IMG/VR virus record: IMGVR_UViG_3300040801_000770 | Coordinates: 1-22,987 of that record | Length of the DNA stretch: 22,987 nucleotides | Origin: a virus | Direction: 5' to 3' (one strand) | Shown: positions 1 to 22,987 of the stretch, one piece after another | Layout of the letters: each line of letters begins with the position of its first letter | Position numbering within the stretch: position 1 is the first letter of the stretch | Notes under the pieces: generated by a model | The model's database searches: none | What the model was told of the DNA's origin: nothing | What the model saw: the letters and a program-made list of their open reading frames with translations, nothing else | Made by a program: the position numbers and the translations under genes

Positions 1-236
1 GCTGCATCGGGGCCTCCCTTGCGGCGGAGAAGGTCTGCGAGCGCCTCTGACGCCGCGTCGCCCCCCATGGCTTCAGCCGCGTCTGCACCCACGCCGCCCG
101 ACGCCACCTGCACCCAAAGGGCTGTAAGCATGTGCATGTACCTCTCGGCGTCTGTGCCGGGGTCCGCCAGCACGCTGACGCGGCAAGAGCCGTCCTCTTT
201 GATCGTCATCCAAAGCGCTGCCTGTGACCCGCTCAC
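1..236 (-). CDS. Hypothetical protein, partial (runs off left edge)
   Basis: An open minus-strand frame begins with GTG at 236-234, which overlaps the TGA stop of the upstream gene (GTGA), and stays open for 78 codons to the left edge, so the C-terminus is missing. The visible part begins MSGSQAALWMTIKEDGSCRV and continues as a mixed sequence rich in Ala, Gly and Asp. It has no membrane segment and no motif that I recognise. The four-base overlap fits the translational coupling seen in all the other leftward genes here, and this is the main reason to believe in a GTG start. The function is unknown. By position it belongs to the leftward early operon, where phages often carry small host-takeover or accessory genes; that role is inferred from position only. 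Confidence 0.6.
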   Translation of the reverse strand, partial: MSGSQAALWMTIKEDGSCRVSVLADPGTDAERYMHMLTALWVQVASGGVGADAAEAMGGDAASEALADLLRRKGGPDA

Positions 237-412
237 GCCGCACCTCCATCCGTGCTCTGCCGAATCCGCGCCATCACGCCCGGCTTGCCTCCGACCACGC
301 GCAGCCCTCTGGCTTCGTACTCTGCGCGAATGCACGCCCGCCGATACTCGCGCTGTGCGTGCTCCATAGCGGCGCGCATTGCTGCTGCCAATCCGGGTCC
401 AATATGCGTCAT
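233..412 (-). CDS. Hypothetical small phage protein
   Basis: This is a 59-residue protein starting with ATG at 412, in an ATGA overlap with the stop of the upstream membrane-protein gene. A longer in-frame extension to 463 exists, but it would cut deep into that gene, so the coupled start is preferred. The sequence starts MTHIGPGLAAAMRAAMEHAQ and is a strongly helical, Arg/Ala-rich segment with a short basic C-terminal region. It has no Cys pairs, no membrane segment and no recognised domain. It is the second to last visible gene of the leftward operon, and its stop overlaps the next gene's GTG start. The function is unknown. Confidence 0.6.
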   Translation of the reverse strand: MTHIGPGLAAAMRAAMEHAQREYRRACIRAEYEARGLRVVGGKPGVMARIRQSTDGGAA

Positions 413-618
413 CGCTTCACCATCCACGCCAGCAAAAACGCAACCGCTACAGCGGTCAGCCACTGAATCGTAAACGTCACGGCTTCATCGCTATCAAGCT
501 TCGCGCCGGCCAGCAGCCCGACCAGGGTGCCTGCCGTGAAGAATGCCCAGTATCTCGGAGTGTCCGGGCGCGCGTCGTACCAGCGCCGCCCCCTCGTTCT
601 GCGTGCGAGCCTGTCCAT
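409..618 (-). CDS. Small two-helix membrane protein
   Basis: The protein has 69 residues and begins MDRLARRTRGRR. The ATG at 618 shares its A with the TGA of the upstream gene (TGATG), which fixes the start; an alternative GTG at 693 would overlap the whole C-terminal half of that gene. A basic N-terminus of about 25 residues is followed by two hydrophobic segments at about 26-45 (WAFFTAGTLVGLLAGA) and 52-68 (FTIQWLTAVAVAFLLAWMV), with a short linker containing KLDSDE. This is the topology of a small inner-membrane hairpin protein. It could be a superinfection-exclusion or other host-modifying protein; a holin is less likely because the operon appears to be early and faces away from the lysis cassette. 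No family was recognised. Confidence 0.65.
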   Translation of the reverse strand: MDRLARRTRGRRWYDARPDTPRYWAFFTAGTLVGLLAGAKLDSDEAVTFTIQWLTAVAVAFLLAWMVKR

Positions 619-770
619 CACGCCATCCCTCCCTGTGCTGTCAGCCAAGCGGCAGTCCATGTGCTGTAAGTGCCGATCGGGACGCCCCTGCACGTCAGGA
701 CGTAGCCGGTCGCCTCGTGCCGAATCTGGAAATCGGTTCCGGGAATCCGGTCAAAGATTGATGCTGTCAC
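618..770 (-). CDS. Hypothetical small phage protein (GTG start)
   Basis: This 50-residue open frame fills the gap between two better-supported leftward genes. Its GTG start (770-768) overlaps the TGA of the upstream gene (GTGA) and its TGA overlaps the ATG of the downstream gene (TGATG). Such exact coupling at both ends is the main evidence that it is translated. The sequence starts MTASIFDRIPGTDFQIRHEA and contains a short beta-like stretch, GYVLTCRGVPIGTYSTWTAA, with one Cys. The repeated short strand pattern suggests a small beta-rich protein, but no family was recognised. Confidence 0.55.
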   Translation of the reverse strand: MTASIFDRIPGTDFQIRHEATGYVLTCRGVPIGTYSTWTAAWLTAQGGMA

Positions 771-1102
771 GCCTGCGCCTCCAGAATCTCCAGCGCGCCT
801 TCAGGCAAGATGCTGCCGACTTCATCAATGCCGTCGGCAATCAGGCTTTCGGTAATCTGGTCCAGCGGTTGCTCTAGGGCCGGAGACAGCAAGCCGTAGA
901 GCTTGTTCTGCAGGTAAATCGCCTGCCCCTCTGCCTCACGCACGGCACCCAGCAACGCAATCAGTGCGCGCTCGAGGTCGTGCTTCGTGACCCGCTCCAT
1001 GATGCGCTCGACGCGCAGCTCTTCGCGCTCCGACGCAGAAAGATCCGGCGCATCGTGAATGGAGCGGCCCAAGATGCCGCCCTCGTTGGTGAACTCAGGC
1101 AT
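767..1102 (-). CDS. Hypothetical phage protein
   Basis: This 111-residue protein begins MPEFTNEGGILGRSIHDAPD. The ATG at 1102 overlaps the TGA of the upstream gene (TGATG); an adjacent GTG at 1105 also overlaps it (GTGA) and would add a single residue. The first 35 residues are extended, followed by a long helical section of about 65 residues rich in Glu, Leu and Ala (SEREELRVERIMERV, then ALIALLGAVREAEGQAIYLQ). The C-terminus is acidic with three ILE/LEI-like repeats. It is probably a soluble helical protein; no motif or known domain was recognised. It is the second gene from the leftward promoter region. Confidence 0.65.
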   Translation of the reverse strand: MPEFTNEGGILGRSIHDAPDLSASEREELRVERIMERVTKHDLERALIALLGAVREAEGQAIYLQNKLYGLLSPALEQPLDQITESLIADGIDEVGSILPEGALEILEAQA

Positions 1103-1623
1103 CACACACCCTCCGGCTGGCGGACCTTCGTCTTGGTCCAGTGGGCCGGGGCGCCTTCGGGGATAGGGAGGAGGCAGCAGTCACCGCCAGTCCACGTCGA
1201 GATATCCTCCACAGGCTCCCATTCGTAGGCGTACCACTCGCCACACTCGTCCATCGCTGCCCACGTCCACCTCGGATCGAGATACGCCCACGGGATGAGG
1301 TCTGAGAGGCTGTCGGGCTGCTCCACCCCCTCCGGCTCCCGCGCCATCATGGCGTCGAGGGCGCGCTGGGCGTCGGCTTCGGTGGCCCATGCGAAACCGC
1401 GCTCCAAGGCGCGAACCGCGCACCCCGCATCGGCCTCCATCTCGAACAGTGGCCCGCCATCCCGGCCGGGCATCAACACCCAGAGCGTGGCGGGGCGCTT
1501 GCGGATAACGTCTTGAATTTGTTGAAGCACGCTGTCCTGGGCACAAGGCAATCCGGCCATAATGGACGCCAGCGCCTCCCGTACATCGGCGGGAATGTCG
1601 TCTCGAATTTCGTCGTGAGTCAT
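1102..1623 (-). CDS. Hypothetical phage protein, first gene of leftward operon
   Basis: The protein has 173 residues. The ATG at 1623 is preferred over an upstream in-frame ATG at 1674 because GGGAG lies seven bases before it (minus-strand bases 1635-1631) and because the longer form would run into the divergent operator region. The N-terminal half is helical (MTHDEIRDDIPADVREALAS). The C-terminal half is rich in Trp and acidic residues, with a run at about 110-150 containing AYLDPRWTW, MDECGEWYAYEWEP and DISTWTGGDC, and it ends near WTKTKVRQPEGV. There is no HTH, so this is not the CI-type repressor that might be expected at this position. The function is unknown. It is probably transcribed from the divergent region at 1624-1769. 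Confidence 0.65.
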   Translation of the reverse strand: MTHDEIRDDIPADVREALASIMAGLPCAQDSVLQQIQDVIRKRPATLWVLMPGRDGGPLFEMEADAGCAVRALERGFAWATEADAQRALDAMMAREPEGVEQPDSLSDLIPWAYLDPRWTWAAMDECGEWYAYEWEPVEDISTWTGGDCCLLPIPEGAPAHWTKTKVRQPEGV

Positions 1624-1653
1624 GGCTGCTCTCCCTTCTGTGCTGATGAGCCC

Positions 1654-1730
1654 ACTATGCCTGCGCAGACCCATGCGGTCAACGGGAGCATAGCCGCACC
1701 CGACGGGCGGTATGTTGCGGCATACTATGC
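1654..1730. promoter_or_regulatory. Divergent control region with repeated TATGC half-sites and palindromes (candidate operators)
   Basis: The gap between the leftward operon and the Cro-like gene contains repeated short motifs. ACTATGC occurs at 1654-1660 and 1724-1730, and the inverted half-site GCATA occurs at 1688-1692 and 1720-1724. Two overlapping palindromes stand out. One is GTATG-6 bases-CATAC at 1710-1725 (5-bp arms, 16 bp in total); the other is GCATACTATGC at 1720-1730 (5-bp arms, one central base). Dyads of this size match operators of lambda-type Cro/CI dimers. No promoter here matches the sigma70 consensus well: TACTAT at 1723-1728 could be a rightward -10, and its complement offers TAGTAT leftward, but both lack a good -35. 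The operator assignment is an inference. Confidence 0.45.
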
Positions 1731-1769
1731 GCTAGTGTAGCCTTGCGGAATCACACAGGAGGAACCGCC

Positions 1770-1979
1770 GTGGATGCTCGCAAGATTGTGGAAAAGCTCG
1801 GAGGCAGCGCAGAAGTAGCGCGCAGGTTGAGCGTGGCCAAGCCGACCGTCTATGCCTGGATGCAGAAGGGATACATCCCGGAAGCAATGGCGTGGCGGAT
1901 CCTGCACGTCTACGGCGAAGCCATCGTCAGCAAGAAGGCGTTGGGGCTGCCGAGTCTTCGGCAGGAGGGCGCAGCGTGA
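1770..1979 (+). CDS. Cro/YdaS-type helix-turn-helix repressor
   Basis: This 69-residue protein starts MDARKIVEKLGGSAEVARRL. The GTG at 1770 is chosen because AGGAGG at 1757-1762 lies seven bases upstream; a TTG at 1743 would place the ribosome site inside the gene. Residues about 8-40 form a clear helix-turn-helix (LGGSAEVARRLSVAKPTVYAW), with the Gly-Gly-Ser, Ala-x-x-Leu and Val-x-x-Trp spacing of the Cro and YdaS (DUF4222/antitoxin-like) family, in which the recognition helix is followed by GYIPEAMAWRI. The length is typical of Cro. By position it is the first gene of the rightward early operon and would bind the adjacent dyads, acting as a lytic-switch regulator. The family call is recognition by eye; the role follows from family and position. 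Confidence 0.75.
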   Translation: MDARKIVEKLGGSAEVARRLSVAKPTVYAWMQKGYIPEAMAWRILHVYGEAIVSKKALGLPSLRQEGAA

Positions 1980-2038
1980 AGCGTCGGGAGCACGACCTCT
2001 CTAGCCGTCCGCCGAGGAGCCGCCTGTCCGGCTTTTGA
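1976..2038 (+). other. Possible 20-codon leader ORF coupled to the AlpA-like gene
   Basis: A GTG at 1976 overlaps the stop of the Cro-like gene (GTGA), with AGGAGG about eight bases upstream. It reads 20 codons to a TGA at 2036-2038, encoding MKRREHDLSSRPPRSRLSGF. That TGA overlaps the TTG start of the AlpA-like gene (TTGA), which has no good ribosome site of its own. This arrangement could be a translated leader that delivers ribosomes to the TTG start. The peptide itself looks unremarkable and basic. It could equally be an accident of a GC-rich sequence or the remnant of a frameshift. Confidence 0.3.
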
Positions 2039-2220
2039 GAAGCGCGGAGGTTGAAAGAATCACCGGGCTCTCGCGCGTCACGCTGTGGCGATACGTCAAG
2101 GATGGCGAATTCCCTGCGCCCGTGAGGGTCGGTCCTCACCAGAAAGCGTGGCGATCGGATCATATCGCGGCGTGGATGGACGGGCTTGAGCCTGTCGTCT
2201 GGGGAGGTGCGGAGGGATGA
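2035..2220 (+). CDS. AlpA-like / MerR-type HTH regulator
   Basis: This 61-residue protein matches the pattern of the AlpA phage regulator family: EVERITGLSRVTLWRYVKDG, then FPAPVRVG, then a Trp and IAAWMDGL, which together form a winged HTH of the MerR type. AlpA-like proteins act as small phage transcriptional activators or as excisionase-like factors. The only possible start in frame is TTG at 2035, because the next upstream in-frame codons run to a TAG at 2002 without ATG, GTG or TTG. The upstream in-frame residues PPVRLL resemble the N-terminus seen in many AlpA homologues, so the original start may have been lost or reading may depend on coupling from a 20-codon leader (TTGA overlap). 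As the second regulator of the rightward early operon, it probably controls early gene expression or excision. Confidence 0.7.
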   Translation: MRSAEVERITGLSRVTLWRYVKDGEFPAPVRVGPHQKAWRSDHIAAWMDGLEPVVWGGAEG

Positions 2221-2360
2221 CCACAACCCCGACCCGCAGCAGCGGGCGGCGCAGTTCGAGGCCGTGGTGGCGTTCGTGCGCGGACTGACCGCATGGTGCG
2301 CTGCGTGGCTGGCGGTGCTGCTGAGCGAGTGTCAGGAGCCTGTCAGCAGAGGATGGACGT

Positions 2361-2687
2361 GTGTTGACGGCGCAGAAAAGAGGGAGCAGAAACTACGAAG
2401 CCCCCGACGCATTGCGCGAGGGGGGCTTCACGACCGAAGGGTTTGGCAGCCCGGCCGATGCAGAAAGTATCATGACGCAACGTATCCGCGTCAACCCCGC
2501 ATTGAACCTCCCGCCATCCCTCGGTCGCCAAGCCAGCGCGCCGGCCGGGGCGCCCTCCAGTACCTGCCAGCAAGACGCGATCTGTCAAATCCAGGCGCTG
2601 TCCGCCCTGACAACTTGGTCCGTGGAGCCCTCCGGGGTGCCGATACCATCGCAAGGATGCGATGCCGCGAGAGCGGGGGGAAGATGA
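2361..2687 (+). CDS. Possible hypothetical protein of uncertain coding status
   Basis: This frame of 108 codons starts with GTG at 2361 (GAGGA six to ten bases upstream) and ends at 2687. The first 40 residues are mixed (VLTAQKRGSRNYEAPDALRE); the remainder is rich in Pro, Ser and Ala and looks less like a folded protein, and second codon positions seem unusually GC-rich. The strong hairpin at 2397-2429 lies inside it, which weakens the coding case. A competing frame from about 2207 to 2731 contains a helical stretch, QQRAAQFEAVVAFVRGL, and is also unconvincing. No family was recognised. I keep it as a low-confidence gene because the stretch 2221-2661 otherwise holds no gene I can support. 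Confidence 0.3.
   Translation: MLTAQKRGSRNYEAPDALREGGFTTEGFGSPADAESIMTQRIRVNPALNLPPSLGRQASAPAGAPSSTCQQDAICQIQALSALTTWSVEPSGVPIPSQGCDAARAGGR
2397..2429. terminator. Strong GC hairpin, terminator- or attenuator-like
   Basis: Perfect 9-bp arms GAAGCCCCC (2397-2405) and GGGGGCTTC (2421-2429) enclose a 15-base loop that itself contains a short CGC/GCG stem. An A-rich stretch precedes it on the plus strand (AGAAAAGAGGGAGCAGAAAC), so the minus strand has a loosely T-rich tail; no T-run follows on the plus strand. The shape is that of an intrinsic terminator without a perfect U-tract, or of a Rho- or antitermination-responsive site. It lies just after the regulators of the rightward operon, where lambda carries tR1. 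The function is inferred. Confidence 0.4.
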
Positions 2688-2784
2688 GTACCGCGCCGAG
2701 AGGCGTCCTGCGGTTGCAGGCGAGGAGGTAGGAGCCTCCACGGGGAAAAGGGCGAAGTGTGCCTTGATGAAATGGGAGGACTGA
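2662..2784 (+). CDS. Hypothetical small charged protein
   Basis: This 40-residue frame starts with ATG at 2662, with AAGGA about five bases upstream, and its TGA (2782-2784) directly abuts the ATG of the next gene at 2785. The peptide begins MPRERGEDEYRAERRPAVAG and is highly charged, without membrane segments or Cys pairs. The start-stop abutment and the usable ribosome site support translation, but the frame is short and no homologue comes to mind. The downstream gene's own ribosome site (GGGAGG at 2774-2779) lies inside the end of this frame. The function is unknown. Confidence 0.4.
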   Translation: MPRERGEDEYRAERRPAVAGEEVGASTGKRAKCALMKWED

Positions 2785-3186
2785 ATGGGAAAGGCAAGCA
2801 CGGTGGTCGACCTGTTCGGAGGCAAGCCGAAAGAGAAGGCGAAGATAGAGGCGCCTGAATGGCTGGCCGAGGACTGGGAAGACTTCTTGGTCAGCAGGCA
2901 GCAGATCAAGAAGCCGATGACTGAAATCGCGCAGTCGCGGATGCTGCGGAAGGTCCAGCGCCTCGAGGCCGAGTACGAGCGCGAGACCATCAGGGCGATG
3001 CTGGAGGAGTCCATGATTGCCGGCTGGCAGTCTATCTACCCGGACCACTACCCGAAGAGGGGCCAGAAGCCCGCAGAAGCCGCTACGGCCAAGATCACGC
3101 GGCAGGACATAGAGCGCAACGCGCGCCCCGGCGAGACCTATGAGCAATGCGAGACGCGCCTGAAGCGCGAGAGGGGGATGGGGTGA
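2785..3186 (+). CDS. Replication-protein C-terminal-domain homologue
   Basis: The protein has 133 residues, starts MGKASTVVDLFGGKPKEKAK, and has GGGAGG five bases before its ATG. Residues about 22-90 match a pattern I know from the C-terminal domain of phage replication initiators and DUF1376-type proteins: a WEDFLVSRQQIKKPMT segment, then a helical stretch with many basic and acidic residues, then ESMIAGWQSIYP (in homologues, usually QSIxNGWQGLF). In those proteins this small helical domain follows an N-terminal HTH and is thought to contact DNA or the helicase loader. Here it stands alone with an added basic, disordered tail (about 95-133), so it may act as a separate replication accessory protein. 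It opens a run of overlapping genes leading to ssb. Family resemblance was judged by eye. Confidence 0.55.
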   Translation: MGKASTVVDLFGGKPKEKAKIEAPEWLAEDWEDFLVSRQQIKKPMTEIAQSRMLRKVQRLEAEYERETIRAMLEESMIAGWQSIYPDHYPKRGQKPAEAATAKITRQDIERNARPGETYEQCETRLKRERGMG

Positions 3187-3509
3187 CGGATTACGAAATC
3201 AGCAAGCGGCTCGCTGAGATTGCGGGAGTCGAGGTTGACGAGCGCCCGGATTGGCTAGGAGGCCCGGTAATGCTCCTGTGGCATTCAAGCTGCGGGCAGT
3301 CCGACTTTTGGTCTCCCCTCACCGACTGGTCGCAGCTCGCCCCGCTTGTGGAGCGGTTTGTGTTCGACGTGGAGCGGCACAGCGCCGCGCAAGATTCGCC
3401 GTGGACGGTGATTGCGCAGCGCACACCTGAGAGTCCGATGGTGGACGCGAGCGGGCCCCTTGACCGTGCAATTTGCCTTGCGATCATCGCGGCACACGAG
3501 GGAGATTGA
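3183..3509 (+). CDS. NinX/DUF2591-like phage protein
   Basis: This 108-residue protein starts with GTG at 3183 in a GTGA overlap with the previous stop; an ATG at 3147 in the same frame is rejected because it overlaps 39 bases of that gene. The protein begins MTDYEISKRLAEIAGVEVDE, carries a central FWSPLTDWSQLAPLVERF segment and ends with LDRAICLAIIAAHEGD. The start (short helix with two acidic residues), the central W-S-P-L-x-D-W-x-x-L-x-P-L segment and the ending, in which an R-A-I-C-x-A helix closes the protein, resemble phage NinX/DUF2591 proteins, whose biochemical role is unknown. It sits in the replication/recombination operon where Nin-type genes are common. The similarity is suggestive, not certain. 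Confidence 0.55.
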   Translation: MTDYEISKRLAEIAGVEVDERPDWLGGPVMLLWHSSCGQSDFWSPLTDWSQLAPLVERFVFDVERHSAAQDSPWTVIAQRTPESPMVDASGPLDRAICLAIIAAHEGD

Positions 3510-3646
3510 TGCGGGGACACAAGACTTGCAGCAAGTGCAACGAGACGAAGCCGTACAAGGACTTCCGCTGGGAAAAGAGCAGGGTTTCGGCGCGGTGCAG
3601 GATGTGCCATAACGCAGCAAAACGTGGGCAGAGGGCTACGCGATGA
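3509..3646 (+). CDS. Mini zinc-ribbon protein
   Basis: This is a 45-residue protein whose ATG shares its A with the previous TGA (TGATG) and whose stop overlaps the ssb start (ATGA). It has two Cys pairs, C7-x2-C10 (TCSKCNETK) and C30-x2-C33 (RCRMCHNAA), separated by a segment with [10 protein letters not shown]. This is the arrangement of a zinc ribbon, and it resembles the N-terminal ribbon of some phage HNH and endonuclease VII proteins, but no catalytic His/Asn motif follows, so it is not a nuclease by itself. It is rich in Arg and Lys and probably binds nucleic acid. The coupling to ssb suggests co-translation with the replication machinery. Its precise function is unknown. Confidence 0.65.
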
Positions 3647-4059
3647 AGGGCATTAACAAGGCAATCCTTTTGGGCAACCTGGGGCGGGACCCGGAGGTCC
3701 GCGCGCTTCCGAGCGGTACGGCTGTCACCAACTTTTCCGTCGCAACGTCGGAGCGATGGAAAGACAAGGCGACTGGCGAGCAGAAGGAACAGACGGAATG
3801 GCACCGCTGCGTTGCGTTCGGTCGTCAGGCTGAGATTGCAGCGCAGTACCTCCGCAAAGGCTCTAAGGTCTACGTCGAAGGCACTTTGCAAACACGCCAA
3901 TACGAGAAAGACGGGCAGACGCACTACAGCACCGAGATCAAGGTGCGAGAGTTCCAGATGCTCGACAGCAAGGGCGATGGGCAGCCGAGGCAGCAGCCTC
4001 CCGTCAGCGCGCCGGAGCAGGTGGGCGGCGACGACTTTGACGACGACATTCCGTTCTGA
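3643..4059 (+). CDS. ssb: Single-stranded DNA-binding protein
   Basis: This 138-residue protein begins [20 protein letters not shown] and is a clear SSB. It contains the OB-fold signature, including [11 protein letters not shown] at about 30-40, [20 protein letters not shown] at about 51-70 and [20 protein letters not shown] at about 72-91. A Gln/Pro-rich linker leads to the acidic tip DDFDDDIPF (130-138), which binds partner proteins of the host. SSB coats single-stranded DNA during replication and recombination. The start overlaps the zinc-ribbon gene's stop (ATGA). The neighbours (NinB, the NinG-like protein and a replication-domain protein) fit a replication-recombination operon. Confidence 0.95.
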
Positions 4060-4069
4060 GGGCGCGCAC

Positions 4070-4345
4070 ATGACCCCTCAACAACTAGGCGGACAGAAGT
4101 CTGGCGCTCTGACGAGACAGCGAAACGCCGAGTACCGAGCGGCGCGTGATGCCAAGTACCGAGCGGCGTGGCACGAAGGCATTACTGCTGACGAGCTGGC
4201 CAAGGTGGTCGGGCTCAAGCCTCGGACGGTGGCGATTCACTGTCGGGAGCTGCGCCTCCCGCTTCGGCCTGCTGTCCAGGCGACGAAGTACGACGAGAGC
4301 GCGCTGGATCTTGCGAAACAGTGGGCGTCGAGGCCGTTTGTATGA
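4070..4345 (+). CDS. Small HTH-containing protein
   Basis: This 91-residue protein starts with ATG at 4070, with GAGGG at 4058-4062 seven bases upstream. The N-terminal 35 residues are basic and hydrophilic (MTPQQLGGQKSGALTRQRNA, with two near-identical YRAA words). Residues about 41-70 look like a helix-turn-helix (GITADELAKVVGLKPRTVAI): helix, Gly turn, and a helix with the R-T-V-x-x-H pattern. The end is mixed. It is probably a DNA-binding protein of about 10 kDa acting in early phage gene control or in replication. No specific family was recognised. Confidence 0.6.
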   Translation: MTPQQLGGQKSGALTRQRNAEYRAARDAKYRAAWHEGITADELAKVVGLKPRTVAIHCRELRLPLRPAVQATKYDESALDLAKQWASRPFV

Positions 4346-4569
4346 TTTGGTTCGTGGACCTGAGCCTGCACCCTGCCGTGCCCATCAAGCGCCGTGCCGT
4401 GCTGTCGAGCGTTCGAGACGTCTCCGCGCTGGGCACCGATGCCCCTCAGCGGAACCACAACCAAATCGTGCCGGATGCGACTGAGCACCGCCGCTGGGTG
4501 CGTGCTGCGAATGCGGGTGAGGCGATTTTCAAGGCGCAGGAAGAGGTGCTGTGGGAGCGGGCGGGGTGA
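4342..4569 (+). CDS. Hypothetical protein
   Basis: This 75-residue protein has an ATG start at 4342 in an ATGA overlap with the previous gene, and its stop overlaps the start of ninB. It begins MIWFVDLSLHPAVPIKRRAV and later contains NHNQIVPDATEHRRWVRAAN, followed by a helix ending EEVLWERAG. The first segment is hydrophobic for only about 10 residues, so it is not a membrane protein. Coupling on both sides supports expression. No domain was recognised. Location in the Nin-like region suggests a non-essential recombination or host-interaction gene. Confidence 0.6.
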   Translation: MIWFVDLSLHPAVPIKRRAVLSSVRDVSALGTDAPQRNHNQIVPDATEHRRWVRAANAGEAIFKAQEEVLWERAG

Positions 4570-4991
4570 ACTACCACATCTGCACAGAGCACGAGCGCGA
4601 GACGGCCTTGGCGGATCTGCGGGCGGTGAAGCTGCCTGCGCGGGTGGAGATACATCACGGCAATGACCGCTCGCTTGAGCAGAACCGCCTGATGTGGCGC
4701 TGGCTGACCATCATCGGAAAGCACGTCGGCCAGACGACCGAGGACCTGCACCGCGAGGCGAAGCTCACCATCGGCGTGCCGATTCTGCGACGTGACTCGG
4801 AAGCCTTCTGCGGCACCTACGACCGCTGCATCAAGCCGCTGGACTACGAGCGGAAGCTCGAAGCGATGGATCTGATCGACGTGACTTCGATCATGTCGGT
4901 GAAGCAGATGACGGAGTTTCTGGACGAGCTGGGCCGCAAGTACCGCAGCGCGCCTATCGACGTGCCGGATTGGGTCAGGGAGGCGGAATGA
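4566..4991 (+). CDS. ninB: NinB recombination protein
   Basis: The protein has 141 residues. The GTG at 4566 overlaps the upstream TGA (GTGA) and is chosen because it gives the usual NinB N-terminus, with a short strand (NYHICTE) and a helix. The signature segment RSLEQNRLMWRWL is at residues 35-47, followed by EDLHREAKLTIGVP and a central CGTYDRCIKPLDYERKLEAM. NinB (lambda Orf) is a dimeric protein that binds single-stranded DNA and SSB and can replace host RecFOR functions in phage recombination. Its placement after ssb and before a NinG-like gene strengthens the call. Confidence 0.85.
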   Translation: MNYHICTEHERETALADLRAVKLPARVEIHHGNDRSLEQNRLMWRWLTIIGKHVGQTTEDLHREAKLTIGVPILRRDSEAFCGTYDRCIKPLDYERKLEAMDLIDVTSIMSVKQMTEFLDELGRKYRSAPIDVPDWVREAE

Positions 4992-5233
4992 ACGTCGCAG
5001 GCATTGAGATAGACGAGCGCGAAGCCGTCGCCTACATGACGCGCGAATGGGAAGAGGGGCGGGTCGTATATCCGAGGTGGGTGCGAGACATGCTCTGGCC
5101 GGAGCTGGCCGCTGCTCCTGATTGTGACCGTGAATGGATCGCCGCCGAGGCGCAGCGCCGTCTGTGCCAGTGGTATCGCAAGCGAGGCGTGTGCAAGTAC
5201 GACCGGGCGCGCGGCGCATGGAAGGCCGCATGA
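4988..5233 (+). CDS. Hypothetical protein between ninB and ninG-like gene
   Basis: This 81-residue protein has an ATG at 4988 in an ATGA overlap with ninB and an ATGA overlap at its end with the NinG-like gene. It begins MNVAGIEIDEREAVAYMTRE and contains EEGRVVYPRWVRDMLWPEL in the middle. Its C-terminal helix is basic (RRLCQWYRKRGVCKYDRARG). The alternation of acidic and basic patches suggests a DNA- or protein-binding adaptor, but nothing recognisable supports a role. Coupling on both sides supports translation within the recombination operon. Confidence 0.6.
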   Translation: MNVAGIEIDEREAVAYMTREWEEGRVVYPRWVRDMLWPELAAAPDCDREWIAAEAQRRLCQWYRKRGVCKYDRARGAWKAA

Positions 5234-5736
5234 CCCTCGCCCGCAAGACACCGATGAAGCGCAGCAGCTTTCGGCGCAAGCCGAAGGCCACTGCGAAGAA
5301 AAAGCGCCAGAGCGCAGTGCGGCAGCTCAAGGCGAAAGCGGACAAGGCGTGCTCGCGCTGGATCCGGGAGGCGCACGACTGGACGTGTGCGGCGTGCGAG
5401 AAGCAGTACGAGCCCGGAAGCCAGGGCTTGCACTGGTCGCATTTCTTCTCGCGCCGGCACCAGTCAATTCGGTACTCGCCTGACAATGCGGCAGCGCACT
5501 GCTTCTCGTGTCACCAGCGACTCGGTGGCGACCCTGTGCTGTTCGCGCGATGGATCGAGGGCTGGCTCGGGAGTGGAGGGCTGGCGCTGCTGGAAGAGCG
5601 CAAGGCGCAGACGCACCGCTGGACCGAGACCGAACTGCGCGCCCTGCTCGAGCACATCGACGAGGACCGTGCTCGTATCGCCCGCATGAGGGACGAAGGC
5701 GTGGCCGGGTACATCGAGCCGGTGCCCTACGACTGA
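5230..5736 (+). CDS. NinG-like (Rap/HNH-type) recombination protein
   Basis: This 168-residue protein has an ATG start coupled to the preceding stop (ATGA). After a strongly basic N-terminus (about 1-40) come zinc-ligand motifs: C53-x2-C56 (TCAACEK), then H68 and H71 within LHWSHFFSRRH (68-77), and C91-x2-C94 (CFSCHQ). The order Cys pair, GHF-like His motif, YSPDNAAAHC and a Cys pair matches the NinG/Rap family, in which the domain binds branched DNA and helps Holliday-junction processing. The His motif here is W-S-H-F-F rather than the usual GHF. It ends with an acidic helix. Homology to the HNH-type fold is inferred from the pattern of Cys and His. Confidence 0.7.
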   Translation: MTLARKTPMKRSSFRRKPKATAKKKRQSAVRQLKAKADKACSRWIREAHDWTCAACEKQYEPGSQGLHWSHFFSRRHQSIRYSPDNAAAHCFSCHQRLGGDPVLFARWIEGWLGSGGLALLEERKAQTHRWTETELRALLEHIDEDRARIARMRDEGVAGYIEPVPYD

Positions 5737-5746
5737 CCACAAATCC

Positions 5747-5760
5747 GGTCCATATGGACC
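5747..5760. promoter_or_regulatory. Perfect 14-bp palindrome in the gap before the phosphoesterase
   Basis: GGTCCATATGGACC is a perfect palindrome, centred in a 42-base gap between the NinG-like and phosphoesterase genes, the only true gap in this part of the operon. Both neighbours are closely packed, so the dyad may be an operator or RNA hairpin; no clear promoter was found beside it. The function is unknown. Confidence 0.35.
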
Positions 5761-5778
5761 ACGTTGGAGGCGATAGCG

Positions 5779-6849
5779 ATGCCGACCCGGCACTTGGACG
5801 ACGAGACCTGCCTGGACGCCCTGCGGCTGCTGCACGAGCACGGGTCGCTTGCCGTCGCGTCGCGGAAGACGGGCATCGCGCGCTCGACGCTAGAGCATCG
5901 ACAGCGGCGCGCGGAGGAGCGCGGTCTCGTGTACGTGGCCGAGAAGGAGTCGCCGTTTCAGCTCCCGACGCTACCCGACGATGACGTGCCCATTGAGGAC
6001 GTGATCGAGCTACAGACGCGCCGCGCGCAGGCGAAGATGGCGCGGAAGGTGGCCCAGAAGTGGATGGAAGTGAAGGTCCGCATTCAGGGCCCTATCGGCC
6101 TGATGTGGCTCGGCGATCCGCACATCGACGACAACGGCTGCGACTGGCCGACGCTGCGCCACCATCTTGCGGTCATCCAGTCGTCCGACGCGATCAAGGG
6201 CTGCTCGCTTGGCGACGCGCAGAACGCCTGGGTCGGTGGGCTGCAGCGGCTCTGGGCGCACCAGGACACGTCCAGCACGACGGCGCAGAAGCTGGTGCGG
6301 TGGCTGGTCGATCAGATGGACCCGCTCATCCTGATTCGAGGCAATCACGACGCATGGCTGGGCGACGGAGATCCGCTGTTGTACTGCACGGACAACGCGG
6401 CCGTTGAGAACTGGCGTGCGGACATTGCGCTGCGGTTTCCGAACGGCCGTGCGTGCAAGATCGTGGCCGCGCACGACTTGCCCGGGCACAGCATGTGGAA
6501 CGAGCTCCACGGGCAGCTCCGGGCCGCGAAGATGGGCGCGAGGGCTCACCTGTACATCTCGGGCCACCGGCACACATGGGGCCTGACGCAGCTCGAGATG
6601 CCCGACCGAGAGCAGGAGCCGGTGTGCTGGCTGGCTCGGGCGCGGGGCTTCAAGTTCCACGACTCGCACGCGCAGCGGCTCGGCTTCCCCGAGCAGGGTC
6701 ACGGCCAGTCCATCCTGCAGATCATCGACCCGGAGGCCGAGCGCGAGACCGGCTTTGTCCAGTGCTTCGCCGACGTGGACCACGGCGCGGATTACCTCAG
6801 TTGGCTGCGCGAGAAGCGGGGCCACGGGAAGCAGCGGAGGCTCGCATGA
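5779..6849 (+). CDS. HTH-metallophosphoesterase (calcineurin-like)
   Basis: This 356-residue protein starts with ATG at 5779, with GGAGG at 5766-5770 eight bases upstream; a TTG at 5764 would make that site part of the gene. Residues about 8-47 form an HTH (CLDALRLLHEHGSLAVASRK, then TGIARSTLEHRQRRA). The rest is a metallophosphoesterase with every metal-ligand motif visible: D113-x-H115 in GDPHID, G145-D146, GNHD (188-191), AAHD with H232, and GHRH (262-265). In lambda the nearby NinI is a protein phosphatase of this superfamily; other members act on nucleotides or on DNA ends, as Mre11 does. The HTH suggests that this one acts on DNA or at a specific site, but the substrate is unknown. Its stop overlaps an upstream in-frame start of the next gene (ATGA at 6846). 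Confidence 0.85.
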   Translation: MPTRHLDDETCLDALRLLHEHGSLAVASRKTGIARSTLEHRQRRAEERGLVYVAEKESPFQLPTLPDDDVPIEDVIELQTRRAQAKMARKVAQKWMEVKVRIQGPIGLMWLGDPHIDDNGCDWPTLRHHLAVIQSSDAIKGCSLGDAQNAWVGGLQRLWAHQDTSSTTAQKLVRWLVDQMDPLILIRGNHDAWLGDGDPLLYCTDNAAVENWRADIALRFPNGRACKIVAAHDLPGHSMWNELHGQLRAAKMGARAHLYISGHRHTWGLTQLEMPDREQEPVCWLARARGFKFHDSHAQRLGFPEQGHGQSILQIIDPEAERETGFVQCFADVDHGADYLSWLREKRGHGKQRRLA

Positions 6850-6932
6850 GAGCCCATTTCCCCCCGTTCGATGCCGTGAGTGATTCGCGCAAGTCTGAAT
6901 GCAGGCTTCGCAGATGCGAGGGAGGCAAGGCG

Positions 6933-7328
6933 ATGTGGACTCCGACCGAGACCGACTTCGAGGCATGGGGCCTTCTCCGTCGCGAGCCGTGGGCGGACTG
7001 CGGCTGGTACACAGAGAGCGCCATCTACACGGAGCCGGAGGGCTGGCGAGAGCATACGGAGGCCGATGCGCGGGAGTACGTCAGCGGAGAGCGTGCGGAG
7101 CGCGCGGAGGCCGTGGGACGCGCTGTGGCGAGGCTTCAGCGGCGGGACATGGCAATCGCTGTCGCCTACTACGGCGCGTTCCCCGGCGCGTCAGGGCGGC
7201 CGTACTACGACTGCCGGCGCATGCGTGTGTCTCCGAGGCTCACGGCGCAGGAGGTGCGGGACGAGATCGGGCGGGTGCGGAGGCTGGTGTGCGCGGCGGT
7301 GGAGCTTTCGTCGGACAGAGCGGCCTGA
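6933..7328 (+). CDS. Candidate late-gene regulator (possible Q-type antiterminator)
   Basis: This is a 131-residue protein if it starts with ATG at 6933, behind AGGGAGG with a seven-base gap. A second start at 6846 (ATGA overlap with the phosphoesterase, GGAGG five bases upstream) would add 29 residues, and the choice is open. The N-terminus MWTPTETDFEAWGLLRREPW recalls the L-E-E-W-G-R-W opening of Q-like antiterminators. The middle RLQRRDMAIAVAYYG could match the RRDPEAYEVLRLHYG of that family. No zinc ligands or helix-turn-helix were seen, so the assignment rests mostly on position: last gene of the early operon and directly before a strong promoter and the lysis genes, as Q is in lambda. 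It could also be an unrelated hypothetical protein. Confidence 0.5.
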   Translation: MWTPTETDFEAWGLLRREPWADCGWYTESAIYTEPEGWREHTEADAREYVSGERAERAEAVGRAVARLQRRDMAIAVAYYGAFPGASGRPYYDCRRMRVSPRLTAQEVRDEIGRVRRLVCAAVELSSDRAA

Positions 7329-7343
7329 CTCTGCATCCAGTGC

Positions 7344-7372
7344 TGGACACGCGGCCAGCCTGTGTGTATAAC
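7344..7372 (+). promoter_or_regulatory. Strong sigma70-type late promoter (pR'-like)
   Basis: TGGACA (7344-7349) and TATAAC (7367-7372) are separated by exactly 17 bases, with five of six bases matching consensus in each hexamer. The expected start lies near 7379, about 85 bases before the first lysis-type gene at 7463. Lambda's pR' has the same position relative to Q and the lysis genes, and the preceding gene here is a Q candidate. The leader 7380-7462 could hold a pause site or terminator; I see only a weak GC hairpin followed by CGTTTTCGGG at 7433-7442. Confidence 0.65.
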
Positions 7373-7462
7373 TAGTCCCCGGATACCTACGTCCAGACGC
7401 CTCGCCCGGTTCGCCGCGCGGTGCTTCGTCGTTTTCGGGCATCGACACCGACAGGAGGCCGC

Positions 7463-7840
7463 GTGTCCGATACCGCGTCCATCGAGGAAATCCGGCAGGA
7501 AGTCCACGACATCCGGGCCGAGCAGATCGCTCAGGGGCGGCAGCTCGCCCGGCACGACGAGGCGATCAGCGGTCTCAAGGAGGGGCACGCGCGCCTGCTG
7601 GTCAAGATGGACGACCTCCGGCGGCAGCTCCGCGACGGCGTCGACGGACTGCACGTAGACCTGCGGGGGGAGTTCGCGGAGTTGCACGAGCGCCTCGACC
7701 GAGTCGCGTACAGGCAGGGCGAGGACGACGGCGCCGCGCAGCAGCGACAGGCGCAGCGATCGTGGACCGGCATCGCGGTAGCGGGCGCGACCGCGCTCCT
7801 TGCGACCCTGGTCGCCGTCGCCGGATGGTGGCTGGGGTGA
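7463..7840 (+). CDS. Coiled-coil protein with C-terminal membrane anchor
   Basis: This 125-residue protein starts with GTG at 7463, preceded by AGGAGG with a five-base gap. An ATG at 7421 in the same frame is not used because it has no ribosome site. Residues about 5-95 are a long heptad-like helix (ASIEEIRQEVHDIRAEQIAQ and MDDLRRQLRDGVDGLHVDLR), followed by a Gln-rich segment and a membrane helix at about 104-124 (IAVAGATALLATLVAVAGWWL). The topology resembles the XhlA-type lysis accessory proteins, with a cytoplasmic coiled coil and a C-terminal anchor. It opens the late operon behind the promoter at 7344. The role is inferred from position and topology. Confidence 0.65.
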   Translation: MSDTASIEEIRQEVHDIRAEQIAQGRQLARHDEAISGLKEGHARLLVKMDDLRRQLRDGVDGLHVDLRGEFAELHERLDRVAYRQGEDDGAAQQRQAQRSWTGIAVAGATALLATLVAVAGWWLG

Positions 7841-8079
7841 ATCACCGGGCCGAGCGCGCGGCGACCATCGTGAGCGCATTCACGCTCTGCTATCTGGTGG
7901 TCTGGGCACTCGTGGCGATCACCGCCTGCGCGCCCATGACGCCCCTGGAGCGCGCGAAGCTCGACGCCGTGCGTGACTACCGAGACGCTTGTATGGACCG
8001 CTTCTCAAATGATCCGCAGGTCCGGCTCTCCGCGTGGGAGTCGTGCGACATCTGGGCGCACAGAATCGTGGGGCTGTGA
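7837..8079 (+). CDS. Small lipoprotein-like protein
   Basis: This 80-residue protein starts with GTG at 7837 in a GTGA overlap with the upstream stop. A short basic N-terminus (MNHRAERAAT) is followed by a hydrophobic run and a lipobox-like AITAC, with Cys31 as the predicted lipidated residue. The mature part is about 50 residues and contains three further Cys-bearing segments (DYRDACMDRF, WESCDIW). Outer-membrane lipoproteins of this size are typical of phage outer spanins such as Rz1, and the location among lysis-type genes fits this. The sequence is not Pro-rich like Rz1, so the identification is tentative. Confidence 0.55.
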   Translation: MNHRAERAATIVSAFTLCYLVVWALVAITACAPMTPLERAKLDAVRDYRDACMDRFSNDPQVRLSAWESCDIWAHRIVGL

Positions 8080-8198
8080 TGGACGTCGACAAGGCATATT
8101 TCAGGGCCCTGGACTGGGCTGAGCACAACCCTTCGGGCGCGGTCTGGTGCGTTGTCGCTTGGACCGTGCTCTGCATCGGCTTCGGGTCTGCGCTGTGA
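8079..8198 (+). CDS. Tiny single-span membrane protein
   Basis: This 39-residue protein starts with ATG at 8079, which overlaps the previous TGA (TGATG), and ends at a TGA overlapping the next gene's GTG (GTGA). It begins MDVDKAYFRALDWAEHNPSG and has a single membrane helix at about 21-37 (AVWCVVAWTVLCIGFGSAL). The tight coupling at both ends, and the membrane segment, support translation in spite of the small size. It may be part of the holin system, either as pinholin or as antiholin; that is an inference. Confidence 0.55.
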   Translation: MDVDKAYFRALDWAEHNPSGAVWCVVAWTVLCIGFGSAL

Positions 8199-8383
8199 CG
8201 AAGCCGACCCAGCGCAAGGCTACCGCCACCGCCGCCGCAGGCGCCGCTGCCACGGTGCTGCTGTGGCTTCTCGGGTACTTTCAGCCCGGACTGGTCGAGT
8301 CCGCCCCTGTGGGGCTCGAGGCTGCACTCACCACACTGATCGCCGCGATCGCGGCCCGACTGACCCCGGAGGGATCAGCATGA
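8195..8383 (+). CDS. Putative holin
   Basis: This 62-residue protein starts with GTG at 8195 (GTGA overlap with the previous stop). A basic N-terminus (MTKPTQRKATATA) leads into a membrane helix at about 13-30 (AAGAAATVLLWLLGYFQPG) and a second hydrophobic segment at about 40-57 (LEAALTTLIAAIAARL). The pattern, including a W-x-L-G turn and an A-L-T-T-L second helix, resembles the small two-helix phage holins found in many prophages. Holins make lesions in the inner membrane to release or activate endolysin. It precedes a lipoprotein-like gene, with a GGAGGG ribosome site for that gene just inside its end. Confidence 0.6.
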   Translation: MTKPTQRKATATAAAGAAATVLLWLLGYFQPGLVESAPVGLEAALTTLIAAIAARLTPEGSA

Positions 8384-8805
8384 GGATCTATCGGCACCAC
8401 GCGCTCGACTGCACCGACTGGCGTGAGGACCGCTCCGAGCTGTGGGCGCGGCGGATCACGCTCTACTTCCTGCTCCCGCTGATGTTGCTCGGGGCGCTGG
8501 CCCAGGGCGGGTGCCAGACGCTCCAGCAGCCCGAGACGCCCTCTCAGGGCATCGCTGCGGCCTACGTCACCGTCGAGACGCTCGCGGATCTCGCGCTGGC
8601 GATGCACGAGACGGGCGCGATCAGCGATGCGGACAGAGCGGACGCAAGGGAGCAGCTCCAGCGCGCCCTGGACGTTCTGGCTGCGGCCGAAGCCGGCATC
8701 GCGGAGGGCGACGCCTCCGGTACGGAGAGCGCTCTGGACACCGTCAACTCGATCATCCGGCAGGTCCGGGCGGTCATCAGCGTCAGCGATGGAGATTCGA
8801 CATGA
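8380..8805 (+). CDS. Putative lipoprotein / envelope protein
   Basis: This 141-residue protein starts with ATG at 8380 (ATGA overlap), with GGAGGG about six bases upstream. After 24 polar residues there is a hydrophobic stretch (YFLLPLMLLGALAQ) ending in GGCQTL, where Cys45 may be the lipidated residue, although the lipobox is imperfect. Residues 60-140 are helical and Ala/Asp-rich (SDADRADAREQLQRALDVLA), compatible with a periplasmic helical bundle. It may be an outer spanin-like protein, working in envelope rupture. No family was recognised. It ends in an ATGA overlap with the next small gene. Confidence 0.55.
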   Translation: MRIYRHHALDCTDWREDRSELWARRITLYFLLPLMLLGALAQGGCQTLQQPETPSQGIAAAYVTVETLADLALAMHETGAISDADRADAREQLQRALDVLAAAEAGIAEGDASGTESALDTVNSIIRQVRAVISVSDGDST

Positions 8806-8993
8806 ACACGGCAGACGTGAGCGAGGTCCTGGGGATCATCGCTGCAGGTATCTCGCTGTTCCGCAAGGCGGGCGGCAACGTCTCGAAGCTCACCGCCGTC
8901 ATCGACGCGGCCGAGGCCGAGGGCCGTCCGGTCAGCGCCGAGGACCTTGCGTCGCTGCGTGAGGACGCGCAGGCGGCCGTCGATCGTCTCTGA
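8802..8993 (+). CDS. Hypothetical small helical protein
   Basis: This 63-residue protein starts with ATG at 8802 (ATGA overlap). The N-terminal 25 residues are amphipathic (MNTADVSEVLGIIAAGISLF) with a possible membrane-contact helix; the rest is an Ala- and Glu-rich helix with PVSAEDLASLREDA. There is no lipobox and no catalytic motif. Such small proteins often close phage lysis cassettes, but the function is unknown. The next gene begins 31 bases downstream and carries a leader that recurs before the capsid gene. Confidence 0.6.
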   Translation: MNTADVSEVLGIIAAGISLFRKAGGNVSKLTAVIDAAEAEGRPVSAEDLASLREDAQAAVDRL

Positions 8994-9004
8994 CGCCACC
9001 CACT

Positions 9005-9024
9005 GACCCAAGAGGCTAGACACC
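9005..9024 (+). repeat. Leader repeat copy 1 (directly before gene 9025)
   Basis: GACCCAAGAGGCTAGACACC at 9005-9024 ends directly at the ATG of the next gene. It matches 18 of 20 bases with CACCCGAGAGGCTAGACACC at 21066-21085, upstream of the major capsid gene, and 14 bases (AGAGGCTAGACACC) are identical. AGAGG may serve as the ribosome site in this copy. The element is discussed in the findings. Confidence 0.6.
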
Positions 9025-9420
9025 ATGGTCCCGAACCAAGGGCAACTATTCTTCGCGAAGGCTGCGCTCAAGGCCGGCCACGAGTTTCGCCTGCGGCTGT
9101 TCTCCAACGACCTGACGCCTTCGGCGACGACGGTCGTCGGTGATCTGACGGAGGTCATCGGCAACGGCTACGCCGGGGTCTCCCTCCCCGACGTCACGTG
9201 GACGCTGGACGGCGACGGCGACGGCACGTTCGGCGACGTGGACTTCCAGGGCTCCGGCGGTGATATCGTCGCCTATGGCTACTACATCGTCGCCGACGAC
9301 CCGGAGAACCCCGGTACCGAGCTGCTCGTGGCGGTCACGCGCTTCTCCACGGCACCGCTCACCGCTGTCGACGGCGGCCTGCCCATCCGCGTCAGCCCGG
9401 TTATCAACAACAACTCCTGA
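9025..9420 (+). CDS. Probable virion structural or accessory protein
   Basis: This 131-residue protein starts with ATG at 9025, directly behind the AGAGGCTAGACACC repeat. It begins MVPNQGQLFFAKAALKAGHE and is a beta-rich sequence with RLRLFSNDLTPSATT, an acidic Gly/Asp stretch (LDGDGDGTFGDVDF) and GYYIVADDPENPG. It matches from memory a phage family that begins MIVPNAGE and contains LVLKLYKNNITP..., with a YGYYVV strand; members occur near tail or fibre genes in phages. The family's role is not firmly known, and a decoration or tail-accessory protein is likely. It leads the accessory locus 9025-15104. Confidence 0.6.
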   Translation: MVPNQGQLFFAKAALKAGHEFRLRLFSNDLTPSATTVVGDLTEVIGNGYAGVSLPDVTWTLDGDGDGTFGDVDFQGSGGDIVAYGYYIVADDPENPGTELLVAVTRFSTAPLTAVDGGLPIRVSPVINNNS

Positions 9421-9422
9421 CC

Positions 9423-12400
9423 GTGTTCAGCTTCCGTGACGGCACACCGGCGGTAGACCCACCCGTCGATCCGCCGGTGTCCAGCGTCGCCGCCTTCGTC
9501 ACGGGACACAGCCTGAACCTGCAGGTGCCCGACATGCTCGCCGAGATCGCTCGCGAGCAAGGGGGCTCCTTCACCTGGCGTGAGCAGGGCGTAGCCGGCG
9601 GGGCGCTGGAGCAGCGGTTTAACGACCCGGCCACAGAGAGCCGGACCTACATGGTCGATTACACGACCGAGATCCCGACGGGAAACTGGCCGGTGTGGAT
9701 CAGCCCGCCGTCGGTTCCGCGCAGCCCGGATGTCGTGAACACGTCCAGCACCGTGGAGGACGTCGACTTCGGCTTCCAGCTCTGGATCGACTACCTCCGC
9801 ACGCACAACAATCAGCAGATCTGGTTCTACGAGGTCTGGCACAACACGCTCGGCGATGCGCCGGGCGAGTTCGACACGTTCAGCCCCACGCGCAACTACC
9901 CCTGGCTCGATCGGCTCCAGAGCGACCGCGGCATGTGGCGCGGCTGCGTCGAGCGCGCTCGCCTGAACAACCCGGACATGAACATCAACATGATCCCGGG
10001 CGCCTCCGTGTTCCAGGCGGTCATCCGCGCCGGCATCGCGGGCGAGATCCCGGGCTACTCCGGCGATCTGGCGTACTGGCAAGACCTGCTGTTCCTCGAC
10101 GCGATCCACATGCGCAACCGCGCGGCCTACATCATGGGTCTGACGTGGTACGCCTGCCTCTACGGGCAGCGAGCGGACGCCGCGACGGGCAACGGGTACG
10201 TCGGCCGAGACGGCGACCCCGTGGAGGACTTCCAGAACGGCCTTGGCGTCGACCCGGCCACGGCGTACGAAACGCTTGACTGGACGCCTGAAGCAAATGA
10301 GGCGATCAAGGACATTGTGTGGAAGGTCTGCCGCGAGGAGCCGCTGACGGGCCTGGTCGCGGGATTCGACCCCGAGCACCGCGCGCCTGGCGTGGACAAC
10401 CCGGTGACGCCCGGCGCCACGCTCACGATCGACAGCGACGGCCTCAACGGGTTCGGCACGACGCAGGGGCAGGTCTGGATCGGCGACCGCGACACCTACG
10501 CAGCGTCGGGCGGCACGAACGGCTCGCTTCTGCGCCAGTGTACCGTGACGGGCTGGGACAACGACCAGGTGACGGTCACGGTTCCAACGGAGGCTTTCTT
10601 CACTCCAGCCAACGCGCTCTACAGCGTGGGCCTGCCGTATGCGGCCCGAGCCATGGGCGAGGACTACCGCGACCGCTGGATCTACGTGCTCGACGATCAG
10701 GGCGCGGTGATCCCCTACGGGAACCGCGAAGGCCGGCAGGTCGAGATCGACACGCCGGAGGGACTGTCCCCGCGTGCGCAGCCCGCGAACAGCTACGTCA
10801 ACGGCCTGCAGCCGACCTTCCCGTGGTCGAGCGTCGAGATTCGCTACTTCCGAAACCTGATCCATCAGGCGGACGGCCTCACGCCGCAGTCGGGCACTGA
10901 TGGCTTCCACTACGACGTGGCGACGACGCAGGCGCGGAACGTGCCGAATGGCGCCGTGTTCTCGATCCCGGTCGGCGTGGACATCACGAGCCCTGCCGCA
11001 ACGCTCTACGCGGGCAACTACGTCGTGCGCTGGACGGGGCAGGCCGAGGTCCGCATCGCGGATGGCGCGTGGCAGTCGAGCGGCCAGTTCACCGTGAACC
11101 TCTCGACCATCAACGGTCTGTTCCTCGAGGCCCGCAACGAAACGGGCGGGACCGTCGCGACAGACTTCCTGACCGAACTCACGATGATCCGGTACGACGA
11201 GTACCCGGGCGCGACCGACGCGGAGCGAATCGCTGCAGCGCTGGCGGACTACGACGCCGGACTCGCCGCGATGGACGAGCGCATCTTCCACCCGCAGTTC
11301 ACGTCCATGCTGCGCGAGATCAACTGCCGGTTCTGGCGGACCTACAACTGGCAGTGGGAGACGCTCTACTTTGAGTACGCCCCGATGTGGTCGCAGCATC
11401 GCGTACCAGGCGCGCTGACGTGGGGCGGTGCGGTGCCGTTCGAAGTTGAATGGGCGCTCGCTCGCGCGTTCGACATGGACCTTGCGCAGAACATCCCGAT
11501 GGGGATGGATCAGGACTGGATCACCGGCTTCGCGACCCTGCTGCGGCAGGAATACGGAGACGTGCTCGCTGCAGGGCGCCGGGCGTACTACCTCGAGCTT
11601 GGAAACGAGACTTGGAACCTGTCGCTCCCGTACCTCTACCCGGCGCACCAGGCGCTCGGACGCACGGCAGCGCGGGATGTCTACACGCGCTGGGCGCTTC
11701 GCCCGGCCGGCTCACAGACGTTCACGGTCTACGACGCGAACGGCAACGTGGTGCCGCACGGCTACAGCAACGGTCAGGAGCTCTGGTTCCACAGCGGTGT
11801 GGCCCCGACGGGCGCCGAGATCGACTTCTCGCACGCGATCTCGAACGTCACCGCGACGACATTCGACGTCCCCGCGTTCCCCACGAACTCGATCGACACG
11901 TGGGTGAACTTCATGGCGATCGACACGGCGACGCTGTCGGCCGGCTTCCCCACCATTCAGGAGCGGCACGAAGGGCACGGCAGGGCCACTGCGCTCATGT
12001 ACGGGTGGCTCCAGGGGGTGCTCACGGCAGAGCAGTGGGCCAGCGTCGTCAAGGCGATGCCGGGACAGGCCGGCGCGACGGACGACATGGAGGCCCGTCT
12101 GCTGGCCTACGAGGCGGCCGTGACGGCGAACGGCCTGAGCATCGGGCTCGTCGACGAGGCGCTACTGGCGAACTACTACTACACCGACTGGACACAGCCG
12201 ACGTTCGCAGCTCGGGCCGCCACGGTCGATACCGCCGGCTTCGTGGCGGGCATGACCGCGATGCTGGTGCCCATGCAGGCCCATAACCCGAGCATGGGCT
12301 TCTCCTTCTACGAAGGCGGCAACCACGACGGCGGGGACACGTTCGACTACGCCGGCATCGGGTGGCCGTTCGCGATCACCGAGCACCACGTCACGGCTTG

Positions 12401-12575
12401 GGACGACTGGATGAGCGGCATTCTCGCTGCGTTCCCGCAGGTCACTCGAGGCGCGTACTACTGCGACGCCGGGTACCTCGACCCGTGGACGATGGTAGGC
12501 TACCAAGGGCAGGACCCGAAGATCCCGATTCATCGCTACTTCGTCGCCCATCAGGGCTACATCGAGCGAGCTTGA
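9423..12575 (+). CDS. Large bifunctional surface enzyme: SGNH-like esterase plus GH-A-like glycosidase
   Basis: This 1050-residue protein starts with GTG at 9423, just after the previous stop. The N-terminal domain (about 20-310) has an SGNH-like opening TGHSLN, with S30 as candidate nucleophile, and ends with D226-A-I-H229, which fits the SGNH D-x-x-H block. A beta-sandwich (IPT/TIG-like) follows at about 325-410. The C-terminal part (about 590-1050) resembles clan GH-A TIM-barrel glycosidases: AQNIPMGMDQDWI, then LELGNETWN with N728-E729 as candidate acid/base, and later FYEGGNHDGG with E964 as candidate nucleophile. Two similar beta modules (VLDDQGAVIPYG at about 422-433 and VYDANGNVVPHG at about 768-779) suggest duplication. 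It has no signal peptide, so it is probably virion-attached and acts on host polysaccharide by deacetylation plus backbone cleavage. Catalytic residues are read by pattern only. Confidence 0.8.
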   Translation: MFSFRDGTPAVDPPVDPPVSSVAAFVTGHSLNLQVPDMLAEIAREQGGSFTWREQGVAGGALEQRFNDPATESRTYMVDYTTEIPTGNWPVWISPPSVPRSPDVVNTSSTVEDVDFGFQLWIDYLRTHNNQQIWFYEVWHNTLGDAPGEFDTFSPTRNYPWLDRLQSDRGMWRGCVERARLNNPDMNINMIPGASVFQAVIRAGIAGEIPGYSGDLAYWQDLLFLDAIHMRNRAAYIMGLTWYACLYGQRADAATGNGYVGRDGDPVEDFQNGLGVDPATAYETLDWTPEANEAIKDIVWKVCREEPLTGLVAGFDPEHRAPGVDNPVTPGATLTIDSDGLNGFGTTQGQVWIGDRDTYAASGGTNGSLLRQCTVTGWDNDQVTVTVPTEAFFTPANALYSVGLPYAARAMGEDYRDRWIYVLDDQGAVIPYGNREGRQVEIDTPEGLSPRAQPANSYVNGLQPTFPWSSVEIRYFRNLIHQADGLTPQSGTDGFHYDVATTQARNVPNGAVFSIPVGVDITSPAATLYAGNYVVRWTGQAEVRIADGAWQSSGQFTVNLSTINGLFLEARNETGGTVATDFLTELTMIRYDEYPGATDAERIAAALADYDAGLAAMDERIFHPQFTSMLREINCRFWRTYNWQWETLYFEYAPMWSQHRVPGALTWGGAVPFEVEWALARAFDMDLAQNIPMGMDQDWITGFATLLRQEYGDVLAAGRRAYYLELGNETWNLSLPYLYPAHQALGRTAARDVYTRWALRPAGSQTFTVYDANGNVVPHGYSNGQELWFHSGVAPTGAEIDFSHAISNVTATTFDVPAFPTNSIDTWVNFMAIDTATLSAGFPTIQERHEGHGRATALMYGWLQGVLTAEQWASVVKAMPGQAGATDDMEARLLAYEAAVTANGLSIGLVDEALLANYYYTDWTQPTFAARAATVDTAGFVAGMTAMLVPMQAHNPSMGFSFYEGGNHDGGDTFDYAGIGWPFAITEHHVTAWDDWMSGILAAFPQVTRGAYYCDAGYLDPWTMVGYQGQDPKIPIHRYFVAHQGYIERA

Positions 12576-12583
12576 GGTAACCG

Positions 12584-13546
12584 ATGGCCACGATTGTCGC
12601 GGGACAGATCGCTCTAGGCTTCAACTCAGGGTCGGCCGTTTCTGCGCAGATTCTGCCTGCGACGACCACGCCCGGCAATTCCGCCATCATCTTGGCAGGT
12701 GGCCCGCTGGGCGCCACGATCGCTTCTGCGGTAGACGGCAATGGCAACCCGCTGACGGAAGTAGGAACGCCTGTAACCGACGCGTTCGTGCAGGTTCGAC
12801 AGTTCACGACCGGGGCGATCACTCCTGGCACTGACCGCGCAACGATCACCTGGAGCGCGTCGGGCGACACGTTCATACTGATCGGCGAGGCTGTGGGTGA
12901 TGTAACCGGTGTCGCCGGAAGCCTCACGAACATGCCGTTCCGCAACCTCTCGGGCTCGACGCCGCCCGGGGACACCATTGCGGTTCCGAACGACGCCTCG
13001 ATCATCATGAGCACGGGTTACACGGGCCCGGGTGGCGCTACTCCGACGTTCGGTGGCGGCACGGTCGTTGCGCCTGACGGTGCGACCCTGCCGAACTTCG
13101 ACTACGCCGGCTTCCGCAACGTGGCGACGGCCGACCCTGCGGAGGTGATCGGCTGGGCAGGGTTCCCGTTCAACGCAGAGTTCGGTGGCTGGGCGGCCGT
13201 CTTCGAAGACGCTGGCGGCGCTACGCCGATCGATGGCGGCGGCACGGAGACGATCACCTACGAGGACGGGACCACTGCGGGCATGGCGCCTGCGACGGTC
13301 ACGGACGTGGTGCAGGATGAGACGGGCACGCCGATCGCGAATCAGACCGGCATCGCATGGTCCTGGTTCGACGCGTTCCCGGACGCCAACGCTCCCGACT
13401 CGAGCGGCACGGGCGAGACCACGGACGCTTCGGGGAACATCCAGCTCACGGTGTCGACGCTGCTGCAGGTCGGCCAGACGGGATACCTCGTCATCGAGCT
13501 GGGTGATGGGCGAGTCGCAGTATCGAAGCCAGCCGTAGGCTTCTGA
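12584..13546 (+). CDS. Putative tail-fibre or virion-surface protein with Gly/Ala/Thr-rich beta structure
   Basis: This 320-residue protein starts with ATG at 12584, with GAGG about seven bases upstream. The sequence is rich in Gly, Ala, Thr and Ser and has few charged residues: TIVAGQIALGFNSGSAV, then ILPATTTPGNSAIILAGG, with several short beta-strands; it has no signal peptide and no catalytic motif. Residues about 215-235 contain IDGGGTETITYEDGTTAG, a copy of the DGGG repeat that dominates the next gene, and the C-terminal 90 residues look like an Ig- or big-type beta domain (VVQDETGTPIANQTGI). Its composition suggests an exposed virion protein, possibly a fibre component that carries or receives modules from the neighbour. 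Confidence 0.6.
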   Translation: MATIVAGQIALGFNSGSAVSAQILPATTTPGNSAIILAGGPLGATIASAVDGNGNPLTEVGTPVTDAFVQVRQFTTGAITPGTDRATITWSASGDTFILIGEAVGDVTGVAGSLTNMPFRNLSGSTPPGDTIAVPNDASIIMSTGYTGPGGATPTFGGGTVVAPDGATLPNFDYAGFRNVATADPAEVIGWAGFPFNAEFGGWAAVFEDAGGATPIDGGGTETITYEDGTTAGMAPATVTDVVQDETGTPIANQTGIAWSWFDAFPDANAPDSSGTGETTDASGNIQLTVSTLLQVGQTGYLVIELGDGRVAVSKPAVGF

Positions 13547-13549
13547 GCC

Positions 13550-14113
13550 ATGGCGCTGATCGCGCACGACGGCACAGCGCTCGTAGCGCCGGCTGCGTTC
13601 ATCGATGGCGGTGGCGCGGAGTCGCTCTCCTGGTCTGACGCTGCGGTAGCTGGACTGCTGCTGGATGGCGGCGGCTCCGAGGCCATCACGTGGGCCGATG
13701 CGTCCGCCACGTCCATCCCCGGCCAGACCATCGACGGCGGCGGCACGGAATCGCTGGTCTGGGCTGAAAGCTCGCTGGCCGGGCTTCTTCCTGGAAGCGC
13801 CGAGCCGCAGACGATCGTATGGGCCGAGGCCTCGGTCTCCGGCGTACTGCCGGGCATCGTCGATGGTCCGTACACGATCACCCTGGTGGACGCGACCACC
13901 TACGGCATCGCGCCGTCGCAGACCCCGCTCGACGGAGGTGGCACCGAGGCGCTGACCTGGGCAGAGACGTCCATCGCCGGCCTCTTGCTGGACGGAGGTG
14001 GCACCGAGGCGCTGACCTGGGCAGAGACGTCCATCGCCGGCCTCTTGCTGGACGGTGGCGGTGGTGCAAGCATTCCGCCGCTGGCGTTCCACCACCTGTT
14101 CAGGACGCTTTGA
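13550..14113 (+). CDS. DGGG-repeat virion-associated protein
   Basis: This 187-residue protein starts with ATG at 13550, three bases after the previous stop. Nearly the whole length is made of about eight imperfect units built on DGGGxEaltWaetsiaGLL, e.g. IDGGGAESLSWSDAAVAGLL at about 18-37 and two identical units at 128-147 and 148-167, encoded by a perfect 60-bp tandem duplication. Central units are degenerate (EPQTIVWAEASVSGVL and VDGPYTITLVDATTYG). Each unit could form a beta-hairpin stacked into a solenoid or fibre. It has no signal peptide. It probably helps build a tail fibre or spike or mediates attachment to the surface. The family is not known to me. Confidence 0.65.
   Translation: MALIAHDGTALVAPAAFIDGGGAESLSWSDAAVAGLLLDGGGSEAITWADASATSIPGQTIDGGGTESLVWAESSLAGLLPGSAEPQTIVWAEASVSGVLPGIVDGPYTITLVDATTYGIAPSQTPLDGGGTEALTWAETSIAGLLLDGGGTEALTWAETSIAGLLLDGGGGASIPPLAFHHLFRTL
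13931..14050 (+). repeat. Perfect 60-bp direct tandem repeat (two copies)
   Basis: Copies 13931-13990 and 13991-14050 are identical along all 60 bases, and a third partial copy starts at 14051 with GACGG before diverging. Each unit encodes 20 residues (DGGGTEALTWAETSIAGLL plus one Leu). Exact identity at the DNA level between adjacent copies, in contrast to the divergent older units, points to a recent slippage or unequal-exchange duplication. Confidence 0.95.
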
Positions 14114-14115
14114 CC

Positions 14116-14745
14116 ATGGCTCTCGTGCTCAGGCAATCAACGGCGGTCGACGTGCTGATCGGCCCATTCGTCGATTCGACCGACGGCTACACGGCTGAGA
14201 CCGGGGTCAGCCCTTCGGTGCGCCTGTCCAAGAACGGGCAGAACGTGGTCGCCAAAAACGACGCCACGACGCCTGTCCACGACGAGAACGGGTACTACAA
14301 CTGCGAGCTGAACGCGACCGATACGAACACGGTCGGGACGCTGGTGCTGTTTGTGGCTGGCTCGGCCACTCACCTGCCCGTGCGCCACGAATACCAGGTG
14401 ATAGAAGAGGCCGCATATGACGCGATGTATGCCACGAGCGCCGATCCCGTTCTGGACGCGGCTGGCATCAGGTCGGCGGTGGGGCTGGCTTCTGCGGATC
14501 TGGACACGCAGCTCGGCGCAATCCCGGACGACGTGTGGAACCGCAACATCGTGGAGCCATCAAGCGTGCCGGGGACCACGGCGCAGGCTGATGACGCGCT
14601 CGGGTTCATCGTGGCGAGCATTGCAAACCCGATTGACCAGACTTCGAGCAACTTCACCCTTCGGAACCGTGGCGACAGCGCCAACATCGGCTCTCGCTCT
14701 GTCACGGATGACGGCACGACGTTCGAGAAGGGCGCTCTGAGCTGA
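14116..14745 (+). CDS. Conserved phage virion protein (tail-associated)
   Basis: This 209-residue protein starts with ATG at 14116, two bases after the previous stop. It begins MALVLRQSTAVDVLIGPFVD, then RLSKNGQNVVAKNDATTPVH and DENGYYNCELNATDTNT. From memory, this matches a widespread phage protein with the words VLIGPFxDxTDGxTAETGL, RLSKNG and HDxxGYYxxxLxxTDTNTxG, usually next to tail-fibre genes in podo- and siphophages, function unknown. The first 100 residues are the conserved beta domain; the rest has a helical spacer. It probably belongs to the tail tip or adhesin complex with the neighbouring genes. Confidence 0.65.
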   Translation: MALVLRQSTAVDVLIGPFVDSTDGYTAETGVSPSVRLSKNGQNVVAKNDATTPVHDENGYYNCELNATDTNTVGTLVLFVAGSATHLPVRHEYQVIEEAAYDAMYATSADPVLDAAGIRSAVGLASADLDTQLGAIPDDVWNRNIVEPSSVPGTTAQADDALGFIVASIANPIDQTSSNFTLRNRGDSANIGSRSVTDDGTTFEKGALS

Positions 14746-15104
14746 TGGCACGCGGTCGATACCAGGATCGGGATACCAAAGGGCGAAGGATTGCCATTCC
14801 GCAAATAGTGGCGCGCGAAGCTCAGGCGCGTGCGGCTGCGTCAGGCAACCAAGACGCCGAGGGCGTGCCGTTCGACCCCAGCGGCCTGTTCATCATCTCA
14901 ACGGACGTGCAGGACGCTATAGAGCGCCTTGCGAACGAGGTAGACGCTCTTCGTGCCGCGAACAGCCAGATTGCCACCGAGAACGAGCGCCGATCTTGTG
15001 TATCCCTGCCGTGGGGCTGGGGCGGCGAGCCTGTACCAGATGGAACCATTGACGCTGCCGACAGGGCTGCTATCGCCGGGTGCTATCATGGGTTCACCTA
15101 CTGA
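14745..15104 (+). CDS. Hypothetical protein, probable virion accessory
   Basis: This 119-residue protein starts with ATG at 14745, whose A is also the last base of the previous stop (TGATG). The first 45 residues are basic and hydrophilic (MARGRYQDRDTKGRRIAIPQ). Residues about 53-82 are a coiled-coil-like helix (STDVQDAIERLANEVDALRA). The C-terminus is Gly/Trp-rich (LPWGWGGEPVPDG). It overlaps the next gene by 17 bases. It could form a helical oligomeric piece of a fibre or baseplate; no family was recognised. Confidence 0.55.
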   Translation: MARGRYQDRDTKGRRIAIPQIVAREAQARAAASGNQDAEGVPFDPSGLFIISTDVQDAIERLANEVDALRAANSQIATENERRSCVSLPWGWGGEPVPDGTIDAADRAAIAGCYHGFTY

Positions 15105-15414
15105 CCTGCTCGCCGGCATCGGCGTGGACAAGACCCACCCGTTCCGCAAGGACTGCGAGGCTCTGTTTGAGAACGTGAACCGTCGGCGGTACGACGAGGC
15201 TGCGGAGCACCTGCTGCGCCTCGCGACCCAGTACAGGGAGCGCAAGGACTGGGACCGCAACCGGCAGGCGTGGGGCGAGTTCGCGATGCAGATTGACGGG
15301 CTTGTTGACGCCCTGAGAGGGCCGCTTGGCGTCCGCATGTTCCGGGATGCCGTGGGCAAGGTCGCCCGAAGCCGAAGGCTGTCGTACACGGAAAAGCGCC
15401 TGGAATCGCTCTGA
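15088..15414 (+). CDS. Hypothetical protein upstream of terminase
   Basis: This 108-residue protein is read from ATG at 15088; an ATG at 15040 in the same frame would add 16 residues but overlaps the previous gene more, and neither has a strong ribosome site. It begins MGSPTDLLAGIGVDKTHPFR and continues as a charged, helical sequence (RRRYDEAAEHLLRLATQYRE and DRNRQAWGEFAMQIDGLVDA). Its stop shares an A with the ATG of the terminase small-subunit gene (TGATG). Position immediately before the terminases suggests a role in packaging or head assembly. No domain was recognised. Confidence 0.55.
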   Translation: MGSPTDLLAGIGVDKTHPFRKDCEALFENVNRRRYDEAAEHLLRLATQYRERKDWDRNRQAWGEFAMQIDGLVDALRGPLGVRMFRDAVGKVARSRRLSYTEKRLESL

Positions 15415-15752
15415 TGGCTGAGAAGAAAGAGAAGACCTACAGGGGTGACACCCGCACCCGCGCGCACCGGATCAGAGCAGTCCGGCAGGAGGAGTTGCGG
15501 CAAAAGCTTGCTGCGCAAGGACACGAGCAGCACATTCTTGATTGTGCGGAGAAAATCGGGAATGTTGACCCGCAGGAAAGCCACGCTGACGTAGAGGTGC
15601 GGAAGTGGAAGGCGAAAGCCGAAATCCACGCCAAGCTCCTCGACAAGTACATCCCCGCCCTGAAGGCCGTGGAGATGGAGGTGGACGCGTCCGAAGCCCT
15701 CACCGAACGCCTTACGGCGGCATTGCATCATGTCCGCAACCGCAACGCCTGA
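15414..15752 (+). CDS. Terminase small subunit (probable)
   Basis: This 112-residue protein starts with ATG at 15414 (TGATG) and overlaps the large terminase gene by 23 bases. It is highly charged and helical: MAEKKEKTYRGDTRTRAHRI, then LAAQGHEQHILDCAEKIGN, then a lysine-rich helix KWKAKAEIHAKLLDKYIPAL. The pattern of a short N-terminal basic region, a helical pair and an acidic C-terminal helix before the large subunit is typical of small terminases, which recognise the packaging site. The sequence has no clear HTH, so the assignment rests on position and composition. It is part of the packaging module with the gene that follows. Confidence 0.6.
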   Translation: MAEKKEKTYRGDTRTRAHRIRAVRQEELRQKLAAQGHEQHILDCAEKIGNVDPQESHADVEVRKWKAKAEIHAKLLDKYIPALKAVEMEVDASEALTERLTAALHHVRNRNA

Positions 15753-17211
15753 CATCCTGACGCAGATCGCTGCGGAGTGTTACGGAGACCCGCTCGGCTG
15801 GGTTCAGGTGGCGTTCCCGTGGGGCAGGGGTCAACTAGAGCAGTACGAGGGGCCGGATAGCTGGCAAGAAGACTTCCTGGAGGAGTGGGGCGAGCTGATT
15901 CGCGGCCGAGGCTTTGACGGCTCTGGACCTGTCGAGCCGATCCGCATGTCTCGTTCCTCCGGCCACGGGATAGGGAAGTCCGCGCTCATGGCGTGGATCA
16001 ATCTGTTCCTCATGTCGACCCGCCCGCAGTGCAAGGGCACGGTTACAGCCAACACGAGCCCGCAGCTCGAAACGAAGACGTGGCCTGAGCTGAACAAGTG
16101 GCATCAGGTCTGTCTGTTCCGCGATTGGTTCAAGGTCTCGTCCGGGCGTGGGGCGATGCGTATCGCTGCGGTAGGGGCTGAGAGCACTTGGCGCATTGAC
16201 GCTCAGACCTGTGCAAAGGAGAACTCGGAAGCCTTCGCCGGTCAGCACAACGCGCAGTCTTCGTCCGTGTACCTGTTTGACGAGGCGTCCGCCGTGCCTG
16301 ATGAGATATGGCAGGTTGCAGAGGGCGGACTGACGGACGGAGAGCCGCACATCATCGTCTTCGGCAACCCTACTCGGCGTAGCGGGAAGTTCTATGAGGT
16401 GAACTTCGGTCGGCTGCGGCACCGCTGGAATCATGGTGTCGTGAACGCCGAAAACGTGGCGATGACGAACAAGGAGCTGCACAGGCAGTGGGCGGACGAC
16501 TGGGGCAAGGACTCGGACGCATACCGCGTGCGGGTGCTGGGCCTGCCGCCGCAGCAGGGTGATTTCCAGTTCATCGCATCTGATGACATTGACCGGGCCA
16601 TGTCGCAGGACGTGGAGAAGGACCGTGGTGCCGCGCTGGTGATTGGCGTGGACGTTGCGCGCTTCGGCTCTGACCGCTCCGTCATTCGGTTCAGGCGCGG
16701 CCAGGACGCCCGCAGCATTCCGCCTCGGGTGTATCGTTCGCTTGATACCATGCAGCTTGCGGCGCGCGTAGCTGAGGTGCTGGACGAGTACCCGCAAGCG
16801 ACGTGCTTCATCGACGGCGTTGGTGTCGGCGGTGGCGTGGTGGACCGCTTGCGACAGCTTGGCTACCGGAACGTGGTGGACGTGAATGCCGGAGCCCGGC
16901 CGACTGACCGCAGGAAGTTCCTGAACCTGCGCGCCGAAATGTGGAGCCGGATGCGCGACTGGCTGCGTGGTGGCGGGTGTGTAGAGTCCAGCTCGGACCT
17001 GCGTGCAGACCTCGAGGCGGTAGGCTACGGGTTCAATGAGAAGCAGCAACTAGTCATCGAGAGCAAGGAAGCCATGCGTCGCAGGGGGGTAGACTCTCCT
17101 GACGATGCGGACGCGCTGGCGCTGACGTTTGCGCAGAACGTAGCCAGGGCGGACATGGGCGGCAGGGCGTCAGCCGTTGTCGCGGTGCGTGACATCGACC
17201 CATTCGAGTGA
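15730..17211 (+). CDS. Terminase large subunit (ATPase/nuclease)
   Basis: This 493-residue protein is a well-formed large terminase. The ATPase part has Walker A SSGHGIGKS (76-84), Walker B VYLFDEAS (180-187) and coupling motif FGNPT (211-215). The RuvC-like nuclease part carries D308 in GVDVARFGSD, D362 in FIDGVGVGG and the acidic DSPDDADA run with D458, D459 and D461 as candidate metal ligands. The enzyme pumps DNA into the procapsid and cuts it. The start at 15730 overlaps the previous gene by 23 bases. Its length is normal for the family. It heads a head-assembly block followed by portal and capsid genes. Confidence 0.95.
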   Translation: MSATATPDILTQIAAECYGDPLGWVQVAFPWGRGQLEQYEGPDSWQEDFLEEWGELIRGRGFDGSGPVEPIRMSRSSGHGIGKSALMAWINLFLMSTRPQCKGTVTANTSPQLETKTWPELNKWHQVCLFRDWFKVSSGRGAMRIAAVGAESTWRIDAQTCAKENSEAFAGQHNAQSSSVYLFDEASAVPDEIWQVAEGGLTDGEPHIIVFGNPTRRSGKFYEVNFGRLRHRWNHGVVNAENVAMTNKELHRQWADDWGKDSDAYRVRVLGLPPQQGDFQFIASDDIDRAMSQDVEKDRGAALVIGVDVARFGSDRSVIRFRRGQDARSIPPRVYRSLDTMQLAARVAEVLDEYPQATCFIDGVGVGGGVVDRLRQLGYRNVVDVNAGARPTDRRKFLNLRAEMWSRMRDWLRGGGCVESSSDLRADLEAVGYGFNEKQQLVIESKEAMRRRGVDSPDDADALALTFAQNVARADMGGRASAVVAVRDIDPFE

Positions 17212-17218
17212 GGGCAGC

Positions 17219-17485
17219 ATGAGCGAAGCAGCGCTGGACATGACGGAAAAGAAGCCGGGCCGGCCCCGGAAGGATGCGGCTGAGAGGGCGTGGAAGCGCG
17301 AGTTCATCCTGCGCCGGACGATCCAGCAGACGCCTGCTGCGTCGGCTGCCGAGGCGGACAAGGCGTGGCAGGAGTGCGGGGGCGACCCAGATCTGCTGGA
17401 TTTCGTGCGCCTGAACGCTGGCAATGCGATGGGTCTGGGTGGGCTGTTGCGTGTCGCGCGTCAGACTCGCACCGTCCTCCCTTGA
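17219..17485 (+). CDS. Hypothetical protein with AT-hook-like motif
   Basis: This 88-residue protein starts with ATG at 17219, seven bases after the terminase stop, with GAGGG at 17209-17213 as a ribosome site. It begins MSEAALDMTEKKPGRPRKDA, where the KPGRPRK word is an AT-hook-like DNA minor-groove motif. The middle is helical (AERAWKREFILRRTIQQTPA) and the end is Leu/Gly-rich. A DNA-bound packaging accessory is possible; the family is unknown to me. It overlaps the start of the next gene by about 60 bases. Confidence 0.55.
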   Translation: MSEAALDMTEKKPGRPRKDAAERAWKREFILRRTIQQTPAASAAEADKAWQECGGDPDLLDFVRLNAGNAMGLGGLLRVARQTRTVLP

Positions 17486-17873
17486 GCATCGTGTCGGGTG
17501 GCACCTTGTCTTCGAGGATTCGGACCATCAGGTGCTGCAATGGGCGCTGAAGCCGAACTTCGGGCATGTGTTCGCGGTGCAGGAGTATCGCGGCATCTGG
17601 CAGGTGTTCAATCCGTCGGGTGCGTACTGGCAGGTGCTGGCGCTCGAGAAGGACGAGTCCAGCCTGGAGGAGATCATTGGGCTCGGGCAGTCGGTGTACA
17701 TCGAGCGAGACGTCCCGATACGTCGGACTCGCGTGCCGTGGCTGCTGGGGTTCGAGACGTGCGTGTCGGCGGTGAAGGGGCTGATCGGGCTCTCGGCGCC
17801 GTGGATCGTGACGCCGTATCAACTGTGGAGATGGGCGCATGAAGATGCCGAAAGCCCCCGGCCTGACGGCTGA
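17424..17873 (+). CDS. Possible permuted papain/NlpC-like protein
   Basis: This 149-residue frame has an uncertain start: ATG at 17424, or GTG at 17451, both overlapping the previous gene and without a clear ribosome site. The conserved-looking core begins at SSLEHRVGWHLVFED. A FGHVFAVQEYRGIWQVFNPS segment (His followed by strands) comes before an FETCVSAVKGLIGLSAP segment (Cys at a helix start) and a WIVTPYQLWRWAHE ending. The order His then Cys is that of permuted NlpC/P60 (LRAT-like) enzymes. Similar phage proteins that I recall, located between terminase and portal, have the same G-H-x-x-A-V and C-V-x-x-V-K patterns. The function is unproven: peptidase, transferase or a structural derivative. 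Confidence 0.55.
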   Translation: MRWVWVGCCVSRVRLAPSSLEHRVGWHLVFEDSDHQVLQWALKPNFGHVFAVQEYRGIWQVFNPSGAYWQVLALEKDESSLEEIIGLGQSVYIERDVPIRRTRVPWLLGFETCVSAVKGLIGLSAPWIVTPYQLWRWAHEDAESPRPDG

Positions 17874-18006
17874 GGAGAAGAACCTGCAGCGCGAGCAGCA
17901 GGACGAACTGCGGATGCAGGGGCAGGAGAAGCGCCGCCGCATTTCGCTGATGGGGTCGGGCGGGCGCAGGTCGCTGCTGTCCGGCGCTGAAACGGGAGTG
18001 ATGTGA
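17839..18006 (+). CDS. Conserved small phage protein before portal
   Basis: This 55-residue protein starts with ATG at 17839, with GGAG about nine bases upstream, and its stop shares an A with the portal ATG (TGATG). It is helical and strongly charged (LTAEEKNLQREQQDELRMQG) with a basic patch (KRRRIS) and a C-terminal GGRRSLLSGAETG. A G-R-R-S-L-L-(T/S)-G-like ending is a hallmark I associate with small proteins encoded just upstream of portal genes in podophages. A role in portal or head assembly is likely by association. Confidence 0.65.
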   Translation: MKMPKAPGLTAEEKNLQREQQDELRMQGQEKRRRISLMGSGGRRSLLSGAETGVM

Positions 18007-19592
18007 TGGATCATCCGGTCGAGAAGCTGGGCACGGTAGATGCGCTGATCGACCGGTTCGGGAAGGCTCGCTCGCGTCGTGCCAACTGGGAAGACATGTG
18101 GCGGGATGCGTACGACTACACGATGCCCGCCAAGAACCTCTGGGTGGAGCGCACGAAGGGCAATTTCCGTCGTCGGAAGATATTCGATAGCACGGCTGTA
18201 AACGGTGTGCCGACCTTCGCGACCCGCATCATGGCGGCGCTGACGCCTAGCTGGACGAACTGGGCGAAGCTCGAACTGGGCGCGGCGGTGGACGATGACG
18301 CCGAGCTGGGGCTGGACCCTTCGCAGTGGCCCGACTACGCGGGCATGACGGCGCTCGAGGCGGTGGAGGAGATTGGCGAGACGCTGTTCCATTACCTGCA
18401 CCACAGCAACTTCGCATCGCAGGCGTTCGAGGCGTATCAGGACCTTGCTGTGTCGACGGCGAGCATTCACATGGACTGGCGCGATGGCGGGTTCGTGTTC
18501 ACCGCTGTTCCGCTGTCCGAGCTGTTCCTGGAGGAGGGTCCGAACGGGAGCGTCGAGACGCAGTGGCGCAAACTGAAGGTTCCCGCTCGGAACATTGCGC
18601 AGACGTGGCTCGGCGCCGAGGTGGCGGGCGAGCTGGCCGGGCTGGTGGAGCGCGCGCCGGACACCGAAGTCGACATCATTGAGGGCGTGGTCCATGTGCC
18701 GCCCAAGCGCCCCGGAGACGACCCTGAATACTGGTTGGTCGTCATGGACGAGACGCGCAAGACGATGCTGCTGGCATCCCCTCACGGCGAATCCAGCCCG
18801 TACATCACGGCGCCCTGGTCTCGCACGCCGGGCGAGATTTACGGGCGTGGCCCGGTGATTTCTGCGCTGGCTGACATCATGACGGCCAACAAGATGATGG
18901 AACACAAGCTTATTGGCGATGCTTTCGCCGTGATGGGGCTGTGGACCGGCGTGGATGACGGAGTGTGGAACCCGCACACGGCACGGCTGAAACCGGGGAC
19001 CATTCTGCCGGTGGCGTCGAATGACGGGACGAACCCCTCCATTCGCCCACTGCCGCTGGGCGGTGCGCCGCAGATCGTGGACGTGGATCTCGAGGCGCTG
19101 CGCCGGAACATCGAGAAGCAGCTCTTCTCGAACCCGCTGGGTGACATCCAGGACGCTCCGGTGCGGACGCTGGGCGAAAACATGATGCGAATGCGCGACG
19201 TGCTGGAGAAGGCTGGCGCGTCGTTCTCGCTGCTGGAATGGGAGTGGGCCGCGAAGATCGTCAAGCGCGGCGCGTTCCTGCTGGCAAGGGAGGGCATCAT
19301 TCCGCCGCTGCGCATCGACGGGCAGGACGTGGCGATCAAGTTCTCCTCGCCGCTGGCGCAGGCTCGTGACGCTCAGGAGCTGACCAGCATCGTGCAGTAC
19401 GCGCAGACGATGGGTGCCGTTGCGCCGATGGAAGCGCCGTTCGCGTTCAAGACGGAGGAGGTGTCCGACTACGTGCGCGAGAAGACGGGTCTGCCTGAGC
19501 GGCTGTTCCGCACGCAGGAGGAGATACAGGAGGCGATGGCGCAGATGGCTGCGATGCAGGGGGGTGCCGGTGGACAACAGCAGCCCGTTTGA
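18006..19592 (+). CDS. Portal (head-tail connector) protein
   Basis: This 528-residue protein starts with ATG at 18006 (TGATG). It shows the features of podophage head-tail connector proteins (T7 gp8-like): an N-terminal helix with RSRRANWEDMWRDAYDYTMP, then the region around YGRGPVISALADIMTANKMM at about 279-298, and a C-terminal helical clip region (LLEWEWAAKIVKRGAFLLAR) plus a Gln/Met-rich tail. The portal is a dodecameric ring at one vertex, through which DNA is packaged and ejected. Its length is right for the family, and the flanking genes (large terminase, Bbp19-like, scaffold) agree. Confidence 0.9.
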   Translation: MDHPVEKLGTVDALIDRFGKARSRRANWEDMWRDAYDYTMPAKNLWVERTKGNFRRRKIFDSTAVNGVPTFATRIMAALTPSWTNWAKLELGAAVDDDAELGLDPSQWPDYAGMTALEAVEEIGETLFHYLHHSNFASQAFEAYQDLAVSTASIHMDWRDGGFVFTAVPLSELFLEEGPNGSVETQWRKLKVPARNIAQTWLGAEVAGELAGLVERAPDTEVDIIEGVVHVPPKRPGDDPEYWLVVMDETRKTMLLASPHGESSPYITAPWSRTPGEIYGRGPVISALADIMTANKMMEHKLIGDAFAVMGLWTGVDDGVWNPHTARLKPGTILPVASNDGTNPSIRPLPLGGAPQIVDVDLEALRRNIEKQLFSNPLGDIQDAPVRTLGENMMRMRDVLEKAGASFSLLEWEWAAKIVKRGAFLLAREGIIPPLRIDGQDVAIKFSSPLAQARDAQELTSIVQYAQTMGAVAPMEAPFAFKTEEVSDYVREKTGLPERLFRTQEEIQEAMAQMAAMQGGAGGQQQPV

Positions 19593-19851
19593 CTGGCAGA
19601 TCAGCGAGGACGACGCGGACCGAGAGCGCCGGCTCGATGAGGTGCGTGAGGCGTGCTCGCGTATGCGGCGCGTGTTTGAGGAGAACCCGGAGGGCGCGGC
19701 GATCCTGAACGACTGGCGCAGGAGCACGGTGGAGGCTGTGCGTGGCGCAACGGCGCGGGAGCCGTACACGCTGGGCTATATGGATGGTCAATCAGATGTG
19801 GTCAGAACGATTGACCGCATGATTCGCATGTCTAAGGAGGGCATCGAATGA
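19570..19851 (+). CDS. Bbp19-like structural protein
   Basis: This 93-residue protein starts with GTG at 19570, inside the end of the portal gene, with a G-rich ribosome site (AGGGGGG at 19559-19565). Residues about 22-93 (REACSRMRRVFEENPEGAAI, then YTLGYMDGQSDVVRTIDRMI) match the pattern of Bordetella phage BPP-1 Bbp19-like proteins, with an R-R-V-F helix, a central polar segment and a closing helix after a Y-x-x-G-x-x-D-V/N motif. In such phages the protein lies between portal and scaffold. Its precise structural role is unknown. Similarity was judged by eye. Confidence 0.6.
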   Translation: MDNSSPFDWQISEDDADRERRLDEVREACSRMRRVFEENPEGAAILNDWRRSTVEAVRGATAREPYTLGYMDGQSDVVRTIDRMIRMSKEGIE

Positions 19852-20684
19852 GTCTGTCGGAAGCACTAGACACGACTGCAGAACCCACGGACGAGTCAGG
19901 GTCCGCTGAGGGCGCGGAGACCTCGGAAGCCAGTGAGGCGTCATTCCATTGGGCTGACGGCGTTGCGGGCGAGGGTGACGTGCCGGAATGGTTCAAGGCG
20001 GACAAGTACAAGTCTGTCGCGGAGCAGGCGCGCGCCTATACCGGCCTCGAGCTGAAGCTGGGGCGTGCTGCCGAGCTGATCGGCGCGCCTGAGCAGACCG
20101 AGGAGACGGAAGCCACTGCGGGGTATGACATCGCGCAGTTCGTGCCGGAAGGGGCAGATGTCGAGCTGGACGCAGAGGACCCGTTCTTCAAGGCGCTGCT
20201 GCCGGAAATGCGCGAGATGGGTCTGTCGCAAGCGGCGGCTTCCAGGCTGGCGCAGAAGTTCGTGGCGGCGCAGCTCGAGCAGGGGCAGGAGGCGCAGCAG
20301 TCGCTTGCGGCGGGCATCGAGGCGCTGGGCGGTCCTGACCGCGTGAGGGCTCGCGTGGAGTCAATCATGGGCTTCGCGAAGGGGTCGCTGTCGTCGGAGC
20401 AGTACGAAGGCTTGCGGTCGATGCTGGATTCTGGTTTCAGCGCGGAAGGCTTCGAGGCGCTGGAGATGATCGTGCAGCGTGCGCGAGGCACGTCCCCTGC
20501 CGGTCCTGAGACGGCGGCGGCGCCGACGGTGACGATGGATCAGGTTCGCAAGATGCAGTTCGAGGAGAAGGACGGGAACGGGAACCTGCGCTTCAACACG
20601 GACCCGGAGTTCCGCAAGCGGGTGCGGAATCTGCGCAGGCAGGTTGTAGGCGACGGCGACTACCAGGAGGTTGTCGGACGCTGA
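19848..20684 (+). CDS. Scaffold / capsid-assembly protein
   Basis: This 278-residue protein starts with ATG at 19848 (ATGA overlap with the previous stop; AGGAGG at 19835-19840). The first 45 residues are acidic and disordered (TAEPTDESGSAEGAETSEAS), followed by WFKADKYKSVAEQARAYTGL, which is typical of podophage assembly proteins, then long acidic helices (AAASRLAQKFVAAQLEQGQE) and a basic C-terminus with KRVRNLRRQVVGDGDY. Scaffolds of this kind bind the capsid protein through the basic C-terminal end and leave the procapsid before packaging. It is the last gene before an inverted gene and the major capsid gene. Confidence 0.85.
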   Translation: MSLSEALDTTAEPTDESGSAEGAETSEASEASFHWADGVAGEGDVPEWFKADKYKSVAEQARAYTGLELKLGRAAELIGAPEQTEETEATAGYDIAQFVPEGADVELDAEDPFFKALLPEMREMGLSQAAASRLAQKFVAAQLEQGQEAQQSLAAGIEALGGPDRVRARVESIMGFAKGSLSSEQYEGLRSMLDSGFSAEGFEALEMIVQRARGTSPAGPETAAAPTVTMDQVRKMQFEEKDGNGNLRFNTDPEFRKRVRNLRRQVVGDGDYQEVVGR

Positions 20685-20703
20685 CGGTCAGGGTCGGCGC
20701 CGT

Positions 20704-20739
20704 GGCGGGTCCCCTCCCCTGCTGCGGCGTCGGCCCGCC
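20704..20739. terminator. GC-rich inverted repeat between convergent genes
   Basis: GGCGGG (20704-20709) and CCCGCC (20734-20739) form a 6-bp stem with a 24-base loop that contains smaller GC dyads. It sits between the convergent ends of the scaffold gene (20684) and the inverted membrane gene (20739), the position expected of a bidirectional terminator. There is no T-run, so intrinsic termination is doubtful. Confidence 0.3.
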
Positions 20740-20939
20740 TACTTGCAGGCGTCAATGCCCTGCACGGCCCACAGGTAGTGCTCTGCTGCCTGTTCCAGCT
20801 CTACGGCAGTGCGCAGCGCGTTACACGCCTGCCGAGCGTCATGCGCGGACAGTAACGCCATCCATGCACCGCCCGCCCCGATGGCGATTCCGCACACCAG
20901 CACCAGCTCTACAAACCCCGGCGTGAACATCCCCTTCAT
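20739..20939 (-). CDS. Inverted small membrane protein gene (moron-like)
   Basis: This 66-residue minus-strand protein lies between the scaffold and major capsid genes, opposite to its surroundings. It begins MKGMFTPGFVELVLVCGIAI, with a single membrane helix at about 9-31, followed by a helical tail (DARQACNALRTAVELEQAAE and HYLWAVQGIDACK) that would be periplasmic or cytoplasmic. ATG at 20939 has only a weak AGG upstream. Its codon use looks like that of its neighbours. As an independent gene in a late module, it resembles a moron, for example a superinfection-exclusion or envelope-modifying protein. The function is unknown. Confidence 0.6.
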   Translation of the reverse strand: MKGMFTPGFVELVLVCGIAIGAGGAWMALLSAHDARQACNALRTAVELEQAAEHYLWAVQGIDACK

Positions 20940-20947
20940 GCGCTTTG

Positions 20948-20984
20948 CCTATCAGTGGACTTTGCCTGATAGGTGGAGTATATA
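20948..20984 (+). promoter_or_regulatory. Promoter with overlapping inverted repeat before the capsid gene
   Basis: TGGACT (20956-20961) and TATATA (20979-20984) are separated by 17 bases, a usable sigma70 promoter for the major capsid operon. CCTATCA (20948-20954) and TGATAGG (20967-20973) form perfect 7-bp inverted repeats around the -35 and into the spacer. CTTTGCCT also recurs as a direct repeat at 20943-20950 and 20960-20967. This layout suggests an operator. The leader from about 20991 to 21113 includes the shared leader repeat. Confidence 0.5.
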
Positions 20985-21065
20985 GTCTTTGTGGACTCCG
21001 ACGGATACCCGCTCTGCGGCCCGCATCGAGGAGCCTGGATCGCTGATTCGGCCCCGGTCACGGGA

Positions 21066-21085
21066 CACCCGAGAGGCTAGACACC
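21066..21085 (+). repeat. Leader repeat copy 2 (upstream of major capsid gene)
   Basis: CACCCGAGAGGCTAGACACC matches 18 of 20 bases of the element at 9005-9024. Here it lies 28 bases before the capsid ATG, so it does not act as the immediate ribosome site; GAGGA at 21100-21104 does. The element is therefore conserved for another reason or is a recombination scar. Confidence 0.6.
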
Positions 21086-21113
21086 TTTCGACAACAGCAG
21101 AGGACGGACTGTC

Positions 21114-21944
21114 ATGTCCAAGAACCTTTCCGCTGTCGCCCAGACCGAGTTCGACGACCAGGTACGTCAGGCGTACCAGAAGGGGTCGATGCTCCGCGAT
21201 ACGGTCACGATCCGTAGGGCGACGGGCGACACCTACAAGTTCCGCGAAATGGGCAAGGGTCTGGCGAACCAGAAGCCGAGCCAGGCCGACGTGACGCCGA
21301 TGGATGTCGCGCACAGCCAGCCTACCGCAACGCTCACGAACTGGAACGCTCCCGAGTACACCGACATCTTCGATGCTGCCGAGGTGAACTTCGACGAGCA
21401 GCAGGAGCTGGCGGAAACCATCGCCATGGCGCTGGGTCGTCGGGTGGACCAGCTCATCATCGACGCGATGGATTCTGCTACGGCGGATGCCAGCGTGGCG
21501 GAAGGCGGCACGGGCCTTTCGGTGGCGAAGACGCTGGAAGCGTCCCGCATCCTGAACGATGCCGGCGTACCCAGCTCGGAGCGCACGTTCGCTCACTCGG
21601 CGATTGCTCTCCAGCAGATGCTGAACGAGGACAAGGCGACCAGCTCCGACTACCAGACCGTCAAGGCGCTGGTGAGTGCGGAGCTGAACACCGGCTTCGG
21701 TTTCACCTGGAAGTGCATCGAGTCGCGTGACGAGGGCGGTCTGCCGCTCGCCACGAACGAGCGCACGTGCTTTGCGTACCACAAGGGCGCTGTCGGCTAT
21801 GCCGAGGGCCTTGCCCCGCGTACCGAGGTGAACTACGTCGCTCAGAAGACGTCTTGGCTTGCCAATGGCATTCTCAAGGCGGGCGCGGTCGTTCGTGCAA
21901 CCGATGGCTTTGTCGACGTTGGCGTCGACGAGAACCCGGCATAA
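21114..21944 (+). CDS. Major capsid protein
   Basis: This 276-residue protein has ATG at 21114, with GAGGA nine bases upstream. It begins MSKNLSAVAQTEFDDQVRQA and matches the P22-type/BPP-1-like podophage coat family: VTIRRATGDTYKFREMGKG near the N-terminus, DIFDAAEVNFDEQQELAETI at about 84-103, a central region with QLIIDAMDSA, and a C-terminal segment with RTEVNYVAQKTSWLANGILK and GVDENPA. Coat proteins of this kind build the T=7 shell together with the scaffold. Its position after the scaffold and before the cement-like protein and tail tubular genes agrees. It has a dedicated upstream promoter and leader. Confidence 0.9.
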   Translation: MSKNLSAVAQTEFDDQVRQAYQKGSMLRDTVTIRRATGDTYKFREMGKGLANQKPSQADVTPMDVAHSQPTATLTNWNAPEYTDIFDAAEVNFDEQQELAETIAMALGRRVDQLIIDAMDSATADASVAEGGTGLSVAKTLEASRILNDAGVPSSERTFAHSAIALQQMLNEDKATSSDYQTVKALVSAELNTGFGFTWKCIESRDEGGLPLATNERTCFAYHKGAVGYAEGLAPRTEVNYVAQKTSWLANGILKAGAVVRATDGFVDVGVDENPA

Positions 21945-21955
21945 GGAGCTGACTC

Positions 21956-22231
21956 ATGGCCTATGTTCATCCTGGTCTTCAGCGCGTCGGCCCGTCGAAC
22001 TCTGACTTCCCGACGATCTGGACCTACACCACCGCAGACGCGACGGCAGTCGTGGACACGGCGGGGTATTTCAATGATGCAGCCGATGACCTCACGGTCG
22101 GCGACTTCATCTTTGCGAATACCTCGACGGGTGGTTCTATCGCGTTCGGCATCTACGTTGTGCTCTCCAACGCTTCCGGCGTGGTGGACGTGTCGAACGT
22201 GACTGCTCTGGGCGGTACGGACTCCGACTGA
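21956..22231 (+). CDS. Probable capsid cement or decoration protein
   Basis: This 91-residue protein starts with ATG at 21956, with AAGGAG about nine bases upstream. It begins MAYVHPGLQRVGPSNSDFPT and is beta-rich: WTYTTADATAVVDTAGYF, then DLTVGDFIFANTSTGGSI and a VVDVSNVTAL ending. The words W-T-Y-x-T-x-D, G-Y-F-N and V-x-D-x-I/F are shared by small proteins following the capsid gene in BPP-1-like phages, where a cement protein stabilises the head. The structural role is inferred from family memory and position. Confidence 0.6.
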   Translation: MAYVHPGLQRVGPSNSDFPTIWTYTTADATAVVDTAGYFNDAADDLTVGDFIFANTSTGGSIAFGIYVVLSNASGVVDVSNVTALGGTDSD

Positions 22232-22235
22232 CCCC

Positions 22236-22790
22236 ATGGCGTCCAGGGTCGACATCTACGACCTGGCCTCGCGAGCAATTGGCGCGGGGCCGGTCGACAG
22301 CACGGGTGGAAGCTCTGTCGTGGAGCAGACGCTGGACGCTGTGTTCGATGTCACCCTGGATGCCGTGCTTCAGACGAACCGGTGGACGTTCTGCACGCAA
22401 CTCATCAGTTTGAACCGGCTGACCGACCCGCCTCCGTTTCGTTACACCTACGCATTCCAGATGCCGGCCAATGCGCTGAAGCTGTGGCGCGTCGACCCGA
22501 ACACTCCGTATCAGGTGGCTGGCGACCAGATTCTGTCCGACCAGCTCGAGCTTGATGCGGACGTAACCCTGCGCCCTGAAATCGGCCAGCTTCCTCCGCT
22601 GTTTGTGCGGGCGCTGTACTTTGAGCTGGCGGCGGCAATCGCCATCCCGATCACTCAGAACGCGGACATTGCGACCGCGATGCAGCGTCAGGCGCATCGT
22701 CTGTGGCCGCAGGCACGCAACGCAGACGCGCAGCAGGACCCGCCGCCCGCCATCGTGGACTCGCCGTTCACTGCCGTCCGGAACATCTAA
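22236..22790 (+). CDS. Tail tubular protein A-like (head-tail adaptor)
   Basis: This 184-residue protein starts with ATG at 22236, four bases after the previous stop. It is helical, with VDIYDLASRAIGAGPVDSTG, then LDAVLQTNRWTFCTQ, FRYTYAFQMPANALKLWRVD and a C-terminal helix. The R-Y-x-Y-A-F-Q-x-P segment and the W-T/R-F-C/A words recall the T7 gp11-like tail tubular A family, which forms the ring below the portal. Its length is usual for the family. It abuts the tail tubular B-like gene, whose GTG follows its TAA directly. Confidence 0.8.
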   Translation: MASRVDIYDLASRAIGAGPVDSTGGSSVVEQTLDAVFDVTLDAVLQTNRWTFCTQLISLNRLTDPPPFRYTYAFQMPANALKLWRVDPNTPYQVAGDQILSDQLELDADVTLRPEIGQLPPLFVRALYFELAAAIAIPITQNADIATAMQRQAHRLWPQARNADAQQDPPPAIVDSPFTAVRNI

Positions 22791-22987
22791 GTGCGTACCT
22801 GGATCGGGTACAGCACGTTCGGGTCGGGCGTCCTCGACCCTCAGCTGACTTCGCGTTATGACCTGCAGGCGTACTTCCAGGGCGCGCAGGCCCTCACCAA
22901 CGTTGTGTGTGTCCCGCAAGGCGGGGTGAAGCGCCGGGACGGGATGGCGTACGTCGCAACGCTGCAGGGGCGCTCTCGGCTGCTGCC
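22791..22987 (+). CDS. Tail tubular protein B-like (nozzle), partial at right edge
   Basis: A GTG at 22791, directly after the previous TAA, opens a frame that continues for 65 codons to the window end. It begins MRTWIGYSTFGSGVLDPQLT and contains RYDLQAYFQGAQALTNVVCV and QGGVKRRDGM. The pattern R-x-D-L-x-x-Y/F, then A-L-x-N-x-V-x-x-P-Q-G-G-V-x-R-R-x-G is the well-known N-terminus of T7 gp12-like nozzle proteins. Its C-terminal part is outside the window. Its presence confirms a podovirus-type tail. Confidence 0.85.
   Translation, partial: MRTWIGYSTFGSGVLDPQLTSRYDLQAYFQGAQALTNVVCVPQGGVKRRDGMAYVATLQGRSRLL

Follow-up and report, generated by a model that had tools for sequence, protein, structure and literature searches.

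A phage protein joining an SGNH-type domain to a candidate glycosidase module, with relatives in bacterial exopolysaccharide operons

The DNA analysed here, which we call the window, is a virus record of 22,987 bases (IMGVR_UViG_3300040801_000770). It encodes a 1050-residue fusion protein in which an SGNH-type esterase domain precedes a module resembling clan GH-A glycosidases. To the left of the fusion gene lie genes for NinB, NinG and a single-strand binding protein, and to the right those for terminase, portal, capsid and tail-tubular proteins. The features referred to below are as follows.

9025..9420, plus strand: 131-aa neighbour with a weak match to PHROG 644 (unknown function), ending 2 bases before the fusion gene
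9423..12575, plus strand: fusion gene, SGNH plus GH-A-like, 1050 aa, GTG start, no internal stops
9480..10382, plus strand: SGNH-type esterase domain, aa ~20-320 (tblastn, leave-out profile, AlphaFold2, Foldseek)
9510..9512, plus strand: codon of S30, predicted nucleophile, in the GHSL block I, invariant in 71 sequences
10098..10109, plus strand: D226-A-I-H229, block V, with D and H invariant in 71 sequences
10410..10742, plus strand: linker with a TIG/IPT-like beta segment, aa ~330-440, assigned by sequence appearance only
10800..12572, plus strand: GH-A-like glycosidase module, aa ~460-1050 (leave-out profile, AlphaFold2, Foldseek)
10980..11222, plus strand: beta-sandwich within the glycosidase module, aa ~520-600 (alignment A2, profile match, model strands)
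11607..11609, plus strand: codon of E729, predicted acid/base (ELGNETWN), invariant in 69 sequences
11691..11927, plus strand: beta-rich insert, aa ~757-835, missing in bacterial relatives (alignment A2, columns 401-520)
12312..12314, plus strand: codon of E964, predicted nucleophile (FYEGGNH), Glu in 68 of 69 sequences
12584..13546, plus strand: 320-aa neighbour, no family, 8 bases downstream of the fusion gene
15730..17211, plus strand: terminase large subunit
18003..19592, plus strand: portal / head-tail connector (PF12236, E=1e-80)
21114..21944, plus strand: major capsid protein (PF19821, E=2e-60)
22236..22790, plus strand: tail tubular-type protein (phrog_394, E=3e-35)

The GC content by codon position of the 1050-aa frame (0.63/0.48/0.89) matches that of the window's other phage genes, and an overlapping 788-aa frame on the minus strand was rejected as a shadow, its codon-position pattern being reversed. 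The anatomy described in a first-pass annotation proved right: GHSL (S30), D226-A-I-H229, LELGNETWN (E729) and FYEGGNHDGG (E964) all occur in the translation, with the five named residues in their places, the beta-sandwich exists as part of the glycosidase module, and no signal peptide is visible at the N-terminus. To this anatomy we add the TIG-like segment, which has no Pfam match and falls between the two leave-out profile matches described below, and the beta-rich insert. Searches of Pfam, PHROGs, NCBIfam and the PDB returned no match to the fusion protein, and no Pfam or NCBIfam family matches either half.

Single-sequence searches of viral contigs and INPHARED likewise returned no match, and homologues were reached only through tblastn against plasmids and afterwards through alignments. 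The first to be found were separate proteins of about 300 residues (best E=5e-7), from Paracoccus, Ruegeria, Tateyamaria and Parasedimentitalea, that matched the N-terminal half alone. Profiles built without the window find both halves of its protein, the SGNH half at aa 13-251 (E=3e-23) and the glycosidase module at aa 524-737 (E=4e-12). These E-values refer to a nominal database of 100,000; among 200 shuffled controls the best value was 5.2. The fusion gene is the only match within its own record. Two further hits were set aside, one from Cupriavidus (H18) as noise and one from a Ruminococcus phage (H10, E=7) as chance.

The N-terminal half was modelled with AlphaFold2 from the SGNH alignment (mean pLDDT 79, pTM 0.82), and the model supports a three-layer alpha/beta SGNH fold. 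Its best PDB matches in Foldseek are a CE2 esterase, GDSL acylhydrolases and the O-acetyltransferase PatB, all with probability 1.00 and with modest TM-scores of about 0.35-0.6 (about 0.4-0.6 by target length). G28, H29, S30, L31, G59, E137, W139, D226 and H229 are invariant across 71 SGNH sequences. Residue positions relative to strands are taken here and below from the secondary structure of the models. S30 sits directly after a predicted strand (21-28), as expected of the nucleophile. The block II glycine is G59, which follows predicted strand 49-56 in the position of the oxyanion hole, and the Asp-x-x-His of block V occupies the loop preceding predicted helix 232-247. The proposed SGNH assignment is thus backed both by the fold and by the invariance of S30, D226 and H229. 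The block III Gly-x-Asn, which supplies the oxyanion asparagine, is missing: relatives have T-E at this position and the window P95-P96, and invariance is found instead in E137-x-W139, beyond the following strand. Since the asparagine is absent, we regard the domain as a divergent branch and call it SGNH-type instead of a canonical SGNH member. Membership of the SGNH-like Pfam family DUF4886 was also rejected, as relatives match it only at E=0.01, under the gathering threshold, and the window protein matches nothing.

In the C-terminal half, R639, W643, E725, N728, E729, W731 and N732 are invariant across 69 module sequences, and H968 is kept in 67 of them. E729 comes directly after a strand (283-287 of the C-terminal model), so that N728-E729 provides a Glu with a preceding Asn at a strand end, the usual acid/base arrangement; that this is strand 4 is our own inference. 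E964 ends another strand (520-526), in a model whose alignment had E964 already paired and at a place where the alignment is not independently significant for the window. Beyond residue 732 the window scores no better than shuffles against the profile, so the case for E964 and for the second half of the barrel depends on the YEGGxH motif, its spacing from E729 and the model; after E729 the barrel is too diverged for confirmation by profile. The motifs themselves are rare by chance: among 20,000 shuffled versions of the window protein, one contained E.[SG]NE.WN and six contained YEGG.H.

The AlphaFold2 model of this module is weaker (mean pLDDT 65, falling to ~50-65 after E729; pTM 0.75). Its best PDB matches belong to GH1, GH164, GH26 and GH51, with E of at least 1.8e-3 and TM-scores up to 0.39; none has an E below 1e-3, and no match in the viral library was decisive. 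A clan GH-A fold is therefore only weakly supported: the two-glutamate setting claimed at first pass stands as GH-A-like (E729 in 69/69, E964 in 68/69), and the fold itself has weak evidence. Since none of the 69 members gives a glycosidase match in a Pfam scan and no structural match passes the 1e-3 mark, the half could instead be a carbohydrate-binding or structural barrel-like domain. We consider this quite improbable, as an invariant E-x-x-NE-x-WN followed about 165-240 residues on by YEGGxH is the arrangement of GH-A enzymes, each glutamate ends a predicted strand, and nearly all of the best PDB matches are GH-A glycosidases.

The window protein is highly diverged, forming a very long branch in both trees (9.1 for the glycosidase half). 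It departs from its relatives at several conserved positions of the glycosidase module (N647 to T, H693 to M, D697 to Q, Y837 to T and W1016 to A) and, in the SGNH half, has lost the block III T-E. These changes and the branch lengths would suit a receptor-binding protein with one dead half, one domain binding polysaccharide and the other being the sole enzyme. Against this, the rest of the protein has diverged by about 70-80% and yet all five predicted catalytic residues are kept, a pattern that speaks for catalysis being under selection in each half; we think a dead half unlikely.

In bacteria, several of the first-found SGNH genes adjoin genes for glycosyltransferases, flippases, chain-length proteins and exosortases, and CpsD/chain-length and XrtD genes are among the neighbours of the relatives. 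A search with the C-terminal half gave weak matches, one of them in the gene immediately after the Parasedimentitalea SGNH gene; this 636-residue protein and proteins of Paracoccus marcusii and Sulfitobacter faviae share E-x-SNEVWN and YEGG[ST]H. An alignment-based scan of one genome per species then confirmed at least 530 relatives of the glycosidase module. We counted gene arrangements in the best 80 of these, almost all from Rhodobacterales, so the fractions need not hold across the family. Both modules lie in one reading frame at 52 of these 80 loci, and a separate SGNH gene stands immediately upstream on the same strand at 53; 35 have both arrangements, 18 have only the separate upstream gene, 70 have at least one and 10 have neither. 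The first-pass annotation had implied that the order of SGNH domain and then glycosidase was peculiar to this protein. That was wrong, as 52 of the 80 best loci, nearly all of them from Rhodobacterales, encode it. At two loci (L015 and L018) a four-base overlap links the fusion gene to its separate SGNH neighbour, and the genes nearby encode glycosyltransferases, a polysaccharide flippase, Wzz, NRPS-like proteins and phosphopantetheinyl transferases; these are exopolysaccharide clusters. No scanned member of the glycosidase family has a Pfam or NCBIfam match for that module. The gene downstream of the SGNH gene at one locus (L003) was rejected as a glycosidase because it encodes a membrane protein.

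Several of these loci have features of their own. NRPS-like adenylation/carrier, luciferase-like monooxygenase or 4'-phosphopantetheinyl transferase genes occur at L002, L003, L004, L015 and L018, and their presence beside exopolysaccharide genes might reflect amino-acyl or acyl decoration of the polymer. The Tateyamaria omphalii fusion (L048:3783-7661) ends in RTX-type calcium-binding repeats, which suggest type I secretion. Eight bacterial fusions (L058, L059, L080, L084, L086, L087, L090 and L092) read GNSL, not GHSL, and match SGNH weakly; in them a second type of SGNH domain may be attached to the barrel module. One locus titled Nocardioides marinus (L021) is nested within Rhodobacterales sequences, is Leisingera-like and is probably a contamination or a mislabelling.

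Some dozen other viral contigs also encode the barrel module. In one phage (L100) the SGNH and barrel modules are neighbouring genes, and the SGNH protein keeps GHSL and DKIH (E=1e-4 if the window is part of the profile; domain i-E=2e-3 if it is left out). Elsewhere the barrel module shares a contig with a tail fibre gene (L103) or lies near head genes (L097), and pattern matching yielded a distant relative (L108). Two other pattern matches (L109 and L110) were discarded, as they consist only of the string YEGGNHDG in an unrelated tail-fibre-like protein. We found no second fused viral copy in a collection that may omit near relatives and by a pattern method that misses distant ones. In two contigs the barrel module has other partners, a second, weakly GH17/GH1-like module (L103:9413-12385) and a PhoD-like phosphatase (L106:3283-7062). 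Segments resembling the window's beta-rich insert (11691-11927) are present in the phage relatives L096 and L104. Although the first SGNH tree put the window beside the separate-gene SGNH group, we dropped the idea of a phage-made fusion independent of bacteria, since an AU test permits the window to group with the bacterial fusions (p=0.73). Judged by these trees, the window fusion may be either an inherited bacterial fusion or an independent joining.

Where the protein acts can be considered from its genomic position. The terminase of the window is 46% identical to that of the related, lambda-like Pseudomonas phage Tr60_Ab31, whose record opens with the terminase and closes with NinB, NinG, endolysin and Rz genes. 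By this layout the window genes from 9025 to 14113, the fusion gene included, would stand at the junction of the two ends, a position compatible with a virion gene and with an accessory gene alike. The first-pass annotation placed the gene next to virion-type genes and proposed a virion location, which is putative: the terminase is on one side, NinB/NinG and putative lysis genes are on the other, and no identified tail gene adjoins. No N-terminal tail-anchor domain was recognised in Pfam or PHROGs, and a novel anchor may exist. Within the same stretch, a 187-aa frame (13550-14113) contains repeated units of the type DGGG(T/S)E-(A/S)-(L/I)-(T/V)-WAE.

This position between lysis-region and terminase genes is a possible place for an accessory gene, the NinB/NinG genes, of a kind also present in Tr60_Ab31, suggest a temperate lifestyle, and the bacterial relatives are exopolysaccharide-operon enzymes. 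All three would fit a lysogenic-conversion (moron) enzyme, one that is produced during lysogeny, edits the exopolysaccharide of the host itself and is not carried by the virion. Its N-terminus, however, has no signal peptide or membrane anchor, unlike those of the separate bacterial SGNH proteins, and the gene runs toward the terminase on the same strand as its neighbours and tightly spaced with them; we therefore judge lysogenic conversion to be unlikely. Between action from the virion and release at lysis, the former seems somewhat the more likely.

We consider it probable that the fusion protein is a bifunctional surface-polysaccharide O-deacetylase and glycosidase of a podovirus-like phage. 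Judging from its fold and triad, the SGNH domain (S30/H229/D226, with G59 in the oxyanion hole) would first strip O-acyl, probably O-acetyl, groups from the host surface polysaccharide. The C-terminal (beta/alpha)8-type module would then cut the same polysaccharide, E729 serving as acid/base and E964 as nucleophile, roles that would mean a retaining mechanism. The two activities are probably joined because acyl groups block the cleavage site. That one polysaccharide is both deacetylated and cut is the natural reading, because relatives of both modules co-occur in bacterial exopolysaccharide operons. By sequence, the window pair is homologous to the SGNH and glycosidase pair of those operons, which presumably trims or edits the exopolysaccharide polymer. 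Phages carry relatives, probably as depolymerases. The pairing is common in exopolysaccharide gene clusters of marine Rhodobacterales, and the enzyme at work in this virus is probably related to one with which bacteria process slime. We further propose, as possible rather than probable, that the two modules represent two carbohydrate-active families not yet catalogued, that together they form a single enzyme editing a Rhodobacterales exopolysaccharide not yet described, and that phages repeatedly took up the pair, fused in the window and split in L100, as a depolymerase that matches this polymer. If so, bacterial synthesis genes would predict both the enzyme and the substrate of a phage. Members of the glycosidase family are encoded at more than 500 loci in bacteria, and the kinship of the phage protein to a bacterial enzyme pair unnamed in the searched family libraries offers a direct route to the polymer.

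No described fusion of SGNH and GH-A-like modules, from phage or Rhodobacterales, was found in the open-licence literature. The Rhodobacterales fusions (L015:4092-6650 and L018:4092-6620) resemble the window protein in domain order, catalytic residues and the beta-sandwich inside the glycosidase module, but they share only about 17-24% identity with it per domain, are encoded in bacterial operons and do not have its TIG-like linker or the insert at aa 757-835. GH1, GH164, GH26 and GH51 enzymes resemble it as barrel-type matches that have, as predicted for the window module, an NE acid/base after one strand and a nucleophilic Glu after a later one, whereas sequence similarity to them is undetectable and the fold scores are weak. 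PelA of Pseudomonas aeruginosa, a bacterial and not a phage protein, de-N-acetylates a GalNAc polymer, has no SGNH O-esterase and belongs to a different glycosidase family from the window module. A single protein of an exopolysaccharide operon, it deacetylates its polymer and also hydrolyses it (PMC12022489). The CE20 xyloglucan acetylesterase XacXaeA is an SGNH carbohydrate acetylesterase that acts with glycosidases on the same polymer but, unlike the window domain, is a separate polypeptide with an extra domain inserted in the SGNH fold (PMC8245568). Among phages, SGNH domains are present in Acinetobacter tail fibres (PMC11058221), and the SGNH tailspike gp41 of phage Aristophanes, similar in size to the window protein (993 aa), has been shown to deacetylate the host capsule (PMC8471582). 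Its SGNH domain is C-terminal, in contrast to that of the window, and it has a recognised N-terminal virion-binding domain and no described glycosidase module (PMC8471582). Phage proteins that deacetylate or cut capsules are thus known singly, whereas here both functions would be combined in one phage polypeptide.

Follow-up and report, generated by a model that had tools for sequence, protein, structure and literature searches.

The DNA analyzed here, called the window throughout, consists of one IMG/VR virus record, 22,987 bases in length, with a G+C content of 65%. Genes for the large terminase (TerL), portal, major capsid, and tail proteins were located in it (Table 1), and the families of the portal and tail proteins suggest that it comes from an uncultured short-tailed phage. 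Near the TerL, portal, and capsid genes lies an open reading frame (ORF) that encodes a tandem repeat array. This gene belongs to a tight same-strand run, in which the stop of the preceding gene ends at 13546 and the following gene starts at 14116. Its product has a pI of 4.05, contains one Arg, and lacks Lys, Asn, and Cys altogether.

Two further frames were noted nearby. The same gene run encodes a 1,050-aa protein (9423 to 12575) for which Pfam, PHROGs, NCBIfam, and INPHARED tblastn searches gave no match. On the minus strand, a 489-aa open frame (12626 to 14095) runs antisense to the array gene and the gene before it and is likely a by-product of the high G+C content.

TABLE 1 Features of the repeat-array locus and structural genes of the window
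Feature	Position	Strand	Details
Preceding gene	12584-13546	+	320 aa; no family match; one repeat unit between two parts
Single full repeat unit within preceding gene	13232-13291	+	DGGGTETITYEDGTTAGMAP
Repeat-array protein ORF	13550-14113	+	187 aa; ATG at 13550, stop at 14111-14113
Unit 1, full	13604-13663	+	DGGGAESLSWSDAAVAGLLL
Unit 2, full	13664-13732	+	23 residues
Unit 3, full	13733-13801	+	23 residues
Unit 4, degenerate	13802-13861	+	Lacks DGGG, keeps TIVWAEAS; unit-profile score of 35.8 for the segment at 13793
Unit 5, degenerate	13862-13930	+	DG only (without GG); Leu replaces Trp
Unit 6, full	13931-13990	+	First member of the identical pair
Unit 7, full	13991-14050	+	Second member of the identical pair (60/60)
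Stub DGGGGA	14051-14068	+	Gly-rich linker ahead of the tail
Conserved C-terminal tail	14069-14110	+	SIPPLAFHHLFRTL; last 14 residues, not repeat
AGGA, putative ribosome-binding site of next gene	14102-14105	+	Within tail codons; function proposed from sequence
Fiber-like protein	14116-14745	+	209 aa; first ~108 residues are a conserved N-terminal domain
TerL	15730-17211
Portal	18003-19592		PF12236, 1.2e-80
Major capsid	21114-21944		PF19821, 1.9e-60
Tail protein	22236-22790		phrog_394

Structure and recent growth of the repeat array

The array gene begins and ends where an initial sequence-only reading had placed it and does encode a repeat protein. That reading had described eight units of about 20 residues; the repetition stood, while the count was too high, with five full units, two degenerate ones, and a stub. 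Nor are the units equal in length, units 1 to 7 having 20, 23, 23, 20, 23, 20, and 20 residues. The motif DGGGxExxxW occurs in five of them, starting at 13604, 13664, 13733, 13931, and 13991, and 18 residues at the start of the protein and 14 at its end lie outside the repeat. When the array was compared with itself at successive offsets, optima were found at 20, 43, and 66, giving a period of 20 to 23 residues. With the most recent copy (residues 148 to 167) removed, the top self-shift score was 89, at a shift of 43 residues (20+23), while the maximum in 1,000 shuffles was 20; the protein repeat is thus real even without the new copy. A relaxed unit pattern gave six matches in the window and none in 100 shuffles. 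Units 1 and 6 differ at 8, 0, and 12 places at codon positions 1, 2, and 3, and since differences between units concentrate at third codon positions, the array is both coding and constrained.

The perfect 60-bp tandem copy noted earlier is exact and in frame: positions 13931 to 13990 match 13991 to 14050 at 60/60 bases. The match continues for 5 bases into the sequence from 14051 and does not extend leftward. Tandem Repeats Finder (TRF) reported 13927 to 14055 as 2.2 copies of 60 bases (98%, score 251), the runner-up among 14 rows scoring 48, and units 6 and 7 form the sole exact repeats of at least 20 bases within the window. Other pairs of full units in the gene are identical at only 28 to 40 of 60 bases, so the 60/60 pair is much younger than the rest, which supports the earlier suggestion that the array has recently grown. 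Slippage is a plausible mechanism, although the sequence would look no different after unequal recombination. It is very improbable that the second copy is an artifact of metagenome contig assembly. The record is an IMG/VR contig, but short reads usually exceed the 65 bases of the repeated stretch, and the remaining array is real without the second copy.

A sixth full unit, which the sequence-only reading had missed, lies within the preceding gene. It scored 50.5 on the unit profile, for which the best unrelated segment scored 20 (background mean, -18; standard deviation, 8). Since the preceding gene carries this unit between its two parts, the repeat units may derive from an interdomain linker. 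No phage relative of the preceding gene was found; a proposed match of its first domain to the body protein at locus L041 was dropped (BLASTP E value of 1.3).

AlphaFold2 modeling, proposed earlier as a way to look for a solenoid, gave pLDDT values of 40.7 for the whole array and 44.2 for a part with three aligned rows, which are too weak for a fold search and uninformative about stacked coils. According to the account in PMC11795689, AlphaFold2 can yield confident but false beta-solenoids on perfect 20-residue repeats.

Searches for relatives of the array

Searches of PHROGs, NCBIfam, PDB sequences (best E value, 0.34), and plasmids (best E value, 3) turned up no homologue of the array, and its best Pfam E values (0.71 and 0.79) fell far below the curated cutoff, with no match above it. 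INPHARED tblastn returned only Littlefix (two records, E value of 4), a region that was inspected and discarded as chance. In IMG/VR, the protein search found no array homologue, the strict unit pattern found none, and unit alignment gave 20 stretches of which 0 were confirmed. The relaxed pattern picked out 17 IMG/VR stretches with one match each; all 17 were translated, and 0 were arrays. Nine relaxed-pattern stretches (L013, L016, L021, L022, L024 to L027, and L029) encode one unrelated protein with PDGGGTEFVYYP. Another stretch, at positions 2823 to 3422 of L028, has a lone unit-like DGGGSENVTWTD in a short phage protein of another kind, a likeness that is selected in that it was found via the pattern. 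Unit alignment against GTDB genomes gave 12 stretches, 0 of them confirmed. Relatives of the portal, TerL, and capsid genes do exist, and the loci examined (L002 to L006, L011, and L012) contain no repeat unit. A literature search on the DGGG repeat found no paper. The reach of these scans is limited to close relatives and fixed patterns, so that distant arrays could escape them, and records very near the window may be missing from the searched sets. The repeat as such is still an orphan.

One way to read such an orphan array is as a linker expansion that is neutral or in decay, that is, slippage-prone DNA that is tolerated and has no role dependent on length or number of sites. This would fit with the exact, new copy, with the two degenerate units, and with the failure of the searches to find a relative that has the array. 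The differences between full units, however, fall at third codon positions, with 0/20 second positions differing between units 1 and 6, and both the reading frame and the tail are intact. We regard neutral expansion as improbable.

A conserved domain heads the downstream gene

The 209-aa fiber-like protein encoded downstream has no match in Pfam or PHROGs. Relatives of its N-terminal domain (N-domain) were found in the complete Microcystis phage Mvi-Yong1342-1 from INPHARED (record PP496355.1, locus L007; 35% across the whole protein), in two IMG/VR contigs, and at 14 genome_contigs loci from varied bacterial assemblies and one archaeal assembly; one of these 14, L043, is a 23-residue match and was dropped. 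The N-domain is rare in sampled genomes (1/398, 4/392, and 2/400, in three phyla), these counts including the genome on which each sample was centered. In relatives, it often heads much longer proteins, such as those of 937 aa at L034, 645 aa at L008, and 407 aa at L009. Tandem arrays in or near N-domain genes occurred at 4 of the 21 loci examined: 93 bases x 2.6 copies at L008, 123 x 2.1 at L031, 45 x 2.3 at L041, and 138 x 1.8 at L063, all periods divisible by three.

Three other observations concern these loci. At L042, the cassette comes after an internal virion protein (phrog_511, 9.6e-147). The N-domain protein at L037 (199 to 2124), on a contig binned as an archaeal genome, opens with a hydrophobic, signal-peptide-like stretch. 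At L036, a long ORF that lies upstream of the cassette contains a 39-base tandem array of 4.7 to 7.3 copies (300 to 583).

A short C-terminal tail recurs ahead of the N-domain

The array protein ends in a short tail of 14 residues, and this tail also ends the protein encoded just before the N-domain at 18 of 24 distinct places, the window included. The places were found by script, counting the first N-domain match of each gene; L043 and duplicates were excluded (L033 equals L008, and L044 to L056 are largely repeats of earlier loci). The 18 comprise 15 as picked by the script plus L030, L062, and L063, where a more distant upstream ORF carries the tail; these three were among seven script-picked preceding ORFs with no visible tail. 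At four places no tail was seen (L009, L034/L047, L057, and L060), and at two the search for a preceding ORF found none (L055, where the contig ends, and L059). A GG run stands directly ahead of the tail in 12 of the 18. In the window, the last DGGG stub occupies the place of this run, so the array joins the tail via its own unit start.

From 14 other tails, picked by eye, we built a tail model and ran it against 2,801 ORF C termini. The top untrained matches were L062 (E value of 3.2e-6) and L063 (0.024), followed by the array protein in third place with a modest E value of 0.076 and L030 in fourth (0.31). All four precede an N-domain; the next match, an unrelated one, had an E value of 1.8. 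Since the training tails had been picked by eye, we also conducted an unselected test with the 21 nonwindow neighbor C termini exactly as the script picked them, wrong picks kept. The last 16 residues of the array protein averaged 18.67 in this test, a score reached by 0/2,779 control C termini (mean, 11.03; standard deviation, 1.13). With 24 residues, 1/2,779 controls reached the score of the array protein, and this was L062, itself a gene that precedes an N-domain. The mutual likeness of the 21 picks was 16.34, compared with a mean of 11.46 and a maximum of 13.08 in 500 random sets. A small ORF before TerL in the window (15414 to 15752), which ends in TERLTAALHHVRNRNA, scored near the top of the controls, probably by chance.

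The proteins that carry the tail are otherwise mostly dissimilar. With the last 30 residues removed, only 4 of 153 pairs of these bodies were similar at an E value of <1e-3. Pfam scans of ten bodies found laminin-G-like domains in two (6.6e-21 and 6.3e-16), at L033 (in sequence the same as L008), which has the tail, and at L034, which does not. The other eight gave no match above the curated cutoff, as did the bodies at L030 and L031, so a description of the bodies as host-binding modules rests on two of them, one tail-less. At L035 (5439 to 7770), two successive cassettes are found, each pairing a tail-bearing body with an N-domain gene after it, and their tail types differ.

Similarity among tails followed similarity among N-domains (Mantel r of 0.39; 0/5,000 permutations), whereas similarity over the 44 residues before the tail did not follow it significantly (r of 0.12; 438/5,000). 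Linkage by itself would also make the tail and the N-domain covary, and plain linkage of the two is the main rival to a docking role. On this account, which we consider unlikely, the tail is kept for expression or simply by linkage: the 3' end of the gene would hold coupling signals and a ribosome-binding site for the gene that follows, body swaps would break just ahead of them, and the array would be the body left by the last exchange. Besides the covariation, it can draw on the AGGA inside the final codons ahead of the ATG at 14116 and on the TAATG or TGATG stop-start overlaps at L007, L008, L032, L041, and L061. However, the best-kept part of the tail, IP..xHH, is about 5 to 13 codons from the stop, on the 5' side of the ribosome-binding site, and its codons vary while its residues stay. 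Over the last 16 residues of the tail-position proteins, His is encoded by CAC 17 times and by CAT 12 times, and the four Pro codons are used 10, 4, 4, and 4 times, which indicates that the peptide is what is kept. Moreover, at L042, L036, L030, L062, and L063 the tail lies about 122 to 313 bases ahead of the N-domain, where coupling is unlikely.

A candidate exchangeable body in a modular appendage cassette

Given a tail shared by mostly unrelated bodies ahead of the N-domain, the array appears to fill an exchangeable body slot. The array itself has recently gained one exact unit. Our preferred reading, to which we give about even credence on the basis of sequence comparisons, is that a modular virion-appendage cassette has the array ORF as its exchangeable body gene. 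The earlier proposal that the protein belongs to an appendage finds support in this context, through the tail common to body proteins that precede a fiber-like N-domain. According to the preferred reading, the tail would dock the array protein onto the neighboring fiber-like protein, the Gly-rich stub would act as a hinge, and the acidic, Lys-free array would serve as a spacer or display body. Gain or loss of 60-base units in frame, through slippage or unequal exchange, would then alter the array length in 20-residue steps, or the number of displayed sites, and leave the docking end untouched.

A more specific version seems to us possible but rather doubtful. It takes the C-terminal 14 to 16 residues as a tag that fixes interchangeable bodies (a lectin-like domain, a linker array that grows, or a long protein resembling a spike) to one conserved fiber-like partner, and it proposes that this phage swapped a folded body for an array that was then lengthened unit by unit.

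The conserved tail is a more useful result than the repeat. If it is a docking tag, it would give a short signature by which to find exchangeable surface proteins of uncultured phages, one that would reach bodies with no recognizable homologue, and it would mean that docking peptides can be C terminal. The array, for its part, would then be well suited to the question of whether the addition of 60-base units lets phages tune the length of an appendage.

Comparison with known systems

Repeat arrays of variable length have been described in other phages. Campylobacter phages CP220 and CPt10 likewise carry tandem arrays with shared polymorphisms; length mixtures occurred in one plaque-purified stock, and slip-strand mispairing was proposed (PMC2853527). 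In contrast to the array described here, every array but one in those phages is reported to be located outside genes. In the tail-fiber gene of Enterococcus phage EfV12-phi1, in-frame tandem duplications arose under coevolution (PMC6365445); the unit reported in that system is 1.8 kb and arose during coevolution, whereas the unit here is 60 bases and its duplication was seen once. Collagen-like prophage fiber proteins of E. coli resemble the array protein in having repeat segments between conserved ends and length steps of whole repeats (PMC3368898). The repeats given for those fibers are Gly-X-Y and heptad repeats, in contrast to the 20- to 23-residue unit with DGGG and Trp found here (PMC3368898); Gly-X-Y triplets are absent from the array, whose period is 20 to 23 residues.

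For the tail, a literature search for C-terminal peptides conserved among the modular receptor-binding proteins of phages found no paper. Receptor-binding proteins of K1E, K1-5, SP6, and Klebsiella phage groups dock by 7- and 11-residue N-terminal peptides (PMC6872550). As in the cassette described here, these proteins combine variable bodies with a short conserved peptide, which in those phages attaches them to a fiber-like partner (PMC6872550). They differ in that the peptide described for them is N terminal on the second protein, whereas here it is C terminal and forms the last 14 residues; the anchor there has a T4gp10-like domain, whereas the partner here has a conserved N-terminal domain with no Pfam or PHROG match (PMC6872550). 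One short conserved peptide on unrelated bodies was nevertheless what we found (18/24 places, with 4/153 body pairs similar). By analogy, the closest known kind would be receptor-binding proteins attached by short conserved peptides, although those peptides are N terminal.
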